The notes beneath the pieces are model-generated. The model worked only from the letters and a program-made list of their open reading frames with translations, did not search any database and was not told where the DNA came from. This document shows, piece by piece, positions 1-64,000 of a stretch of DNA of 64,000 bases. This DNA is from Pelomonas caseinilytica (GTDB lineage: Bacteria; Pseudomonadota; Gammaproteobacteria; Burkholderiales; Burkholderiaceae_C): the NCBI RefSeq assembly GCF_021353235.1, contig NZ_JAJTWT010000005.1, positions 62,001-126,000 of the forward strand, in the 5' to 3' direction. The position numbers and the translations under genes are program-made. Position 1 is the first letter of the stretch. The number at the start of each line of letters is the position of its first letter.

Positions 1-37
1 TGAACGAAGTGTACGCGAAAGCGTCACTCCCAGTTCA

Positions 38-1219
38 TCACCCCACTCTTCGGCGCATTCCAGCAGCTTGGCGCAGGCGTTGCAGCCGCGGGCCGATGTG
101 CGGATCGCGCAGGCCCGCGCGCCACCAGTGGGCGACCACAACGCCAGTGAGCATGATGACCAAAGCGGCCAGGGCCACCGAAATCGCAAGCGCGCCTCGC
201 TTGGGCTTGCTCTTGTACTCAGGTACTCCTGCGGGATCGACGACCTGAATCGAGGAGCCCTCACGGCTCTCGTCCAGTCTTGCCATCTCGAACTGCTTCG
301 AAAACGCCTCGAAAAGACCCTCCTGGTACTTGTACTCTCGATAGGCCGCCACGTAGCCCGTGTCGCTGCGACCGCCATCGGACGTGCTCTCGAGCTTTCC
401 AGCCTGGATGCGCAAGGCCGAGAGCATCGTCAGCTGTTGCTGGACCTCTGGGGAGTTTTCCGCGAATGCCCGGCGCAAGGTCTGCAACCGGATCTCGGCA
501 GATGTGATTTCTGCCCGTATGCGGGCATAGGCTTCAGCCGCAGAGCGCGGCTCGGCCTTTAGCGCGCCGGCATCGAAGCCGCTACGCTGCAACGCTTCTT
601 GAGCCGATTGCAAGGCGGCGCGCGTTTGCTTCAGTTTGCCTTCATAGAAGGCACGGCGTTCTTGAGCTTCGCTGAGTACCAGTTCCGAACTCAGCCTGCG
701 GAGTTCCGCGACGTAATAGTTGGCAATGTCAGCGGCGAGTTGCGGCGATTGAGCGTCGACCTCAATCGTGATCAGCCCGTCTTTCTTGCCCAACGACACC
801 CGAGTGTTTTTCGCTAAAGTGGCCCTTGCACCGAAGCGGTAGCGCGCTTCATAAACTTTCATGAGATCGAATTTGTCGACGATCCGATCGGCGATATTGT
901 CGCTCTGCAGCAATGAAACGTATTGTTCCGCTGGGGACTTTGCAACCGCACCGCCCGTGAGACTCGAGAGTGCGCCCAGTGAGGCTGCCAACGAGCTGGT
1001 TGCGCTTTGCTGCTGGGGCGGAATGAACGTGGTTCGCGCCGTGAACGTAAGGGGTATTAGATAGCTTGCGCCGAGCGCGGCGGCACCTGCCAGGATCGTG
1101 ACGATCGCAATCAGCCCTTTGCGCGAGAGCCATATCATCAATACTTCGATGAAATCGATAGCGTTCGTCTTTTCTGAGGCATCCTCATTCATCTGGATTG
1201 AGTTGGATCGTTGATTCAC
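38..1219 (-). CDS. Wzz/GNVR-type polysaccharide chain-length determinant
   Basis: Inner-membrane polysaccharide co-polymerase of the Wzz family, expected to set chain length or assist export of an exopolysaccharide. A Wzz-type N-terminal segment leads into a first membrane helix at about residues 36-57. A long periplasmic coiled-coil region follows (Gln/Glu/Ala-rich, about 150-310), then a second helix at about 345-367. There is no C-terminal tyrosine-kinase domain, so it is the kinase-less form. The start used is a GTG 17 nt after the upstream gene; an ATG nine codons further in (1192) is equally possible, and neither has a clear Shine-Dalgarno. It follows the Wza-type exporter gene on the same strand, so the two probably form an operon. 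Confidence 0.85.
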   Translation of the reverse strand: MNQRSNSIQMNEDASEKTNAIDFIEVLMIWLSRKGLIAIVTILAGAAALGASYLIPLTFTARTTFIPPQQQSATSSLAASLGALSSLTGGAVAKSPAEQYVSLLQSDNIADRIVDKFDLMKVYEARYRFGARATLAKNTRVSLGKKDGLITIEVDAQSPQLAADIANYYVAELRRLSSELVLSEAQERRAFYEGKLKQTRAALQSAQEALQRSGFDAGALKAEPRSAAEAYARIRAEITSAEIRLQTLRRAFAENSPEVQQQLTMLSALRIQAGKLESTSDGGRSDTGYVAAYREYKYQEGLFEAFSKQFEMARLDESREGSSIQVVDPAGVPEYKSKPKRGALAISVALAALVIMLTGVVVAHWWRAGLRDPHIGPRLQRLRQAAGMRRRVG

Positions 1220-1236
1220 GTTGATTCGCAGCTGGC

Positions 1237-3162
1237 TTAATTCTTAAGCGTCTTCAAAGCAGCCGCACCCAGACCAAACTGATAAAGGATCTGCGTCCAG
1301 TCCTTAGCTTCCTGCATGAAGGTGGTCTTGTTCAGTTCTTCTGGCACAAACACGGTATCACCCGGCAACGCGGCCAAGTTGGACAACGTATTCCCGCCCA
1401 ACCAGCCGCTGCTGGATTGCCGGGCGCTGACGACGCTGCCGTTGGCCCGAAGCACGAACATGCTGGCCGTATCGGCGCCACGGGTGGGGCCGCCAGCCAG
1501 CTTGACGATGTCCTCGATCGAGTCGCCTGACTTGAGCAGGTAGCTGCCACCGTTGAAGACGCTGCCGAACACGCCGACGGTATTGGGGCGAGCCGGGATA
1601 TAGAGCCTGTCCCCGTCTTCGACCGCGAGCGCGGGCACTTCGCGGGAAGAGTCGGTCACGTCCAGCACGACGCGTCCCGTCGGACGCACCGCCCGTAGGC
1701 GCTCGATCAGTCGGGTCGTCCCAGCCTGTTTCTGCACTATGGCGGCGGCGTCCTCTGCGTTGCTGACTCTCTGGGTCGAGGTGTTGCGGGTGAAGTCCGT
1801 CTCCAGATCCCGCAGTGCTCGGTCGTACTGCACTTCCTGCACCTTGCGCACGCTTTCGCGAGACAGATCAGTACCGAACAAATAGGCCTGAGCGGTGAGT
1901 CCACCGGCGGCCTGCACGGCATCCACCAGCGTACTCGTCGGTGGCACCACATAGTCACCCGGCCGCACTACTTCACCCTCGATGCGGATCCGCTTGTACT
2001 GCTTGGCTTGCGGCAGCACCGCGGCCACACTGTTGAAGGCGCGAACGACGTCGCCGTTGTTCATGCGCTGGCCGCCGTCCCGGGGCAAGGCCAACTCGAC
2101 GACGCGACGGTCGTTGCGCTCGCTCAGACGTTCGACGGCGACGCGGCTCATGTCCGCCACAGTCGACAAGCCGCCGACGAAGCTGATCGCGTCGTTCACC
2201 GTCTCATTGCCCTTGAGTTCCACGATGGCCGGCCGGTTCACGCTGCCGATCAAAGCGACCTGGGCGCCGATGGGACCGATGTAGAGGACATCGTCGGCCT
2301 GCAGCGGCAGGTCGCCCTTCTTGTCGCCCTTCACCAGCAGGTCGTAGAGATCGAACTGACCAACGGCCTTGCCGCTGCGACGCAGTTCGATGTTGCGGAA
2401 GCTCCCGGCTGCGGAAGGTCCACCCGCCTGCACCAGGCCCGTCATGACGGTGGCCAGGCTGCTGACGCTGTAGGCGCCGGGGCGAGCCACGAAACCGGTC
2501 ACGTAGTAACGGATGCTGCGCAGGCGGCCGAGCGTGGCGCTCAGCTGGAAGTTCTTGAAGACCTGGCCGACGCGGCGCGTCAGCAGGTCGTTCAGGTCCG
2601 CGTGACGCACGCCGGCGACGACGACCGGGCCCACGCGGGGAATGACGATGCGGCCGGCGCGGTCTACGGTCAGCCGCAAATCGGCGTCCACCGAGCCCCA
2701 GATGGTCAGCTGGATCTCGTCGCCCAGGCCGACGACGTAGTCGGGCGGCACCTGGCGGTTGGCCTCGATGGAGGCGATGCTGCGGCTGGGCAGCATCAGG
2801 TCGCTGCCCAGGCGCTGGATGGGCATGCCGGCCAGTTCGCTGGCGTAGGCCTCGAATTCGCTCGGAGCCGGCGGCTTGGGCAACCCACCGCGCTGCCGGC
2901 CGTCGAGCAGGCTGTCTTCGCCCGCGGTGGAGCGGCTCGACTCATCGGTCGTGGACGGCCCACGCGCCGGATTGGCGCCCAGACGCACAGGACCCGTCGT
3001 CTGGTTGTCGGTATCCGTCGCGGGATCAATGGCGGCGGCCGAAGCGGGTGCGGCGCCTGCGAACAAGGCGGCCGCCAGGAGAGCGGTGAGAGGATGCCAG
3101 CGCAAGGGGATTACCAGTCGGTTGATCGGCATGACGGTGCGCCTGCCAAACAGGCGCGCCAT
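1237..3162 (-). CDS. Wza-type polysaccharide export protein with SLBB domains
   Basis: Outer-membrane or periplasmic polysaccharide export protein, 641 aa. A hydrophobic signal segment lies near the N terminus (LTALLAAALFAGAAPASA). A Poly_export domain begins near residue 140 (YVVGLGDEIQLTIWG), and several SLBB-type beta-grasp repeats follow (e.g. VTGFVARPGAYSV, IEGEVVRPGDYVVPP, VFGSVFNGGSYLLKSGD). It is longer than E. coli Wza because of the extra SLBB repeats, as is common in betaproteobacterial EPS loci. An in-frame ATG at 3132 gives a tighter signal peptide and may be the true start. It lies directly upstream of the Wzz-like gene. Confidence 0.88.
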   Translation of the reverse strand: MARLFGRRTVMPINRLVIPLRWHPLTALLAAALFAGAAPASAAAIDPATDTDNQTTGPVRLGANPARGPSTTDESSRSTAGEDSLLDGRQRGGLPKPPAPSEFEAYASELAGMPIQRLGSDLMLPSRSIASIEANRQVPPDYVVGLGDEIQLTIWGSVDADLRLTVDRAGRIVIPRVGPVVVAGVRHADLNDLLTRRVGQVFKNFQLSATLGRLRSIRYYVTGFVARPGAYSVSSLATVMTGLVQAGGPSAAGSFRNIELRRSGKAVGQFDLYDLLVKGDKKGDLPLQADDVLYIGPIGAQVALIGSVNRPAIVELKGNETVNDAISFVGGLSTVADMSRVAVERLSERNDRRVVELALPRDGGQRMNNGDVVRAFNSVAAVLPQAKQYKRIRIEGEVVRPGDYVVPPTSTLVDAVQAAGGLTAQAYLFGTDLSRESVRKVQEVQYDRALRDLETDFTRNTSTQRVSNAEDAAAIVQKQAGTTRLIERLRAVRPTGRVVLDVTDSSREVPALAVEDGDRLYIPARPNTVGVFGSVFNGGSYLLKSGDSIEDIVKLAGGPTRGADTASMFVLRANGSVVSARQSSSGWLGGNTLSNLAALPGDTVFVPEELNKTTFMQEAKDWTQILYQFGLGAAALKTLKN

Positions 3163-3234
3163 GTGAAATGGTGGGCGATTCTAGAGGCCTCGCCGTTGGC
3201 GAAGGCCGACGGGTGCCTCGGTAAACTGGAGCCG

Positions 3235-4326
3235 ATGTTGTATTTGCTCGTGTCCTTCTTCGTGGCGGCCGTGGTGACCCTGATGGTCATCCACTCCTCT
3301 CGCAGCCATGCGCATCTTTCGGCCGATGCCGACCTTTCCGGCCCGCAGAAGTTCCACGCCACCCCGGTCCCGCGCATCGGCGGAACGGGAATGTTCACCG
3401 GCCTGGTCTGTTGTGTCGGCGTCGCGGCCCTGACACACCGCCCGGATTGGAAGCTGGGGGCGCTTCTGCTGGTGTGCGGCCTGCCGGCCTTCGGCGCTGG
3501 TCTGGTCGAAGACTTCACCAAGCGCGTTTCGCCGGGTAAGCGTCTGCTGGCCACCGCGATCTCGGCGGGCCTGGGCATCTGGCTGCTCGGCGCGACCATC
3601 ACCAAGACCGACGTCCCGGGCCTGGATCTCCTCGTCTCCACCGCCGTCGGTGCGTGGATCGCCACCGTTTTCACCGTCGCCGGCGTCGCCAACTCCGTCA
3701 ACATCATCGACGGGTTCAACGGCCTGTCGTCGATGTGCGTGAGCCTGATGCTGCTCGTCTTCGCCTATGTGGCCTACCAGGTCGGCGACCTGCCGCTGAC
3801 GCTGTGGGCGTTGGCGGGCGTCGGTGCGGCGCTCGGCTTCTTCGTCTGGAACTTCCCGGCGGGCCTCATCTTCCTGGGCGACGGAGGGGCCTACTTCCTC
3901 GGCTTCTACCTCGCCGAGATCGGCATCCTGCTGATCGCCCGAAACCCCGACGTGTCGCCGCTCTTCCCGCTGATGGTCTGCATCTACCCGGTGTTCGAGA
4001 CGGTGTTCTCCATCTACCGGCGCAAGGTCGTGCGGTCCGTGCCGCCCGGGCTGCCGGACGGCATCCACCTGCATTCGCTGATCTACCGCCGCCTCATGCG
4101 CTGGGCCATCGGTGCGCGCGACGCGCGGCAGATGACGCGGCGCAATTCGATGACTGCACCCTATCTGTGGATGCTGTGCATCACCTCCCTGTTGCCGGCC
4201 CTGGCCTTCTGGGACTCCACCCCGATGATCGCCGCCTGCATGCTGCTCTTCGGGCTGACCTATGTGGCGCTGTACCGCCGCATCGTGCGCTTCAAGACGC
4301 CTAAATGGCTGGTCGTGACGCGCTGA
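3235..4326 (+). CDS. WecA/MraY-family undecaprenyl-phosphate sugar-1-phosphate transferase
   Basis: Polytopic glycosyltransferase family 4 enzyme, 363 aa. It should transfer a hexosamine-1-phosphate from a UDP-sugar to undecaprenyl phosphate and so start a lipid-linked glycan. About ten hydrophobic helices are visible. The family motifs are present: an early PVPRIGG loop, the NIIDGFNGL segment carrying catalytic Asp, the FLGDGGAYFLG motif, and a basic C-terminal loop with HLHSLIYRR. The ATG at 3235 begins MLYLLVSFF, a first membrane helix. The reading frame is open further upstream, but that is the shadow of the divergent export gene. It is divergent from the Wza/Wzz pair, with only about 70 bp between them for both promoters. 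Confidence 0.88.
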   Translation: MLYLLVSFFVAAVVTLMVIHSSRSHAHLSADADLSGPQKFHATPVPRIGGTGMFTGLVCCVGVAALTHRPDWKLGALLLVCGLPAFGAGLVEDFTKRVSPGKRLLATAISAGLGIWLLGATITKTDVPGLDLLVSTAVGAWIATVFTVAGVANSVNIIDGFNGLSSMCVSLMLLVFAYVAYQVGDLPLTLWALAGVGAALGFFVWNFPAGLIFLGDGGAYFLGFYLAEIGILLIARNPDVSPLFPLMVCIYPVFETVFSIYRRKVVRSVPPGLPDGIHLHSLIYRRLMRWAIGARDARQMTRRNSMTAPYLWMLCITSLLPALAFWDSTPMIAACMLLFGLTYVALYRRIVRFKTPKWLVVTR

Positions 4327-4364
4327 AACGCCTGGAAATGCCCACCCGGCGATAATCGCCGGCT

Positions 4365-5843
4365 ATGAGCGAAAACGCTTCCCCGTCCGTTCCGCCGGTT
4401 ATGGCGGACATCGAACCGGCGCCGCCGGCCCGTTTCGACACCCTTCCTCTCGATGCCAAGCTGCTCCGTGCGGTCGCCGATTCCGGCTACCTCACGATGA
4501 CGCCCATCCAGGCCAAGGCCATCCCCATCGTGCTTCAAGGGCGCGACGTCATGGGCGCCGCCCAGACCGGCACGGGCAAGACGGCTGCCTTTTCCATCCC
4601 GCTGCTGCAGCGCATGCTCAAGCACGAGAACCCGAGCGTCTCACCGGCCCGCCATCCGGTGAGGGCCCTCGTGCTGGCGCCGACGCGCGAGCTGGCCGAC
4701 CAGGTGGCCGACAACGTCAAGAAGTACGCCAAGCACACCCAGCTGCGCTCGGTCGTCGTGTTCGGCGGCGTCGACATGAAGCCCCAGACCGCCGCCCTCA
4801 AGGCCGGCGTCGAGGTGCTGATCGCCACGCCGGGCCGGCTGCTGGACCACATCGAGGCCAAGAACTGCGTGCTCAACCAGGTCGAGTACGTCGTGCTCGA
4901 CGAGGCCGACCGCATGCTGGACATCGGCTTCCTGCCAGACCTGCAGCGCATCCTGAGCTTCCTGCCCAAGGCGCGCCAGACCCTGCTGTTCTCGGCCACC
5001 TTCTCGCCTGAGATCAAGCGCCTGGCCCAGAGCTATCTGCAGGACCCCATCCTCGTCGAGACGGCCCGTCCCAACCAGACGGCCTCCACCGTCGAGCAGC
5101 GCTTCTACGGCGTGGACGACGACGACAAGCGCGCCGTCATCCGCCAGATCCTCAAGGACCGCGCCATCCGCCAGGCCATCGTCTTCGGCAACTCCAAGCT
5201 GGGCGTTGCCCGTCTGGCGCGTTCCTTCGAGCGCGACGGCCTGCGCACGGCGGCCCTGCACGGTGACAAGTCCCAGGACGAACGCCTCAAGTCACTCGAC
5301 GCGTTCAAGCGGGGCGAGGTGGACTTGCTCGTCGCCACCGACGTGGCCGCCCGGGGCCTGGACATCGCCGACCTGCCGGCCGTCTTCAATTTCGACGTGC
5401 CCTTCAACGCCGAGGATTACGTCCACCGCATCGGTCGCACCGGCCGCGCCGGCGCCTCGGGCCTCGCGGTGACGCTGGTGACCAAGTCCGACGCCCGCCT
5501 CGTGGCCGACATCGAGAAGCTCATCAAGCGCAAGATCGAGCTGGACAGCTTCGAGCTGGACAACGACCGCCCCCGCTTCGAGCGCCGCCGTCGCGAGGAG
5601 TCGCCCGAACGCGAGGACCGGCCGCAGCGTGCGACCAGCCCGGCGCTGCGCGCGCCCGTCGCCTCCGCCGACCCCTTCTTCGACAAGCCCTACGAAGCCA
5701 GCTCGCGCGACGAGCCGCCCGCCTGGGAAAAGGCCAAGGCCGCAGCTCCCGCCGCCAAGGGCCTGTCCAGCTACATCAAGCCCAAGAAGCAGGTCGCGGC
5801 GCTGTTCGGCGGCGGCAAGAAGCCGGCGCCCGCCGAGAGCTAA
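4365..5843 (+). CDS. rhlE: DEAD-box ATP-dependent RNA helicase, RhlE-like
   Basis: ATP-dependent RNA helicase, 492 aa, likely in ribosome assembly, RNA decay or cold adaptation. Two RecA-like domains show all motifs in order: Q-motif (TMTPIQAKAIP), Walker A (AQTGTGKT), PTRELA, TPGR, DEAD, SAT, VAARGLDI and HRIGRTGR. After about residue 390 comes a charged, disordered tail with Arg/Glu runs and then an Ala/Pro/Lys-rich end. RhlE, DbpA and SrmB are hard to separate by eye; the tail and the lack of a DbpA RNA-binding domain favour RhlE. Immediately after its stop lies the first copy (5850-5884) of the repeat that bounds the following accessory region. Confidence 0.88.
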   Translation: MSENASPSVPPVMADIEPAPPARFDTLPLDAKLLRAVADSGYLTMTPIQAKAIPIVLQGRDVMGAAQTGTGKTAAFSIPLLQRMLKHENPSVSPARHPVRALVLAPTRELADQVADNVKKYAKHTQLRSVVVFGGVDMKPQTAALKAGVEVLIATPGRLLDHIEAKNCVLNQVEYVVLDEADRMLDIGFLPDLQRILSFLPKARQTLLFSATFSPEIKRLAQSYLQDPILVETARPNQTASTVEQRFYGVDDDDKRAVIRQILKDRAIRQAIVFGNSKLGVARLARSFERDGLRTAALHGDKSQDERLKSLDAFKRGEVDLLVATDVAARGLDIADLPAVFNFDVPFNAEDYVHRIGRTGRAGASGLAVTLVTKSDARLVADIEKLIKRKIELDSFELDNDRPRFERRRREESPEREDRPQRATSPALRAPVASADPFFDKPYEASSRDEPPAWEKAKAAAPAAKGLSSYIKPKKQVAALFGGGKKPAPAES

Positions 5844-5849
5844 GCCCGC

Positions 5850-5884
5850 GGCGAAGACCGCGGGGACGCGGTCGGGCAGGGCGG
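5850..5884. repeat. Repeat copy A (35 bp) next to the rhlE stop
   Basis: This copy matches 32 of 35 bases of the 3' end of the SAM methyltransferase gene (copy C, near 8511-8545). Read on the minus strand it would encode GAALPDRVPAVFA, but unlike copies B and C it lacks the in-frame stop after that peptide. It is the left edge of the region carrying the sigma factor, transposase-like and XRE genes. Confidence 0.7.
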
Positions 5885-5949
5885 CGCCTTTCATGCTCCG
5901 TTCGGAGGGAGTGCCTGGGGCGGCAGTGACATGCTCCGTCGGAGGGTAG

Positions 5950-6441
5950 CTACCACTCCTCCATCCACGCCGTGAGCTCGAGCGTGGCCTTGGCGATTCG
6001 CTTGTGGACGGCGCTGACGCTGATGCCGTGAGCTCGGGCGATCTCGCTGTAGGGCAGGCCGTCGACCCGGTGCGACAGGAAGACGCTGCGCGTGGTCTCG
6101 CTCAGGCGGCTGAGGCCAACGCTCAGCCGCGCAAGGCGTTCCTTTGCCAGCACGATCGCCTCGGCTGTGGGCGCCAGGTCGATGAGCACGATTTCCTCTG
6201 CGAGAACCTCGTCTCCCCGCGTCACCTGCGCCCGGTGGGCGTCGATTGACAGGTTGAGCGCCGTGCGCATCAGGAAGGCCTCGGGCCGCTCGACAGCCTG
6301 CTCCTGCTCATAGCCGGCGAGCCGGACCCACGCCTCCTGCACGAGATCATCGGCATCCTGCTCGCTGCGCCCCCGGCGCATCAGCGCGCCGCGCACGCGC
6401 GCGAGGATCTCGCGCCAGTGCTTGGCGAGGTGCTCGGTCAT
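5950..6441 (-). CDS. FecI-type ECF sigma factor
   Basis: 163 aa sigma-70 family protein with region 2 (DADDLVQEAWVRL, then FLMRTALNLSIDAHR) and region 4 (LSETTRSVFLSHRVDGLPYSEIARAHGISVSAVHKRI). This is the FecI branch that usually directs iron-siderophore receptor genes. The usual partners, a FecR anti-sigma factor and a TonB receptor, are absent here. Instead its ATG overlaps by 4 bp (ATGA) the stop of an IS256-transposase-like ORF, so the two are probably co-translated. How it is controlled is therefore unclear; the neighbouring ORF or the XRE gene are candidates by position only. Confidence 0.85.
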   Translation of the reverse strand: MTEHLAKHWREILARVRGALMRRGRSEQDADDLVQEAWVRLAGYEQEQAVERPEAFLMRTALNLSIDAHRAQVTRGDEVLAEEIVLIDLAPTAEAIVLAKERLARLSVGLSRLSETTRSVFLSHRVDGLPYSEIARAHGISVSAVHKRIAKATLELTAWMEEW

Positions 6442-6995
6442 GTCGCGTACAAGCGCCGATCAGCTTTTTCAAGCGCCTGCGCGAGGAAGGCGGCGGCAGC
6501 GACCTCGTCCTCGAAGGGCGCCCGACGCCGGATCGCACGTGTGATGCTCTTGTGCAGGCGCTCTGCCGTTGTGGCGGCCGACTGAAGCACCACCCGTCGC
6601 TGACGGCCGCTGTCGGCTCCGGTGCGTAGGCGCAGGGCGTTGACACCGTCCGCGGCCGCGGACCATTGGACCGTGGGGTGCAGAGACGCGAAGTCGGCGA
6701 CGCGTTCGGCGGCGATCGCCGTGATTTGCTCGATTCCCCGCTTATGCAGGTCGTGCGCAACCTCGGCGAGGGGGGTCTGATCCGACCAGGCGCCAAGGAT
6801 TTCGTATTGGTCCTGCTCGAACAGTCCGACCGCCCAAAGCCAGCGAGCCTGTTCCACAGTGTCGCTATGGCGAATGGGCAGGTTCAGGACCTTGAACTCG
6901 GCGAACGCGTAGCGGCAACAGAGTGGTCTGCTGAGCCAGTCTGAGACTGGCGCGAATCGAGCGTGCGACAGGACCGTCGGCAGTTGAATGGCCAT
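6438..6995 (-). CDS. IS256/Mutator transposase-like protein, internally shortened
   Basis: 185 aa. The N-terminal half resembles the first strands of the Mutator (IS256) transposase catalytic domain: a WAVGL segment, YEILGAW, then L-x2-L-x2-RGIEQI and HPTVQ. The last ~45 residues resemble the IS256 C-terminal end (LHKSITRAIRRRAPFEDE...FLAQAL). The middle of a normal ~400 aa transposase is missing. The second-strand Asp is not present (AERVADF where SDG is expected), so catalysis is unlikely. The chosen ATG has a good GGGAG ribosome site; the frame runs further upstream without one. It is translationally coupled to the sigma factor gene. It could be a decayed transposase or a repurposed DNA-binding or regulatory protein. 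A second, truncated relative lies at 7664-7929. Confidence 0.55.
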   Translation of the reverse strand: MAIQLPTVLSHARFAPVSDWLSRPLCCRYAFAEFKVLNLPIRHSDTVEQARWLWAVGLFEQDQYEILGAWSDQTPLAEVAHDLHKRGIEQITAIAAERVADFASLHPTVQWSAAADGVNALRLRTGADSGRQRRVVLQSAATTAERLHKSITRAIRRRAPFEDEVAAAAFLAQALEKADRRLYAT

Positions 6996-7128
6996 GGAAG
7001 ATCTCCCATCAGCTCCGACATCTGCGGGGATGTCGGTGCAATCTGTTGACTGACGAGCCAACGATTCAGATTCTGGCGCAGGGCGACGTCTGGGGCAACC
7101 ATAAGTGTTGATTCGCAACTCAACAAAA

Positions 7129-7503
7129 ATGGCCGATCAACGACGTCCCCGGCAAAAGCTCGATGAGGCAGCTCAAGGTGAGCTGCCGGTTCGACTGGGA
7201 CGCAACCTGGCAGCGCGTCGCAAGGCGCTCGGACTGACGCAAGCCGGTGTAGCAGAGCGGCTCGGAGTCGATACGGAAACGCTGTCAAGGTTCGAGCGGG
7301 GCAAGCATGTGCCATCGCTGCTGACGCTTGAGCGGTTGGCGGCGGTTTTAGGCTCCACCTGCGGCGCATTGCTCGAAGAGGTGCCTCCGCAGCCGTCATC
7401 CGACGCGCTCATGATTGAAACGTGGCTTGCCGCCTTGAGTGCGAAGGACGCCGCTTTTGCGAGGCGCATGCTCAAGGCCTTCTGCGACCACCTCGCTCGT
7501 TGA
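7129..7503 (+). CDS. XRE-family HTH transcriptional regulator
   Basis: 124 aa cytoplasmic DNA-binding protein. A Cro/CI-type helix-turn-helix lies at about residues 23-80 (LGRNLAARRKALGLTQAGVAERLGVD, then TLSRFERGKHVPS). A short alpha-helical tail follows. The frame is open eight codons upstream, but the ATG at 7129 is the likely start. It is divergent from the transposase-like/sigma pair, with about 130 bp between the starts, so it probably controls that promoter and its own. A second XRE gene sits in the same position relative to the second transposase-like ORF. Confidence 0.8.
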   Translation: MADQRRPRQKLDEAAQGELPVRLGRNLAARRKALGLTQAGVAERLGVDTETLSRFERGKHVPSLLTLERLAAVLGSTCGALLEEVPPQPSSDALMIETWLAALSAKDAAFARRMLKAFCDHLAR

Positions 7504-7607
7504 TACGTCGCCGCGATCCTCCGCCGAACGCCGTAATCCATAGGCCAGATTGAAAGGGCTGCCGAAGGCGATTTCCCACCAATCGCTCTGTCGTTCAGTG
7601 CTACGCA

Positions 7608-7663
7608 AGGATCGCGAAGGCCGCAGGGATGCGGTCGGGCAGGGCGGTCGAGCCGCCCCGCTC
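7608..7663. repeat. Repeat copy B: duplicate of the SAM-methyltransferase gene 3' end
   Basis: About 56 bp. On the minus strand it encodes GGSTALPDRIPAAFAILA followed by TAG, matching the last 18 codons and stop of the methyltransferase gene (GGSAALPDRIPAVFAILG, stop) at 8501-8563. Identity is about 90%. The similarity of the second transposase-like ORF to its paralog stops exactly at this repeat. Confidence 0.8.
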
Positions 7664-7929
7664 TTTATGGCAATCTCCCTGATGTGCTCAATGCCCCGTG
7701 CGCATAGGTCCCGGGCCGCGTGAGCAAGCGCGGCGCGCGCCGGCCAGGCGCCCAGGATCTCGTACTCGCTCTGCTTGAAGAGTCTGAGCGCCCAGCGCCA
7801 CGCGAGGTGTTTGACCGCATCGCCATCCCGGATGGGCAGACGCAGGGTTTTGAACTTGGCGAAGACGTAACGTCGGCAGAGCGGCCTGTCGAGCCAGGAC
7901 GTGTTTTGCTGAACAGGGATCTTGCTCAT
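7664..7929 (-). pseudogene. Truncated second IS256-transposase-like ORF
   Basis: The first ~90 residues are clearly paralogous to the product of 6438-6995: RPLCRRYVFAKFKTLRLPIR against RPLCCRYAFAEFKVLNLPIR, both with YEILGAW and RGIE-I. A GAGG ribosome site precedes the ATG at 7929. Similarity ends at repeat B; the open frame continues to 7396 through unrelated sequence antisense to the first XRE gene, so the real gene is taken as truncated at about 7664. No sigma factor gene accompanies this copy. Confidence 0.6.
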
Positions 7930-8008
7930 CGCCACCTCAACTGAGGGCTAGATAGATGACAGCATATATGCCGTGGCCTGATCATGCAACGCCTGCGAAC
8001 CTCGTTGG

Positions 8009-8326
8009 GTGGCTCCGGCAAAAGTTCCTCTCAAACGCACGACGGTCCGTGCGACGCCACGGTCTGACTCGTTTGACCCTTCAGTGGCAAAAGCCTGTGG
8101 GACGGTTCTGCGGGCCATGCGCCTCGAACGTGGTGTGGCCCAAGACGCCTTTGCCCTGTTGGCGGGCATTGACCGCTCGTATTACGGCAAGCTCGAGCGA
8201 GGCGAGCGTCAGCCTTCGATCGCAGTCCTGCTCAAGTGCGCCACCGCGTTCGCGGAGTCTGGCGCGGCGTTGATGGCGGCGATTGAGCGCGAGCTGGTGG
8301 CTGTCCGTCGTGCGCCCAACGCGTAG
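8009..8326 (+). CDS. XRE-family HTH transcriptional regulator (second copy)
   Basis: 105 aa. A helix-turn-helix of Cro/CI type occupies about residues 33-85 (LRAMRLERGVAQDAFALLAGIDRSYYGKLERGERQPSI). It is only distantly similar to the XRE protein at 7129-7503 but holds the same position: divergent from a transposase-like ORF, about 80 bp between starts. The basic N-terminal 30 residues are not part of the usual fold, so a later start is possible. The 174 bp after it (8327-8500) contain nothing I recognise. Confidence 0.75.
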   Translation: MAPAKVPLKRTTVRATPRSDSFDPSVAKACGTVLRAMRLERGVAQDAFALLAGIDRSYYGKLERGERQPSIAVLLKCATAFAESGAALMAAIERELVAVRRAPNA

Positions 8327-8500
8327 TAGTGCTGCTGCCTTGGGGCTGTGCGCCTACTTTGATCTCAGACGTGCCCCCTCTGCAAAAGGCGGCTCCGGTG
8401 CCGGGTCTGCGCTGGCGGCCGAGGTGCCGGCATCACGGGTCACGGTGCGCTTACATGCGATGCCAGGGCTAGTGCATAGCTCCCCAACGGCACGAAGCGC

Positions 8501-9265
8501 TTAGCCGAGGATCGCGAACACCGCCGGGATGCGGTCGGGCAGGGCGGCCGAACCGCCCCGCTTCCAGTCGGCCACCGTCGCGGTGTGCGTCCAGCCACCG
8601 GGCAGCGTCAATCCAACGCTGATCGACAGCCGCGTGCCCGGCTTCAGCGTGTTCAGCAGGGCCTGGCGTAAAGCCTCGTTGCGGTAGGGCGTTTCGATCA
8701 GCAACTGGGTCTGCTGAGCTTTGGCCGACAGGGCTTCCAGCTCGCGGATCCGTGCCGTCTTTGCCGCGCCGTCCACCGGCAGATAGCCGACGAAGGCGAA
8801 GCTCTGCCCATTCAGCCCGCTGGCGGCCAGGGCCAGCAGCAGCGAGCTCGGACCCGACAGCGGCAGCACCTCGACACCCGCCTGGTGCGCCAATGCCACC
8901 AGGCGCGCGCCCGGGTCGGCCACCGCCGGCAGGCCGGCCTCCGAGATCAGGCCGAGGTCATGCCCGTCCAGTGCCGGCTGTAGCAGGGCGCGCCAGGCTA
9001 CTGCGTCATCGCCCGCCGGCTTGCCACCTTTGGCTGGCCGCGGCAGTTCGGCAATGTGCAGGGCCTGCAGCGGCTGGGCCAGCGGCGTGAGCGCGTCCAC
9101 GCGCTTGAGCAGGGCTCGCGTCGTTTTCGCGTTCTCGGCCGCCCAGTGCGTGAGCCGTGCGGCGGTCTCGATCACCCGCTGCGGCAGCACCGTGCGCAGG
9201 TCGAGGCTGTCGTCCACGCCGAAGTCCAGCGTGTTGGGCATGAGGATGAGGCGACCCTTCTTCAC
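8501..9265 (-). CDS. SAM-dependent methyltransferase, tetrapyrrole-methylase fold (RsmI paralog)
   Basis: 254 aa. It shares the RsmI/tetrapyrrole methylase fold. The family motifs are recognisable: GLISEAGLPAVADPGARLV, LPLSGPSSLLLALAASGL and FAFVGYLPVDG. It differs from canonical RsmI (16S rRNA 2'-O-methylation at C1402) in its longer N terminus, so the substrate is not certain. Its ATG region overlaps the maf stop by 4 bp, so the two are co-translated. Its 3' end is the source sequence for repeat copies A and B. In other Burkholderiales, from memory, this gene sits tail to tail with sppA; here it is separated from sppA by 33 kb. Confidence 0.85.
   Translation of the reverse strand: MKKGRLILMPNTLDFGVDDSLDLRTVLPQRVIETAARLTHWAAENAKTTRALLKRVDALTPLAQPLQALHIAELPRPAKGGKPAGDDAVAWRALLQPALDGHDLGLISEAGLPAVADPGARLVALAHQAGVEVLPLSGPSSLLLALAASGLNGQSFAFVGYLPVDGAAKTARIRELEALSAKAQQTQLLIETPYRNEALRQALLNTLKPGTRLSISVGLTLPGGWTHTATVADWKRGGSAALPDRIPAVFAILG
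8508..8563. repeat. Repeat copy C: the in-gene copy at the methyltransferase 3' end
   Basis: This segment codes for the last 18 residues of the SAM methyltransferase and is matched by copy B (7608-7663, about 90%) and copy A (5850-5884, 32 of 35). The three copies are in the same orientation and bracket the two XRE/transposase-like units. Confidence 0.75.
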
Positions 9266-9837
9266 GCCAGCGGCTCCAGGCCGGCGCGCCGGAGCAGGGC
9301 GCAGGTGCGGATCAGCGGCAGGCCGATCAGGGCCGTGGGGTCGTCGGATACGACGGCGTCCAGCAGCGCGATCCCTAGGCTCTCGACCTTGGCGCTGCCG
9401 GCGCAGTCGTAGGGCCGGTCGGCTTTCAGATAGGCCTCGATCGCGGCGTCGCTCAGTTCGCGGAAGCGCACCCGCACCTCGGCGCGCTCGATGGCCGCCA
9501 AGCCCGGCGCGACGACGGCCACCGCCGTCTGGAAGATCACTTCCCGCCCGCTCATGCGGCGCAACTGGGCGGTGGCCACCTCATGCGTGCCGGGCTTGCC
9601 GATGGTCTCGCCGTCCAGGTCCGCCACCTGGTCGGAGCCGATGACGACGGCGCCGGGCCGCTGGGCGGCGACGGCCCGCGCCTTGGCCAGGGCGAGCCGC
9701 TCGGCCAGTGCCGCCGGCGCCTCGCCGGGCAGGGCGGTTTCGTCGACCTGGGATGCCGCCGCCTCGAAGGGCAGGCGCAGGCGGGCCAGCAGCTCGCGCC
9801 GGTAGGGAGACGTGGAGGCGAGGATCAGAGCAGGCAT
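9262..9837 (-). CDS. maf: Maf-family nucleotide pyrophosphatase (YceF-like)
   Basis: 191 aa cytoplasmic enzyme that hydrolyses non-canonical or methylated nucleoside triphosphates to monophosphates. The Maf signature is complete: LASTSPYRRELLARLRLPF at the N terminus, the DETALPGE loop, VIGSDQV with the catalytic Asp, and a Lys-Pro-Gly loop (GKPGTHEVA). The YceF subgroup (m7GTP) is favoured because the neighbouring yceD-rpmF arrangement matches the yceF-yceD-rpmF order known in gammaproteobacteria. It is the first gene of a two-gene unit with the methyltransferase and is divergent from yceD, 32 bp apart. Confidence 0.9.
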   Translation of the reverse strand: MPALILASTSPYRRELLARLRLPFEAAASQVDETALPGEAPAALAERLALAKARAVAAQRPGAVVIGSDQVADLDGETIGKPGTHEVATAQLRRMSGREVIFQTAVAVVAPGLAAIERAEVRVRFRELSDAAIEAYLKADRPYDCAGSAKVESLGIALLDAVVSDDPTALIGLPLIRTCALLRRAGLEPLA

Positions 9838-9869
9838 CAGGGCATTGTCCCCCGCCTAAACTCCGTTCC

Positions 9870-10427
9870 ATGAAACCGCGCGCCTTCGTCCCCGAGAAGC
9901 TTGACCTCGCCGCCTTCGCCCGCGACGGCGCCAGCCTGGACGGCGAATGGCCCGCGGCCACCCTGGAGCGGCTGGCCGACTTCGGCGCGCCGGAGTCCCC
10001 GGCGGAGGCTTGGCCGGCGGTCCGCTGGAGCCTGCATGGCGAAATCCGCCAACCCAAGGGCGGCGCGGCCCAGGTCTGGCTGCACCTGGCAGCGCAGGCC
10101 CATGTCGCCCTGACCTGCCAGCGTTGCCTGCAGCCCGTCGAGGAGGCGCTCGAGGTGGACCGCTGGATCCGCTTCGTCGACACCGAGGCCGAGGCCGCGG
10201 CGCTCGACGCCGATAGCGATGACGACGTGCTCGCCCTGCCGCGCCACCTCGATGCCCGCGAGCTCATCGAGGACGAGCTGCTGCTGGCCCTGCCGCTGGT
10301 GCCGCGCCACGAGGCCTGCCCCGAGCCCCTGGTTCACCAGGACGAGGCCGGCGCCGCCGAGGTGGAGGAAGAGCGCCCCAACCCCTTCGCCAAGCTCGCG
10401 GCGCTCAAGCGTGGCGGCAGCGCCTGA
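9870..10427 (+). CDS. yceD: YceD/DUF177 protein
   Basis: 185 aa. The DUF177 core is visible: a beta-rich N-terminal half, then [16 protein letters not shown] with a CxxC pair, and the acidic segment [24 protein letters not shown]. Members of this family lie upstream of rpmF across bacteria and, in plants, act in 23S rRNA accumulation, so a ribosome-assembly role is likely. The ATG at 9870 sits between two divergent genes; the open frame upstream is antisense to maf. It is the first gene of the rpmF-plsX-fab cluster. Confidence 0.85.
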
Positions 10428-10591
10428 GGCCATGTCGTCGCACGCCGAGGCGGGCCGGTCGAACGGCGTGGTTTGGCGGAGCGGGCATTCGGTGCTACAC
10501 TCGCGGGCTTTTCTGCGGCCTGGAGCTCGAGCCTCGTTCTCGCTTCCTGGGGTCGCAACCCCCAGCACCGCACCCGCATTCGGAGAATTTC

Positions 10592-10777
10592 ATGGCCGTC
10601 CAGCAAAACAAGAAGTCGCCTTCCAAGCGCGGCATGCACCGTTCCCACAACGCCCTGGTCAACCCGGGCACGGCCATCGAGCCGACGACGGGCGAAGTGC
10701 ACCTGCGTCACCACATCAGCCCCAACGGCTTCTACCGTGGCCGCAAGGTGCTGAAGAGCAAGGCCGACGCGGCCTGA
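10592..10777 (+). CDS. rpmF: 50S ribosomal protein L32
   Basis: 61 aa, full length for the family. It begins [19 protein letters not shown], typical of bL32, with the conserved [17 protein letters not shown] segment at the C-terminal end. The four zinc-binding cysteines found in some L32 proteins are absent, as usual in proteobacteria. It lies about 165 bp after yceD and is followed by a strong hairpin at 10828-10857, so full-length rpmF message may end partly there before plsX. Confidence 0.95.
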
Positions 10778-10827
10778 TGACGCCCGGCGTCGCCAGGCGC
10801 GCCGCCGCACCGCTGAAGAATCTGCCG

Positions 10828-10857
10828 ACCCGGCCTGCGCACCGCGCAGCGCCGGGT
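10828..10857 (+). terminator. Hairpin between rpmF and plsX (terminator or attenuator)
   Basis: Stem ACCCGGC-CTGCGC pairs with GCGCAG-C-GCCGGGT (13 bp, one bulged C, 3-nt loop) and is followed by TTGGTCTTT. The weak U-tract suggests partial termination, which would give more L32 than PlsX and FabH transcript. Confidence 0.5.
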
Positions 10858-10888
10858 TTGGTCTTTGTGGCTCACCCAAACCACTGCA

Positions 10889-11986
10889 ATGACCAGTAGT
10901 CCCTCGTCCGAACCGATCCGCCTGGCCGTCGACTGCATGGGTGGCGACCACGGCCCCTCGGTCACGCTGCCGGCCTGCCGCGCCTTCCTCGACAAGCACC
11001 CCGGCGCCGAGCTCCTGCTCGTCGGCAAGCCCGAGGCGCTGACGGCCGCGGCGGCCTGGCCGCGCTGCCGCGTCGTCGCCGCCAGCGAGGTCGTCACCAT
11101 GGACGACCCCATCGAGGTGGCCTTGCGCCGCAAGCGCGACTCCTCGATGCGCGTCGCCATCCAGCAGCTCAGGGCCGACCGCGACGGCAATCCGGCCTCG
11201 GCCCACGCCTGCGTCTCGGCCGGCAACACCGGCGCCCTGATGGCCGTGGCCAAGGTGCTGCTCAAGACCCTGGACGGCATCGATCGCCCGGCCATCGCCA
11301 CCGTCATGCCCAACCAGCGGGGGCGCTTCACGACGGTGCTGGACCTGGGCGCCAACGTCGATTGCACGGCCGAGCACCTGCTGCAGTTCGCCGTCATGGG
11401 CAGTGCCCTGGTGGCGGCCGTCGAGGGCAACGAGGAGCCCAGCGTCGGCCTGCTCAACATCGGCGAGGAAGCCATCAAGGGCAGCGAGACCATCAAGCAG
11501 GCGGGCGAGCTGCTGCGCGCGGAAGGGTCGTCGGGCCGGATCAACTTCTTCGGCAACGTCGAAGGCAACGACATCTACAAGGGCACGACGGACATCGTCG
11601 TCTGCGACGGCTTCGTCGGCAACGTCATGCTCAAGACCTCCGAGGGCCTGGCCACCATGATGGGCGCCTTCATCAAGGAGGAGTTCAGCCGCAACCTGCT
11701 GACCAAGGCGGCGGCCCTGGTCGCGATGCCGGTGCTCAACGCCTTCAAGAACCGCGTCGACCACCGGCGCTTCAACGGCGCGGCCCTGCTGGGACTGCGG
11801 GGCCTCGTGTTCAAGAGCCACGGCTCGGCCGACGCCTTCGCTTTCGAGATGGCGCTGGCCCGCGCTTATGATGCCGCCCGCAACCGGCTGCTTGACCGGG
11901 TCCACGACCGCATCGTCGCCACGCTGCAAGCCAGGGCGACCGATGCCGGAGACAACGCGGCGGATTCCGTCGCGCAGGCTGCATGA
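10889..11986 (+). CDS. plsX: Phosphate acyltransferase PlsX
   Basis: 365 aa peripheral membrane enzyme that converts acyl-ACP to acyl-phosphate for phospholipid synthesis. It shows the family start ([17 protein letters not shown]), the AGNTGALMA motif and the [13 protein letters not shown] segment, and has normal length. The ATG at 10889 ([15 protein letters not shown]) is preferred over one eight codons upstream. It overlaps fabH by 4 bp, so plsX-fabH are translationally coupled at the head of the fatty-acid cluster. Confidence 0.95.
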
Positions 11987-12981
11987 GCCCTTCCGCACAC
12001 ACCTCTCCCCGCTACTCCCGCATCCTCGGCACCGGCAGCTTCCTGCCGCCGGACCGCGTGACCAACCAGGCCCTGGCCGACCGCCTCGCCGCCGACGGCA
12101 TCGAGACCTCCGACGACTGGATCGTCGAGCGGACCGGCATCCGCGCCCGCCATTTCGCGGCGCCCGACCAGGCCTCCAGCGACCTGGCCTTCCCGGCGGC
12201 CCAGGCCGCGCTGGAGGCGGCCGGCGTGAAGGCCGAGGAACTCGACCTCATCATCGTCGCGACCTCCACGCCCGACATGGTCTTCCCCTCGACGGCCTGC
12301 CTGCTGCAGCGCAAGCTCGGTGCCTTCGGCTGCGCGGCCTTCGACGTGCAGGCCGTCTGCGCGGGCTTCGTCTACGCCCTCAGCGTGGCCGATTCCATGA
12401 TCCGGGGCGGCACGGCGACCAAGGCCCTGGTCATCGGCGCGGAAGTCTTCTCGCGCATCCTGGACTTCAAGGACCGCACGACCTGCGTGCTCTTCGGCGA
12501 CGGCGCCGGTGCCGTCGTCCTCGGCGCCAGCGAGACGCCCGGCATCCTGGCCACCGAGCTGCATGCCGACGCGCGCCACGTCGACATCCTCTGCACCCCC
12601 GGCACCGTCTCCGGCGGCCAGGTGATCGGCTCGCCGCTGCTGCGCATGGACGGCCAGGCCGTCTTCAAGCTCGCTGTCGGCGTGCTCGACAAGGTGGCCC
12701 GCTCGGTGCTCGACAAGGCCGGCATGACCGACGCCGACATCGACTGGCTCATCCCCCACCAGGCCAACATCCGCATCATGCAGGGCACGGCCAAGAAGCT
12801 GCGCATGCCGCTGGACAAGCTCATCGTCACCGTCGACGAGCACGGCAACACCTCGGCGGCCTCCGTGCCGCTGGCGCTGGATGCCGCCGTGCGCAGCGGC
12901 CGCGTCCAGCGTGGCGACACCGTGATGCTCGAAGGCGTCGGCGGCGGCTTCACCTGGGGCGCCGCGCTGCTCAACTACTGA
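11983..12981 (+). CDS. fabH: 3-oxoacyl-ACP synthase III
   Basis: 332 aa thiolase-fold enzyme that condenses acetyl-CoA with malonyl-ACP to begin fatty-acid synthesis. The catalytic triad is visible: Cys in [14 protein letters not shown], His in HQANIRIM and Asn in [11 protein letters not shown]. The C-terminal [11 protein letters not shown] motif is intact. The ATG overlaps the plsX stop by 4 bp. Confidence 0.95.
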
Positions 12982-13002
12982 TCCCTGTCTCTCTCCGATC
13001 CC

Positions 13003-13947
13003 ATGACTGCACCGTTCGCCGTAGTTTTCCCCGGCCAGGGCTCGCAGGCCGTCGGCATGCTCGACGCCTTTGCCGACCATCCTGAAGTCCGCCGCACCCT
13101 GGAAGAGGCCTCGGCCGCCCTCGGCGAGGACATCGGCGCCCTGATCCACGCCGGTCCCAAGGAACAACTCGACCTGACGACCAACACCCAGCCCGTGATG
13201 CTGACCGCCGGCATCGCCTGCTGGCGCGCCTTCGTGGCCGAGACCGGCGCCAAGCCGGTGGCCGCGGCCGGCCACTCCCTGGGCGAGTACACCGCCCTCG
13301 TCGCCGCGGGCGCCCTGAGCCTGGCCGACGCGCTGCCGCTGGTGCGCTTCCGCGCCCAGGCCATGCAGGAGGCGGTGCCCGTCGGCGCCGGCGCCATGTA
13401 CGCCATCCTCGGGCTCGACGGCGAGGCCGTCCGCGAAGGCTGCGCCAAGGCCGCGGCCGAGACCGGCGAGGCCATCGAGGCCGTCAACTTCAACGATCCC
13501 AAGCAGACCGTGATCGCCGGCAGCAAGGCCGGCGCCGAGAAGGCGGCCGAGATCCTCAAGGCCATGGGCGCCAAGCGTGCCCTGCCGCTGCCGGTGTCCG
13601 CACCTTTCCATTCCAGCCTGATGAAGCCCGCCGCAGAGCGGCTGAAGGACAAGCTCGCCGGCGTGCAGTTCCAGCCGGCCGCCTTCCCGGTCGTCAACAA
13701 CATCGACGTGGCCGTGACCGACGGCGCCGACGCGCTGCGCGACGCCCTCTACCGCCAGGCCTTCGGCCCCGTGCGCTGGGTCGAGGTCGTGCAGGCCCTC
13801 AAGGCGCGTGGCGTCCACCATCTCATCGAGGCTGGTCCCGGCAAGGTGCTGACCGGCATGGCCAAGCGCATCGACGCTGAGCTGCAGGCCGCCTGCATCT
13901 TCGATCCCGCCTCGCTGGCCGAGGCCCGTGCCCTCCTGGGAGCCTGA
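13003..13947 (+). CDS. fabD: Malonyl-CoA:ACP transacylase
   Basis: 314 aa enzyme that loads malonyl groups onto AcpP. It shows FPGQGSQAVGM at the N terminus, the nucleophile motif GHSLGEY, the Arg of LVRFRAQAMQEA and the catalytic His in PVSAPFHSSLM. It lies 21 bp after fabH on the same strand and only 4 bp before the fabG start. Confidence 0.95.
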   Translation: MTAPFAVVFPGQGSQAVGMLDAFADHPEVRRTLEEASAALGEDIGALIHAGPKEQLDLTTNTQPVMLTAGIACWRAFVAETGAKPVAAAGHSLGEYTALVAAGALSLADALPLVRFRAQAMQEAVPVGAGAMYAILGLDGEAVREGCAKAAAETGEAIEAVNFNDPKQTVIAGSKAGAEKAAEILKAMGAKRALPLPVSAPFHSSLMKPAAERLKDKLAGVQFQPAAFPVVNNIDVAVTDGADALRDALYRQAFGPVRWVEVVQALKARGVHHLIEAGPGKVLTGMAKRIDAELQAACIFDPASLAEARALLGA

Positions 13948-13951
13948 AGCC

Positions 13952-15045
<1,094 letters not shown>

Positions 15046-15085
15046 GCGCCTTCTCCTCTCTCGCAACTTCCGTGATCCGTACCGC

Positions 15086-16330
15086 ATGACTCGTCGCCGC
15101 GTCGTCGTCACCGGTCTTGGCCTGATCAGCCCCGTCGGCAATACCGTTGCCGAAGGCTGGGCCAACATCCTCGCCGGCCGTTCCGGCATCGCCACCGTCA
15201 CCCGATTCGACGCCAGCAACCTGGCGTGCCAGTTCGCGGGTGAGGTCAAGGGCTTCAAGATCGAGGACTACATCCCCGCCAAGGAAGCCCGGCACATGGA
15301 TAACTTCATCCATTACGGGCTGGCGGCGTCCATCCAGGCGGTACGTGATGCCGGTCTCCCGACCGGCGACCAACTCACCGAGGAGCAGGCCGAGCGCATC
15401 GGCGTGCTCGTCGGCTCGGGGATCGGCGGCCTGCCGCTGATCGAAGAAACCAAGACGGAGCTGATCAACCGCGGTCCGCGGCGGATCTCCCCCTTCTTCA
15501 TCCCGGCCTCGATCATCAACATGATCTCGGGCCACGTGTCCATCCAGTTCGGCTTCCAGGGCCCCAACCTGGCGATCGTGACGGCCTGCACCACCGGCCT
15601 GCACGCCATCGGCGAGGCCGGCCGGCTCATCGAGTACGGTGACGCCGACGTGATGGTGGCGGGCGGCGCCGAGGGCGCGGTCTCGCCGCTGGGCATCGGC
15701 GGCTTCGCGGCCGCGCGGGCCCTGTCCACCCGCAACGACGACCCCGCCACCGCCTCCCGCCCCTGGGACAAGGACCGCGACGGTTTCGTGCTGGGCGAGG
15801 GCGCCGGCGTGCTGGTGCTCGAGGAGTACGAGCACGCCCGCAAGCGCGGCGCCAAGATCTATTGCGAGCTGGCGGGCTTCGGCATGGGCGCGGATGCCTA
15901 TCACATGACGGCACCGAACGTGGACGGCCCCAAGCGCTCCATGCGCGCGGCGCTGCGCAATGCCGGCCTCAATGCTGATCAGGTCCAGTACATGAACGCC
16001 CACGGCACGTCCACGCCGCTGGGCGACGTGAACGAGACCAACGCCATCAAGCTGGCCTTCGGCGACCATGCCAGGAAGATGGTCGTCAGCTCGACCAAGT
16101 CCATGACCGGCCACCTGCTCGGCGGCGCGGGCGGCATCGAATCGGTGTTCACGGCCCTGGCCGTGCGCGACCAGGTCGCGCCGCCGACGATCAACATCTT
16201 CAACCAGGATCCCGAGTGCGACCTGGACTACTGCGCCAACGAGGCGCGGCCGATGAAGATCGAGATCGCCGCGAAGAACAATTTCGGCTTCGGCGGCACC
16301 AACGGCACGCTGATCTTCAAGCGCGTCTAG
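15086..16330 (+). CDS. fabF: 3-oxoacyl-ACP synthase II
   Basis: 414 aa elongating condensing enzyme. The Cys-His-His triad is present: Cys in [14 protein letters not shown], His in [12 protein letters not shown] and His in [13 protein letters not shown]. The C terminus [14 protein letters not shown] is standard. It lies 40 bp after acpP, the usual acpP-fabF pair. Confidence 0.96.
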
Positions 16331-16342
16331 AGCCGGCCGGCG

Positions 16343-16444
16343 ATGCGCCGCACGCCGCCGGTCGTCGTCCAGATCGAGCCCCTGCCGGCGGTCCAGGCCA
16401 TCGTCGCCCTTTTCGCTGCGCCAGCGGGGCAGGCCGCCCCATGA
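16343..16444 (+). CDS. Possible 33-residue ORF coupled to rpoE
   Basis: A small ATG-initiated frame (MRRTPPVVVQIEPLPAVQAI...) fills the fabF-rpoE gap, and its stop overlaps the rpoE ATG by 4 bp (ATGA). I recognise no family. It may be the remnant of a gene that occupies this position in relatives, or an upstream ORF that couples translation into the sigma factor. No other evidence supports expression. Confidence 0.25.
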   Translation: MRRTPPVVVQIEPLPAVQAIVALFAAPAGQAAP

Positions 16445-17040
16445 GCGCCGGCAATGACGCCGAGGCCGACGCCTTCCTGGTCCGCGAAGCCCAGGCCGGC
16501 AGCCGCGCCGCCTTCGACATGCTGGTGCTCAAGTACCAGCGCCGCGTCGAGCGCCTGCTCTCGCGCAGCGTGCGCGATCCCGCCGACGTGGCCGACCTTT
16601 GCCAGGAAACCTTCCTGGCGGCCTATCGCGCCTTGCCCGCCTTCCGCGGCGAGAGCGCGTTCTACACCTGGGTCTACCGCATCGCCATCAACGCCGCCAA
16701 GCGCCATCACGGGCATCGCGCCCGCCAGCGGCCGGTCGAATCCCTGGACGAAGGCGAGGGAACTTTCGGCACCGACCCGGCTCCAAGCGACCATGCGACC
16801 CCCGAGGCCCTGCTCGCCAGCCGCCAGCTGGCTCGCGGCCTGGACGAAGCGGTCGCAGCCCTGGCCGAGGACCAGCGCCGTGCGCTGTTGCTGCGAGAGG
16901 TGGATGGTTTGAGCTACGACGAGATCGCCGATCTGATGGACTGCCCGCCGGGCACGGTGCGTTCGCGCATCTTCCGCGCCCGCGAGGCGGTCGCCTCGCG
17001 GCTGCGTGCGCTGCTGGGCGGGGGAGGGCGGCCATGGTGA
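16441..17040 (+). CDS. rpoE: RNA polymerase sigma-E factor
   Basis: 199 aa ECF sigma factor of the RpoE/AlgU group that directs the envelope-stress response. Region 2 is clear (DVADLCQETFLAAYRALPAFRG, FYTWVYRIAINAAKRH). So is region 4 (LPEDQR-like LAEDQRRALLLREVDGLSYDEIADLMDCPPGTVRSRIFRAREA). It overlaps the rseA-like gene by 7 bp, so sigma and anti-sigma factor are made together. The position fabF-rpoE-rseA-degP is typical of Burkholderiales. Confidence 0.92.
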   Translation: MSAGNDAEADAFLVREAQAGSRAAFDMLVLKYQRRVERLLSRSVRDPADVADLCQETFLAAYRALPAFRGESAFYTWVYRIAINAAKRHHGHRARQRPVESLDEGEGTFGTDPAPSDHATPEALLASRQLARGLDEAVAALAEDQRRALLLREVDGLSYDEIADLMDCPPGTVRSRIFRAREAVASRLRALLGGGGRPW

Positions 17041-17585
17041 ACACCGGCTCGCAGCTCGAGCTGCACGCGGCGCTGTCCGCCGTGATGGACGGCCGGGCCA
17101 CGGCCGCCGACTGGGCCCGCGTGAATGCGGCCTGGGATCAGGACCCGTCGCTGCGCGAACGCTGGGCGCTCTGGCATGCCGCGGGCGACGGCCTGCGCTC
17201 AGCCGAACTGCCGGCCTTGCATCGGGACCCGCAGTCGCTGCTCGATGCCCTGCATGCGCGGATGCCGGCATCGCCGGCCGAACGCACGCCGCGGCGCGAC
17301 TGGTTCGCCCCTCTGGCCGTCGCGGCCAGCTTCGTGGCGGTGGCCGTGGGGTTCGGCGCCTTGCGCCCGCCGACGGCGCCGGAACCGAGCCTGGCCGAGG
17401 CGCCGTTTGTCACGCCGCATGCCCAGGTGCTTAGCGGCATGAGCTTTGCGCAAACGGCCGCCGGCCGTACCCTGCCGGGCCTGGGCGCGCCGCAGGAGTC
17501 CGGCTTGCCGGCGCAGGCCGTGCCGGAGATCATCGACTGGGGCCTGGCCCTGCCCGAGCCGGCGGCTTCGCAGCCTCAACCTTGA
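17034..17585 (+). CDS. rseA: RseA/MucA-type anti-sigma-E factor
   Basis: 183 aa single-pass membrane protein expected to hold RpoE inactive. The N-terminal RseA domain (LHAALSAVMDGRATAADWARVNAAW) lies in the cytoplasm. A single helix at about residues 92-110 (FAPLAVAASFVAVAVGFGAL) and a Pro/Ala-rich periplasmic tail follow. It starts inside the end of rpoE. The usual next gene, rseB/mucB, is missing: degP follows after 69 bp. Release of RpoE may therefore depend only on direct proteolysis, or rseB may lie elsewhere. Confidence 0.82.
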   Translation: MVNTGSQLELHAALSAVMDGRATAADWARVNAAWDQDPSLRERWALWHAAGDGLRSAELPALHRDPQSLLDALHARMPASPAERTPRRDWFAPLAVAASFVAVAVGFGALRPPTAPEPSLAEAPFVTPHAQVLSGMSFAQTAAGRTLPGLGAPQESGLPAQAVPEIIDWGLALPEPAASQPQP

Positions 17586-17654
17586 AGCGCCGGCCCGCTG
17601 CCCCATTTCCACCGTTTCATCCGCCGTTGCCTCGTCCAAAACTGGAACCTTCCC

Positions 17655-19124
17655 ATGCACGCTGAGAACCGTCCCGAGTCCGTCCGCGCGCGCCGCTTGC
17701 TGTCCGGCACGGCGCTGGCCCTGGCCATCGTCTTCGGCCAGACGCCCGCCACCGCCCAGTCCCGCGAACTGCCCGACTTCAGTGAACTGGTCGAGCGCGT
17801 CGGCCCTGCCGTCGTCAACATCCGCACGGCCGAGAAGGTCAAGATGAGCGAAGGCCAGGCGGAGATGAACGAGCAGATGCAGGAGTTCTTCCGCCGCTTC
17901 GGCATCCCCGTGCCCAACCAACGCCGCGGTGCCCCGCGCGGCGGCGGCACGCCCGACGACGACGGCCCCATGCGCCGCGGCGTCGGCTCGGGTTTCATCC
18001 TGAGCGCCGACGGCTACGTGATGACCAATGCCCACGTCGTCCAGGGGGCCGACGAGGTCATCGTCACGCTGACCGACAAGCGCGAGCTCAAGGCCAAGCT
18101 CATCGGTGCCGACCAGCGCTCCGACGTGGCCGTCGTCAAGGTGGAAGCGAGCGGCCTGCCCGTGGTCAAGGTCGGCGACAGCAACAAGGCCAAGGTCGGG
18201 GAATGGGTCATGGCCATCGGCTCGCCCTTCGGCCTGGAGAACACCGTCACCGCCGGCATCATCAGCGCCAAGCAGCGCGACACCGGCGACCTGCTGCCGC
18301 TGATCCAGACCGACGTGGCCATCAACCCGGGCAACTCCGGCGGCCCGCTGGTCAACATGCGCGGCGAGGTCATCGGCATCAACTCCCAGATCTACAGCCA
18401 GAACGGCGGCTACATGGGCATCTCCTTCGCGATTCCCATCGCCGAGGCCGTGCGCGTGGCCGACGAGCTGCGTGCGGGCGGCCGTGTCGTGCGCGGCTAC
18501 CTCGGCGTGCTGCCGGACGACATCACCAAGGAGATCGCCGAAGCCATCGGTCTGGGCAAGCCGCAGGGCGCCGTGATCCGCTCCGTCGTCGCCGGCAGCC
18601 CGGCCGAGAAGGCCGGCATCGAGGGGGGCGACGTCGTCACCAAGGTCGACGGCAAGACCGTGGACCGCGCCGCCGACCTGCGTCGCCTGGTCGCCGCCGT
18701 CAAACCTGGCGCCAAGACCACGCTGACCGTCTTCCGCCGCGGCGCCACCAAGGACATCGTCGTGACCATTGGCGAAGACGAGCGCAGCAAGAAGCCCGGC
18801 AGCGGCAACGACGGCAGTAGCGCCGAGCCGGCAGCCCCGACCGGCCCGAGCGCCGCACTCGGCCTGAAGGTGTCCGAGATCGCCGAGGCCCAGCGCAAGG
18901 AACTCAAGCTCAAGGCCGGCGTGAAGGTCGACAGCGCCACCGGCGCCGCCGCCCGGGCGGGCCTGCGCGAGGGCGACCTCATCCTGTCGGTGGACAACGT
19001 CGAGGTGGCGTCGGTCAAGGCCTTCCAGGCGCAGATCGCCAAGGCGGAGAAGAGCAAGGTCATCAACCTGGTGGTGCGGCGGGACGACGTCACCAGCTTC
19101 GTGCTGCTCAAACCCGGGCGTTGA
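17655..19124 (+). CDS. degP: DegP/MucD-type periplasmic serine protease
   Basis: 489 aa Do-family protease and chaperone, exported by an N-terminal signal (LLSGTALALAIVFGQTPATAQ). The catalytic triad is His in YVMTNAHVV, Asp in RSDVAVVKVE and Ser in NPGNSGGPLVN. Two PDZ domains follow (GYLGVLPDDITKEIAEAIGL and a second beginning LGLKVSEIAEAQRKELKL). In this operon it is the MucD equivalent, expected to degrade misfolded periplasmic proteins and to be induced by RpoE. Confidence 0.93.
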   Translation: MHAENRPESVRARRLLSGTALALAIVFGQTPATAQSRELPDFSELVERVGPAVVNIRTAEKVKMSEGQAEMNEQMQEFFRRFGIPVPNQRRGAPRGGGTPDDDGPMRRGVGSGFILSADGYVMTNAHVVQGADEVIVTLTDKRELKAKLIGADQRSDVAVVKVEASGLPVVKVGDSNKAKVGEWVMAIGSPFGLENTVTAGIISAKQRDTGDLLPLIQTDVAINPGNSGGPLVNMRGEVIGINSQIYSQNGGYMGISFAIPIAEAVRVADELRAGGRVVRGYLGVLPDDITKEIAEAIGLGKPQGAVIRSVVAGSPAEKAGIEGGDVVTKVDGKTVDRAADLRRLVAAVKPGAKTTLTVFRRGATKDIVVTIGEDERSKKPGSGNDGSSAEPAAPTGPSAALGLKVSEIAEAQRKELKLKAGVKVDSATGAAARAGLREGDLILSVDNVEVASVKAFQAQIAKAEKSKVINLVVRRDDVTSFVLLKPGR

Positions 19125-19329
19125 CGCTCAAACCTCATTCGCCGGCTCGGTCTTTCCGCCATGCGGCAAGCAAGCCGGCGAGGTTGTCCACCGTTTCTGG
19201 AAGTTGGCGCCGGCTAACTTTTTTGAAGACGCCGGGATTGTTCGCTCCGGCAGCTAAAATCACTGCCCGAAGAGACCTGGAAGGCGGTGTCCCGCGACGG
19301 AATAGCCGGCCGCTGGCGGGACCCCGATT

Positions 19330-19375
19330 TGATCCACAGGCGATCCACAAGAACTTGTGGATAAGCTGTGGTTAA
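19330..19375. promoter_or_regulatory. Symmetric cluster of four DnaA-box-like sites
   Basis: Compared with TTATCCACA, four 9-mers occur in 46 bp. TGATCCACA at 19330 has one mismatch and CGATCCACA at 19341 has two, both on the plus strand. TTATCCACA at 19356-19364 is perfect and TTAACCACA at 19367-19375 has one mismatch, both on the minus strand. The two forward sites start 11 bp apart, as do the two reverse sites, and the pairs face each other across the palindrome CCACAAG-AA-CTTGTGG. It lies in the 500 bp degP-lepA gap, away from any expected origin. Confidence 0.5.
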
Positions 19376-19456
19376 AATCCTTGTTGGCAGCCTGCAACGG
19401 GCGGGAAACCAATGCTGGTGCGGTTTCCCGGCCGACCCTTTTGGCTACAATGGAAG

Positions 19457-19521
19457 CCCAACAAGCAGTTGCCATACCTTTTGTTGGAAGGCGCGTCACC
19501 TCTTCGACGTGCCTTTTTTTT
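19457..19521 (+). ncRNA. Possible short structured RNA ending in an intrinsic terminator
   Basis: A TACAAT element (19445-19450) could serve as -10 box. The sequence just after it folds into a first hairpin (CCAACAA 19458-19464 with TTGTTGG 19481-19487). A terminator hairpin follows (AGGCGCGTC 19489-19497 with GACGTGCCT 19506-19514) and then eight T's. It could be a free sRNA of about 65 nt or a transcription attenuator in the lepA leader, which begins 105 nt downstream. No known RNA family was recognised. Confidence 0.4.
19489..19521 (+). terminator. Intrinsic terminator upstream of lepA
   Basis: Nine-base-pair stem AGGCGCGTC/GACGTGCCT with one G-T pair, an 8-nt loop and a run of eight T's (19514-19521). 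This is the clearest rho-independent terminator in the window. It lies too far from degP (365 bp) to be only its terminator, and probably ends a transcript that begins within the gap. Confidence 0.75.
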
Positions 19522-19626
19522 GTTTACGGCACGGCCCTGGCGGGCCTTCACATCGCTGCGCGATATGAGCCTCCAACGCAACGGCGTTCGCCGTTGTAGC
19601 CCCAGCGATCCGTGCAGCCGACGAGC

Positions 19627-21435
<1,809 letters not shown>

Positions 21436-21477
21436 CCCCACACCCGCCCGGATTCCCCTGCCTTGAAAACCTCCCTG

Positions 21478-22455
21478 ATGAGCGCACTGACCGGTGTTTT
21501 GTACGCAGCCCTGGTGGCCTACCTGGGCGGCTGGTACGTCGGTCGCTGGAGCGGCAACTTCGCGTTGCTGCTCTTCATCCTCACCGCCGTGACCATGCTG
21601 TATTGGCTGGCCGAGCGCTTCCACTTCGCGCCGGCCCGCCGCGCCGCCGCCCAGAACCTGGTCGACAACGACGCCAAGCGGCGCGAGAACCTGGCCGCCC
21701 AGGGCATTTCCCGCGTCGACGGCGACATCGAGCCGGCCCGCCAGCAGATCCTGCAGCAGCCGTGGTGGCTGGACTGGACCGCCGGCCTCTTCCCGGTGAT
21801 CCTCGTCGTCTTCCTGCTGCGCAGCTTCCTGTTCGAGCCCTTCAAGATCCCGTCGGGCTCCATGGTGCCGACGCTGCTCGTGGGCGACCTCATCCTGGTC
21901 AACAAGTTCCACTACGGCATCCGGCTGCCGGTGATCAACAAGAAGATCGTCTCCAACCACGACGTGCAGCGCGGCGACGTGATGGTCTTCCGCTACCCCG
22001 AGGACCCGTCGACCGACTTCATCAAGCGCGTGGCCGGCATCCCCGGCGACGAGGTGTCCTACGTCAACCAGAAGCTCTACATCAACGGTCAGCTGGCGCC
22101 CACCCAGCCCCAGGGCAACTTCTACGACGAAGATGCGCGCGTCTACCGGCAGCGCTTCCTCGAGAAGCTGGGCGCCAAGGAACACCAGATCCTCGTCGAG
22201 CCCAACGCCCAGCGCTATTTCCGCGCCGACCGGGCCGACGGCCCCTTCCCCTTCAGCGAGAACTGTCGTTACAGCCTCGAGGGCGTGACCTGCAAGGTGC
22301 CGGCCGGGCACTACTTCATGCTGGGCGACAACCGTGACAACTCGCGCGATTCGCGCTTCTGGGGTTTCGTGCCCGACGAGAACATCGTCGGCAAAGCCTT
22401 CATGGTCTGGATGAATTTCGGTAACCTCAAGCGCATCGGCACTTTCTTCGATTGA
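21478..22455 (+). CDS. lepB: Signal peptidase I
   Basis: Inner-membrane protease that removes signal peptides from Sec-exported proteins. Two membrane helices lie at the N terminus (LTGVLYAALVAYLGGWYVG and LFPVILVVFLLRSFLFEPF). The nucleophile Ser lies in IPSGSMVPTLLVGD and the general-base Lys in DFIKRVAGIPGDEV. The GDNRDNSRDSRFWGFVP box is intact. The ATG at 21478 is used; an in-frame TTG at 21463 would add five residues. It sits between lepA and the DUF4845 gene in one operon. Confidence 0.95.
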   Translation: MSALTGVLYAALVAYLGGWYVGRWSGNFALLLFILTAVTMLYWLAERFHFAPARRAAAQNLVDNDAKRRENLAAQGISRVDGDIEPARQQILQQPWWLDWTAGLFPVILVVFLLRSFLFEPFKIPSGSMVPTLLVGDLILVNKFHYGIRLPVINKKIVSNHDVQRGDVMVFRYPEDPSTDFIKRVAGIPGDEVSYVNQKLYINGQLAPTQPQGNFYDEDARVYRQRFLEKLGAKEHQILVEPNAQRYFRADRADGPFPFSENCRYSLEGVTCKVPAGHYFMLGDNRDNSRDSRFWGFVPDENIVGKAFMVWMNFGNLKRIGTFFD

Positions 22456-22463
22456 CGCATCAG

Positions 22464-22847
22464 ATGAGCCACCGCCGCCTAACCTCGCCGTCCACCTGCC
22501 ACCGCCAACGTGGCCTCACGCTGATCGGCCTGCTGTTCTGGGGCGGCGTCATCGCGGTGCTCGCCGTGGTGGCGATGAAGGTCTTCCCGACCGTGCTGGA
22601 GTACTACACCGTCCAGCGCGTCGTCGACCGCATCGCCGCGAGCAACCCCGCCACCGTGCCCCAGGTGCGCCAGGAGTTCGACAAGGCCACCCAGGTCGAA
22701 TACTCCATCCAGAGCCTCAAGAGCAGCGACCTCGTCGTCACCAAGGACGGCAACGACAAGGTCGTCATCGAGTTCGCCTGGGACAAGGAAGTCGACCTCT
22801 TCGGTCCCGTCTACCTGCTGATCAAGTACCGCGGCCGGTCCCACTGA
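22464..22847 (+). CDS. DUF4845 membrane protein
   Basis: 127 aa protein with a single N-terminal anchor (GLTLIGLLFWGGVIAVLAVVAM) that looks like a type IV pilin-type leader, QRGLTLIG. A small periplasmic domain (about 45-125) follows. DUF4845 genes occur between lepB and rnc in many betaproteobacteria and pseudomonads; the function is unknown. A TTG four codons upstream overlaps the lepB stop and could be an alternative start. Co-transcription with lepB and rnc is likely. Confidence 0.82.
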   Translation: MSHRRLTSPSTCHRQRGLTLIGLLFWGGVIAVLAVVAMKVFPTVLEYYTVQRVVDRIAASNPATVPQVRQEFDKATQVEYSIQSLKSSDLVVTKDGNDKVVIEFAWDKEVDLFGPVYLLIKYRGRSH

Positions 22848-22863
22848 CCATGACCCTTCGACG

Positions 22864-23555
22864 ATGAGCGCCGCGCTCGATGCCCTCCAGCGCCGCCTCG
22901 GCCACCGCTTCCAGCGGCCCGAGTTGCTGGCCAGGGCCCTGACCCACCGCAGCTACGGCGCCGACCACAACGAACGCCTCGAGTTCCTCGGCGATGCGGT
23001 GCTCAGCCTGGCGGTTTCCAGCCTGCTCTACGAGCGCTATGCCGGTTCCGACGAAGGCGACCTGACCCGCGTGCGGGCCCACCTCGTGCGCGAGGACAGC
23101 CTGCATCGCCTGGCCCTGGCCCTGGGCCTGCCCGAGGTGCTGCGCATGTCCGAGGGCGAGGCCCGCGGCGGCGGCGCCCAGCGCCCGTCTATCCTGGCGG
23201 ACGCGGTCGAAGCCCTGCTCGGTGCCGCCTACATCGACGCCGGCTACGAGGCGGCCCTGGGCATCGTGCGCCGGCTGCTCGGCGAGACCATCGCGACCGC
23301 GAGCGACGCCGGGGATTTCGCCAAGGACGCCAAGACCGCCCTGCAGGAATGGCTGCAGGCGCGCCGCATCGCCGTGCCGAGCTACCGCATCGTCGCCACC
23401 CGCGGCCAGGCTCACGCCCAGACCTTCGAGGTCGAATGCGCTGTGCCGGCCCTGGATGTGGCCGCGCTCGGCGAGGGCCGCTCCCGCCGCGCCGCCGAGC
23501 AGGAGGCGGCCCGCCGCCTGCTGGACCGACTCACCGCCGAACGAGGCAGCCGATC

Positions 23556-23559
<4 letters not shown>
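22864..23559 (+). CDS. rnc: Ribonuclease III
   Basis: 231 aa double-strand-specific endoribonuclease for rRNA processing and mRNA decay. The catalytic signature [15 protein letters not shown] is intact, with acidic residues also in [17 protein letters not shown] double-stranded-RNA-binding domain occupies the C-terminal ~75 residues ([20 protein letters not shown]...[12 protein letters not shown]). It overlaps era by 4 bp, the conserved rnc-era-recO order. Confidence 0.95.
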
Positions 23560-24476
<917 letters not shown>

Positions 24477-24501
24477 CCCGGCTCGATCCCAAGGGCCGTC
24501 A

Positions 24502-25251
24502 ATGAGCGCCCGCAGCCCGTCGCAGCAGCCCGCCTACGTGCTGCACCAGCACGACTGGAGCGAGTCCAGCCTCATCCTCGACCTGTTCACGCGCGAGTCG
24601 GGCCGTATCGCCGTGGCGGCCAAGGGCGCCAAGCGGCCTTATTCGCAGCTGCGTGCCGTGCTGCTGCCCTTGCAGCGCATCACCGTCTCCCTGAGCAAGC
24701 CCGCCAAGGCCGACGGCGGCGAGGTGCAGACCCTGCGCAGCGCGGAGTGGGGCGGCGGCGCGACGCTGCCCAGCGGTGCCGCGCTGTTTTCCGGTTACTA
24801 CCTCAACGAGCTGCTGCTCAAGCTGCTGGCCCGCCACGACCCGCATCCCCAGCTCTTCGACGCCTACGCCGACGCCCTGGCCCACCTGGGCGAGGGCGAT
24901 GCGGCCCTGCGCGCCTTCGAACTCAAGCTGCTCGCCGAACTCGGCCTGCTGCCCGACCTCAGCGTCGTCACGACGACCCAGGCCCACGTCGACCCCGACC
25001 GCCGCTACCAGCTCTCGCCCGAGTCCGGCCTCATCCCGCCCACCGGCGACGCCAGCCTGCCCGGCACCCTGCTGATCCAGCTGCAGGCCGCCCTGCTGCA
25101 CGGCAGCCCGGCGGCCCTGCGCCAGGCCTGCGCCACGGCGCCGCAGGCCCTCAAGACGACGCTGCGCGGCCTGCTCCACTACCATCTCGGCCACCAGCCG
25201 CTGCGCACCCGCGCGCTGATGGTGGACGTGCAACAACTGCTCGACACATGA
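24502..25251 (+). CDS. recO: DNA repair protein RecO
   Basis: 249 aa. RecO loads RecA on gapped single-stranded DNA with RecR. The N-terminal OB-fold is recognisable (AYVLHQHDWSESSLILDLFT, then AKGAKRPYSQLRAVLLPLQ), and so is the alpha-helical C-terminal region (SGYYLNELLLKLLARHDPHPQLFDAY). The zinc-cysteine cluster of some RecO proteins is absent, as in other proteobacteria. It overlaps pdxJ by 4 bp. Confidence 0.93.
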   Translation: MSARSPSQQPAYVLHQHDWSESSLILDLFTRESGRIAVAAKGAKRPYSQLRAVLLPLQRITVSLSKPAKADGGEVQTLRSAEWGGGATLPSGAALFSGYYLNELLLKLLARHDPHPQLFDAYADALAHLGEGDAALRAFELKLLAELGLLPDLSVVTTTQAHVDPDRRYQLSPESGLIPPTGDASLPGTLLIQLQAALLHGSPAALRQACATAPQALKTTLRGLLHYHLGHQPLRTRALMVDVQQLLDT

Positions 25252-26015
25252 ATCCGCTCGCCCCTGCCGCCGCGCATTGCGCCCTGTCGGTCAACGTCAA
25301 CAAGGTGGCCCTGCTGCGCAACACCCGCCACCTCGGCATCCCCAGCGTGCTGCGCGCGGCCGAGCAATGCCTGCTCGCGGGGGCCCATGGCATCACCGTG
25401 CACCCCCGGCCCGATGCCCGCCACATCCGGTCTGGCGATGTCGACGATCTCGCCGCCTTCCTCAAGGATTGGCCCCAGGCCGAGTTCAACATCGAGGGCA
25501 ACCCGACGCAGAACCTGATGGATTTCGTGCGGCGGCACCGGCCGCACCAGGTCACTTTCGTGCCCGACGCCGAGGACCAGTTCACCTCGGACCACGGCTG
25601 GACCTTCCCGGCCGACGCCGAACGGCTGAGGCCGCTGATCCGCGAAGCTCGTGACTTGGGCGTGCGCGTCAGCCTCTTCATGGACCCCCATCCGGAGGCG
25701 ATGGCCGCTGCGGCCGAGGCGGGCGCCGACCGTGTCGAGCTCTACACCGAGACCTTCGCCAGCGCCTTCGGCACCGAGCGCCAGGACGCGGTGCTCGCCG
25801 GTTTCACGGCCGCCGCCGTCGCGGCGCTGAAGGCCGGCCTCGGCCTGAACGCCGGCCACGACCTGAACCGCGACAACCTCAGCGTCTTCCTGCGCCATGT
25901 GCCGGGCGTCCAGGAGGCCTCCATCGGCCATGCCCTCATCGCCGACGCGCTGGAACTGGGCTATGCCGAGACGGTGCGCAGCTATCTGCGCGTCATCGCC
26001 ACCGCCTACGTCTGA
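25248..26015 (+). CDS. pdxJ: Pyridoxine 5'-phosphate synthase
   Basis: 255 aa TIM-barrel enzyme condensing 1-deoxyxylulose-5-phosphate and 3-amino-2-oxopropyl phosphate in vitamin B6 synthesis. It shows [15 protein letters not shown] at the start and then the family motifs [28 protein letters not shown] and GLNAGHDLN. The start is coupled to the recO stop. acpS follows after 4 bp, the typical pdxJ-acpS pair. Confidence 0.95.
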
Positions 26016-26019
26016 CGCC

Positions 26020-26418
26020 GTGGCGGTCTTCGGCATCGGCACCGACATCTGCGACATCCGCCGCATCGAGGCGACGCTGGCCCGGCGTGGCGAGCGCTTC
26101 GCCGAGAAGGTGCTGGGCCCGGATGAACTGCAGGTCTTCCGCGCCCGCCGGGCGCGATCCGAAGCGCGCGGCCTGCGTTACCTGGCCACCCGCTTCTCGG
26201 CCAAGGAGGCCTTCAGCAAGGCCATCGGCCTGGGCCTGCACCTGCCCATGCGCATGCCCGATTGCCAGATCCTCAACCAGCCCAGCGGCAAGCCCGTGCT
26301 CAAGCTGGGCGGCCCGCTGGCGGAATGGTTCTCCGAGCGGGCCTTGAGCGGGCAGGTCACGCTCAGCGACGAGAGCGACTACGCGGTCAGCTTCGTCGTC
26401 GTCGAGCAAGCGGGTTAG
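26020..26418 (+). CDS. acpS: Holo-ACP synthase
   Basis: 132 aa phosphopantetheinyl transferase that activates AcpP from CoA. It starts at a GTG ([17 protein letters not shown]). The magnesium-binding Asp lies in GTDICDI and the catalytic Glu in [13 protein letters not shown]; both are conserved. It ends with a 4 bp tail-to-tail overlap with the convergent Met-rich protein gene. Confidence 0.93.
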
Positions 26419-27482
26419 GACTTCTTCTTGTCCGCCTTGGCGCCGGCCTTGGGCGAGGCCGGCCGGGCCAGCGACTCGCCCTTGGCAGTCATCAGCATGT
26501 CCATGTCCATGTGCATGATGCCGTTGTCGGGCATCTCCATGGTCATCTGCATGTCCATGGACAGCTTGTTGGCCAGCGGCAGGCGGTCGGCCAGGCGCAA
26601 CTGGCTCGTGCCCTGGCCATGGCCGCTGATGCGCATGTGCATGGCCTTGGGCGCCGCCGTCGGCGCGGAGGCGGCACCACCCTCGGGCGCGGAGGCCGCG
26701 GCGCCACCCTCGGGTGCCGAGGCGGCCTGGGGAGCCCTCGGCGTCGGAACCGGCACGTCGGCGTCCACCTTGAGGTCCATGCCGAGGTCGAAGTAGGCGA
26801 TGCCGCGTTCCAGGCGGACGAGGGTGTAGCGCACCTGGCCACCCATGTTGCCCGCGCCGCCGGGCAGGGGCATCGGCAGAGCCAGGTTCAAGGGCAGGTC
26901 AACGCTCTCGCCGACCTTCATCGGCTTCTGGCTCAGGGCCTTGGACAGCTGCAGCGCCTCGTTCACCATGGCATTGCCCTGGGTGCGCATCATCTCGCCG
27001 AGCTGGGGCGCGCCTTCCACATTCTGCACCTCGACGCTGAAGTCGCGCGGGTTGAAGCGGGCGGTGACGCTCAGGTCCGAGACCTTCTGGTTGGGCATGG
27101 GCATGACCTTGCCGCCCACTTCCATCTGCCCGCTCTTGGCGCCGACGTCCACCGTCAGCGGCAGCCAGCCGTCGGCATCGGGATTGCCGACCTTCAGCGT
27201 CTGCTGCATGTGCATCGTCATCTTCATCGGCCCCATCTGGGCCATCTTCTCGGCCGCCTGGGCGGCCTGGGCCCGCTGGGCTTCGGTTGCATCCGGGCCG
27301 GCCTCGGCACGCATCTTCACGGTGGCCTGCATGTCGATCTGCAGGCGCTGGTGCTGGCCCGGCCGCGGCGTGGTGTCGAAAGTGGCGGTGGCGGCCGGGG
27401 CGGCCGGCGCCGCACCGGCGCCAAGGTGAAGGGCCATCAGGCCGGCGGCGAACAGCGGGCGAAGCGGGGAGGCGAGGGTCAC
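26415..27482 (-). CDS. Exported methionine-rich protein of unknown function
   Basis: 355 aa. The GTG start at 27482 gives a signal peptide ([22 protein letters not shown]) and has a GGAG ribosome site; an open frame 15 codons longer lacks one. The mature protein has repeated Met/His/Gln-rich beta strands ([34 protein letters not shown]). Around residue 260 there is a low-complexity insertion of three ASAPEGGA-type repeats. It may resemble DUF6263-type secreted proteins, but I cannot assign a function. The Met clusters could bind copper, or simply reflect composition. Confidence 0.65.
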
Positions 27483-27538
27483 GTCAAACTCCAGAGGAAG
27501 GCCGCCAGGCTGGCAGCAGGTCGGCATCCTAGGGGCGG

Positions 27539-27594
27539 CGCATCAGCGCGCCCGTCAGGATCGCCCGGTAATTTCACCAGCGGGCGCTGATGCG
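27539..27594. repeat. 11 bp inverted repeat with 34 bp loop
   Basis: CGCATCAGCGC at 27539-27549 is perfectly complementary to GCGCTGATGCG at 27584-27594. It lies just upstream of the Met-rich protein gene and at the left edge of the IS110/toxin island. It could be a transcript hairpin or a mobile-element end. The rest of 27595-27726 holds nothing I recognise. Confidence 0.35.
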
Positions 27595-27726
27595 GCGTCT
27601 TCAGACTCCTTTACGCGCATCGCGCTACGCTCCCTGTAAGTGCATCAGCCGCAGGCGTCCTCGCAACTGAATTCAGCACCCGCGTCGCGCCCAGTGGCGG
27701 CAGGTCCGGATTGGACCGCGGGCGAA

Positions 27727-28050
27727 GGTATTTGCGAGGGGCCATTGCGAGATCTTGTCGTTGCGTTTGTGGGCTGTCATGAGGGCCGGCTTGGCGCCCT
27801 GGATCAGCTGCGTGCGCAGGTAGTCGTCACCGCGTTTGGTGATACGGCCCAGCACCGTCTTGCCGCCGCTGGAGTTCTGCCTGGGCACCAGCCCCAGCCA
27901 CGAGCCGAACTGCGCGCCGTTCTTGGACTGTGTGAAGTCGCCGATCGTGGCGACGAGCGCCGAGGCGGTCACGGGGCCGATGCCGGCAAGTTGGGCTGCT
28001 GACAGCTTCCAGCCTGCTGCTGATTTGGCGAGCTCTGCTTTGGGCACGAA
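27727..28050 (-). pseudogene. IS110-family transposase, C-terminal fragment
   Basis: About 107 codons match the C-terminal (Transposase_20) domain of IS110 transposases: LAGIGPVTASALVATIGDF, FGSWLGLVPRQNSSGGK, GRITKRGDDYLRTQLIQGAK and ALMTAHKRNDKISQWPLA. The N-terminal RuvC-like domain with its DEDD residues is absent and both ends run into unrelated sequence, so it is a dead remnant. It marks the start of an accessory island inserted beside the core acpS block. Confidence 0.8.
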
Positions 28051-28134
28051 GCTGCCCGGTGACTCAGAAGGCGATAAGCGTGGCCGACAGGAGTCGTCGC
28101 GTCGCAGCGTCACCGCCTGGCCTGGCGCCCGATT

Positions 28135-28461
28135 TCAGTGGCGGTAGTCTTCTTCGCGCTGGTGTCGAACAGCACCCACGACCACGTCGTTGCCGACAAC
28201 TTCGAACAGCACAACATAGCCCGCGCCGCCAAATGGCACGATCAATTCACGCGAGCGGCCATTCCCCAGTTCCGCCTTCCGGCACGTGAAAGGCGACCAG
28301 GACAGTAGACGCATCCCCTCGATGATCGCGTCGAGCGCGCACTGCGGCGTCGTCCAATCCGGCGTTTCACTCGCCAGTTCACGTTCGATGGCGAAGTCCT
28401 CCAGGCGCTGAAGGTCGGCAACTGCCTCTTCGAGCAGCGTGACGCTGTAGACGGGCTTCAC
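28135..28461 (-). CDS. ParE/RelE-superfamily toxin
   Basis: 108 aa. The fold is that of ParE/RelE toxins: an N-terminal strand-helix (YSVTLLEEAVADLQRLEDFAI), then ELGNGRSRELIVPFGGAGYVVLFEVVGNDVVVGAVRHQREEDY with the terminal RHQREED element typical of ParE. The target could be gyrase (ParE) or ribosome-bound mRNA (RelE). Its ATG overlaps the stop of the upstream antitoxin gene by 4 bp. Confidence 0.8.
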   Translation of the reverse strand: MKPVYSVTLLEEAVADLQRLEDFAIERELASETPDWTTPQCALDAIIEGMRLLSWSPFTCRKAELGNGRSRELIVPFGGAGYVVLFEVVGNDVVVGAVRHQREEDYRH

Positions 28462-28742
28462 CGGCCAGTGCGTTCAGCTGCTCGACGTTTCGCGTCGTCA
28501 AGGCGCCCCTGTAAGCCGGCCATGACCTCGTCGACCGTACGGCCGCCGCCTTCTTGCTTCCAACGCTCAATCGCCGCCTCGCCGCGGTTGACGAACTCGG
28601 CCTGCACGCGACGCCAAGCTGCGGCCGCAACGACTGCTTCCTCGATGAACTGGGTCAGCGACTCGCCGTCCCGCAAGACGGCTTCGACTTCGGCCCGAAC
28701 CTCGGGCTTGACGCGGATGGGCGGAAAGGTGGCGGAGCGCAT
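28458..28742 (-). CDS. YlcI/YnfO-type antitoxin
   Basis: 94 aa. It starts MRSATFPPIRVKPEVRAEVEAVLRDGESL, a ribbon-helix-helix-like N-terminal segment followed by long charged helices, as in the YlcI/YnfO antitoxin group. It precedes the ParE-like toxin gene with a 4 bp overlap and should bind both the toxin and its own promoter. The promoter would lie in 28743-28840, an AT-richer stretch. Confidence 0.72.
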   Translation of the reverse strand: MRSATFPPIRVKPEVRAEVEAVLRDGESLTQFIEEAVVAAAAWRRVQAEFVNRGEAAIERWKQEGGGRTVDEVMAGLQGRLDDAKRRAAERTGR

Positions 28743-28845
28743 CGCTCAAATGTATAGCAAACGTGCTACGTCGACAATCCGCATCCAAGCTGCCGGTGCG
28801 CAACCCCTGTCGATTCGGGCGGCCAAGGCGCATGCTTACTGGCCC

Positions 28846-29070
28846 TCAACTCGACTTGCCCACTCGCGCGTAGCTCTGGCGCAGCGCGACGCCCGCCTTC
28901 TGGGCAGCGGCCACCAGTTGCTCGCTGGTGCGGTTGAGCAAGCGGCTGTCGGTCGGGTGCGCGAACGCCTTGGGTTGCACGGTGGTGTCCAGCACCGCCG
29001 TCTGCAGGCTGCTGTGTGGCTGATCACGCCGGCCTTGGGGGCGGCCTCGATGTCCGCCATGTCGGGGGAA
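28846..29070 (-). pseudogene. IS5-family transposase fragment with frameshift
   Basis: Two adjacent frames together give an IS5-type segment: MADIEAAPKAGVISH in one, then SLQTAVLDTTVQPKAFAHPTDSRLLNR...AGVALRQSYARVGK in the other. The TVQPKA and HPTDSRLL motifs are characteristic of IS5 transposases. The frame changes near 29030, and both termini are missing. It is inactive. Confidence 0.75.
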
Positions 29071-29099
29071 TGCTGTCCGCCATCGGAGCGGAACGGTAT

Positions 29100-29235
29100 C
29101 CGCGGTCGCGTGGAATATGCCCTGAGCAAGTTGGGCGACGAGGCGGTGAACGTTAGCGCCCCATGCATGCGCCGCGGTGCTGAAAGCAGCACAAGCAACT
29201 ATCGTGGGCAGTTGTAATACCAGAAGGCGCTTCAT
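29100..29235 (-). pseudogene. 5' remnant of an S1/P1-type nuclease gene
   Basis: The reading frame starting at 29235 begins with a signal peptide (MKRLLVLQLPTIVACAAF...AHA) followed at once by WGANVHRLVAQLAQG. This matches the mature N terminus of S1/P1 nucleases, where the N-terminal Trp binds zinc. After about 35 mature residues the similarity is lost at the IS5 fragment. It seems to be a gene cut by that insertion; the rest is not in this window. Confidence 0.55.
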
Positions 29236-29306
29236 GCTGGCCAGTGCCGCGATGGTCTGCTGCACTCGTTCAAATACAGGCAGTGACTGAGTCTAGGAAT
29301 TGCGCT

Positions 29307-30176
29307 TCAGTGCGTTGTCGACTGTTCTGGCCAAGGAAGACTTTCGTAGAAGGCCTGGACGCGAGCGTATGCATCGTCGAACTGGGGGGGCTTAGTCGCG
29401 ATCAGCGTGACTACTTGCGGATAGTCTCGCTGCGACAGTTCCCGCAGCTGCTCGCTACGCAGTGCCATGGGATCCATCGGCACTTTGCGATCTTCAGAGG
29501 CTGACATCAATTTAGCCAATACGGAAGCCCGGTCTTCATCGTTGAATTCAATGCAATCCAACAAGAGACAGAGGTCGTAGATATCCTGAAATCGAGAGCG
29601 ATTGCGAATTGGCTGCTGCAATACTGAGCGGATTTTCTCGGCAATTAGGTCGTGATAGGCATACATCGCGAGCAGGCCGCCATCAATCTCGCCAGTCTCA
29701 ACGTCTGAGGCCCATTCGTTGAAGCTGTAGTCAATTTGAACTGCTTTGGCGGATTGGCCTGCGGCCAGTTTTTTGAGCTCGTTGGGTACGGCGCGATTTG
29801 CGTAACCAATCTTCATCTGCAGCGTGGCAAAAAGGCTATCTGCTCGCTTCGGATTCAGGACTTGAGATTGCAGCGCAATTGCCAAGCCGTAGTCGTTCTC
29901 AAGACTAACCTGCTCCAAGGCCTTCTGCATTTGATCGATGAAGCCTGGCACATCGACCTCTTGGAGCTTCCGCTGTGTCGAGAAGTCCACGTCCTTAGTG
30001 AACCGAGTACTTTGATACCGGATCGCTAACAAAATCCCACCCTTCATGACCATGATGGGTGCCAGCTTCTCAGACTGAGCAATGGCTCGAAGAATCAGAT
30101 GGACAGCTTGTCGAAATTCGCGACGACCGGCATCGGCTTCCGCTTCGACCCAAGCGACCAAGTTAAGTTTGCTCAT
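29307..30176 (-). CDS. AbiEii/AbiGii-family nucleotidyltransferase toxin
   Basis: 289 aa toxin of the type IV AbiE system. The nucleotidyltransferase motif is clear: MVMKGGILLAIRYQSTRFTKDVDFS (GG-x-R-x-T-x-D-x-D pattern). A later conserved segment is HDLIAEKIRSVLQQPIRNRSRFQDIYDL (Lys and Arg/D contacts). AbiEii toxins stop growth by modifying an RNA target, and can abort phage infection. It overlaps the upstream AbiEi-type gene by 14 bp, so toxin and antitoxin are translated together. The region is visibly lower in GC than the core genes on either side, consistent with horizontal acquisition. Confidence 0.85.
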   Translation of the reverse strand: MSKLNLVAWVEAEADAGRREFRQAVHLILRAIAQSEKLAPIMVMKGGILLAIRYQSTRFTKDVDFSTQRKLQEVDVPGFIDQMQKALEQVSLENDYGLAIALQSQVLNPKRADSLFATLQMKIGYANRAVPNELKKLAAGQSAKAVQIDYSFNEWASDVETGEIDGGLLAMYAYHDLIAEKIRSVLQQPIRNRSRFQDIYDLCLLLDCIEFNDEDRASVLAKLMSASEDRKVPMDPMALRSEQLRELSQRDYPQVVTLIATKPPQFDDAYARVQAFYESLPWPEQSTTH

Positions 30177-31101
30177 TTATGAGGATGGGTACGTTGAGGG
30201 AAAGCGCCCAACGTTCAGAGAAGTCTGCGCTGTAGTCTGCCGACGCATCCAGCTTACGCGAACCGCCACGCTGGGCGAAAGCTGTCCAAGCGTCGATTCT
30301 GACATCACGAATGTGGCATAGGGCTTCAAGAATCCAACCAGCCCGAACCTTCTCGATAGGTTTACCGTGTTGGTCCAACTCATCCAATATTAAGCGCAGT
30401 GAAGACTGCGCGTGTTCCCTAAACACATCTAGGACATGGTTAATGCCACCGCACAACTGGGGCTCGCGTAGCATGTCAAGGAAGGTGCGTCCGCGAGTCG
30501 CGACGCGTATGTGCTGATCTTTCAGATGGCGAAAGGCGCCTAGGTGAATACTGGTGACTTGATGTACAGGCTTCCCAAGTAGCTTCTCCGGTCTTGATCG
30601 CTGCAGCTGCGGTAGCCGCGCATTTATATAGTCGTCAAATTCTGCGCCCAAATCTTTTTGCATTTGCTCATCGGCGAACTCTTTCCACGGGCCGTGAGCA
30701 GGCGATGAGATATATAACTGCTCAGGCATTCGATCCGTAAGACCGTGGAATTCCATAGCGCTGAGATGGGAGATGTAGCAGAAGGGATCTGCCGCACATG
30801 CAAGTACCTTCGCATCAGTTACGGCAGCCCCAATCAGCAGGTAGACCGGTGGGCCTGTGATGCCCGAAATGGGGCGGAGGATGCCATTCCGCAGCATCAA
30901 CTGGTGGTAGCGGTTGAAGGCAGCCCAGTCGAGGTGCGCCTTATGCGCACGAAGCGGTACGCCGTTTAGCTCGGTGCGTTTGCAAAGCCGCCAAGTCGCT
31001 ACTGCAAGTTCGTAGTATGAAACGGTAGGTAGGCCACGCTCACCCAGAACTTGCGCCAAAGCAGCGGGGATGGTGATGCGCTTGTGTTCTTCTGTGCTCA
31101 T
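30163..31101 (-). CDS. AbiEi-type antitoxin/transcriptional repressor
   Basis: 312 aa partner of the AbiEii toxin. The N-terminal part (about residues 1-90) fits a winged-helix domain (ALAQVLGERGLPTVSYYELAVATWRL). The middle carries the segment CYISHLSAMEFHGLTDRMPEQLYIS typical of AbiEi proteins. The ATG at 31101 (MSTEEHKRITIP) is preferred; the open frame extends 41 codons further through a palindrome and lacks protein-like sequence. AbiEi proteins repress their own operon by binding inverted repeats, and three large palindromes lie upstream. Confidence 0.82.
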   Translation of the reverse strand: MSTEEHKRITIPAALAQVLGERGLPTVSYYELAVATWRLCKRTELNGVPLRAHKAHLDWAAFNRYHQLMLRNGILRPISGITGPPVYLLIGAAVTDAKVLACAADPFCYISHLSAMEFHGLTDRMPEQLYISSPAHGPWKEFADEQMQKDLGAEFDDYINARLPQLQRSRPEKLLGKPVHQVTSIHLGAFRHLKDQHIRVATRGRTFLDMLREPQLCGGINHVLDVFREHAQSSLRLILDELDQHGKPIEKVRAGWILEALCHIRDVRIDAWTAFAQRGGSRKLDASADYSADFSERWALSLNVPILINEQT

Positions 31102-31135
31102 GGCGGGACCTGCTGTGGAGCCTGAGAAGTTGGAA

Positions 31136-31176
31136 GGCGGCCTACGCTTCGTCCTTAGGACGAAGCGTAGGCCGCC
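31136..31176. promoter_or_regulatory. Palindrome 1 upstream of the AbiE operon (candidate operator)
   Basis: 41 bp perfect palindrome, arms of 20 bp around a single central T, with core CGTCCTTAGGACG. It begins 35 bp upstream of the AbiEi start codon. On the minus strand a perfect TTGACA (31188-31193) with an 18 bp spacer places a TACGCT -10 element (31164-31169) inside the palindrome, so a bound repressor would block that promoter. Confidence 0.7.
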
Positions 31177-31263
31177 GTATAACCATCTGTCAAGCTTTGA
31201 TTGACCATAGCCTAGATGAGGCAAACGACATGCCTAATCCGCGAAGCAAAAAATCGCGCGCGT

Positions 31264-31300
31264 TGGGATACCCTACGTCCTAAGGACGTAGGGTATCCCA
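31264..31300. repeat. Palindrome 2 sharing the core of palindrome 1
   Basis: 37 bp perfect palindrome, 18 bp arms around a central A, with core CGTCCTAAGGACG. Its outer arms (TGGGATACCCTA) are unrelated to those of palindromes 1 and 3 although each is perfectly self-complementary. Confidence 0.75.
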
Positions 31301-31375
31301 TAAAAGACAACGAGTCAAACGTTGCCCGCACAACTGCTGCCGTCATGGCGAAAAGTCTTCCAAAATGTTGGTCAT

Positions 31376-31412
31376 CTTGCTAGAATGCGTCCTAAGGACG
31401 CATTCTAGCAAG
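31376..31412. repeat. Palindrome 3 sharing the same core
   Basis: 37 bp perfect palindrome, 18 bp arms around a central A, same core CGTCCTAAGGACG, with different outer arms (CTTGCTAGAATG). The centres of the three palindromes are at 31156, 31282 and 31394. Confidence 0.75.
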
Positions 31413-31542
31413 TCCATTGACTACTCTTGATTGCACACCTTCCGGCGGTTCAGCGTGAGCTGGCGCAGATCGCTAGGCGCGGCCTGCTAGCTGGCCAAGT
31501 GCTTGAGGAGGCGGAATTTGCCACTCGACCAGATGGTTTGTC

Positions 31543-31790
31543 ATGTCCTCACGCCGAAGATGTGTTGCTTGCGGCAAGTTGTTCAATGTTCGACCACAGA
31601 TCCCGGATCAGAGCTATTGCGCAGAACCCGCCTGCCAGCGGGAGCGCAAGCGCCTTTGGCAGCAGGAGCGCCGTGTTGCCGACCCGGACTACAAGGACAA
31701 CCAGTCCCGCGCTCAAACGGCTTGGTTGCAGCGGCACCCTGACTATTGGCGGGAGTACCGCGCAAGCCATCCGCCTCGGGGGCCTCGCTG
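31543..31790 (+). pseudogene. Truncated cysteine-rich protein found near mobile elements
   Basis: About 80 residues beginning MSSRRRCVACGKLFNVRPQIP, with Cys pairs (CVAC, YCAEPACQRER) and a run rich in Arg/Gln/Trp (ERKRLWQQERRVADPDYKDNQ, then WLQRHPDYWREYRASHP). I recall this as a small zinc-ribbon-like family of unknown function in many proteobacteria. Similarity ends at about 31785, where an IS21 fragment in another frame begins, so the 3' end is lost. Confidence 0.5.
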
Positions 31791-31796
31791 TGCAGT

Positions 31797-31940
31797 CCCC
31801 ATCGTTCGTTCATGAGGCCCAGCTGCGTCTGGGTCGCAATGCGATGGCCATCTACCAAGAGCTGGTCGATGAGCACGGGTTCGCGAGGCGGTACAACTCC
31901 GTCAAGCGCTTCGTCGGTCGACTGAAGGCCGGGCTCGAAC
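31797..31940 (+). pseudogene. IS21-family IstA transposase fragment
   Basis: About 45 codons match the helix-turn-helix part of IstA: LRLGRNAMAIYQELVDEHGF and YNSVKRFVGRLK. The integrase core and the IstB partner are absent. It is the right edge of the island; the next gene is the convergent ClpP-like protein. Confidence 0.7.
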
Positions 31941-31982
31941 CACAGCGACCAGGCGACGTTCGATGCCTGCCCAATAGCAGGC

Positions 31983-33695
31983 CTAGTTGGCCCGGGCTTG
32001 GAACAGCAGCCGCTCGGCCAGCTCCCGGCGCGCCGGCGGTTGGGCGGGCAGCCGGTCCAGCAGGGCGATGACGGGATCGCAGCCTGCACCGGCGGCGCCC
32101 GGCGCCGCATCCGGCGCATCGGCCCACAGCCGCGCCAGCATGCCCAGCGCCGAAGGCCCGACGGAGCGGTCCAGCACCTCCACTTCGATGGCGGTGGGAG
32201 GTCGCGGCAGCCAGCGTGGTGGCGCGCCGGTGGCGGCGTCAATCAACCACTCGCTCTCGCGCGCCTGCAAGGCCACGGGCAATTGCTGGCGGGCGTTCAG
32301 CCGGCCGTCCAGCAGGTCGCGGCAGGTGGGCCGCGCGCTGGCGTGCGCGGGCGAGCGCAGCGCCTTGAGCTGCTCGGCGACGAGCTGGACATAACGCCGG
32401 CGCAGCACGGCGTCGGTGCCGTTGATGAGCTCGGGCATCTGCCGGGCCAGCGGCGCCAGGGCGGCGGTCTGCACCTCCTCCTCGGCGGCGCCGGCCTTGT
32501 GCGCCTCCCACATGCGCTGGGCCACTGCGGCGATGGTGCCGCCTTTGCGCTGCTCCAGCGCGCTCCAGACAGGATGGATGCGCAAGGCGTCGTCGAAGTC
32601 GGCGACGGCGGCGCCCGGGGCCGGCAGCGGGATGGCCAGGGTCTGGGGCAGCGGCGCGATGAGGGCGTGCGACAGCAGCTCCTCGCGTGGCGCAAACCAC
32701 ATGCTGCGCGACGGCGTGCGCAGCGTCGTGTCGATCATGCTGTCGGGCAGCCCGAGGTCGCGGTAAGTGACGGCGAGCTGTTGGTTGGCCAACTCCTCGA
32801 AGACGGGGTTGTAGGTGCCGGTCGAGGCGCGGTGGAAGCCCAGGCGAGCGCCGGGCGTCAGCTGGCGCGGATGGCCGCCCAGGAAGACAAGGGTGCAGGC
32901 GCTGGCGCAGGTGCCGACGGCGCGGCTCTCGTAGCCGCGCTGCTTGAGCGCGGCGGCCATCTTCTCGGCCTCGTGCACGCGTCCGCCGGGCGAGGTCAGC
33001 TCCACCCGCTTGAGGCCGCGGGCCGCCTCGCCGGCCAGCACGGCCTGCAGCCGGGCGGCGTCGCCCATGCCGATGACGCCGTCCAGGCGCAGGCTGCGGC
33101 CGTCCGGCGAGAGGCTCAGCGTGGCGTGGCCCAGCGGGTCGATGCCGCGGGCCATCTGCCAGTATTCGCCGAGGTTCGGCAGGAAGCCGAACAGCACCGA
33201 GGCCACCAGCTGCAGGGCGCCGAGCGCCAGGGTGATGCGGGCCAGCCAGCCCCACAGGGCCGAGCCGCCCTCGCGCAAATAGTGCGCTGCCGACCGCCAG
33301 GCGCCGACCAGGCACCAGACGTCCAGCGACATCAGCAGCGGCAGGCCCAGCAGCAGCACGATGGCGCTGACTTGCAGGGAGTCGCCCTTGACGCTGATCC
33401 AGCTCATCAGCCCGGTCAGGCCGAAGGCCAAAGGCGTCGCGACGACGATGTTGTTGACCCAGTAGCTGCGCACCAGGCTCATTTCGCCATGCCAGTGCCG
33501 CGCGAAATAACCACGCCCGGTGTCCGGGGAGGCGCGCGGGCGAGGCTTGGCACGGGCCGCGGGGCGGACGCGTGTCGAGGCTTGCTGCCAGGCGGCCGGC
33601 TCCGGCTCGGGCGGCGGCGGGCGCGGCGCGTCATGGTCGACCAGCGTGGGGTCGACGTAAGGACGAGGGGCGGGGGCGGGACGGTCGTCGGTCAT
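31983..33695 (-). CDS. Membrane protein with ClpP/crotonase-like periplasmic domain
   Basis: 570 aa. A Pro/Arg-rich cytoplasmic N terminus (1-75) is followed by three or four membrane helices (about 85-180, e.g. NIVVATPLAFGLTGLMSWI). A domain of the COG3904 type comes next (about 200-340). That domain has a serine-protease-like ClpP fold: ELTSPGGRVHEAEKMA, then AVGTCASACTLVFLGG with a candidate nucleophile Ser, and ARLGFHRA with a candidate His. The last ~200 residues are helical and unassigned. The substrate is unknown. Confidence 0.7.
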   Translation of the reverse strand: MTDDRPAPAPRPYVDPTLVDHDAPRPPPPEPEPAAWQQASTRVRPAARAKPRPRASPDTGRGYFARHWHGEMSLVRSYWVNNIVVATPLAFGLTGLMSWISVKGDSLQVSAIVLLLGLPLLMSLDVWCLVGAWRSAAHYLREGGSALWGWLARITLALGALQLVASVLFGFLPNLGEYWQMARGIDPLGHATLSLSPDGRSLRLDGVIGMGDAARLQAVLAGEAARGLKRVELTSPGGRVHEAEKMAAALKQRGYESRAVGTCASACTLVFLGGHPRQLTPGARLGFHRASTGTYNPVFEELANQQLAVTYRDLGLPDSMIDTTLRTPSRSMWFAPREELLSHALIAPLPQTLAIPLPAPGAAVADFDDALRIHPVWSALEQRKGGTIAAVAQRMWEAHKAGAAEEEVQTAALAPLARQMPELINGTDAVLRRRYVQLVAEQLKALRSPAHASARPTCRDLLDGRLNARQQLPVALQARESEWLIDAATGAPPRWLPRPPTAIEVEVLDRSVGPSALGMLARLWADAPDAAPGAAGAGCDPVIALLDRLPAQPPARRELAERLLFQARAN

Positions 33696-33754
33696 GGCCG
33701 CGCCAGCTTACCGAGGAACCGGCCCGAACGAAGGTTGGTATTCACCGCCGGGCG

Positions 33755-35305
33755 TCAACCTCGGTAGTTGTCCTGCATCGGGTAGCGCCGTGCGACCAGG
33801 CCGAAGGCCGCCGCGGCCACCAGGGCGAAGCCGGCGAAGAAGAACATCAGGCAGGCCGTCTCGCTGTAGCCGGTGGCGTGGATGGCCTGCAGGGCCGACG
33901 GGCTCTTGATGCTGACGTTGGACAGCAGCACCCAGAGGTTGCCGATGGTCACCGAGAGGTTCCAGAAGCTGGTGATGGTGCCCTTCATCGCCAGTGGCGC
34001 CTGGCTGTAGGCGAACTCCAGCCCGGTGGCCGACACCAGCACCTCGCCGAGGGTGAGGGCCGCGTAGGGCAGCATCTGCCAGACGATGCTGACCGCCTGG
34101 CCGGCGTCCAGCCAGAGCTGCAGCATGCCGGCGAAGATCCAGGCCACCCCGGCCAGGGCGATGCCGCAGCCCATGCGGCGCAGGGCCGTCACCTTCACGC
34201 CTGCGCGGCCGAGCAGGGGGTAGAGCACGACGTTGTTGAAGGGGATGAGGATCATCACCAGCGCCGGGTTCAGCGCCTGCATCATGGAGGACTGGAACCA
34301 GGCGGGCTTGGCCATCTGGTCGGCCTGCAGGACCCAGGTCGAGGCCTTCTGGTCGAAGAGAGACCAGAAGGGCGTGACCAGGGCGAACAGCACCAGCAGG
34401 CGCAGCACGGCGCGCACGCCATCGACGGCCTCGTCGGGGTGGGTGCCGCGGGCGCGGTCGAGCTGCAGGGCCGCGCCAGCGCCGCCGAAGCCCATGACCA
34501 GCACCAGCGCCAGGCAGACGGCCGGGACGAGGCCGAGCCCGTCGATGCGGCTCAGGCTGTAGAGCGCGCCGACGGCGCCCAGCGCCGCCACGGCGGCCCC
34601 GGCGCCGCCGGCCTTCAGCGCCGTCCACACCACCTTCAGGAAGCTGTGCGGGTTGGCACCGCGCGCCGGTTGGTGCACGTACTTCTGGCGCCCCGCCCAC
34701 AGCACCAGCGTGGCCACCAGCATCAGCAGCCCCGGCACGCCGAAGGCCACGCGTGGGCCGAAGGCCTTCAGCAGGATGGGCATGAAGAGGGAGGCGAAGA
34801 AGGACCCGAAATTGATGATCCAGTAGAAGGCGTCGTAGACCTTCTGCGCGAGCGAGCGGTTGCTCTTGTCGAACTGGTCGCCGACGAAGGCGCTCACCAG
34901 CGGCTTGATGCCGCCCGAGCCCAGCGAGATCAGGAACAGGCCCGTGTAGAAGCCGGGGATGCTGTCGTCGAAGAGGGCCAGGCAGGCGTGGCCGGCACAG
35001 TAGACGATGCTGAACCAGAAGATGGTCGGGTACTTGCCGAAGAAGCGGTCGGCCAGCCAGCCGCCCAGCAGCGGGAAGAAGTAGACGCCGATCACGAAGG
35101 TGTGGAAGACCTCCTTGGCCTCGGCCTTGCGTAGGTCCTCCGGCACGGCCAGCAGCAGGCTGGTCATCAGGAAGACCGTCAGGATGTTGCGCATGCCGTA
35201 AAAGCTGAAGCGCTCGCATCCTTCGTTGCCGATGATGTAGGGGATCTGCGGCGGCATCCTGGCCGCCGGCGCAGCGGACTGCGCGGTCGCGGTGGTCGTG
35301 GTCAT
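33755..35305 (-). CDS. Proton-dependent oligopeptide transporter (POT/PTR2)
   Basis: 516 aa inner-membrane symporter of di- and tripeptides with protons, about 14 membrane helices. The first PTR2 signature is visible (GNEGCERFSFYGMRNILTVFLM, containing the ExxERFxYYG proton motif as EGCERFSFYG). So is the second (FYWIINFGSFFASLF). It has normal length. It is transcribed towards the ClpP-like gene and lies downstream of rne on the same strand, separated by a terminator. Confidence 0.9.
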   Translation of the reverse strand: MTTTTATAQSAAPAARMPPQIPYIIGNEGCERFSFYGMRNILTVFLMTSLLLAVPEDLRKAEAKEVFHTFVIGVYFFPLLGGWLADRFFGKYPTIFWFSIVYCAGHACLALFDDSIPGFYTGLFLISLGSGGIKPLVSAFVGDQFDKSNRSLAQKVYDAFYWIINFGSFFASLFMPILLKAFGPRVAFGVPGLLMLVATLVLWAGRQKYVHQPARGANPHSFLKVVWTALKAGGAGAAVAALGAVGALYSLSRIDGLGLVPAVCLALVLVMGFGGAGAALQLDRARGTHPDEAVDGVRAVLRLLVLFALVTPFWSLFDQKASTWVLQADQMAKPAWFQSSMMQALNPALVMILIPFNNVVLYPLLGRAGVKVTALRRMGCGIALAGVAWIFAGMLQLWLDAGQAVSIVWQMLPYAALTLGEVLVSATGLEFAYSQAPLAMKGTITSFWNLSVTIGNLWVLLSNVSIKSPSALQAIHATGYSETACLMFFFAGFALVAAAAFGLVARRYPMQDNYRG

Positions 35306-35333
35306 TCGTCAGCCTCGGTGAAGCTCAAAGGAA

Positions 35334-35363
35334 AACGCCGCTCGGCTTGTGGCCGGCGGCGTT
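35334..35363 (-). terminator. Intrinsic terminator of rne
   Basis: On the minus strand AACGCCGC-CGGC pairs with GCCG-A-GCGGCGTT (12 bp, one bulge, 5-nt loop) followed by TTCCTTT. It begins 28 nt after the rne stop. Confidence 0.7.
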
Positions 35364-35391
35364 CGGGGGAGGGCGGTTCAGCCGTGCGGGA

Positions 35392-38304
35392 TCATGCCTC
35401 GAAAGGCAGCTTCACCTGGCTCAAGTCCTTGCGGGTTTCCACGAGCACCAGCGGGCCCTCGTCGATGACGACGACAGGCGCCGGCTCGCGGCCCAGCGGG
35501 GCGGGTGCCGGCTCGGCCGCGATGGCAGCCTGGGCGGCGGCGATCTTGTCGGCGTCGGAATTGACCCAGGCCAGGCCCGCCGCGGCGGCGATGGCATTGA
35601 GCTCGTCCATCGGCAGCGTGAAGGGCGGCACGACCGGCTTGGCCGCGGGCGCGGCCACCGGCGCGGCGACGGCTGCCGGGGCGGCCGTCGGGGACAGGCT
35701 CATGGCCTCTTCGATCAGCGAGCCCTGCACGGGCTGGCTGGCAGCGGCTTCGGCCGGGGCTTCGGCGCCCAGGTCCTGGCCGTCGACGGCGGCCTCCTCG
35801 CGGCGGCCTCGGCCGCCACGGCGGCGGCGGCGCGGTTCGCGGTCATGGCCTTCGCCGACGTCGTCGCTTTCCACCGGTGCGGCGTCCGCACCTTCGGTCG
35901 TCGCAGCCTCGGCGGCGAGTTCGGTCGTCTCGGTGGCTTCGCTGCCGGTGGCCTCGGCGCCCTGGGCGTCGCGGTCACGGCCGCCGCGGCGGCGACGGCG
36001 GCGACCGCCCTGGCGCTCTTCCGAAGCGGCAGTGTCGCCGGCGGTGCCGGCCGGCAGGGCGGCATCGGCCTCGCTGTCGACGAAGGCCGGCGGCGCATCA
36101 TGGACGGCGGCCTGGGCCTCGGTCAACGGGGCGGCCAGGGCCTGGGCCTCGACGGCCTCGGCCTGCGGCGCGCGTTCCTGGCGCTCGCCACGCGGACGGC
36201 GTTCGCCGCGTTCGCCTCGCTCACCGCGTTCACCACGCTCACCTCGTTCGGCGCGCTCACCACGCTCCGCGCGGTCACCGCGTTCGGGGCGCTCGGCGCG
36301 TTCCGGGCGCTGCTGCTGTTCCGGCTTGTCGGCGCCTTCGCCGCGGGCCTTGTTGCGCTCGCCACGTTCGCCACGGCCTTCCTGCGGCTTGCCGTCACGG
36401 CGGCCACCCTGGCCGCGCTGTTCGTTGCGCTCGCCACGGTCACCGCGCTCGCCGCGTCGGCCGCCGTCGCGACGGCCGTCACGGCCGCCTTCGCGCTTGG
36501 GCTTGTCGGTCGCGGCCGGCGCAGGTGCGGGGGCTTCGACGGCCGGCACGGGAGCCGGGGCCGGCTCGCCGCCGAAGAAGCTCATCAGGCGGCTGAAGAA
36601 GCCCTTCTTCGCCTCGGGTGCGGGCGGGGGCGGCGCGACGATGGGCGCCGGCGGGGGCGGCGCCACGACCGGAGCGGGCGCTGGCAGCGGGGCGGGCTGC
36701 TCGGGCAGGATGCCCTTGATGACCGGCTCCTGCTTGTTCTTCTTCTCGTCGGCATCGCGACGACGGGTGATGCCGACTTCGTCGTCCGGCTCCTCGATCA
36801 TCGTGTAGCTGGCCTGCAGGTTCTCCAGGCGCGGGTCGTCGTGGCGCAGGCGCTCGAGCTTGTAGTTGGGCGTCTCGAGGTGCTTGTTGGGCACGAGCAG
36901 CACGGTGACGCGCTGCTTGAGCTCGATCTTGGTGATCTCGGTGCGCTTCTCGTTGAGCAGGAACGAGGTGACCTCCACCGGCACCTGCACGTGCACGGCG
37001 GCGGTGTTGTCCTTCATGGCCTCTTCCTGGACCATGCGCAGGATCTGCAGGGCGCTGCTCTCGGTGTCGCGGATGTGGCCGGTGCCGTTGCAGCGCGGGC
37101 AGGTGATGTGGTTGCCTTCGGAGAGGGCCGGGCGCAGGCGCTGGCGGCTCATCTCCAGCAGGCCGAACTTGCTGATGGAGGCGAACTGCACGCGGGCGCG
37201 GTCCTGGCGCAGGGCGTCGCGCAGGCGCTGCTCGACGTCGCGGCGGTTCTTGCTCTCCTCCATGTCGATGAAGTCGACGACGATCAGGCCGCCCAGGTCG
37301 CGCAGCCGCATCTGGCGGGCGATCTCGTCGGCCGCCTCGAGGTTGGTGCGGGTGGCCGTCTCCTCGATGTCGCCGCCGCGGGTGGCGCGGGCGGAGTTGA
37401 CGTCCACCGACACCAGGGCCTCGGTGTGGTCGATGACGATGGCGCCGCCCGAGGGCAGGTTGACCGTGCGGCTGAAGGCCGTCTCGATCTGGTGCTCGAT
37501 CTGGAAGCGGCTGAACAGCGGCGCGTCGTCACGGTAGCGCTTCACGCGATGCGCCTGGTCGGGCATCACGTGGTTCATGAACTGGTGGGCCTGATCGAAC
37601 AGGTCGTCCGTGTCGATCAGGATTTCGCCGATGTCGGACGTGAAGTAGTCGCGGATGGCGCGGATGACGAGGCTGCTTTCCTGGTAGATCAGGAAGGCGC
37701 CCTTGCCGCCCTTGGAGGCGTCGTCGATGGCGCTCCACAGCTTGAGCATGTAGTTCAGGTCCCACTGCAGCTCGGCGGCGGAACGGCCGATGCCGGCGGT
37801 GCGGGCGATCAGGCTCATGCCCTTGGGGTATTCGAGCTGGTCGAGGTTTTCCTTCAGCTCCTCGCGGTCCTCGCCCTCGATGCGGCGGCTCACGCCACCG
37901 CCGCGCGGGTTGTTGGGCATCAGCACGAGGTAGCGGCCGGCCAGCGAGACGAAGGTGGTCAGGGCCGCGCCCTTGTTGCCGCGCTCTTCCTTCTCGACCT
38001 GGACCAGCAGTTCCTGGCCTTCCTTGATGGCGTCCTTGATGGTGGCGTTCTTGACGTCCACCCCTTCGCGGAAGAACTGGCGCGAGATTTCCTTGAAGGG
38101 CAGGAAGCCGTGGCGGTCCTCGCCGTAGTCCACGAAGCAGGCTTCGAGCGAGGGCTCGACCCGCGTCACGACGGCCTTGTAGATGTTGCCCTTGCGCTGC
38201 TCGCGGCCTTCGATCTCGGTCTCGAAGTCGAGCAGCTTCTGTCCATCGACGATCGCGAGGCGCCGCTCTTCCGGCTGCGTCGCATTGATCAGCATGCGTT
38301 TCAT
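35392..38304 (-). CDS. rne: Ribonuclease E
   Basis: 970 aa endoribonuclease, core of the RNA degradosome. In order: S1 RNA-binding domain (about 35-120), 5'-sensor and RNase H-like regions, the DNase I-like catalytic region with Asp residues in SVDVNSARA and [10 protein letters not shown], and the zinc-link CPRCNGTGH near residue 405. A long disordered, Arg/Glu/Gly-rich arm (about 530-970) follows that should bind RNA and partner proteins. The start [18 protein letters not shown] matches the family; the frame is open 15 codons further up. Unusual features are the RGER repeats in the arm and a structured leader that could mask its ribosome site. Confidence 0.94.
36180..36310 (-). repeat. Short tandem repeats coding for RGE/RGER units in RNase E
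   Basis: Imperfect 9-12 bp units encode a run of Arg-Gly-Glu-Arg repeats ([20 protein letters not shown]) in the C-terminal arm of RNase E. Such repeats are prone to length change and are likely RNA-binding and phase-separating sequence. Confidence 0.7.
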
Positions 38305-38410
38305 GTCATCACTCCTTCGCGCGTCCCGTGCGGGAACGCGCCACGTCATGCCGCCCGAAGGCGGCGTTCAAGACGCACGAGCGACGAAGGAGGAACCGTG
38401 GAAGGAGTGC
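38305..38410 (-). promoter_or_regulatory. Structured rne leader with two candidate anti-Shine-Dalgarno segments
   Basis: In the message, the ribosome site is CGAAGGAGTG (38319-38310). Two upstream segments are perfectly complementary to parts of it: CACTCCTTC (38409-38401, 9 bp) and CTCCTTCG (38392-38385, 8 bp). Between them and the ribosome site lie two strong hairpins: GCCGCC/GGCGGC with a 4-nt loop near 38350-38365, and a GCGCGT-CCCG/CGGG-A-ACGCGC hairpin at about 38319-38341. RNase E is known to control its own mRNA through the 5' UTR in E. coli; the pairing here is inferred from sequence only. Confidence 0.4.
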
Positions 38411-38947
38411 CCTGGACCGCTCGAGTTTCTGACGGAGGTCAGACGCCGAGCGGCGTTGGCGCATGCGACCGTGCCGTCATGGCGCGGGGAAGCCCCGTCT
38501 CGACCCAGCCGCGCGTAAACGACGCGAGCGCGCCGGGCCGCACGACCACCTCAGCTTCTGGCTGGGGTCGCTGCGGCGGGCGCATCGGGTGGGGGAGGGA
38601 AGGGCTCATCCGCGAAGGACTGCTGGACGCTGGCTCGAGTGCTTGCGGGCCGGGACTGAAACCAGACCGCGCGCCCTCGCGCCGTGAAAACCTTGTTCTG
38701 CAACCGGATCTCTTCGGGCTGCTGGGCACTTGAAGAGGGCCGGTGGGTTCCGGGTGTCATCGCTCTGCCGCACCGAACCGCCAACCGCTGTTTCACTTGG
38801 GGAAACCGCCTGCCGGCCGCTGGGATGCGTTGCATCGCCTGTTGTGCCCGTGGGATGTCAGCCCCGGGCGCCGCGCCGCCGCCGCTAAAATCAAGAGAAT
38901 CAAACACTTACGGCAGCAACGTGGTGAAAAGGATTATAGGGGCAGGC

Positions 38948-39919
38948 ATGGCGGCCCCTGCCACGGGGTCAGCCACCGCCGTGAGTACGGATAAACCCGC
39001 GGTTCGGCGCGTCCTTGTCGACGAGGGATCGGCGGGCCAGCGCCTGGACAACTTCCTGCTCCGCGAACTCAAGGGTGTACCCAAGACCCACGTCTACCGG
39101 CTCATCCGCTCGGGCGAGGTACGGCTCAACAAGGGCCGCGCCCAGGCCGACAGCCGCGTCGAGCTGGGCGACGAAGTGCGCATCCCGCCGGTGCGCGTGC
39201 CCGAGAAAGCCGAGGCGCCGGCCGCCCCGGCGCGTGAATTCCCCGTCGTCTTCGAGGACGAGCACCTGCTCGTCATCGACAAGCCGGCGGGCGTGGCGGT
39301 GCATGGCGGCTCCGGCGTGAGCTACGGCGTGATCGAGGCCCTGCGCCGCTCGCGGCCCGACGCCAAGTTTCTGGAGCTGGTGCACCGGCTCGACAAGGAA
39401 ACCTCGGGCCTGCTGATGATTGCCAAGAAGCGCAGCGCGCTGACGGACCTGCAGGACCAGCTCCGCGACCGCGAGACCGGCAAGACCTATGCCGCCCTCG
39501 TCTGGGGCGAGTGGCCGGAGAAACTCAAGGTCATCGACGTGCCCCTGGTGAAGTTCACCGGAAGCGACGGCGAGCGCTGGGTGCGTCCCGGCAAGGCCGA
39601 AGAGCCGGAGGCCAAGCGCTCGATCAGCCTCGTCAAGGTCGTGCAGCGCACGCCGCGGTTTTCGCTGCTCGACGTCACGATCAAGACCGGCCGAACCCAC
39701 CAGATCCGCGTGCACCTGCAGCAGGCCGGCCATGCCATCGTCGGCGACCCCAAGTACGGCGACTTCGAGCGCAACCGCGAACTCGCCCGCGGGCCGCTGA
39801 AGTTCGACCGCATGTTCCTTCACGCCCGACGGCTGCGCTTCACCCACCCGGCCACCGGGGCCGAGCTCACCCTGGAGGCACCGCTGCCGCCCGAGTGTGC
39901 GAAGCTGATGACTCCATGA
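38948..39919 (+). CDS. rluC: 23S rRNA pseudouridine synthase RluC/RluD family
   Basis: 323 aa. An S4 RNA-binding domain (about 19-80: GQRLDNFLLRELKGVPKTHVYRLI) is followed by the RluA-type catalytic domain with the HRLDKETSGLLMIAKK motif holding the catalytic Asp. Later conserved segments are VTIKTGRTHQIRVHLQQAGH and GDPKYGD. The assignment as RluC rests on the divergent pairing with rne, as in E. coli. The ATG at 38948 has an AGGGG ribosome site; the open frame upstream is leader. It overlaps the HAD gene by 4 bp. The 643 bp between rne and rluC carry both leaders and promoters; a TAAAAT near 38885 may be the rluC -10 box. Confidence 0.9.
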   Translation: MAAPATGSATAVSTDKPAVRRVLVDEGSAGQRLDNFLLRELKGVPKTHVYRLIRSGEVRLNKGRAQADSRVELGDEVRIPPVRVPEKAEAPAAPAREFPVVFEDEHLLVIDKPAGVAVHGGSGVSYGVIEALRRSRPDAKFLELVHRLDKETSGLLMIAKKRSALTDLQDQLRDRETGKTYAALVWGEWPEKLKVIDVPLVKFTGSDGERWVRPGKAEEPEAKRSISLVKVVQRTPRFSLLDVTIKTGRTHQIRVHLQQAGHAIVGDPKYGDFERNRELARGPLKFDRMFLHARRLRFTHPATGAELTLEAPLPPECAKLMTP

Positions 39920-40575
39920 GACCGCAACGTTTTGACCTGATCGCCTTCGACTGGGACGGCACCCTGTTCGATTCCACCGCCCTGATCGCCCGCTGCATCC
40001 AGCGCGCCGCCGTCGACATCGGGCTGCCCGAGCCCGAGTTCGAGCGGGCCAAGTACGTGATCGGCCTGGGCCTGCGGGACGCGCTGGAGCACGTGGTTCC
40101 CGGCCTGGCCCCCGAGCGCTACGGCGAACTCGGGCTGCGCTACCGCCACCACTACCTGGCCTCGGAACACGAGGTGGCGCTGTTCGAGGGCAGCCTGGAG
40201 ATGCTGCACGCCTTGAAGGGCCGGCACCACTGGCTGGCCGTCGCCACGGGCAAGAACCGCGCGGGCCTGGACCGCGTACTCGCCCATGCCGAGCTGACGA
40301 AGATGTTCGACGCCACCCGCACCGCCGACGAGACGCGTTCCAAGCCCCACCCGCAGATGCTGCTGGAGCTGATGCGCGAGTTCGGCGTCGAGCCGGAGCG
40401 CACGCTGATGATCGGCGACACCACGCACGATCTGCTGCTGGCGAGAAACGCCGGCGTGGCCAGCGTCGGCGTCAGCTTCGGCGCGCACGACCATGAGACC
40501 TTCGCCGAGCACGAGCCCCTCTTCGTCGCCCACTCCACGCGCGAGCTGCACGACTGGCTGATCCGGCATGCCTGA
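39916..40575 (+). CDS. HAD-family hydrolase, phosphoglycolate-phosphatase-like
   Basis: 219 aa. HAD motif I is FDWDGTLFDST (nucleophile Asp plus acid/base Asp), motif II lies around LAVATGKNRAG, Lys is in RSKPHPQMLLE and motif IV is MIGDTTHDLLLA. The helical cap domain after motif I places it with Gph/PPase-type phosphatases. The exact substrate is not determined by sequence. It is co-translated with rluC (ATGA overlap) and the following Rieske gene (8 bp overlap). Confidence 0.85.
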   Translation: MRPQRFDLIAFDWDGTLFDSTALIARCIQRAAVDIGLPEPEFERAKYVIGLGLRDALEHVVPGLAPERYGELGLRYRHHYLASEHEVALFEGSLEMLHALKGRHHWLAVATGKNRAGLDRVLAHAELTKMFDATRTADETRSKPHPQMLLELMREFGVEPERTLMIGDTTHDLLLARNAGVASVGVSFGAHDHETFAEHEPLFVAHSTRELHDWLIRHA

Positions 40576-40954
40576 GACCGATGTTGCCCCGCCTCAGCGC
40601 CTATGCGCATCGGCCGAGCTGGCGGAGCGCGGCAAGGCCGTCGCCTTCGACGTGCTGCAGTGGCGCCAGCCGGCCCGCGCCTTCGCGCTGCGCTTCGACG
40701 GCCAGGCCGTCGCCTACCTCAACCGTTGCGCGCACGTGCCCGCCGAGATGGACTGGCAGGAAGGCGAGTTCCTGGACGGCGACAAGCGCTTCATCATGTG
40801 CAGCATCCACGGCGCCGTCTACGAGCCGCTGACGGGCCGCTGCGTCATGGGCCCCTGCAACCGCGGGCGGCTGACCAAGATCGAACTGACCGAGCGTGAC
40901 GGCGAGGTCTACTGGCATCCCACACGCGATACCCAACCGGCGTTTCCGGACTGA
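40568..40954 (+). CDS. Rieske [2Fe-2S] protein
   Basis: 128 aa soluble Rieske-type protein. The cluster ligands are visible as CAHV (Cys-x-His) and CSIHGAVYEP (Cys-x2-His) spaced by about 22 residues, with the GPCNRG segment after. No membrane anchor is present, so it is a ferredoxin-like or oxygenase-component-like protein rather than a cytochrome bc1 subunit. This gene is conserved between the HAD and sppA genes in Burkholderiales, function unknown. Confidence 0.85.
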   Translation: MPETDVAPPQRLCASAELAERGKAVAFDVLQWRQPARAFALRFDGQAVAYLNRCAHVPAEMDWQEGEFLDGDKRFIMCSIHGAVYEPLTGRCVMGPCNRGRLTKIELTERDGEVYWHPTRDTQPAFPD

Positions 40955-40955
40955 T

Positions 40956-41948
40956 ATGAGCACCCCCAACGACGACCTGCCCCCACCCATGGCCGAGCCT
41001 GTTGGCGTGCCGCCACCCCGCGTGTCGCCAGAGCACGAGCCCGTGCTCGCCGAACTGGCCCGCGACTTCCTGCGCGAGCGCCGGGCCGAGCGGCGCTGGC
41101 GCAACCTCTTCCGGCTGTTCTGGCTGACGCTCGCGGCCCTGCTCGTCTACAGCCTCTGGATGCAGGGGCGCCACGTCACCCCGTCGGCCACGCCGCACAC
41201 CGCCCTCATCGAAGTGCGCGGCGAGATCGCCGCCGACACCGAGGCCAGCGCCGAGCTGCTGCTGGCGGCGCTCAAGGACGCCTTCAACGACGATGCCGCA
41301 CAGGCCATCGTGCTGCGCATCAATTCGCCCGGCGGCAGCCCGGTGCAGGCCGGCATCGTCTACGACGAGATCAAGCGGCTCAAGAAGCTGCATGACAAGC
41401 CGGTCTACGCCGTCGTCGAGGAAGTCTGCGCCTCGGGCGCCTACTACATCGCTGCGGCGGCCGACGAGATCTTCGTCGACAAGGCCTCGGTCGTCGGCTC
41501 CATCGGCGTGCTGATGGACGGCTTCGGCTTCACCGGGCTGATGGACAAACTCGGCATCGAGCGTCGGCTGCTGACGGCCGGCGAGAACAAGGGCATGCTC
41601 GACCCCTTCAGCCCGCTACCGCCCAAGCAGCGCGCCTACGCTCAGGCCATGCTCGACCAGATCCACCAGCAGTTCATCGCCGTCGTGCGCGAGGGCCGCG
41701 GCAAGCGCCTGAAAGAAACGCCCGACACCTTCTCCGGCCTCTTCTGGAACGGCGAGCAGGCCGTGCAGCTCGGCCTGGCGGACCGCTACGGCAATCTCGA
41801 TTTCGTCGCCCGCGAGGTCGTCAAGGCCGAGGACATCATCGACTACACGCCCAAGGACAATGTGGCCGAGCGCCTGGCCAAGCGCTTCGGCGCCTCCATC
41901 GGCGCCGGCGCGGTGAGGGCGCTCAAGGAGATGGCGCCCATCCGTTGA
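40956..41948 (+). CDS. sppA: Signal peptide peptidase SppA, S49 family
   Basis: 330 aa inner-membrane serine protease that degrades cleaved signal peptides. One membrane anchor lies near residues 52-72 (LFRLFWLTLAALLVYSLWM). The periplasmic S49 domain includes RINSPGGSPVQAGIVYDEI, VCASGAYYIAAAADEIFVDKASVVGSIGV with the candidate catalytic Ser, and FSPLPPKQRAYAQAM. It is the short, single-domain form. Its 3' part (41812-41856) is duplicated at 50896-50940, at the far end of the adjoining mobile region. The 178 bp that follow (41949-42126) contain a good GGGAGAGAG ribosome site for the next gene and nothing else recognised. Confidence 0.9.
   Translation: MSTPNDDLPPPMAEPVGVPPPRVSPEHEPVLAELARDFLRERRAERRWRNLFRLFWLTLAALLVYSLWMQGRHVTPSATPHTALIEVRGEIAADTEASAELLLAALKDAFNDDAAQAIVLRINSPGGSPVQAGIVYDEIKRLKKLHDKPVYAVVEEVCASGAYYIAAAADEIFVDKASVVGSIGVLMDGFGFTGLMDKLGIERRLLTAGENKGMLDPFSPLPPKQRAYAQAMLDQIHQQFIAVVREGRGKRLKETPDTFSGLFWNGEQAVQLGLADRYGNLDFVAREVVKAEDIIDYTPKDNVAERLAKRFGASIGAGAVRALKEMAPIR
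41812..41856. repeat. Left copy of 45 bp direct repeat (inside sppA)
   Basis: This segment matches 50896-50940 in 43 of 45 positions, same orientation. In sppA it encodes part of AREVVKAEDIIDYTPK. The two copies bracket 9 kb of mobile and toxin genes. Confidence 0.85.
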
Positions 41949-42126
41949 TCCGGATGTTCGACGAAGGGAGCCCAATCCTCTCCAAATGTGTAACAAGCTC
42001 CGCCCTCCCTAAACCGCAGCCGGATTGCCCGGATAACTCCCACTGACAAGGCGCATGGGGCGGGCGTGACTCGCTGCCAGGGCCTCTGGCGATCGGGTTT
42101 CGCCATCAAGATCAGGGAGAGAGTCG

Positions 42127-43494
42127 ATGGTTGCAGTCGTGACGGGCGGTGGGCTGGGTCTGAATCTGGGTTCAGCGTCGGTTTTGGGGGGAGCGGGGAT
42201 CGCAGGAGCTGCCAGCTTCGGCCGCCAGAGCGACCGCATCTACGTCAACGCGGCCAGCGGCAACCTTGTCGTGCAGGTGCGCGACGAACTGCTGGTCGGA
42301 CGCGGAGGCGACGCGGCGGGGTTGCGCACCTACAACAGCCTCGGAAGCTTCATCGACGACAACGGCGACAACTGGTTGCCCGGGCTCGTGCGTAAGGTCT
42401 GGTTGAGCAGCGGCACCGCCAACGCGGCTGGCTCCGTCGCCATGCGACGCGATGAAGACGGCAGCGAAGCCGTCTTCAATTGGGACGGAGCCAGCGGCCG
42501 CTACGTCAGCACCAACGGTGCCGGCGCCTACGACAGCCTCAGCTTTGATGCCGGCAGCGGCAACTGGACATTCGTCGACGGCACGAGCCGCACCGTGGAG
42601 GTCTACGCCAACAGCACAGGGCGGCTGCTCAGCGCCACCGACGCCGACGGCAACAGCTTCCTGCATGTGGGTCAAGGTTTCGTCAAGAACAGCTACGACC
42701 AAGCCGTGGCGGGCATGATGAACCGGCAGAACAGTTGGAGCGAGCGCGCGGTGCATACCGTGCTTGCTACGGCGACGCTGCCGCTGGCCGCAGCCGAAGA
42801 GCTGGTGCGCGGGGCGCTCAACATCCCCAGTGCCGCGGCTGAGGCCATTCCCCTGGCTGCTCAGGCGGGGACGAATGCCGCCAGAGCGATGGACAGCCGG
42901 TTGTCAACGTCTGATCGAGTTGAGGCAGGGCTTGCGGCTGTTCGGGATGGCGCGTTTGCGTTTACTGGGCTGGGTGGTGCGGTCACAGCCCTGCGGCCTA
43001 GCTTGGAAATTGGCATGCCGCCGGTTGGACCGAGCGCAGAACGCATGACGGGCGGTCTACGCAACCCGGCAAACCTCCGTCTGGATGAGCGGCAGATGCA
43101 GCGGCTCTCCCAGGAGTTCGTTGAAGTTGGAGGAGACCCCGCCATGCTTCGATTTAATCGAGGCAGTCAGACATCGTTTGTGGACGAATTGAACATCGTG
43201 AACGTCCGCGGTGATGTGTTGCCCATTGAGGATGCGCTGCACCCCCGCTCATCAATGAGTTCGAGGGCCGTATTGGCTCATGAGCTAGGGCACGCTGCCC
43301 ATCGAGGAACTGGCGTTGAAGTGGGCGCGTGGAATGATGAGTTCCGAGCGAGCTACTGGGCGGCCCGGAATGCTCCGGGGCTGTCGGAAATGGAGCGCGT
43401 TGATTTGCTGAATGATGCAGTTCTGCGCGCTCGCGAGGCTGGGGTGCCGATCAAAATGAACAAATTCATGCGGGAGACGCTATATGGCTACTGA
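42127..43494 (+). CDS. Short RHS-like protein with C-terminal HExxH toxin domain
   Basis: 455 aa. The N-terminal ~190 residues match the start of giant RHS/YD-type proteins (GLGLNLGSASVLGGAG, then YVNAASGNLVVQVRDELLVGRGGD and LRTYNSLG-FIDDNGDNW). Instead of thousands of residues of YD repeats, the protein passes through an Ala-rich helical linker (about 200-320) to a C-terminal domain. That domain has a zinc-protease motif, H385-E-L-G-H389 (VLAHELGHAAHRG), and ends RETLYGY. The last ~600 bp are lower in GC than the 5' part, the usual sign of toxin-tip exchange. It could be an intact mini-effector or a deletion product. The small gene overlapping its end is a candidate immunity gene. Confidence 0.65.
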   Translation: MVAVVTGGGLGLNLGSASVLGGAGIAGAASFGRQSDRIYVNAASGNLVVQVRDELLVGRGGDAAGLRTYNSLGSFIDDNGDNWLPGLVRKVWLSSGTANAAGSVAMRRDEDGSEAVFNWDGASGRYVSTNGAGAYDSLSFDAGSGNWTFVDGTSRTVEVYANSTGRLLSATDADGNSFLHVGQGFVKNSYDQAVAGMMNRQNSWSERAVHTVLATATLPLAAAEELVRGALNIPSAAAEAIPLAAQAGTNAARAMDSRLSTSDRVEAGLAAVRDGAFAFTGLGGAVTALRPSLEIGMPPVGPSAERMTGGLRNPANLRLDERQMQRLSQEFVEVGGDPAMLRFNRGSQTSFVDELNIVNVRGDVLPIEDALHPRSSMSSRAVLAHELGHAAHRGTGVEVGAWNDEFRASYWAARNAPGLSEMERVDLLNDAVLRAREAGVPIKMNKFMRETLYGY

Positions 43495-43684
43495 CGCGCC
43501 AAGGCAAATCACAGAGGACGAGTTCTTCTTGGTTGAGGATGCCTACGTCGAGTTCCGCGATCATGGCAAGACTGAAAAGTCATGCCCTTGGTGCGGTGGA
43601 GAGTTGAAATTTATTGACCGGGTCTCGGCGCACTCCATCGAGTGCTCGCGGTGTGATCTCAAAGTAACGGTTAGAGGAATCTAG
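43484..43684 (+). CDS. Small zinc-ribbon protein, candidate immunity or accessory protein
   Basis: 66 aa, overlapping the toxin-like gene by 11 bp. Two Cys pairs 20 residues apart (CPWCGGELKF and CSRCDLKVTV) form a likely zinc ribbon, preceded by an acidic helix (TEDEFFLVEDAYVEF). Position right after a toxin-type C terminus and similar low GC suggest a cognate immunity protein, by context only. Confidence 0.55.
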   Translation: MATDAPRQITEDEFFLVEDAYVEFRDHGKTEKSCPWCGGELKFIDRVSAHSIECSRCDLKVTVRGI

Positions 43685-44672
43685 CCCTTCCAAGGACCAC
43701 GCTCGTGGTCAGCCACCTCTGCAAATACTTCCCCCAATGCCTGCTTCCACAGCGTGACCGGCCTTCGAACCGTTCACCGCTGTGGCACACTGGCTCGGCA
43801 AAGACAACGAGCTGCCGTCAAGCAGCAACCTGACCACCGTGGCCCTCGGGCCGTGGTGACTCAGCCCCAACGCTGAGCCCTTCGAGGCAAAGCTCGCCGC
43901 GCTAGTCGCGGCCTCTCAAAACGCCCTTCGGGGCTGCCGCCAGGCCCAGCCCTGGCGTTCAACAAGTCCCCCGCCGGGGGCGACTGGGTGTGCATAGCCG
44001 CACTCGGTGACCGACAGGAGAGGTGCGTCCGCTTAGGACCGCTGACCCTGCCGGCCACAGGTCGCCCACGGCGCCGGACCTCCACAGCGAACCACCGCCC
44101 GGCGCTTCGGCAGCCGCGGCACGAGTTCGCTCCCAACGGCCGATCCCCTCGGCCTTCGATTGCCCGGGCCGCTGGCCTGCGCACTCTCAAAACGCGTGCC
44201 CCTGCGCGTGCTGCCCCAGCACGCGCATGCGCGCCCCATCGCCCTTGCGCCGTGGTCGGCCGAGCGTCAGCTCGCGCCGCGCCAGGCCTCGCCGCGCGAC
44301 TCCCACCCAAGACCACCACCGGTCGCTCAAGCGACCGGGAGCGCCATGCCGCTCAAGCGTTCCGGCATCGATCCGCCTGCGGATCGACACCGGCCGACAG
44401 ACCCATTGCACCGACTGACCCATGACCCACACCGATCCGATCCACCACCCGCTGCGCATCCGCCAGCGGCTTCGCCCTGCGCGTCTTCGAAAAGCTGGCC
44501 CGCTCATCGGCGGCCCAAAACAGGTACCCACACCTGACGCAATCGCCGATTGCGCGGCCTGCCGGCCGCAAACCCAGCACTGGCGCGGCTTCGCGCTGAC
44601 CACGGCCCTGATCGCGGCGGACCACCGCACGACCACAAGCGCTGCAACCCATTGACCGACAAGGACAAAGCT
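43685..44672. other. Hairpin-rich non-coding region, candidate oriT
   Basis: About 990 bp with no convincing gene upstream of a ribbon-helix-helix protein, coupling protein and MobF relaxase. It contains several compact perfect inverted repeats with 2-nt loops: GACCACG-CT-CGTGGTC (43695-43710), CCGGTCGCT-CA-AGCGACCGG (44319-44338) and TCGATCCGC-CT-GCGGATCGA (44368-44387). MobF systems nick an oriT next to such repeats, so an origin of transfer is likely here; the nic site cannot be placed by eye. Confidence 0.45.
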
Positions 44673-45011
44673 ATGACCGACAAATTCCTCAAGACCCGCG
44701 TCCCCGAGGCGCTGTACTCCACCCTCCTGGCCGAGGCCGGCACCGCCGGCAAGCGCCTCAACACGCACGTGCGCGAGCTGCTCCAACAGCACGCACAAGC
44801 CGTCAGCACCGCCGAGGCCCTGGCCCGCATCGAAGCCTCGATCAGCGCCCGCCAGGCCGCGCCGCAGCCCGGCGCGCTGGACCACGACAGCGCGCGCCAG
44901 CTCGCTGAAGTTCGCCTGCTGCTGCGCGAGCTGTGCATGCAGAGCAATGCCCAGATCGTCAGCCGCGTGGCCCACCAGCTCGCCGCGCAGGTCCCGCAAA
45001 ACCGCAGCTAA
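44673..45011 (+). CDS. Ribbon-helix-helix relaxosome/transfer accessory protein
   Basis: 112 aa. The N-terminal segment FLKTRVPEALYSTLLAEAGTAGKRLNTHVRELLQQ is an Arc/MetJ-type ribbon-helix-helix. A helical region follows (ALARIEASISARQ, LAEVRLLLRELCMQ). Proteins of this kind bind oriT and assist the relaxase (TrwA/TraJ-like), and often repress their own operon. It starts MTDKFLKTRVPE at the edge of the candidate oriT and leads a co-directional set of four genes. Confidence 0.7.
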   Translation: MTDKFLKTRVPEALYSTLLAEAGTAGKRLNTHVRELLQQHAQAVSTAEALARIEASISARQAAPQPGALDHDSARQLAEVRLLLRELCMQSNAQIVSRVAHQLAAQVPQNRS

Positions 45012-45021
45012 GGAGAAGCCC

Positions 45022-45351
45022 ATGAGCAACTACTACGACCCCTGGGCGCACGCCATTCACCTCTTCTTCAGCCGCCTTGTTCAGTTCCTGCTGCTGTCCC
45101 TGCTGCTCGGCCTGGCCGTCTGGTGCGGCCTGCTGCACTGGGTCTTCGAGGCCGACTGGCGCGCGGTGGCCACGTCCACCTGGGCCATGACGAGCATCAC
45201 CGACCCGCGCTGGCGCGTGATCCTGGGCCAGTCGCTGGCCATTGGCGTGCTGCTGAGCGGCTGGCTCTTCACCTGGCTGCTGGGCCGCTCGCGGCTGCGC
45301 CGGGGTGAGCGCCACCATCGTGGCGCGCGCGTCATCGACGCCCAGGACTGA
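45022..45351 (+). CDS. Small membrane protein, probable split N-terminal part of the coupling protein
   Basis: 109 aa with two membrane helices (about 17-36, FLLLSLLLGLAVWCGLLHWV, and about 72-92, IGVLLSGWLFTWLLGRS) and a basic cytoplasmic end. This is the layout of the N-terminal membrane part of TrwB/TraD coupling proteins, and the next gene encodes a TraD ATPase lacking helices. An AAGGAG ribosome site precedes the ATG. I infer that the two proteins together form the coupling protein. Confidence 0.6.
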   Translation: MSNYYDPWAHAIHLFFSRLVQFLLLSLLLGLAVWCGLLHWVFEADWRAVATSTWAMTSITDPRWRVILGQSLAIGVLLSGWLFTWLLGRSRLRRGERHHRGARVIDAQD

Positions 45352-45363
45352 CAGGAGCCGGCG

Positions 45364-46608
45364 ATGATGAACCTCATCAAACACCTCGCCGGCGCCGCGC
45401 CGGCGACCACGCGCGCGCCACTCGTGGTCGGGGGCGTGCCCCTGGCCTGGGAGCAAGAGCCCCTGCACCTGCTGCTGGCGGGCAGCACGGGCACGGGCAA
45501 GACCACGGCCGTGGCCGAGCTGCTGGACGGCATCACCGCGCGCGACGACCGTGCCGTGATCGTGGATCCCAACGGCGCGTACCTGGCGCAGTTCGGCGAG
45601 CCCGGCGACGTGGTGCTGAACATCTTCGACAAGCGCAGCCCCGGCTGGAGCCCGTTCAACGAAGTTCGCAAGCCCTACGACTTCGACAAGATCGCGCGCA
45701 GCATCGTCCCCGATGGCCACGGGCCTGACGCGGCCTGGCACTTCTACAGCCAGGTGCTGATCGCCGAGGTCATGCGCGCGCTGCTTCGCGACGGCCGCGG
45801 CGACACCGCTGCGCTGCTGGAGGCCCTGACCATCTGGCCGGCGGAGAAGCTGCACCAGCTCGTGGCCGGCACCGCCGCGGCGGGCCTCTTCGACAAGGAG
45901 GCGGCACGTGCGTTGGCGTCCACACGCTTCGTGCTCTCCAGCCACCTGAAGCCCTACGACAGCTTGCAGCCGGGCGCGTTCAGCGTGCGCCAGTGGGTCG
46001 AGTCCGACGGCAACGCGGCCAAGCGCCTCTTCATCACCTGGCGCGAGGACATGACCGCCTCGCTGGCCCCGCTGATCGCGGCCTGGGTGGACATCGTCTG
46101 CACGGCCACGCTGAGCCTGGCGCCGGACCCGCAGCGGCGGTTGTGGCTGCTGCTCGACGAGCTGCCGAGCATCGGCAAGATCGGCAGCCTTGAGGCCGCC
46201 CTCACCAAGGGCCGCAAGCACGGGCTCTGTTGCGTTGCCGGCGTGCAGAGCACCGCCCAACTGGAGCGCCTGTACGGTCGAGAAAGCGCCATCGTGCTGC
46301 GCAGCTGCTTCCGCAACCTGGCCGTCTTCGGCCTGGCCAAGGCCGACCCCGACACCTGCGAAACCTTCAGCCGGGCGCTGGGCGAGCGCGAGGTGGACCG
46401 TGCCCAGCAAAGCCGCAGCCGGGGCGCCAGCGGATCGAGCCAGAGCGTGGCCATCCAGCGCGTGCGCGAGCGCCTCGTGCTGCCGGCGGAGCTGGCCGAG
46501 CTGCCCGACCTCACGGCCTTCCTGTGTCTGGCCGGCGCGCAGCCCGCGCGGCGCATCGCACTGACCCCGAGGGCGCGGCCGGCACGCCTGGCCGCCATCG
46601 TCGAGTGA
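45364..46608 (+). CDS. TraD/TrwB-type coupling ATPase (soluble form)
   Basis: 414 aa. Walker A is at about residues 40-47 (AGSTGTGKTT), Walker B near 260 (LWLLLDELPSIGKIGSLEAAL), then the conserved GRKHGLCCVAGVQSTAQL segment. This is the type IV coupling ATPase that brings the relaxase-DNA complex to a mating channel. No membrane helices are present, unlike full TraD; these are probably supplied by the preceding gene. No mating-pair genes are seen, so the element is mobilizable rather than self-transmissible on this evidence. Confidence 0.85.
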   Translation: MMNLIKHLAGAAPATTRAPLVVGGVPLAWEQEPLHLLLAGSTGTGKTTAVAELLDGITARDDRAVIVDPNGAYLAQFGEPGDVVLNIFDKRSPGWSPFNEVRKPYDFDKIARSIVPDGHGPDAAWHFYSQVLIAEVMRALLRDGRGDTAALLEALTIWPAEKLHQLVAGTAAAGLFDKEAARALASTRFVLSSHLKPYDSLQPGAFSVRQWVESDGNAAKRLFITWREDMTASLAPLIAAWVDIVCTATLSLAPDPQRRLWLLLDELPSIGKIGSLEAALTKGRKHGLCCVAGVQSTAQLERLYGRESAIVLRSCFRNLAVFGLAKADPDTCETFSRALGEREVDRAQQSRSRGASGSSQSVAIQRVRERLVLPAELAELPDLTAFLCLAGAQPARRIALTPRARPARLAAIVE

Positions 46609-46632
46609 CACCGAACAAGGAAAGGACTCCCC

Positions 46633-49257
46633 ATGCTCTCCATGTCCAACGTGGCCAACAGCGCCCATGCCGGCCAGTACTACGAACAGGCCGACGACTA
46701 TTACTCCCGCGACCGCAGCCCCAGCCAGTGGAGCGGCCAGGCTGCCGCCGAGCTGGGGCTTGCCGGCGAGGTCAAGGGCGAAGACTTCCGCGCCATGCTC
46801 GACGGCCGCCTGCCCAACGGCGTGCAACTGCACCATGCCGGCGAAGGCAGCGGCCGCCGGGGCGGCACCGACATGACCTTCAGCGCCCCCAAGAGCGTGT
46901 CGCTGCAGGCCTTGATCGACGGCGACACCCGGCTGCTGCAGGCGCACGAAACCGCTGTGGGCCGTGCGCTCGAACAGGCCGAGGCGCTGGCGGCTTGCCG
47001 CGTGACGGTCGACGGGGTGACCAGCCGGCAGACCACCGGTGTGCTCGCCGTGGCCCAGTTCCGCCACGACTTGAGCCGCGCGGCCGATCCGCAACTGCAC
47101 ACCCACGCCGTGGTCTTGAACGTCACCCAGCGCGCCGATGGCCAGTGGCGCGCGCTCGACAACGAGCCGCTGTACCGCAACAAGATGTGGCTCGGCGCCT
47201 ACTACCGCAGCGAGCTGGCCAAGGAGGTGCAAGCCCTGGGCTACGAGCTGCGCGTGACCCATGCCGATGGCCGCTTCGAGCTGGCCCACGTTGGCACCGA
47301 GCAGGTCAAGGCCTTCAGCAACCGCTCGCAGATGATCGAGCAGGCCTTGCAGAGCCAGGGCCTGAGCCGCGAAGACGCCAGCGCTCGCCAACTGCAGGTG
47401 GCGGCGCTGCAGACCCGCCAGGGCAAGGAAGGCCACGACCGTGGCGCGCTGCTGGCCGAATGGCGCGAGCGCGCGGCGGCGGCCGGCCTGCACCTGGACC
47501 GCTCCACGGCCCCGGTGGCGCGGGACGAAATGGCCCTGGCCCAGACTCGTGCGCAGACGGCCGACCAGGCCGTGGGCTATGCCGCCGCGCACCTGATGGA
47601 GCGCGAGGCCGTGGTGCAGCGCGTGGACATCGAGCGCGCGGCGCTGGAGCGCGGCACCGGCCAGACCGACCTGGCGGCGATCCGTACGGCCATCGGGCAG
47701 GCGGTGCAGCGTGGCGAGTTCATCCGGGATGGTGAGCGCTACACGACCCCGCAGGCCCAGCAGCGCGAGCGCGAGATCCTGGGCATGGAGGCCGCCGGCC
47801 GGGGCCAGGTGGCGCCGCTGATGAGCCGGGAGGCCGTGCAGCAGGCGCTGGCCCAGGGCGAGTTCCACAAGCTCAACGAGGACCAGCGCGGCGTGGTCGC
47901 GCATGTGCTGACCGGGCAGGACCGCGTGAGCGGCGTGCAGGGCGGCGCTGGCACCGGCAAGACCACGGCGCTGCGGGCGGTGCGCGAACTGGCCGAGGAC
48001 CGTGGCCTGCAGCTCGTCGGCGTCGCACCATCCGCCAGTGCCGCCCGCGAGCTGGGCCGCAGCGGCATGGACAGCCAGACCCTGGCAGCGCTGGCCACAC
48101 GCCAATACCCCGGCCTCAATGACAAAACCCTCATCGTGCTCGACGAAGCCGGCATGGTCAGCGCCCGCGACATGCATGCCTTGCTCAAGGCGGCGGACCA
48201 GGCCGGCGCACGCGTGCTGCTGGTCGGCGACACCCAACAGCTCAAGGCCGTGCAGGCGGGCCGGCCCTTCGCGCAGTTGCAGCAGGCGGGCATGGCCTGC
48301 GCGCAGTTGCAGGAGATCCAGCGCCAGCAGGAGCCCGAGCTCAAGCGCGCCGTCGAGCTGGCGGCGACCGGCGATGCGGCCGGCTCGCTGGCTCGGCTGC
48401 GCGCCAGCGTGGTCGAGATCGTGGACCACCGCGAACGGCACCAGAGCATCGCGCAGGACTATGCCGCGCTGACCCGAGACGAGCGTGCCGCCACGCTGAT
48501 CGTGGCCGGGACCAACCAGAACCGCGAGGCCATCAACCGCGAGGTGCGCGAGGCGCTGGGCCGGACCGGCCAGGGCCAGGTGCTGGCCACCCTCAGCGGC
48601 AAGAACCTCACCGAGGCGCAGGCGCTGCGCACGGTGAGTTACGAGGCAGGCGACGTGGTGCGGGCGGATCGCGACTACAAGGCCCTGGGTCTGCAGCGCG
48701 GCGAGCTGGCCACCGTGGTGGACGGCCGCGCCGGGGTGGTGACGCTGGAGCGCGCGGACGGCGAGCGCGTGGAATGGCGGCCGGTGAACCAGCCCCACAT
48801 GAGCGGCTTCACGCGGCACGAGCGCGAGCTGGCCGAGGGCGACCTGGTGCGCTTCACCCGCAACGACTACGCCCAGGGCTTCGTCAACGGCGAGCGCGCC
48901 ACGGTGCTGGCCGTCGAGCCGGGCCGCCTCCTCCTGGAAAAGCTCGACGGCTCGCGCCTGGTGCTCGACCCGGACAAGCCGCTGTACCTGGAGCACGGCT
49001 ACTGCCAGACCGTGCATGCGGCCCAGGGCCAGACCTGCGAGCGCGTGCTGATCGAGTCGCCGGCAGGCAGCGGGGTGGGCAACGAGTCCAGCCACTATGT
49101 GGCGATCAGCCGTGCCACGCACGAGGTGAGGATCTACACCGACGACGCGCAGCGCCTGCCCGAGACGCTCAGCCGGGAGGATGGCAAGACGGCCGCGCTT
49201 GATCTGCAGCCGGAGAAGGACAAGCAGGCCTCGCGAGAGATGGCGCTCGGTGCGTAG
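46633..49257 (+). CDS. MobF-family relaxase-helicase (TrwC/TraI-like)
   Basis: 874 aa. The N-terminal TrwC relaxase domain has Tyr residues at 16-17 and 23-24 for DNA cleavage (GQYYEQADDYYSRD), the GGTDMTFSAPKSVSL segment, and metal-binding His in DPQLHTHAVVLN near 155. A helicase follows with Walker A GVQGGAGTGKTTALRA near 436, VLDEAGMVSA, LVGDTQQLKAV, and near 795 HAAQGQTCERVLIE. It is shorter than TraI of F and close to TrwC. It should nick oriT, stay bound and unwind the strand. It is last in the transfer operon, followed by a hairpin (49287-49306). Confidence 0.9.
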   Translation: MLSMSNVANSAHAGQYYEQADDYYSRDRSPSQWSGQAAAELGLAGEVKGEDFRAMLDGRLPNGVQLHHAGEGSGRRGGTDMTFSAPKSVSLQALIDGDTRLLQAHETAVGRALEQAEALAACRVTVDGVTSRQTTGVLAVAQFRHDLSRAADPQLHTHAVVLNVTQRADGQWRALDNEPLYRNKMWLGAYYRSELAKEVQALGYELRVTHADGRFELAHVGTEQVKAFSNRSQMIEQALQSQGLSREDASARQLQVAALQTRQGKEGHDRGALLAEWRERAAAAGLHLDRSTAPVARDEMALAQTRAQTADQAVGYAAAHLMEREAVVQRVDIERAALERGTGQTDLAAIRTAIGQAVQRGEFIRDGERYTTPQAQQREREILGMEAAGRGQVAPLMSREAVQQALAQGEFHKLNEDQRGVVAHVLTGQDRVSGVQGGAGTGKTTALRAVRELAEDRGLQLVGVAPSASAARELGRSGMDSQTLAALATRQYPGLNDKTLIVLDEAGMVSARDMHALLKAADQAGARVLLVGDTQQLKAVQAGRPFAQLQQAGMACAQLQEIQRQQEPELKRAVELAATGDAAGSLARLRASVVEIVDHRERHQSIAQDYAALTRDERAATLIVAGTNQNREAINREVREALGRTGQGQVLATLSGKNLTEAQALRTVSYEAGDVVRADRDYKALGLQRGELATVVDGRAGVVTLERADGERVEWRPVNQPHMSGFTRHERELAEGDLVRFTRNDYAQGFVNGERATVLAVEPGRLLLEKLDGSRLVLDPDKPLYLEHGYCQTVHAAQGQTCERVLIESPAGSGVGNESSHYVAISRATHEVRIYTDDAQRLPETLSREDGKTAALDLQPEKDKQASREMALGA

Positions 49258-49286
49258 AGCTTCTTAAAAAGACAAAGCGCTGTCCC

Positions 49287-49306
49287 AGCCCCGCTCATGC
49301 GGGGCT
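49287..49306 (+). terminator. Hairpin between the relaxase and brnA genes
   Basis: AGCCCCGC pairs perfectly with GCGGGGCT around a TCAT loop, followed by TCTT. It lies 30 nt after the relaxase stop and before the convergent brnA stop, so it may act in both directions. Confidence 0.5.
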
Positions 49307-49339
49307 TCTTCAGCCGCTAAAGAAGGTGCGGCGGCAGGC

Positions 49340-49573
49340 CTACTTCGCGACGGCCTGGATGAGTTCGATGTCCTTGCGCAGCAGGCTGTTGACCAGCGCT
49401 GCGACCTCCACGCCCTTGGCGCGGGCGCGCTCGGCGAGGAAGGACTGCACCTCGTCATCGAGGTAGACCGGCATGCGCAGCGCGGCGCCTGCGCGGTGGA
49501 ACTTGCCGCGCACGCCCTTGGAGAAGTCGATCTCTGCGGGCATGCCGTCGTCGGGGGTGGTGCTTGCGGTCAT
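49340..49573 (-). CDS. BrnA-like antitoxin
   Basis: 77 aa. The C-terminal ~45 residues form a DNA-binding ribbon-helix-helix-like element (MPVYLDDEVQSFLAERARAKGVEVAALVNSLLRKDIELI). It follows the BrnT toxin gene by 21 bp on the same strand, the toxin-first order usual for brnTA, and would neutralise BrnT and repress the operon. Confidence 0.7.
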   Translation of the reverse strand: MTASTTPDDGMPAEIDFSKGVRGKFHRAGAALRMPVYLDDEVQSFLAERARAKGVEVAALVNSLLRKDIELIQAVAK

Positions 49574-49594
49574 GTGGGCTGCCTCAAGAGGGGT

Positions 49595-49903
49595 TCAGCG
49601 AGGTTCATCCTCATAGCTGCGACGTTCGCGCGGCGTGGCCTCGCGGGCGGAGATGAGGCGCACGCGGGCCTCGGTGGCGCTGAGCGACTCGTAGGTGTGC
49701 ACGACCACCAGCAGCGTGCCGTTGCTGGCGCGGCCGATGGTGAACCAGCGCTCCTCGAACTCGCTGTGCGCTTCATCGTAGACCGTCAGGGCCAGCGCGT
49801 CCTGCAGCACGGTGGCCGCCGTCTCGAAGGCCACGCCATGCTTGGTCAGGTTGGTGCGAGCCTTGTTCGGGTCCCACTCGAAATGCAGCACCGGCGAGGT
49901 CAT
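49595..49903 (-). CDS. BrnT-family ribonuclease toxin
   Basis: 102 aa. It has the BrnT signature FEWDPNKARTNLTKHGVAFETAATVLQD, then EERWFTIGRASNGTLLVVVHTY and RLISAREATPRERRSYE. BrnT is a RelE-fold ribonuclease that blocks translation. The ATG at 49903 overlaps the stop of the XRE gene by 4 bp. As part of the mobile region it probably stabilises the element. Confidence 0.87.
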   Translation of the reverse strand: MTSPVLHFEWDPNKARTNLTKHGVAFETAATVLQDALALTVYDEAHSEFEERWFTIGRASNGTLLVVVHTYESLSATEARVRLISAREATPRERRSYEDEPR

Positions 49904-50307
49904 GAGCGCGCTTGCTGGGCCAGCACCGTCTCCAGCATCTGCGTGACGAAGCGCTGCTGCGTGCGCGGCAGCTTGGCGATGGCCTCGATGTGCTCCTGCC
50001 ACTGCGGCACGGGGCCACGGCGGCTGCGGGCCGGCTTGGCGGGCTCTTCGCCAAACAGCTCCTCCAGCGACACGCCCAGCGTCCTGGCCAGTTGCGGCAT
50101 TGACGACACCGGCACGCGGCGCGCGCCGGCCTCGTAGGCCTGAACGGTCTGCTGTGCCAGGCCGAGCACTTCGGCGAGCTGGACCTGCGTCAGGCCGGCG
50201 GCCTTGCGCAGCTGGGCGATGCGCCCGCCCAGTTCGACAAAGAAAAGGCGTTCCTCGGTGCTGATGGCCACGACAGATGGGGGTGGATGCGTTGGGATGG
50301 TCATCAC
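49900..50307 (-). CDS. XRE-family regulator of the brnTA unit
   Basis: 135 aa. A helix-turn-helix lies at about residues 28-82 (LGGRIAQLRKAAGLTQVQLAEVLGLAQQTVQAYEAG), and a C-terminal tail contains AKLPRTQQRFVTQMLETVLAQ. It heads the three-gene operon XRE-brnT-brnA with 4 bp overlap to brnT, an extra regulator that ordinary brnTA pairs lack. It is divergent from the primase fragment; both promoters must lie in 50308-50438, which is AT-richer. Confidence 0.82.
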   Translation of the reverse strand: MMTIPTHPPPSVVAISTEERLFFVELGGRIAQLRKAAGLTQVQLAEVLGLAQQTVQAYEAGARRVPVSSMPQLARTLGVSLEELFGEEPAKPARSRRGPVPQWQEHIEAIAKLPRTQQRFVTQMLETVLAQQARS

Positions 50308-50438
50308 GATACCGAGCGGGTGGGAGGGGCTGGCACGACATTACCACGTAACGTGGTACATTGATGCGAAGTTATTTATTTGCTCGGTCGATTGCAGAAA
50401 AGACCCTGCGCCGTACTCGGAAAAGGAGCCCGCCCGCC

Positions 50439-50654
50439 ATGCCCCGCATCCCGAACGACGAGCTGGAGCGGCTGAAGAACGAGGTCAGCGTGCAGCGCCT
50501 GGTGGAGGACGCCGGCATCGAGCTGAAGAAGGCGGGCAAGGACTTGCTGGGCCGCTGCCCCTTCCATGCCGACGAAACGGCCAGCCTGGTCGTGACGGCG
50601 CCGAAGAACCTGTGGCACTGCTTCGGCTGTGGCATCGGCGGTGGCCCCCCGTAG
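50439..50654 (+). pseudogene. Truncated DnaG-type primase (CHC2 zinc finger only)
   Basis: 71 residues starting MPRIPNDELERLKNEVSVQRLVEDAG, with a strong AAAAGGAG ribosome site. The CHC2 zinc finger is intact (CPFHADETASLVV...LWHCFGCGIGG), but the frame stops right after it; the TOPRIM catalytic domain is missing. The break falls where IS66-related sequence begins, so the insertion probably cut the gene. Primases of this kind are common at the start of plasmid and integrative-element modules. Confidence 0.75.
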
Positions 50655-50770
50655 GATCAAGGAGGTGGGGCCTGCCTAGTGGCCCCGGAGACCAGCCGGG
50701 ACTAGCGCTTCGGGTGGCTCGAAGAATCCAAGCGGATCAGTGCCGATTTCCACGTCACGCAGGTGGACGC

Positions 50771-50895
50771 ATGACAAGCGACAGGAAGACACGGCGGCGA
50801 TACAGCGAGGCAAAGAAGGCGCAGGTGCTGGCCGAATGTGCGAGCCCGGCGCGTCGGTGGCCAAGGTAGCGATGACCCACGGCATGGGACGCAAG
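50771..50895 (+). pseudogene. IS66-family TnpA fragment with frameshift
   Basis: It begins MTSDRKTRRRYSEAKKAQVLAEC, typical of IS66 TnpA. It then continues only in another frame (EPGASVAKVAMTHGMG), so one base has been lost near 50850. It is cut off exactly where the right 45 bp sppA-derived repeat starts. The 116 bp before it (50655-50770) are probably the rest of the IS66 left end. Confidence 0.7.
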
Positions 50896-50940
50896 GCGAG
50901 GTCGTCAAGGCCGAGGACATCGTCGATTACACGCCCAAGG
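50896..50940. repeat. Right copy of 45 bp direct repeat (sppA-derived)
   Basis: Matches 41812-41856 inside sppA in 43 of 45 positions. Flanked on the left by the IS66 fragment and on the right by unrelated sequence; the remaining 3' end of sppA is not present here. Confidence 0.85.
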
Positions 50941-50992
50941 TGATGCCCTCTTCGGATGTGCGTCCATCCGATTGCGTACCCTTCACATGAGA

Positions 50993-51022
50993 AAGGCCGC
51001 AGCCCTTTCGGACTGCGGCCTT
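50993..51022 (-). terminator. Intrinsic terminator of the acid-shock-like gene
   Basis: Perfect 10 bp stem AAGGCCGCAG/CTGCGGCCTT with a 10-nt loop, 20 nt after the stop of the minus-strand gene at 51042-51356; on that strand it is followed by TCTC. Confidence 0.6.
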
Positions 51023-51041
51023 GCGCGGAGCGCTGTCGCGC

Positions 51042-51356
51042 TTACTGCGTCTTGGTCTCGGTCTTGGCGGCCTCGCCGGCCTCGGTCTTGGCGTGCTTCT
51101 TGGCGTGGTGCTTCTTGCCATGCTTGGTGGCGCTGGCGGCTTCGGCCGGCGTGGCGGCGGAGGCGGGCATCGCGGCCGGAGCAGCCTTGGTGGCGGGCGT
51201 CGCGGCGGTGGCCGGAGTGGCCGGCGTGGCAGCCTGGGCGACGGTGGTCGCGGGGGCGGCAGTCTTCGCGGTGGCCGGGGCCGGGTTCTGTGCCAGGGCC
51301 ACGCCCGAGACGAGCGTGATGAGGGCGGTTGCGATGGTGGTCTTCAGCGTGTTCAT
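51042..51356 (-). CDS. Acid-shock-like, Ala/Thr/Lys-rich exported protein
   Basis: 104 aa. A signal peptide (LKTTIATALITLVSGVALAQ) precedes a low-complexity mature part of Ala-Thr-Pro repeats. The tail alternates His and Lys (KHGKKHHAKKHAK) and ends in an acidic/Lys stretch. This composition resembles the Asr acid-shock protein group, but low complexity makes homology uncertain. The internal ATG at 51356 is used because it starts the signal peptide. It has its own terminator. Confidence 0.65.
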   Translation of the reverse strand: MNTLKTTIATALITLVSGVALAQNPAPATAKTAAPATTVAQAATPATPATAATPATKAAPAAMPASAATPAEAASATKHGKKHHAKKHAKTEAGEAAKTETKTQ

Positions 51357-51490
51357 CTTGAGGGCTCCAGGGTGGTTTGGGTTTCGGGTTGGGGCTTCGC
51401 GAAAGCTTGTGTCCACAACGACCCCTGCAGCGCCGCGGTTGACGACGCCCCGTTCGGTTGCAAAGGTTTACACCGGCAGAATCGGAGCGC

Positions 51491-53104
51491 ATGAGCACCG
51501 CCTTCCGCTTCGACTGGCGTGCCGGCTACCCCAGCCGGCGCACTCCCCTGTTCGCACGCAACATCGTGTCGACCTCGCATCCGCTGGCGGCCCAGGCCGG
51601 CCTGAGGATGCTGCAGGCCGGTGGCAATGCCGTCGACGCCGCCATCGCGACGGCGGCCTGCATGACGCTGGTGGAGCCCTGCAGCAACGGTCTGGGGTCC
51701 GACGCCTTCTGCATCCTCTGGGACGGCCATCAGCTGCACGGCCTCAATGCCTCGGGGCCGGCTCCCGCGGCGTGGACGCCGGACTTCTTCGGGGGTCAGG
51801 TCATGCCGCGGCGCGGCTGGGGCGCAGTGACCGTGCCCGGGGCCGTCGGCGCATGGGCGGCGCTCAGCGAGCGCTTCGGGTGCCTGCCGTTCGCCGAGCT
51901 GATGCAGCCGGCCATCGAGATCGCCGAGCGTGGCTATGCGGTGCCGCCCATCGTGCAAGGAAAATGGGCGATGGCTGCCGGCCTGGACGAGATCACCTCG
52001 CAGCCCGGCTTCGCCCAGGCCTTCCTGCCCCGCGGCCGCGCGCCCGAGGTCGGCGAACTGTTCCGCTTCCCGGACGCGGCGCGCAGCCTCAGCCTCATCG
52101 CCGAGTCCCGTGGCGAGGCCTTCTACCGCGGCGAGATCGCGGCGGCCCTGGCCCGCTTCGCGCGCGACACCGGTGGCACCCTCACCGAGGCCGACCTCGC
52201 GGCGTACCGGCCCGAATGGGTCACGCCGCTGGCCAAGGACTTCTCCGGCCACACGCTGCACGAGATCCCGCCCAATGGCCAGGGCATCGCGGCGCAGATG
52301 GCACTCGGACTGCTGGAGCACTGCGGCCTGGCGGCCCATGAGGTGGACAGCCCCGAGGCCCAGCACCTCATGATCGAGGCGATGAAGCTGGCCTTCGCCG
52401 ACGTCTACCGCTTCGTCGCCGAGCCCGGCGCGATGGCGGTCAGTCCTGCCCAGCTGCTCGACCCCGCCTACCTCGCCGACCGGGCGCGCCTCATCGATCC
52501 GCAGCGCGCCCAGGTCTTCGGCGCCGGCAATCCGGTCAAGGGCGGCACCATCTATCTGACCGCGGCCGATGAGAGCGGCATGATGGTCAGCTTCATCCAG
52601 AGCAACTACATGGGCTTCGGCTCGGGCCTGGTGCTGCCGGACTACGGCGTCAGCCTGCAAAACCGCGGCCACTGCTTCACGCTCGAGGCCGGCCATCCCA
52701 ACCGGGTCGCGCCCGGCAAGCGCCCGTTTCACACCATCATCCCGGCCTTCCTGACCCGGGACGGTGCCCCGGTGATGAGCTTCGGCGTGATGGGCGGCAA
52801 CATGCAGCCGCAGGGCCACATGCAGACCCTGGTGCGCATGCTCTGCTATGGCCAGAACCCGCAGGCCGCGTGTGACGCGCCGCGCTGGCGCTTCAACGAG
52901 GGGCTGTCGATCAACATCGAGCCCCACATGCCGGCCGCCACCATCGAGGCCCTGCGCGCTCGTGGCCACCAGGTCGGCGACATCCACGACAGCTACCAGG
53001 ACTTCGGCGCCGGCCAGTTCATCTGGCGCCTGGGCGAGCCGGGCGTGGACGGCTATGTCGCCGCCAGCGACCCGCGGCGCGACGGCGCGGCGGTGGGTTT
53101 CTGA
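51491..53104 (+). CDS. ggt: Gamma-glutamyltransferase family protein (YwrD-like)
   Basis: 537 aa. Family motifs include HPLAAQAGLRMLQAGGNAVDAAIATA, EPCSNGLGSDAFCILWDG and GGTIYLTAADESGMMVSFIQSNY, where the candidate nucleophile Thr of the small subunit lies. Near the C-terminal end is FGVMGGNMQPQGHMQTLVRML. There is no signal peptide, unlike periplasmic Ggt, which fits the cytoplasmic YwrD-like group acting on glutathione-like or glutamyl substrates. It should self-cleave into two subunits. It begins 33 nt into the open frame, at the ATG of MSTAFRFDWRAG. Confidence 0.85.
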   Translation: MSTAFRFDWRAGYPSRRTPLFARNIVSTSHPLAAQAGLRMLQAGGNAVDAAIATAACMTLVEPCSNGLGSDAFCILWDGHQLHGLNASGPAPAAWTPDFFGGQVMPRRGWGAVTVPGAVGAWAALSERFGCLPFAELMQPAIEIAERGYAVPPIVQGKWAMAAGLDEITSQPGFAQAFLPRGRAPEVGELFRFPDAARSLSLIAESRGEAFYRGEIAAALARFARDTGGTLTEADLAAYRPEWVTPLAKDFSGHTLHEIPPNGQGIAAQMALGLLEHCGLAAHEVDSPEAQHLMIEAMKLAFADVYRFVAEPGAMAVSPAQLLDPAYLADRARLIDPQRAQVFGAGNPVKGGTIYLTAADESGMMVSFIQSNYMGFGSGLVLPDYGVSLQNRGHCFTLEAGHPNRVAPGKRPFHTIIPAFLTRDGAPVMSFGVMGGNMQPQGHMQTLVRMLCYGQNPQAACDAPRWRFNEGLSINIEPHMPAATIEALRARGHQVGDIHDSYQDFGAGQFIWRLGEPGVDGYVAASDPRRDGAAVGF

Positions 53105-53106
53105 AC

Positions 53107-53481
53107 ATGCAGGCGCTGAGGCTGCATCCTGGCGACGACCTGCGCCTGGCGCTGGAAGGGCAGGGTGGCTGCGGCTTCGTCGTCGTCGGCATGGGCAGCC
53201 TGTCGAGTGCCCGGCTGCGCTACGCCGGTCAAGCCGAGCCAGCCGTCGTCGAAGGACCGCTCGAAATCCTCACGCTCAGCGGCAGCCTCGCGCCGGATGG
53301 CGCCCACCTGCACGCCAGCCTGGCCGACGCCACGGGCCGGGTGTTCGGCGGCCACGTCTGCGTTGGCTGCCTCGTGCGCACCACGGCCGAACTGCTCATC
53401 GCATCGCTGCCCGCCGGATCGCTGGCGCGCGAGCTCGACCCCGCCACGGGCTACGCCGAGCTCGTCGTGCGCCGCCCATGA
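53107..53481 (+). CDS. PPC/DUF296-domain protein
   Basis: 124 aa covering a single PPC (DUF296) domain: ALRLHPGDDLRLALE, GFVVVGMGSLSSARLRYAG, LEILTLSGSLAPDGAHLHASLAD and GRVFGGHVCVGCLVRTTAELLI. The family forms trimers and binds DNA in plants when fused to AT-hooks; bacterial stand-alone members are of unknown role. It starts 2 bp after the gamma-glutamyltransferase stop, so the two are co-expressed. Confidence 0.8.
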   Translation: MQALRLHPGDDLRLALEGQGGCGFVVVGMGSLSSARLRYAGQAEPAVVEGPLEILTLSGSLAPDGAHLHASLADATGRVFGGHVCVGCLVRTTAELLIASLPAGSLARELDPATGYAELVVRRP

Positions 53482-53624
53482 CCGTCGGCACGCGACGCCA
53501 CGGCGCCGCACTGCTAGCATGCGTCGCATGACCAAGCTGCTCGACCTCGACTGACGCCCCTGCGCGTCACCCCACACCGGCGGGAGCCTCCCGCCTGTCG
53601 AGTCCTGTCGGAGCCTTGAGCGTC

Positions 53625-54896
53625 ATGTCCTCCAAGTTCTTCACCCTCGCGCCCGGCGACCTGCTGCGCGATGCGGTCTACCGGCGGCTGTGGTCGTCCA
53701 TCCTGATCTCGTCTCTGGGCGGCCAGATCACCATGCTCGCCCTGCCGCTGACTGCGGCCGTGCTGCTGCAGGCCAGCCCGACGCAAATGGGCTGGCTGCA
53801 GGCCATGGAAATCCTGCCCTTCGTGCTCTTCTCGCTGCCTGCCGGCGTGCTGCTGGACCGCGTGCGCAAGCTGCCCGTCTACGTCGCTGGCGAGAGCCTG
53901 CTGGCCGTGGCGGTGGCCAGCGTGCCGCTGGCGGCCTGGCTGGGGGCGCTGGGCATGGGCTGGCTCTACGTCGTCGGCTTCGTGCTCGGCTGCGTCTACA
54001 CGGTGGCTGGCAGTGCCGCGCAGATCGTGCTGACCCAGGTCGTGCCTCGCGAACGCCTCGTCGAGGCGCATGCCAAGAACGCGCTGGCCTCCTCCGGTGC
54101 GGAGGTGGCCGGCCCCGGCCTGGCGGGCGCGCTGATCAAGCTCGTCGGCGCGCCGCTGGCCCTGGCCGCGGATGCCCTGCTATTGCTGGCCTCGGCCGCC
54201 ATCCTGCGTGGCATCCGCGTCAATGAGACCCTGGCCGAGCGCCGAGGGCAGGACTTCTGGACCGAACTCAAGGCAGGCCTGCATTTCGTGCGCGAGCGCC
54301 GGCTGCTCGTGAGCCTGGCCACGGCCTGCGGCAGCTGGCAGCTCTTCCACAACGCCGCCCTGGTTGTGCAGATCCTGTTCGCCACGCGCGAGCTGCGCCT
54401 GAGCCCGCAGACTGTCGGCCTGTCCTACGTGGCCCTGGGCGCCGGCACCGTGCTGGCCAGCGTCTTCGGCCACCGCATCAGCCGCCGCATCGGCCCGGGG
54501 CCCTGCCTGGTGCTCGGCTACGCCGCCTGCGGCCTCGGTTGGCTGCAGCTCGCGCTCGCGCCCGCCGGACGACTCGGCGTCATCAGCTTCGGGTTGATGC
54601 TGTTCGCCTTCGGCGTCGGGGCCGTGCTCATCTTCATCAACTTCCTGTCGCTGCGCCAGGCCGTCACGCCGGCCCCCATGCTGGGCCGCATGACCAGCAC
54701 CATGCGCTGGCTCATCCTGCTGCCGGCGGGGCCCGGGGCCCTGATCGGCGGTTGGCTGGGCGAACACGTCGGCCTGCGTTCGGCACTCGGTTTCTCGGGC
54801 GTCGGTGCCTGCCTGCTGGCCTTCCTCGCCTGGCGGCACGAGGCCATCCGCGGCGTGCGCGAACTGCCCAAGCCTGTGGAGGTCGTGACGGCATGA
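53625..54896 (+). CDS. MFS transporter, putative drug/metabolite exporter
   Basis: 423 aa, about 12 membrane helices (LWSSILISSLGGQITMLALPLTAAVLL first). The loop GVLLDRVRKLPVYVAGE is the A-like motif between helices 2 and 3. It resembles the enterobactin-exporter-like (EntS) branch of MFS. The start at ATG 53625 is preferred over a TTG three codons earlier. It overlaps the acetyltransferase gene by 4 bp. The substrate is not known. Confidence 0.82.
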   Translation: MSSKFFTLAPGDLLRDAVYRRLWSSILISSLGGQITMLALPLTAAVLLQASPTQMGWLQAMEILPFVLFSLPAGVLLDRVRKLPVYVAGESLLAVAVASVPLAAWLGALGMGWLYVVGFVLGCVYTVAGSAAQIVLTQVVPRERLVEAHAKNALASSGAEVAGPGLAGALIKLVGAPLALAADALLLLASAAILRGIRVNETLAERRGQDFWTELKAGLHFVRERRLLVSLATACGSWQLFHNAALVVQILFATRELRLSPQTVGLSYVALGAGTVLASVFGHRISRRIGPGPCLVLGYAACGLGWLQLALAPAGRLGVISFGLMLFAFGVGAVLIFINFLSLRQAVTPAPMLGRMTSTMRWLILLPAGPGALIGGWLGEHVGLRSALGFSGVGACLLAFLAWRHEAIRGVRELPKPVEVVTA

Positions 54897-55471
54897 CTAT
54901 CGATCCCGTCCTCATCGACGTCCCGGAGCGCCTCGACGGTGAGCGCACCGTGCTGCTGGCGCCCCATGCCGGCCTGGGCGCCGAGATGGCCGTCGTCATC
55001 GGCCAGTCCCTGTCCCACCTGCGGCCCTGGATGCCCTGGGCGCAGGAGGCGCCGACGGCCGAGAACGCGGAGCTGGTCGTGCGGCGCATGCAGGCCGACT
55101 TCATCGCCCGGCGCGACCTGTGCTTCCAGATCTACGCCCGTCGTGCCGACGGCAGCCCCGGGCGCCTGCTCGGCGGTACCGGCCTGCACCGCATCGACTG
55201 GGCCGTCCGGCGCTTCGAGATCGGCTACTGGATCCGTCCCGAGGCGGCGGGCCAGGGCCATGTGAGCGAAGCGGTGCGGCTGCTGACGGCCCTGGCCTTC
55301 GGCCCGCTGGCGGCGCGCCGCGTGGAGATCCGCTGCGACCCCCGCAACCTGAAGAGCCGGGCCGTGGCCGAGCGCTGCGGCTTCGAGCTCGAGGGCGTCC
55401 TGCGAAACAACACACTCGGCGTCGACGGCGCGCCACGCGATACGGCGGTCTACGCGCGCATCGCCGGCTGA
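54893..55471 (+). CDS. GNAT-family N-acetyltransferase (RimJ/RimL-like)
   Basis: 192 aa. The fold of RimL-like acetyltransferases is visible: ERTVLLAPHAGLG at the start, FEIGYWIRPEAAGQGHVSEAVRLLTALAF with the acetyl-CoA loop (PEAAGQGHVSEA), and RVEIRCDPRNLKSRAVAERCGFELEGVLRN. Likely acts on a protein N terminus or a small molecule. It is translationally coupled to the exporter, so resistance or modification followed by export is possible, but only by context. Confidence 0.85.
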   Translation: MTIDPVLIDVPERLDGERTVLLAPHAGLGAEMAVVIGQSLSHLRPWMPWAQEAPTAENAELVVRRMQADFIARRDLCFQIYARRADGSPGRLLGGTGLHRIDWAVRRFEIGYWIRPEAAGQGHVSEAVRLLTALAFGPLAARRVEIRCDPRNLKSRAVAERCGFELEGVLRNNTLGVDGAPRDTAVYARIAG

Positions 55472-55524
55472 TCGCTCCTCACGCCGGGGGCGTGGAGCCA
55501 GGCGACCACACCGTCGCTGCTCGC

Positions 55525-56529
55525 TCAGCGCTGCATCGACCATTCCACGGTCAACCGGCGCGCCGCCCGGTCGTGCTCCATGGCGTGGATCCCCGGTGCA
55601 ACGTTGTGTGCTGGCGCAACGTCCCGCTCGGGTGGTGGTCCCAGCATCTCCGTGACGAAAGGCGTCTCGCGAAGGAAGGCCGCGACGTGTTCGGCCAAGG
55701 CGCGGTCCGCCGGGTCGGGGGACCGGGCAAGAGCCGTCAGGATGTGGGACCAGCACTGCATGGCTTTCGCACGCTTATTGAAACCTTGGCTTCCGATCTC
55801 CATGGTGATCCCGACGTCGTGTTGTCCCTGTTCATCATTGCGGACGAGCCAGGGCGACTCGTACTTCCGGACCTCGCCACGGGTGGATTGCGAGGAGGCT
55901 TCAGCGTCGACACCGAGATCGCGCAGCTTTTCTGCGAACGTCTCTCGCCAGCGATGACGGTCGCTCCACGGGTTCAGGCGCATGCCGGACTTGGTCTGTG
56001 CCCGGACGGCCAGATGCACATGCGGATTGGCCTGATGCTCGTGAAGCACCATCACGTACTGGCTGTCAGGCAGCTCCTCCTGCGCGAACGCGCGCGCGGC
56101 CTGGAGCACGAGAGAAGGTTGGACGCCAGATGGCATCGACAGGGTCACGTACAGCGCCTCATGCCGATGCGACACCTCGTCGATCAAGGAGCCGCCAACG
56201 CGCCACCGGTACGCCATGTCGTCGAGTGCGTCCTTGCCCTGGGTCCGCACGCCACGGTCGTCTTCCATTTCAAGACTGCCGTGGTGGGTGATGTAGTCGA
56301 ACTGGGCCTTGATGGCACGCATGCCGCGGCCACCGCCGACGATCTTGACCATCACCTGCGGCGCCCGCCGCACCACGAGGGCTTCGATGCGCTGTCGGAT
56401 GATTGCAGCCTTGCGTCGATCCAGGACGGCCAGCCTCGGCGTCGGATCCGCTTTCACGATCCGGTTGGCGGGATAGAACAACGGCTCTCCCCATCGCACG
56501 AGGATGCCTCCGACTATGGGATCGCTCAT
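55525..56529 (-). CDS. MobP-type relaxase/mobilization nuclease
   Basis: 334 aa. It has the metal-binding motif HEHQANPHVHLAVRAQ (HxxxxxPHxH) near residues 161-171, followed by the RLNPWSDRHRWRETFAEKLRDLG segment typical of the relaxase/mobilization nuclease domain. The N-terminal region contains VKIVGGGRGMRAIKAQFDYITHHG, where an Arg/His-rich strand is normal. There is no helicase domain. The ATG at 56529 overlaps the upstream gene by 4 bp. No coupling protein or replication gene is adjacent, so it appears to be a small mobilizable unit left in the chromosome. Confidence 0.8.
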   Translation of the reverse strand: MSDPIVGGILVRWGEPLFYPANRIVKADPTPRLAVLDRRKAAIIRQRIEALVVRRAPQVMVKIVGGGRGMRAIKAQFDYITHHGSLEMEDDRGVRTQGKDALDDMAYRWRVGGSLIDEVSHRHEALYVTLSMPSGVQPSLVLQAARAFAQEELPDSQYVMVLHEHQANPHVHLAVRAQTKSGMRLNPWSDRHRWRETFAEKLRDLGVDAEASSQSTRGEVRKYESPWLVRNDEQGQHDVGITMEIGSQGFNKRAKAMQCWSHILTALARSPDPADRALAEHVAAFLRETPFVTEMLGPPPERDVAPAHNVAPGIHAMEHDRAARRLTVEWSMQR

Positions 56530-57107
56530 TTTCGCCACCTTTGGGTCCGTTCGAGTGAGGCCAGCAAGGCCGCCGCCCGCTCAAGATGTGCATGGACGGC
56601 GGGGATCAGTGATCGGAGCCCCGCGCGATAGGGTTCGAGCGCGGCACTCGGAAGACGGCCGAGCAGGCGCATGAAGGCGTTCAGGTCGGCGGAGAGCGAG
56701 GCGAGTTGGACCGTCGAGGCCATGAGCGAAGCGATCAGGCGCTCATGATCGAGGGGCAATGGCGCGGGCGTCTCGCCCTCCATCAGCAGCACGACGTACT
56801 GGCTCCTTGACACCCCTGCGTTGCGTGCGCGGCCCACCAACATGGCCGCTGCGGGCTCCGACATGCGAAGCAGCACCCTCACGGCCGATCCGGCGTGCGT
56901 CGGCTCATCGACACTTGGTCCGGCCGGTGTGCTTGCGGCCGTCTCCAGCAGCCGTGCAATCGCGATCCGGATGGCGCATGACGCGCTGATCCTCTTGTCT
57001 GCGGCGTACGCACGCAGGCTCGTGCCGAGCCCGCAAAGATTGACGTTGAACTGGTCTCTCTTTGAACTCGAGGACTTTGGCGGTTCGACTTCGGTGGCGT
57101 CGGTCAT
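56526..57107 (-). CDS. MobC-like mobilization accessory protein
   Basis: 193 aa. The N-terminal half contains a ribbon-helix-helix-like segment (FNVNLCGLGTSLRAYAADKRISASCAIRIAIARLL). The middle has a second such segment (VRVLLRMSEPAAAMLVGRARNAGVSRSQYVVLLM), and a helical C terminus follows (VQLASLSADLNAFMRLLGRL) as in MobC relaxosome proteins. Its position right before the relaxase gene with a 4 bp overlap supports this. The 248 bp upstream (57108-57355) contain no gene and would be where an oriT is expected. Confidence 0.6.
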   Translation of the reverse strand: MTDATEVEPPKSSSSKRDQFNVNLCGLGTSLRAYAADKRISASCAIRIAIARLLETAASTPAGPSVDEPTHAGSAVRVLLRMSEPAAAMLVGRARNAGVSRSQYVVLLMEGETPAPLPLDHERLIASLMASTVQLASLSADLNAFMRLLGRLPSAALEPYRAGLRSLIPAVHAHLERAAALLASLERTQRWRK

Positions 57108-57355
57108 GTAGACATATTCGACGGTTCCACGGTTGCCGCAGGCGCTGATTCCGATCCGAAAATCAGCGCCTCCAATGCAGGAAGGGCGTTCGCCCGAACT
57201 GACGGCTCCGCCATTTCACGGGCAGCAAGCGCTGCTCTCCAACTGGAGCCTCACGCGCGTCTCAGGAACCTTGCTGCGTCCTTTGCTGTGCGACACCGGT
57301 CATCGGGTGGCACTTTGGCAGGCCGACGAACAACACCGCAACCTCGGGCCCTCGC

Positions 57356-58086
57356 TCAGCGAACGTTCCAACGGTTGCGCCGCTCCTCCGCGGCCTCGCG
57401 CCACTGCTCGCGCGCCGCCTGCGCATCCAGCTGTACGCCCAGGCGGCCGTCCTCCAGGGCCAGGGCCCAGTCCTGCATGGCCGCCGGCAGATGCTGCTCG
57501 GCGGCCTGCTCCAGCCAATGGCGGGCCAGTCCTGCGTCGGGTGGCGTGCCCTCGCCCTGGGCATAGGCCTGGGACAGCAGATACATGGCGCGGGCATTCC
57601 CGCGCCGTGCCGCGAGCTCCAGCAGGGACACGCACTGCCGCGCATCCCGAGGCACGCCATCGCCGTTGCGCGCTGCCAGCGCCAGGGCGAGCGTGGCGCC
57701 GGCATGGCCGGCCTGCATCGCCCGCGCGAACCACGGCCGTGCGGCGGCCGCGTCTGGCCGCCAGCCCAGCCCGCCGCCGCGGTGAGCCTCGCCGAGCGTG
57801 AACGCGGCCTCGGCATCCCCGGCCTCCGCGGCGCGGGTCAGCCAGCGCACGGCTTCGTCGGCCTGTGCAGCGTCGCGAGCCAGGGCCAGGCCCAGTTCAC
57901 GGGCGGCCAGCGGCGCGAGCGGACCGCCGGCCTCCGCCCAGCGCGCCAGGCGCTGCAGGGCCTCAGGCCGGTGGGTCTGCGCGGCCTGCATGCCGAGCGA
58001 TTCCACGGCCGCCGCATCGCGCGGTGGTGCCGGCGCGCAGGCCGACAGCCCCGCCGCCGCCAGCGCGGCAATCAGGAGCCGAAGCC

Positions 58087-58090
<4 letters not shown>
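57356..58090 (-). CDS. Sel1-repeat lipoprotein
   Basis: 244 aa. A lipoprotein signal (LLIAALAAAGLSAC) is followed by about five Sel1/TPR-like repeats (AVRWLTRAAEAGDAEAAFTLGEAH, ARPWFARAMQAGHAGATLALALAA, CVSLLELAARRGNARAMYLLSQAY, ARHWLEQAAEQHLPAAMQDWALAL). Such proteins are periplasmic scaffolds. It is co-translated with the upstream nucleotidase (4 bp overlap), suggesting a linked but unknown role. Confidence 0.82.
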
Positions 58091-60192
<2,102 letters not shown>

Positions 60193-60353
60193 GAGCGGTC
60201 CGAAATCACGAAAGCCGCACAGTCTCGACCTGTCGCATGACGGGTCGGTGAACGCTTGCGTCAGCCAGCTGTCACGGCCTTCGACCCGCAGGTACGCCAT
60301 CCATATCGTCTCTCGCACCTAGGTTGGCGGGCGTCGTCGGCGAGACCGGAAGC

Positions 60354-60866
60354 TCACAAGCATCCCTCCACATACCTCACTGACTTTGAGCGCCCGGCAA
60401 TGATGGCCGCGACCTTGCCGTCAGACGTGCTGAAGCGCAGCGAATACTGCCCGTCCTTTGAATTGATGGTGAATTCCGGCTGCGCTTCGTCATAGAAGTT
60501 CGGAGTCTCAATTGCCGCTTGCCCATAGGTGTCTTTGACCTTCTTGATCGGATCGCCAACCGCCACGCCCTCCTTGGTTTCAATCCCTGGCTCGGTCACA
60601 TCGAATCTCGTAAGAACATCGCCTTCAATCATCATGTAAAAGCGAGGGCCGCTGCTCGGGTTGACGTAATAGCAGCTTCCGGTGTCGTTGAAAGCAGTTC
60701 TCTGAATCGGCTCCTCCAGCCGTATCGGAATCTTGGTCAAGTGCATGCCGATCTTGACCGAGCCAATACTAGAGGAATCAACCGTCAAGGGCGCTGCAGC
60801 TGAAACAGCAGACGCTGCAGTAAATGCAGCAGCGAAGATGTGTGACAGTATCCTCATACTCGGCAT
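60354..60866 (-). CDS. Small exported protein of unknown function
   Basis: 170 aa. A signal peptide (MRILSHIFAAAFTAASAVSAAA) precedes a compact domain with GSVKIGMHLTKIP, a Cys in SCYYVNPSSGPRFYMMIEGDVLTRFDV, VGDPIKKVKDTYG and a final Cys (YVEGCL), perhaps a disulfide. Similar proteins occur in Xanthomonas and Roseateles relatives as hypotheticals. The ATG at 60866 fits the signal; the frame is open 27 codons further. It is more AT-rich than neighbours. Confidence 0.65.
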   Translation of the reverse strand: MPSMRILSHIFAAAFTAASAVSAAAPLTVDSSSIGSVKIGMHLTKIPIRLEEPIQRTAFNDTGSCYYVNPSSGPRFYMMIEGDVLTRFDVTEPGIETKEGVAVGDPIKKVKDTYGQAAIETPNFYDEAQPEFTINSKDGQYSLRFSTSDGKVAAIIAGRSKSVRYVEGCL

Positions 60867-61077
60867 GACGTCCTCTCGTGTGGGGTGGTTCAGGGCAAAT
60901 GTTTCCCGGACGGCCTCGGAGGACGCAAGCTGCCGTCCAGGTGCCATTGCTCACGCCCCGGAAGATTTCTTCTCGCAGGACGTGAGGATCCCGGAGGACA
61001 TCACAATCCTCGAGGCGGCTACGTTGCGGTGATGGACGTTGCGATGCCACAGCTGGGAACGTGGTTAGCGCTGCGGG

Positions 61078-61400
61078 TTGATGCTGTTCAACCGGGCAGT
61101 GCCGAGCGACGTATACATGACCGCCGCGATCTGCCCGCCCATGTCCGAGCCCACGTGCAGGGAGCTCTTTCTGCGGTCCAGGGGCAAGTGATCAATGAAC
61201 TTGGCCACCCGCAGGTGGGCCAGCAGGCCGACCGTGGGGATGCCCTTGGCGATCACGCGGGCCGGCGCCGGTGCCTGCACGATGTGCTCGCGGCGCTTGC
61301 AGACCCACTTGCCACGCACATGGCGCTCGACGGTGAACGCGCCCGGCCGGTAGGCTGGCTTCTCCGACACCTCCTCGCCGATGCGCTGCTTGGCCCTTTG
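61078..61400 (-). pseudogene. IS66-family TnpC transposase, internally deleted
   Basis: The first part matches the IS66 TnpC zinc-finger region: YRPGAFTVERHVRGKWVCKRREHIVQAPAPARVIAKGIPTVGLLAHL, read in pieces, followed by KFIDHLPLDR. It then jumps to a C-terminal piece (GGQIAAVMYTSLGTARLNSINPQ). The catalytic core is gone and one Cys of the zinc finger is replaced (CKRRE for CxxC). It is a relic. The surrounding 60867-61873 contain no other gene I can support. Confidence 0.75.
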
Positions 61401-61873
61401 ACGGTGGACGCTTCAAATGCGCTTCCTTTGCCAAGATCTGCCGGAACTTGTTCGACGTGCCCACGTCTCAATCCTCTCAGAGTGTTGAACCTCAAACCCG
61501 GGGCGGCTCACCGTGCAAAACGGCACATCCCTCAGAACGAAACGGCATCGACTTAAGAAGCTCAGCCGCCTACGATCCCTTTGGCCCTCTCATTCTCGAG
61601 CCAAGGCTAATTTCACAATATGATCTGGAAGAAGACGGGCATGGCCGTACCCGCACATCAGACACTCTGGTCAGCGTCGGACGCTAGAACGCTGGCTGTG
61701 GCTGGCAGGGCGCGCCGATCCGGCGGCACCTTGCGTCGTTGCGCCGATGACGGCATCAGGGCCCCATCATCTTCGTTTGCTAAGAACGCCCCCAAGGACG
61801 GAACCTCATCTCGCCGTCGACGGGGCAGTCGCTCAGCCGAACGGCACACCTGCCGTCATGGCGGCCATCCGGC

Positions 61874-63349
61874 ATGATCGATTGGCTTAGGGCGCTTCGC
61901 GCCAAATTGCCCTTCGGTGGGGAGCAGGTTGGACCCGGAACCAAGCTCGACCTGCGACTGCTCGTCGGCGCGAACGATCCCGTCACGGGCCTGCCCGGCC
62001 CCAACGCATTCGAGAACACGCTGGAACAGGCGGTGCGCCAGGCCGACGTCAAATCCCGTCGGCTGGCGCTTCTTCTGGTGAACATCGACGACTTCAAGTC
62101 GATCAACAGTACGTTTGGCAGCCTCAAGGGCGATGAGGTCCTGCGCCAAGCCGCCAAACGCATGCGGCCGCTCGTGCAGCCCTTCATGGCCGCGCGGCTT
62201 GCAGCGGACGAGTTCGCGCTGTTGATGAATGAAGATCCGCAGCCGGAAGATGCTGCAGTCCTGGCGACCAAGGTGTTGCGGGAGATGAGGCTGCCTATCG
62301 GCGTCGGGCGAGGCCAATCCGTGACGCTGGCATGTTCGGTCGGCGTCGTGATGTATCCGGACTGCGGCGCTGTCGAGTCCATGATCCCGCGTGCAAGAGT
62401 CGCGATGGCCAATGCCAAGGCGGCTGGCGGCGCGAGGTATGCCTTCTTTGACGCAAGCATGACGAAAGGACCGCCGGATCAGATCGAGCTGCTGCGGGAA
62501 TTGCGCCTCGCGGTCGAACTCAACCAGCTCGAACTGCATTACCAGCCGAAGATTCATGCGCCCACGGGAGAGATCACCGGCGCCGAGGCGCTGCTGCGAT
62601 GGAATCATCCGACCCGCGGCATGGTCAGTCCGGCCTCCTTCATCCCTCTTGCCGAGCGCAGCGGTCTGATCATCCCGATCGGACGCTGGGTCATCGAAGA
62701 CGCCAGCCGCCAATTGCGCATCTGGCGCGATCAAGGCATCCGGATGCGCATCGCGATCAATCTGTCCGTGCACCAGCTGAGACAGCCGGACCTGGCTGAC
62801 CGGATCGCCAGTGCGCTGCGCACGCACCAGATCAATCCCGAATTGCTGACGTGCGAAGTGACCGAGACATCGGCAATGGTCGACGTGGACGCCACGGTCC
62901 GTGTACTGCAGAAACTGCACGCCATGGGCATCCAGCTGTCCATCGACGACTTTGGCACGGGGCATTCCAGCTTGGCGTACCTGCGCTCTCTGCCTGCCGA
63001 TGAACTCAAGATCGATCGCAGCTTTGTGCTCGACCTGGAGACCAATGAGGACGCCCGCAAAGTCGCACGCGCCGTCGTGAACCTCGCAAAGGCCCTGGAT
63101 CGCAAGGTCGTGGCCGAGGGTGTCGAGACTGAAGGACAGAACCGCATCCTGCGTGAATTCGGTTGCGACCAGCTTCAAGGGTACCTGTTCGCCAAGCCCA
63201 TGTCGGCCAAGGCGCTCGCACTATGGGCCACGGACAATGTGGGGCCGCGGACTATGAACTTTCGGGCCTCGATATTCAAAGACACGTCCACGATTGGCGA
63301 AACAGCGCCACTCGACGGAGGCGCGGTAAAAGGGCCGCTGGTGCTGTAA
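61874..63349 (+). CDS. GGDEF-EAL protein, probable c-di-GMP phosphodiesterase
   Basis: 491 aa cytoplasmic protein. A GGDEF domain at about residues 35-195 has a degenerate active site (AADEF in place of GGDEF), so cyclase activity is unlikely. The EAL domain at about 210-450 keeps its catalytic residues: EALLRW, NLSVHQL, EVTETSAM, DDFGTGHSSLAYL, KIDRSFV and EGVETEGQ. It should hydrolyse c-di-GMP, perhaps with GTP binding by the GGDEF part as control. No sensory domain or membrane helix is seen; the N-terminal 30 residues are short. It is convergent with the histidine kinase gene. Confidence 0.9.
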   Translation: MIDWLRALRAKLPFGGEQVGPGTKLDLRLLVGANDPVTGLPGPNAFENTLEQAVRQADVKSRRLALLLVNIDDFKSINSTFGSLKGDEVLRQAAKRMRPLVQPFMAARLAADEFALLMNEDPQPEDAAVLATKVLREMRLPIGVGRGQSVTLACSVGVVMYPDCGAVESMIPRARVAMANAKAAGGARYAFFDASMTKGPPDQIELLRELRLAVELNQLELHYQPKIHAPTGEITGAEALLRWNHPTRGMVSPASFIPLAERSGLIIPIGRWVIEDASRQLRIWRDQGIRMRIAINLSVHQLRQPDLADRIASALRTHQINPELLTCEVTETSAMVDVDATVRVLQKLHAMGIQLSIDDFGTGHSSLAYLRSLPADELKIDRSFVLDLETNEDARKVARAVVNLAKALDRKVVAEGVETEGQNRILREFGCDQLQGYLFAKPMSAKALALWATDNVGPRTMNFRASIFKDTSTIGETAPLDGGAVKGPLVL

Positions 63350-63373
63350 GCAGACCGCCGGGCGCCGTCGGCG

Positions 63374-64000
63374 TTAGGCCCTGTCCGGGGACTTCAAGGG
63401 CGCCTCCAACGGCATGTGCAGGCACACGCCCAAGCCCCCGAGCGGCGAACTGACGAATTCGAGGGTCGCGCCGAGGCGCTCGGCCCGTTGACGCATGTGC
63501 AACAAGCCGCGACCGTCCGGAGACTGCTCGTCCGTGAGCCCCTGGCCATCGTCCTCGACGAGGACGACGACTCCGGTGGCTTGCCCATCGATACCGTCGT
63601 TTCGCACGACGGCTATCCGCAGTTTCCGACCACCCGCATGCTTGATGGCATTGGCGACGGCCTCCTGCACGATGCGCAGCACGTCCAAGGCCTCAGGCGC
63701 ATTGAGCCAGGGCAGCGGCGGTACGTCGCCGACCGACCATTCCAGCTCGATCCCGGCGCCATCTAGCCGGTGGTTGAGCCGGTATCGAAGGGTGGCCAGC
63801 AAGGCCACGAGGTCGTTGCCCATCGGGTCCAACGAGTCGATCACGAGGCGCAGTTCATCGAGGCAGTCGCGCAGGACCTTAGACGCTTCGTCCAGGTCGA
63901 GGCGCTTCTGTTCGATAGCCTTGATCGCGAAGATCAGCGAAGAGCCTATGCCGTCATGCATGTCACGCAGCAAGCGTTGGCGCTCTTCGGCGAGTGCCCG
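63374..64000 (-). CDS. Sensor histidine kinase, C-terminal part (cut by window edge)
   Basis: The 208 visible residues contain the HisKA_3 dimerisation/phosphoacceptor helix (EERQRLLRDMHDGIGSSLIFAI, phosphorylated His in MHDG). The HATPase_c domain follows (ALDVLRIVQEAVANAIKHAGGRKLRI, VLVEDDGQGL, GRGLLHMRQRAERLGATLEF). This is the NarX/UhpB/DesK-type kinase that works with a NarL-type regulator. The sensor part lies beyond the right edge of the window. Confidence 0.88.
   Translation of the reverse strand, partial: RALAEERQRLLRDMHDGIGSSLIFAIKAIEQKRLDLDEASKVLRDCLDELRLVIDSLDPMGNDLVALLATLRYRLNHRLDGAGIELEWSVGDVPPLPWLNAPEALDVLRIVQEAVANAIKHAGGRKLRIAVVRNDGIDGQATGVVVLVEDDGQGLTDEQSPDGRGLLHMRQRAERLGATLEFVSSPLGGLGVCLHMPLEAPLKSPDRA

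Follow-up and report, generated by a model that had tools for sequence, protein, structure and literature searches.

Palindromes with a fixed core and free but pairing arms at the predicted promoters of an AbiE subfamily

The abiE locus and its palindromes

The window, by which we mean the whole 64,000-nt stretch of Pelomonas caseinilytica DNA analysed here, carries a two-gene AbiE operon on its minus strand. The first gene, abiEi (30163–31101, minus strand), encodes an antitoxin and repressor of 312 aa from its ATG that matches PADLOC PDLC02237 (1.5e-98); the second, abiEii (29307–30176, minus strand), encodes the nucleotidyltransferase toxin (Pfam PF08843, 1.2e-24; PADLOC PDLC02306, 2.4e-93), the partner that identifies the pair as a type IV toxin–antitoxin operon. 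No Pfam family matches AbiEi at an E-value of 0.001, and searching the solved structures with an AbiEi sequence profile gave no match, its relatives there being found by fold search only. The AlphaFold2 model (pLDDT 88.8) comprises a winged-helix N-terminal domain and a nucleotidyltransferase-like C-terminal domain, and resembles Rv2827c (1zel; Z 13.4 over 245 residues, 5.5 Å) and the AbiEi of Streptococcus agalactiae (6y8q; Z 11.2 over 187 residues, 4.3 Å). Together with PDLC02237, these fold matches identify the winged helix and the AbiEi C-terminal domain in the protein.

The operon lies within a patch of mobile genes, ahead of a POT transporter and an RNase E gene. An IS110-family transposase fragment (27673–28742, PF02371) adjoins a ParE-like toxin (28135–28461, PF05016), and a small frame upstream of the latter, with no Pfam match, may be its antitoxin. 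Another small frame (31543–31815) contains two CxxC-like pairs and has no Pfam match; presumably it resembles a protein frequent beside IS21-type elements. The genome holds four AbiEii-type matches, one with an internal stop, and core palindromes were found at the window's locus alone. Searches for a phage origin gave nothing: 50,697 phage records searched by tblastn with one AbiEi returned no match, and none of the 12 stretches given by a viral-contig scan was confirmed.

Upstream of abiEi lie three perfect palindromes of odd length, none assigned to a strand. Palindrome 1, nearest abiEi, spans 31136–31176 with an arm of 20 and the core CGTCCTTAGGACG at 31150–31162 (centre 31156). Palindrome 2 spans 31264–31300 (arm 18, core CGTCCTAAGGACG at 31276–31288, centre 31282), and palindrome 3, farthest from abiEi, spans 31376–31412 (arm 18, core CGTCCTAAGGACG at 31388–31400, centre 31394). 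The sequence-only reading had placed three perfect palindromes at exactly these centres and given them one shared 13-bp core; both points stand, the core being CGTCCT[T/A]AGGACG. It had also called the arms unrelated between copies. This holds for most positions of the outer arms, but, counted from the centre, all three copies share a T at position 8 and T-A at positions 13-12, a recurrence that suits a −10 hexamer.

With DNA folding parameters, palindrome 1 forms a single 19-bp stem with a 3-nt loop (z −9.9), and each of the three forms one DNA stem with a three-base loop (z −8 to −12 against shuffles). In searches for known elements, three sub-threshold miRNA matches fell on the palindromes, as chance matches on a hairpin, and no terminator or T-tract was found.

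The core occurs three times in the 5.98-Mb genome, each time at the abiE locus, as found by whole-genome search. Across 462,540 bases of the same genome (about 8% of it, made up of the window and 20 stretches elsewhere), no perfect palindrome other than these three has an arm of at least 13 bp, and the next longest arm is 12. The outcome that would have told against a tie to AbiE, the same palindromes throughout the genome without AbiE genes, thus did not appear. Nor do the palindromes behave as a dispersed REP-like repeat or a mobile palindromic element, three copies at a single locus being all that the genome holds.

Linkage to one AbiEi subfamily

Core palindromes of the form TCCTNAGGA, with arms mostly of 18–25 bp, are present in all 42 examined loci that encode this AbiEi subfamily. 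The loci, a set of 38 with four added later, span Alpha-, Beta- and Gammaproteobacteria and contain one to three core palindromes each, 75 in total; L107 and L108, two stretches that were also read, are not among the 42. The core pattern gave the first hits on nine of the 38 loci, the window and eight more, all of which the AbiEi profile then recovered. Start codons are approximate in L005, L007, L008, L010, L012, L029, L031 and L032, where distances are accordingly rough.

Within the order, the exact core CGTCCTWAGGACG occurs in 13 of 399 genomes, with arms of 18–25 in nine and of 6–9 in four, the latter as chance would give. An independent profile search found this AbiEi in ten of the 399: the nine long-armed genomes and one more, G049, whose palindrome has the core variant CTGTCCTCAGGACAG and was missed by the CGTCCTWAGGACG pattern. 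The four short-armed genomes lack this AbiEi. This screen covered the exact CGTCCTWAGGACG core, so that palindromes of the wider form GTCCTNAGGAC, with variant cores, may occur in genomes without this AbiEi. A phylum-wide sample contained the AbiEi in four of 398 genomes, two of them new and both with palindromes. A plasmid search returned about 153 records, of which 28 were examined, chosen for diversity; the plasmid loci range over Paracoccus, Sphingomonas, Acidovorax, Xanthomonas, Serratia, Escherichia and Acinetobacter. One of them, L109 (CP057515.1), is a mobilizable plasmid of 4.7 kb from E. coli; it has a Rop-family gene, a whole AbiE operon and two core palindromes.

As a control, we inspected 30 AbiEii loci of other kinds from 150 genomes of the order. 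None has a perfect palindrome with an arm of at least 12; the operon start is clearly covered in 22, where the adjacent upstream gene, presumed to be AbiEi, is included with its start. The palindromes are therefore a trait of this AbiEi subfamily and not of AbiE at large. The association with AbiE proposed from the sequence is thus strict in the examined set, holding for 42 of 42 AbiEi loci and, in the other direction, for nine of nine long-armed CGTCCTWAGGACG genomes.

Two loci, L035 and L111, encode AbiEi relatives with no AbiEii in the annotated stretch and still have perfect core palindromes; in L111 the AbiEi open frame is truncated to 217 aa and the palindrome lies about 300 bp before it. 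Separately, near position 3573 of L031, about 1.2 kb upstream of abiEi, lies a perfect palindrome of arm 17 whose core, GCCATAATGGC, is unrelated.

Recombination sites that fold and whose stems vary are known, and AbiE loci often lie on plasmids and near recombinases, so that the palindromes might be a mobile repeat or a folded recombination site that merely happens to sit upstream of abiE. Against this, the core is found nowhere else in its own genome, the four of 13 core genomes without this AbiEi have arms of 6–9 only, and both the place near the abiEi start and the −35/−10 register described below are kept. We regard this explanation as very unlikely.

Core and arm anatomy

We compared 69 palindromes from the 38 loci, a set that leaves out the distal palindrome of L010 because of a core mismatch. 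TCCT/AGGA does not vary, G/C comes next in 68, and the centre base is A in 31, T in 30, G in four and C in four. Pairing between the arms is almost complete over positions 1–18 (1,237 of 1,242 cells) and has fallen to chance level by position 24; arm length is therefore limited to about two helical turns.

We also counted over 43 representative palindromes from 24 loci, the other 14 loci of the 38 being closely related to these. Over positions 7–18 the representatives pair at 512 of 516 cells, all four failures falling in the distal palindrome of L020. Over the same positions, the arm identity of copies is 39% within a locus and 32% across loci, and the information content at positions 14–22 is 0.01–0.22 bits. 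With near-full pairing, low identity and low information, the arms carry covariation rather than sequence.

The unmirrored states are the distal palindrome of L020, where the arm is 14 only, the core mismatch in the distal palindrome of L010 and position 20 of the proximal palindrome of L037. In addition, one arm in L107 contains a 1-bp insertion, seen also, by span, in 19 Xanthomonas records, and one enterobacterial record shows a mismatch. Just one core palindrome is present in seven of the 38 loci, and L010 makes an eighth if its mismatched second copy is set aside.

Predicted promoters

The earlier reading had palindrome 1 overlapping a TTGACA-type abiEi promoter. We likewise predict a −35 TTGACA at 31188–31193 (minus strand) and, inside palindrome 1, a −10 TACGCT at 31164–31169 (minus strand) that matches at only three of six positions; the predicted start coincides with the centre of the palindrome. 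Palindrome 2 has a predicted gene-ward −35 of its own, TTGACT at 31313–31318 (minus strand), which the earlier reading lacked, and palindrome 3 has no gene-ward −35 of at least 5/6. Because the −10 of the window is weak and a generic promoter scan of the window returned nothing at threshold, our call of an abiEi promoter rests on the comparative pattern.

In that pattern, a −35 matching TTGACA in at least five of six positions, 31–40 nt from the centre, lies on the gene-ward side of 34 of 38 proximal palindromes and on the other side of nine of 38; the remaining four proximal palindromes have no gene-ward −35 of this quality. At a spacing of 16–18 nt, the best −10 reaches 4.1 of 6 where shuffled arms give 2.9; in all 34 proximal palindromes with a −35, transcription is predicted to start between −4 and +5 of the centre. 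Around distal palindromes, the −35 faces away from abiE in 14 of 31 and toward it in five of 31. The palindromes are thus probably AbiEi operators, with a promoter start predicted within 5 bp of the proximal centre in 34 of 38 loci.

These promoter predictions also bear on whether RNA is the folded molecule. Transcripts from upstream could cross a palindrome and form an RNA stem that is bound or cut, as an attenuator, an RNase III site or an RNA partner of the toxin or antitoxin. Each unit does fold strongly, albeit as computed with DNA parameters. At positions 19–21, read on the gene strand, the mismatches of the representatives include seven G-T and no A-C, a hint of single-strand tolerance leaning toward RNA and resembling tolerated wobble; however, 20 others there are plain mismatches, related loci share some of them, and further in there is almost no such tolerance. 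G-T pairs occupy 0 of 602 cells at positions 1–14 and one of 172 at 15–18, so that, despite the opposite lean at positions 19–21, the arms do not show the G-U tolerance of a structured RNA element. Moreover, a start at the centre would leave half of the proximal palindrome in its own transcript, seven of 38 loci have one core palindrome only, the distal −35 faces away from abiE more often than toward it, and neither an Rfam family above threshold nor a terminator-like tail was found. We therefore consider RNA hairpins less likely, and improbable overall. Among the readings first offered for this locus (operators, hairpin RNAs, or products of end processing or template switching), an operator combined with template switching fits best, and the RNA hairpin as the selected form does not fit the near-absence of G-T pairs.

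Evolution of the arms and centre

Closely related loci record how the palindromes change. In seven groups of orthologous loci, changes at positions 1–18 are mirrored in the opposite arm in every comparison save two, both involving the distal palindrome of L020. Across eight sister pairs, hand-picked so as not to overlap, 11 changed arm positions (7–18) are mirrored and two, both in L020, are not. In the same pairs, 13 of 156 half-arm positions differ (8.3%), compared with a mean of 15.6% at fourfold codon sites; mirrored double changes therefore accrue at about half the neutral single-site rate. That the arms change more slowly than fourfold sites points to some constraint on their sequence.

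The centre base behaves differently from the arms. It changed in nine of 13 comparisons, against 2.03 expected from fourfold sites (P = 2.6e-4), and seven of the 13 are A–T flips, against 0.35 expected (Poisson P = 1e-7), an excess of about 20-fold. Inversion of a perfect odd palindrome alters the centre base alone, to its complement. For plasmid records, the centre state was taken from the match strand; these records are not independent, and the counts are of records rather than events. Of 41 Xanthomonas plasmids, 24 have A and 17 have T at the proximal centre, and the two states follow lineage. Among 52 records of small Klebsiella, Escherichia and Salmonella plasmids with near-identical palindromes, inversion of the centre against its surroundings is seen in two proximal and 11 distal copies; the palindromes are exact over their full length in 51 of 52 (proximal) and 49 of 52 (distal), the rest being cut by record ends or one to three bases off. 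The centre is mostly uniform within lineages, so inversion is not constant.

Arm homogenisation, double substitutions made in one step and loop inversion are the footprint described for template switching in studies on yeast (PMC8604942) and on RNA genes (PMC8794818). Two elements of this footprint are found here: mirrored arm changes, 11 to 2, and loop inversion with unchanged arms, in the seven A–T flips and in the two plus 11 enterobacterial records. This match to the published signature suggests hairpin-mediated template switching, in which the DNA folds and copies itself. The arms do look kept or regenerated as inverted repeats, in line with the earlier proposal.

The same signature would be expected of an ordinary double-stranded operator, in which AbiEi reads the core and perhaps positions 6–8, the core seeds hairpins, the bound repressor stalls replication and switching repeatedly overwrites one arm with the other; folding would then be real but without function. 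Mirrored changes at about half the fourfold rate are quicker than one would expect of selection that needs two independent mutations, positions 14–22 contain almost no sequence information, and unmirrored variants persist in distal copies, all of which are in keeping with this explanation. On the other hand, arms are held tightly to 18–25 in nearly all lineages, none of the examined loci has lost its long arms, and in the 462,540 bases of the genome perfect palindromes with arms of at least 13 are confined to these three, from which it follows that generic switching does not build such arms. We judge a functionless fold to be possible, though on the unlikely side. The narrow range of arm lengths, the retention of the palindromes in all 42 loci and the lack of comparable ones elsewhere favour a functional role for pairing.

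A proposed foldable promoter-operator

Taking these observations together, we propose that the palindromes serve a type IV AbiE operon as promoter and operator at once and act as DNA that can fold, an explanation that we consider, as a whole, about evenly balanced between right and wrong. The proximal palindrome would be centred on the transcription start, with the −10 in its left arm and the −35 just outside, as predicted from sequence. AbiEi, by homology a winged-helix repressor, would read the core TCCTNAGGA, cover some 40–50 bp and shut off its own promoter. The arms would need to pair rather than be read as sequence, the site existing partly as a hairpin or cruciform; folding would expose the core in a stem closed by a 3-base loop and would hide the −10. 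Once a difference arises between the arms, synthesis or repair that uses the folded strand, and whose enzymology we infer, would copy one arm onto the other and might invert the loop. Such copying, with an invertible loop, would explain why arms drift in mirrored steps and why centres flip.

Some findings weigh against the proposal: the known AbiEi operators have conserved arms and are read as double-stranded sequence, the arms here show some constraint on sequence, unmirrored states occur, and four of 38 proximal palindromes have no −35 of at least 5/6. The parts of this proposal differ in strength. Comparison between loci documents the pairing history of the arms, whereas the use of folded DNA by AbiEi is what we infer. 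More tentatively still, and with rather more doubt than confidence, we suggest that AbiEi recognises a hairpin or cruciform at its own start, that the pairing of arms free in sequence is the signal, and that the operon senses folding of its promoter, as under supercoiling, replication or phage takeover; the centre flips would then record folding events.

Discussion

AbiEi-type repressors that regulate themselves through inverted repeats in their own promoters are known from Rv2827c of Mycobacterium tuberculosis (PMC7319586) and AbiEi of S. agalactiae (PMC3985639). The operators of these systems and of S. suis (PMC11062541) are inverted repeats of 23-bp sites with a conserved sequence, read as double-stranded DNA. 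The present loci share with them the repressor encoded upstream of a nucleotidyltransferase toxin, the inverted repeats over the promoter and a similar extent, 2 × 23 bp being near the 37–51 bp of the palindromes. In the known operators the half-sites are alike between sites, and in S. agalactiae the outer 11 bp are exact, with four mismatches over 23 bp and N3 between the half-sites. In the palindromes described here, by contrast, the central 9–13 bp are fixed, the centre is 1 bp, and the arms differ between copies, presumably bound by one protein, yet pair almost perfectly. A search of open-licence papers found no description of palindromes with a fixed core and free arms. That AbiEi operators are inverted repeats was already known; what appears to be new is a variety of AbiEi operator with a fixed core and free, pairing arms.

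Two further likenesses are instructive. Promoters switched by cruciform extrusion have a palindrome that overlaps the core promoter. The palindromes here likewise lie over a predicted core promoter and could in principle hide the −10; unlike those promoters, they add a conserved, protein-linked core. The template-switch footprints (PMC8604942, PMC8794818) have the same homogenised arms, one-step double substitutions and loop inversion, but those papers describe scattered single events, whereas here the events recur at one operator family across bacterial classes.

If our reading is correct, the palindromes would be operators that conserve arm-to-arm pairing instead of arm sequence, a property absent in the known AbiEi operators. 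DNA folding and template switching would gain a natural reporter as well, in which the centre base separates inversion from point mutation, and the 4.7-kb E. coli plasmid with its Rop-family gene carries the whole arrangement. Finally, should AbiEi indeed read folded DNA, this would suggest a way for an abortive-infection system to sense that the state of DNA changes under phage attack.
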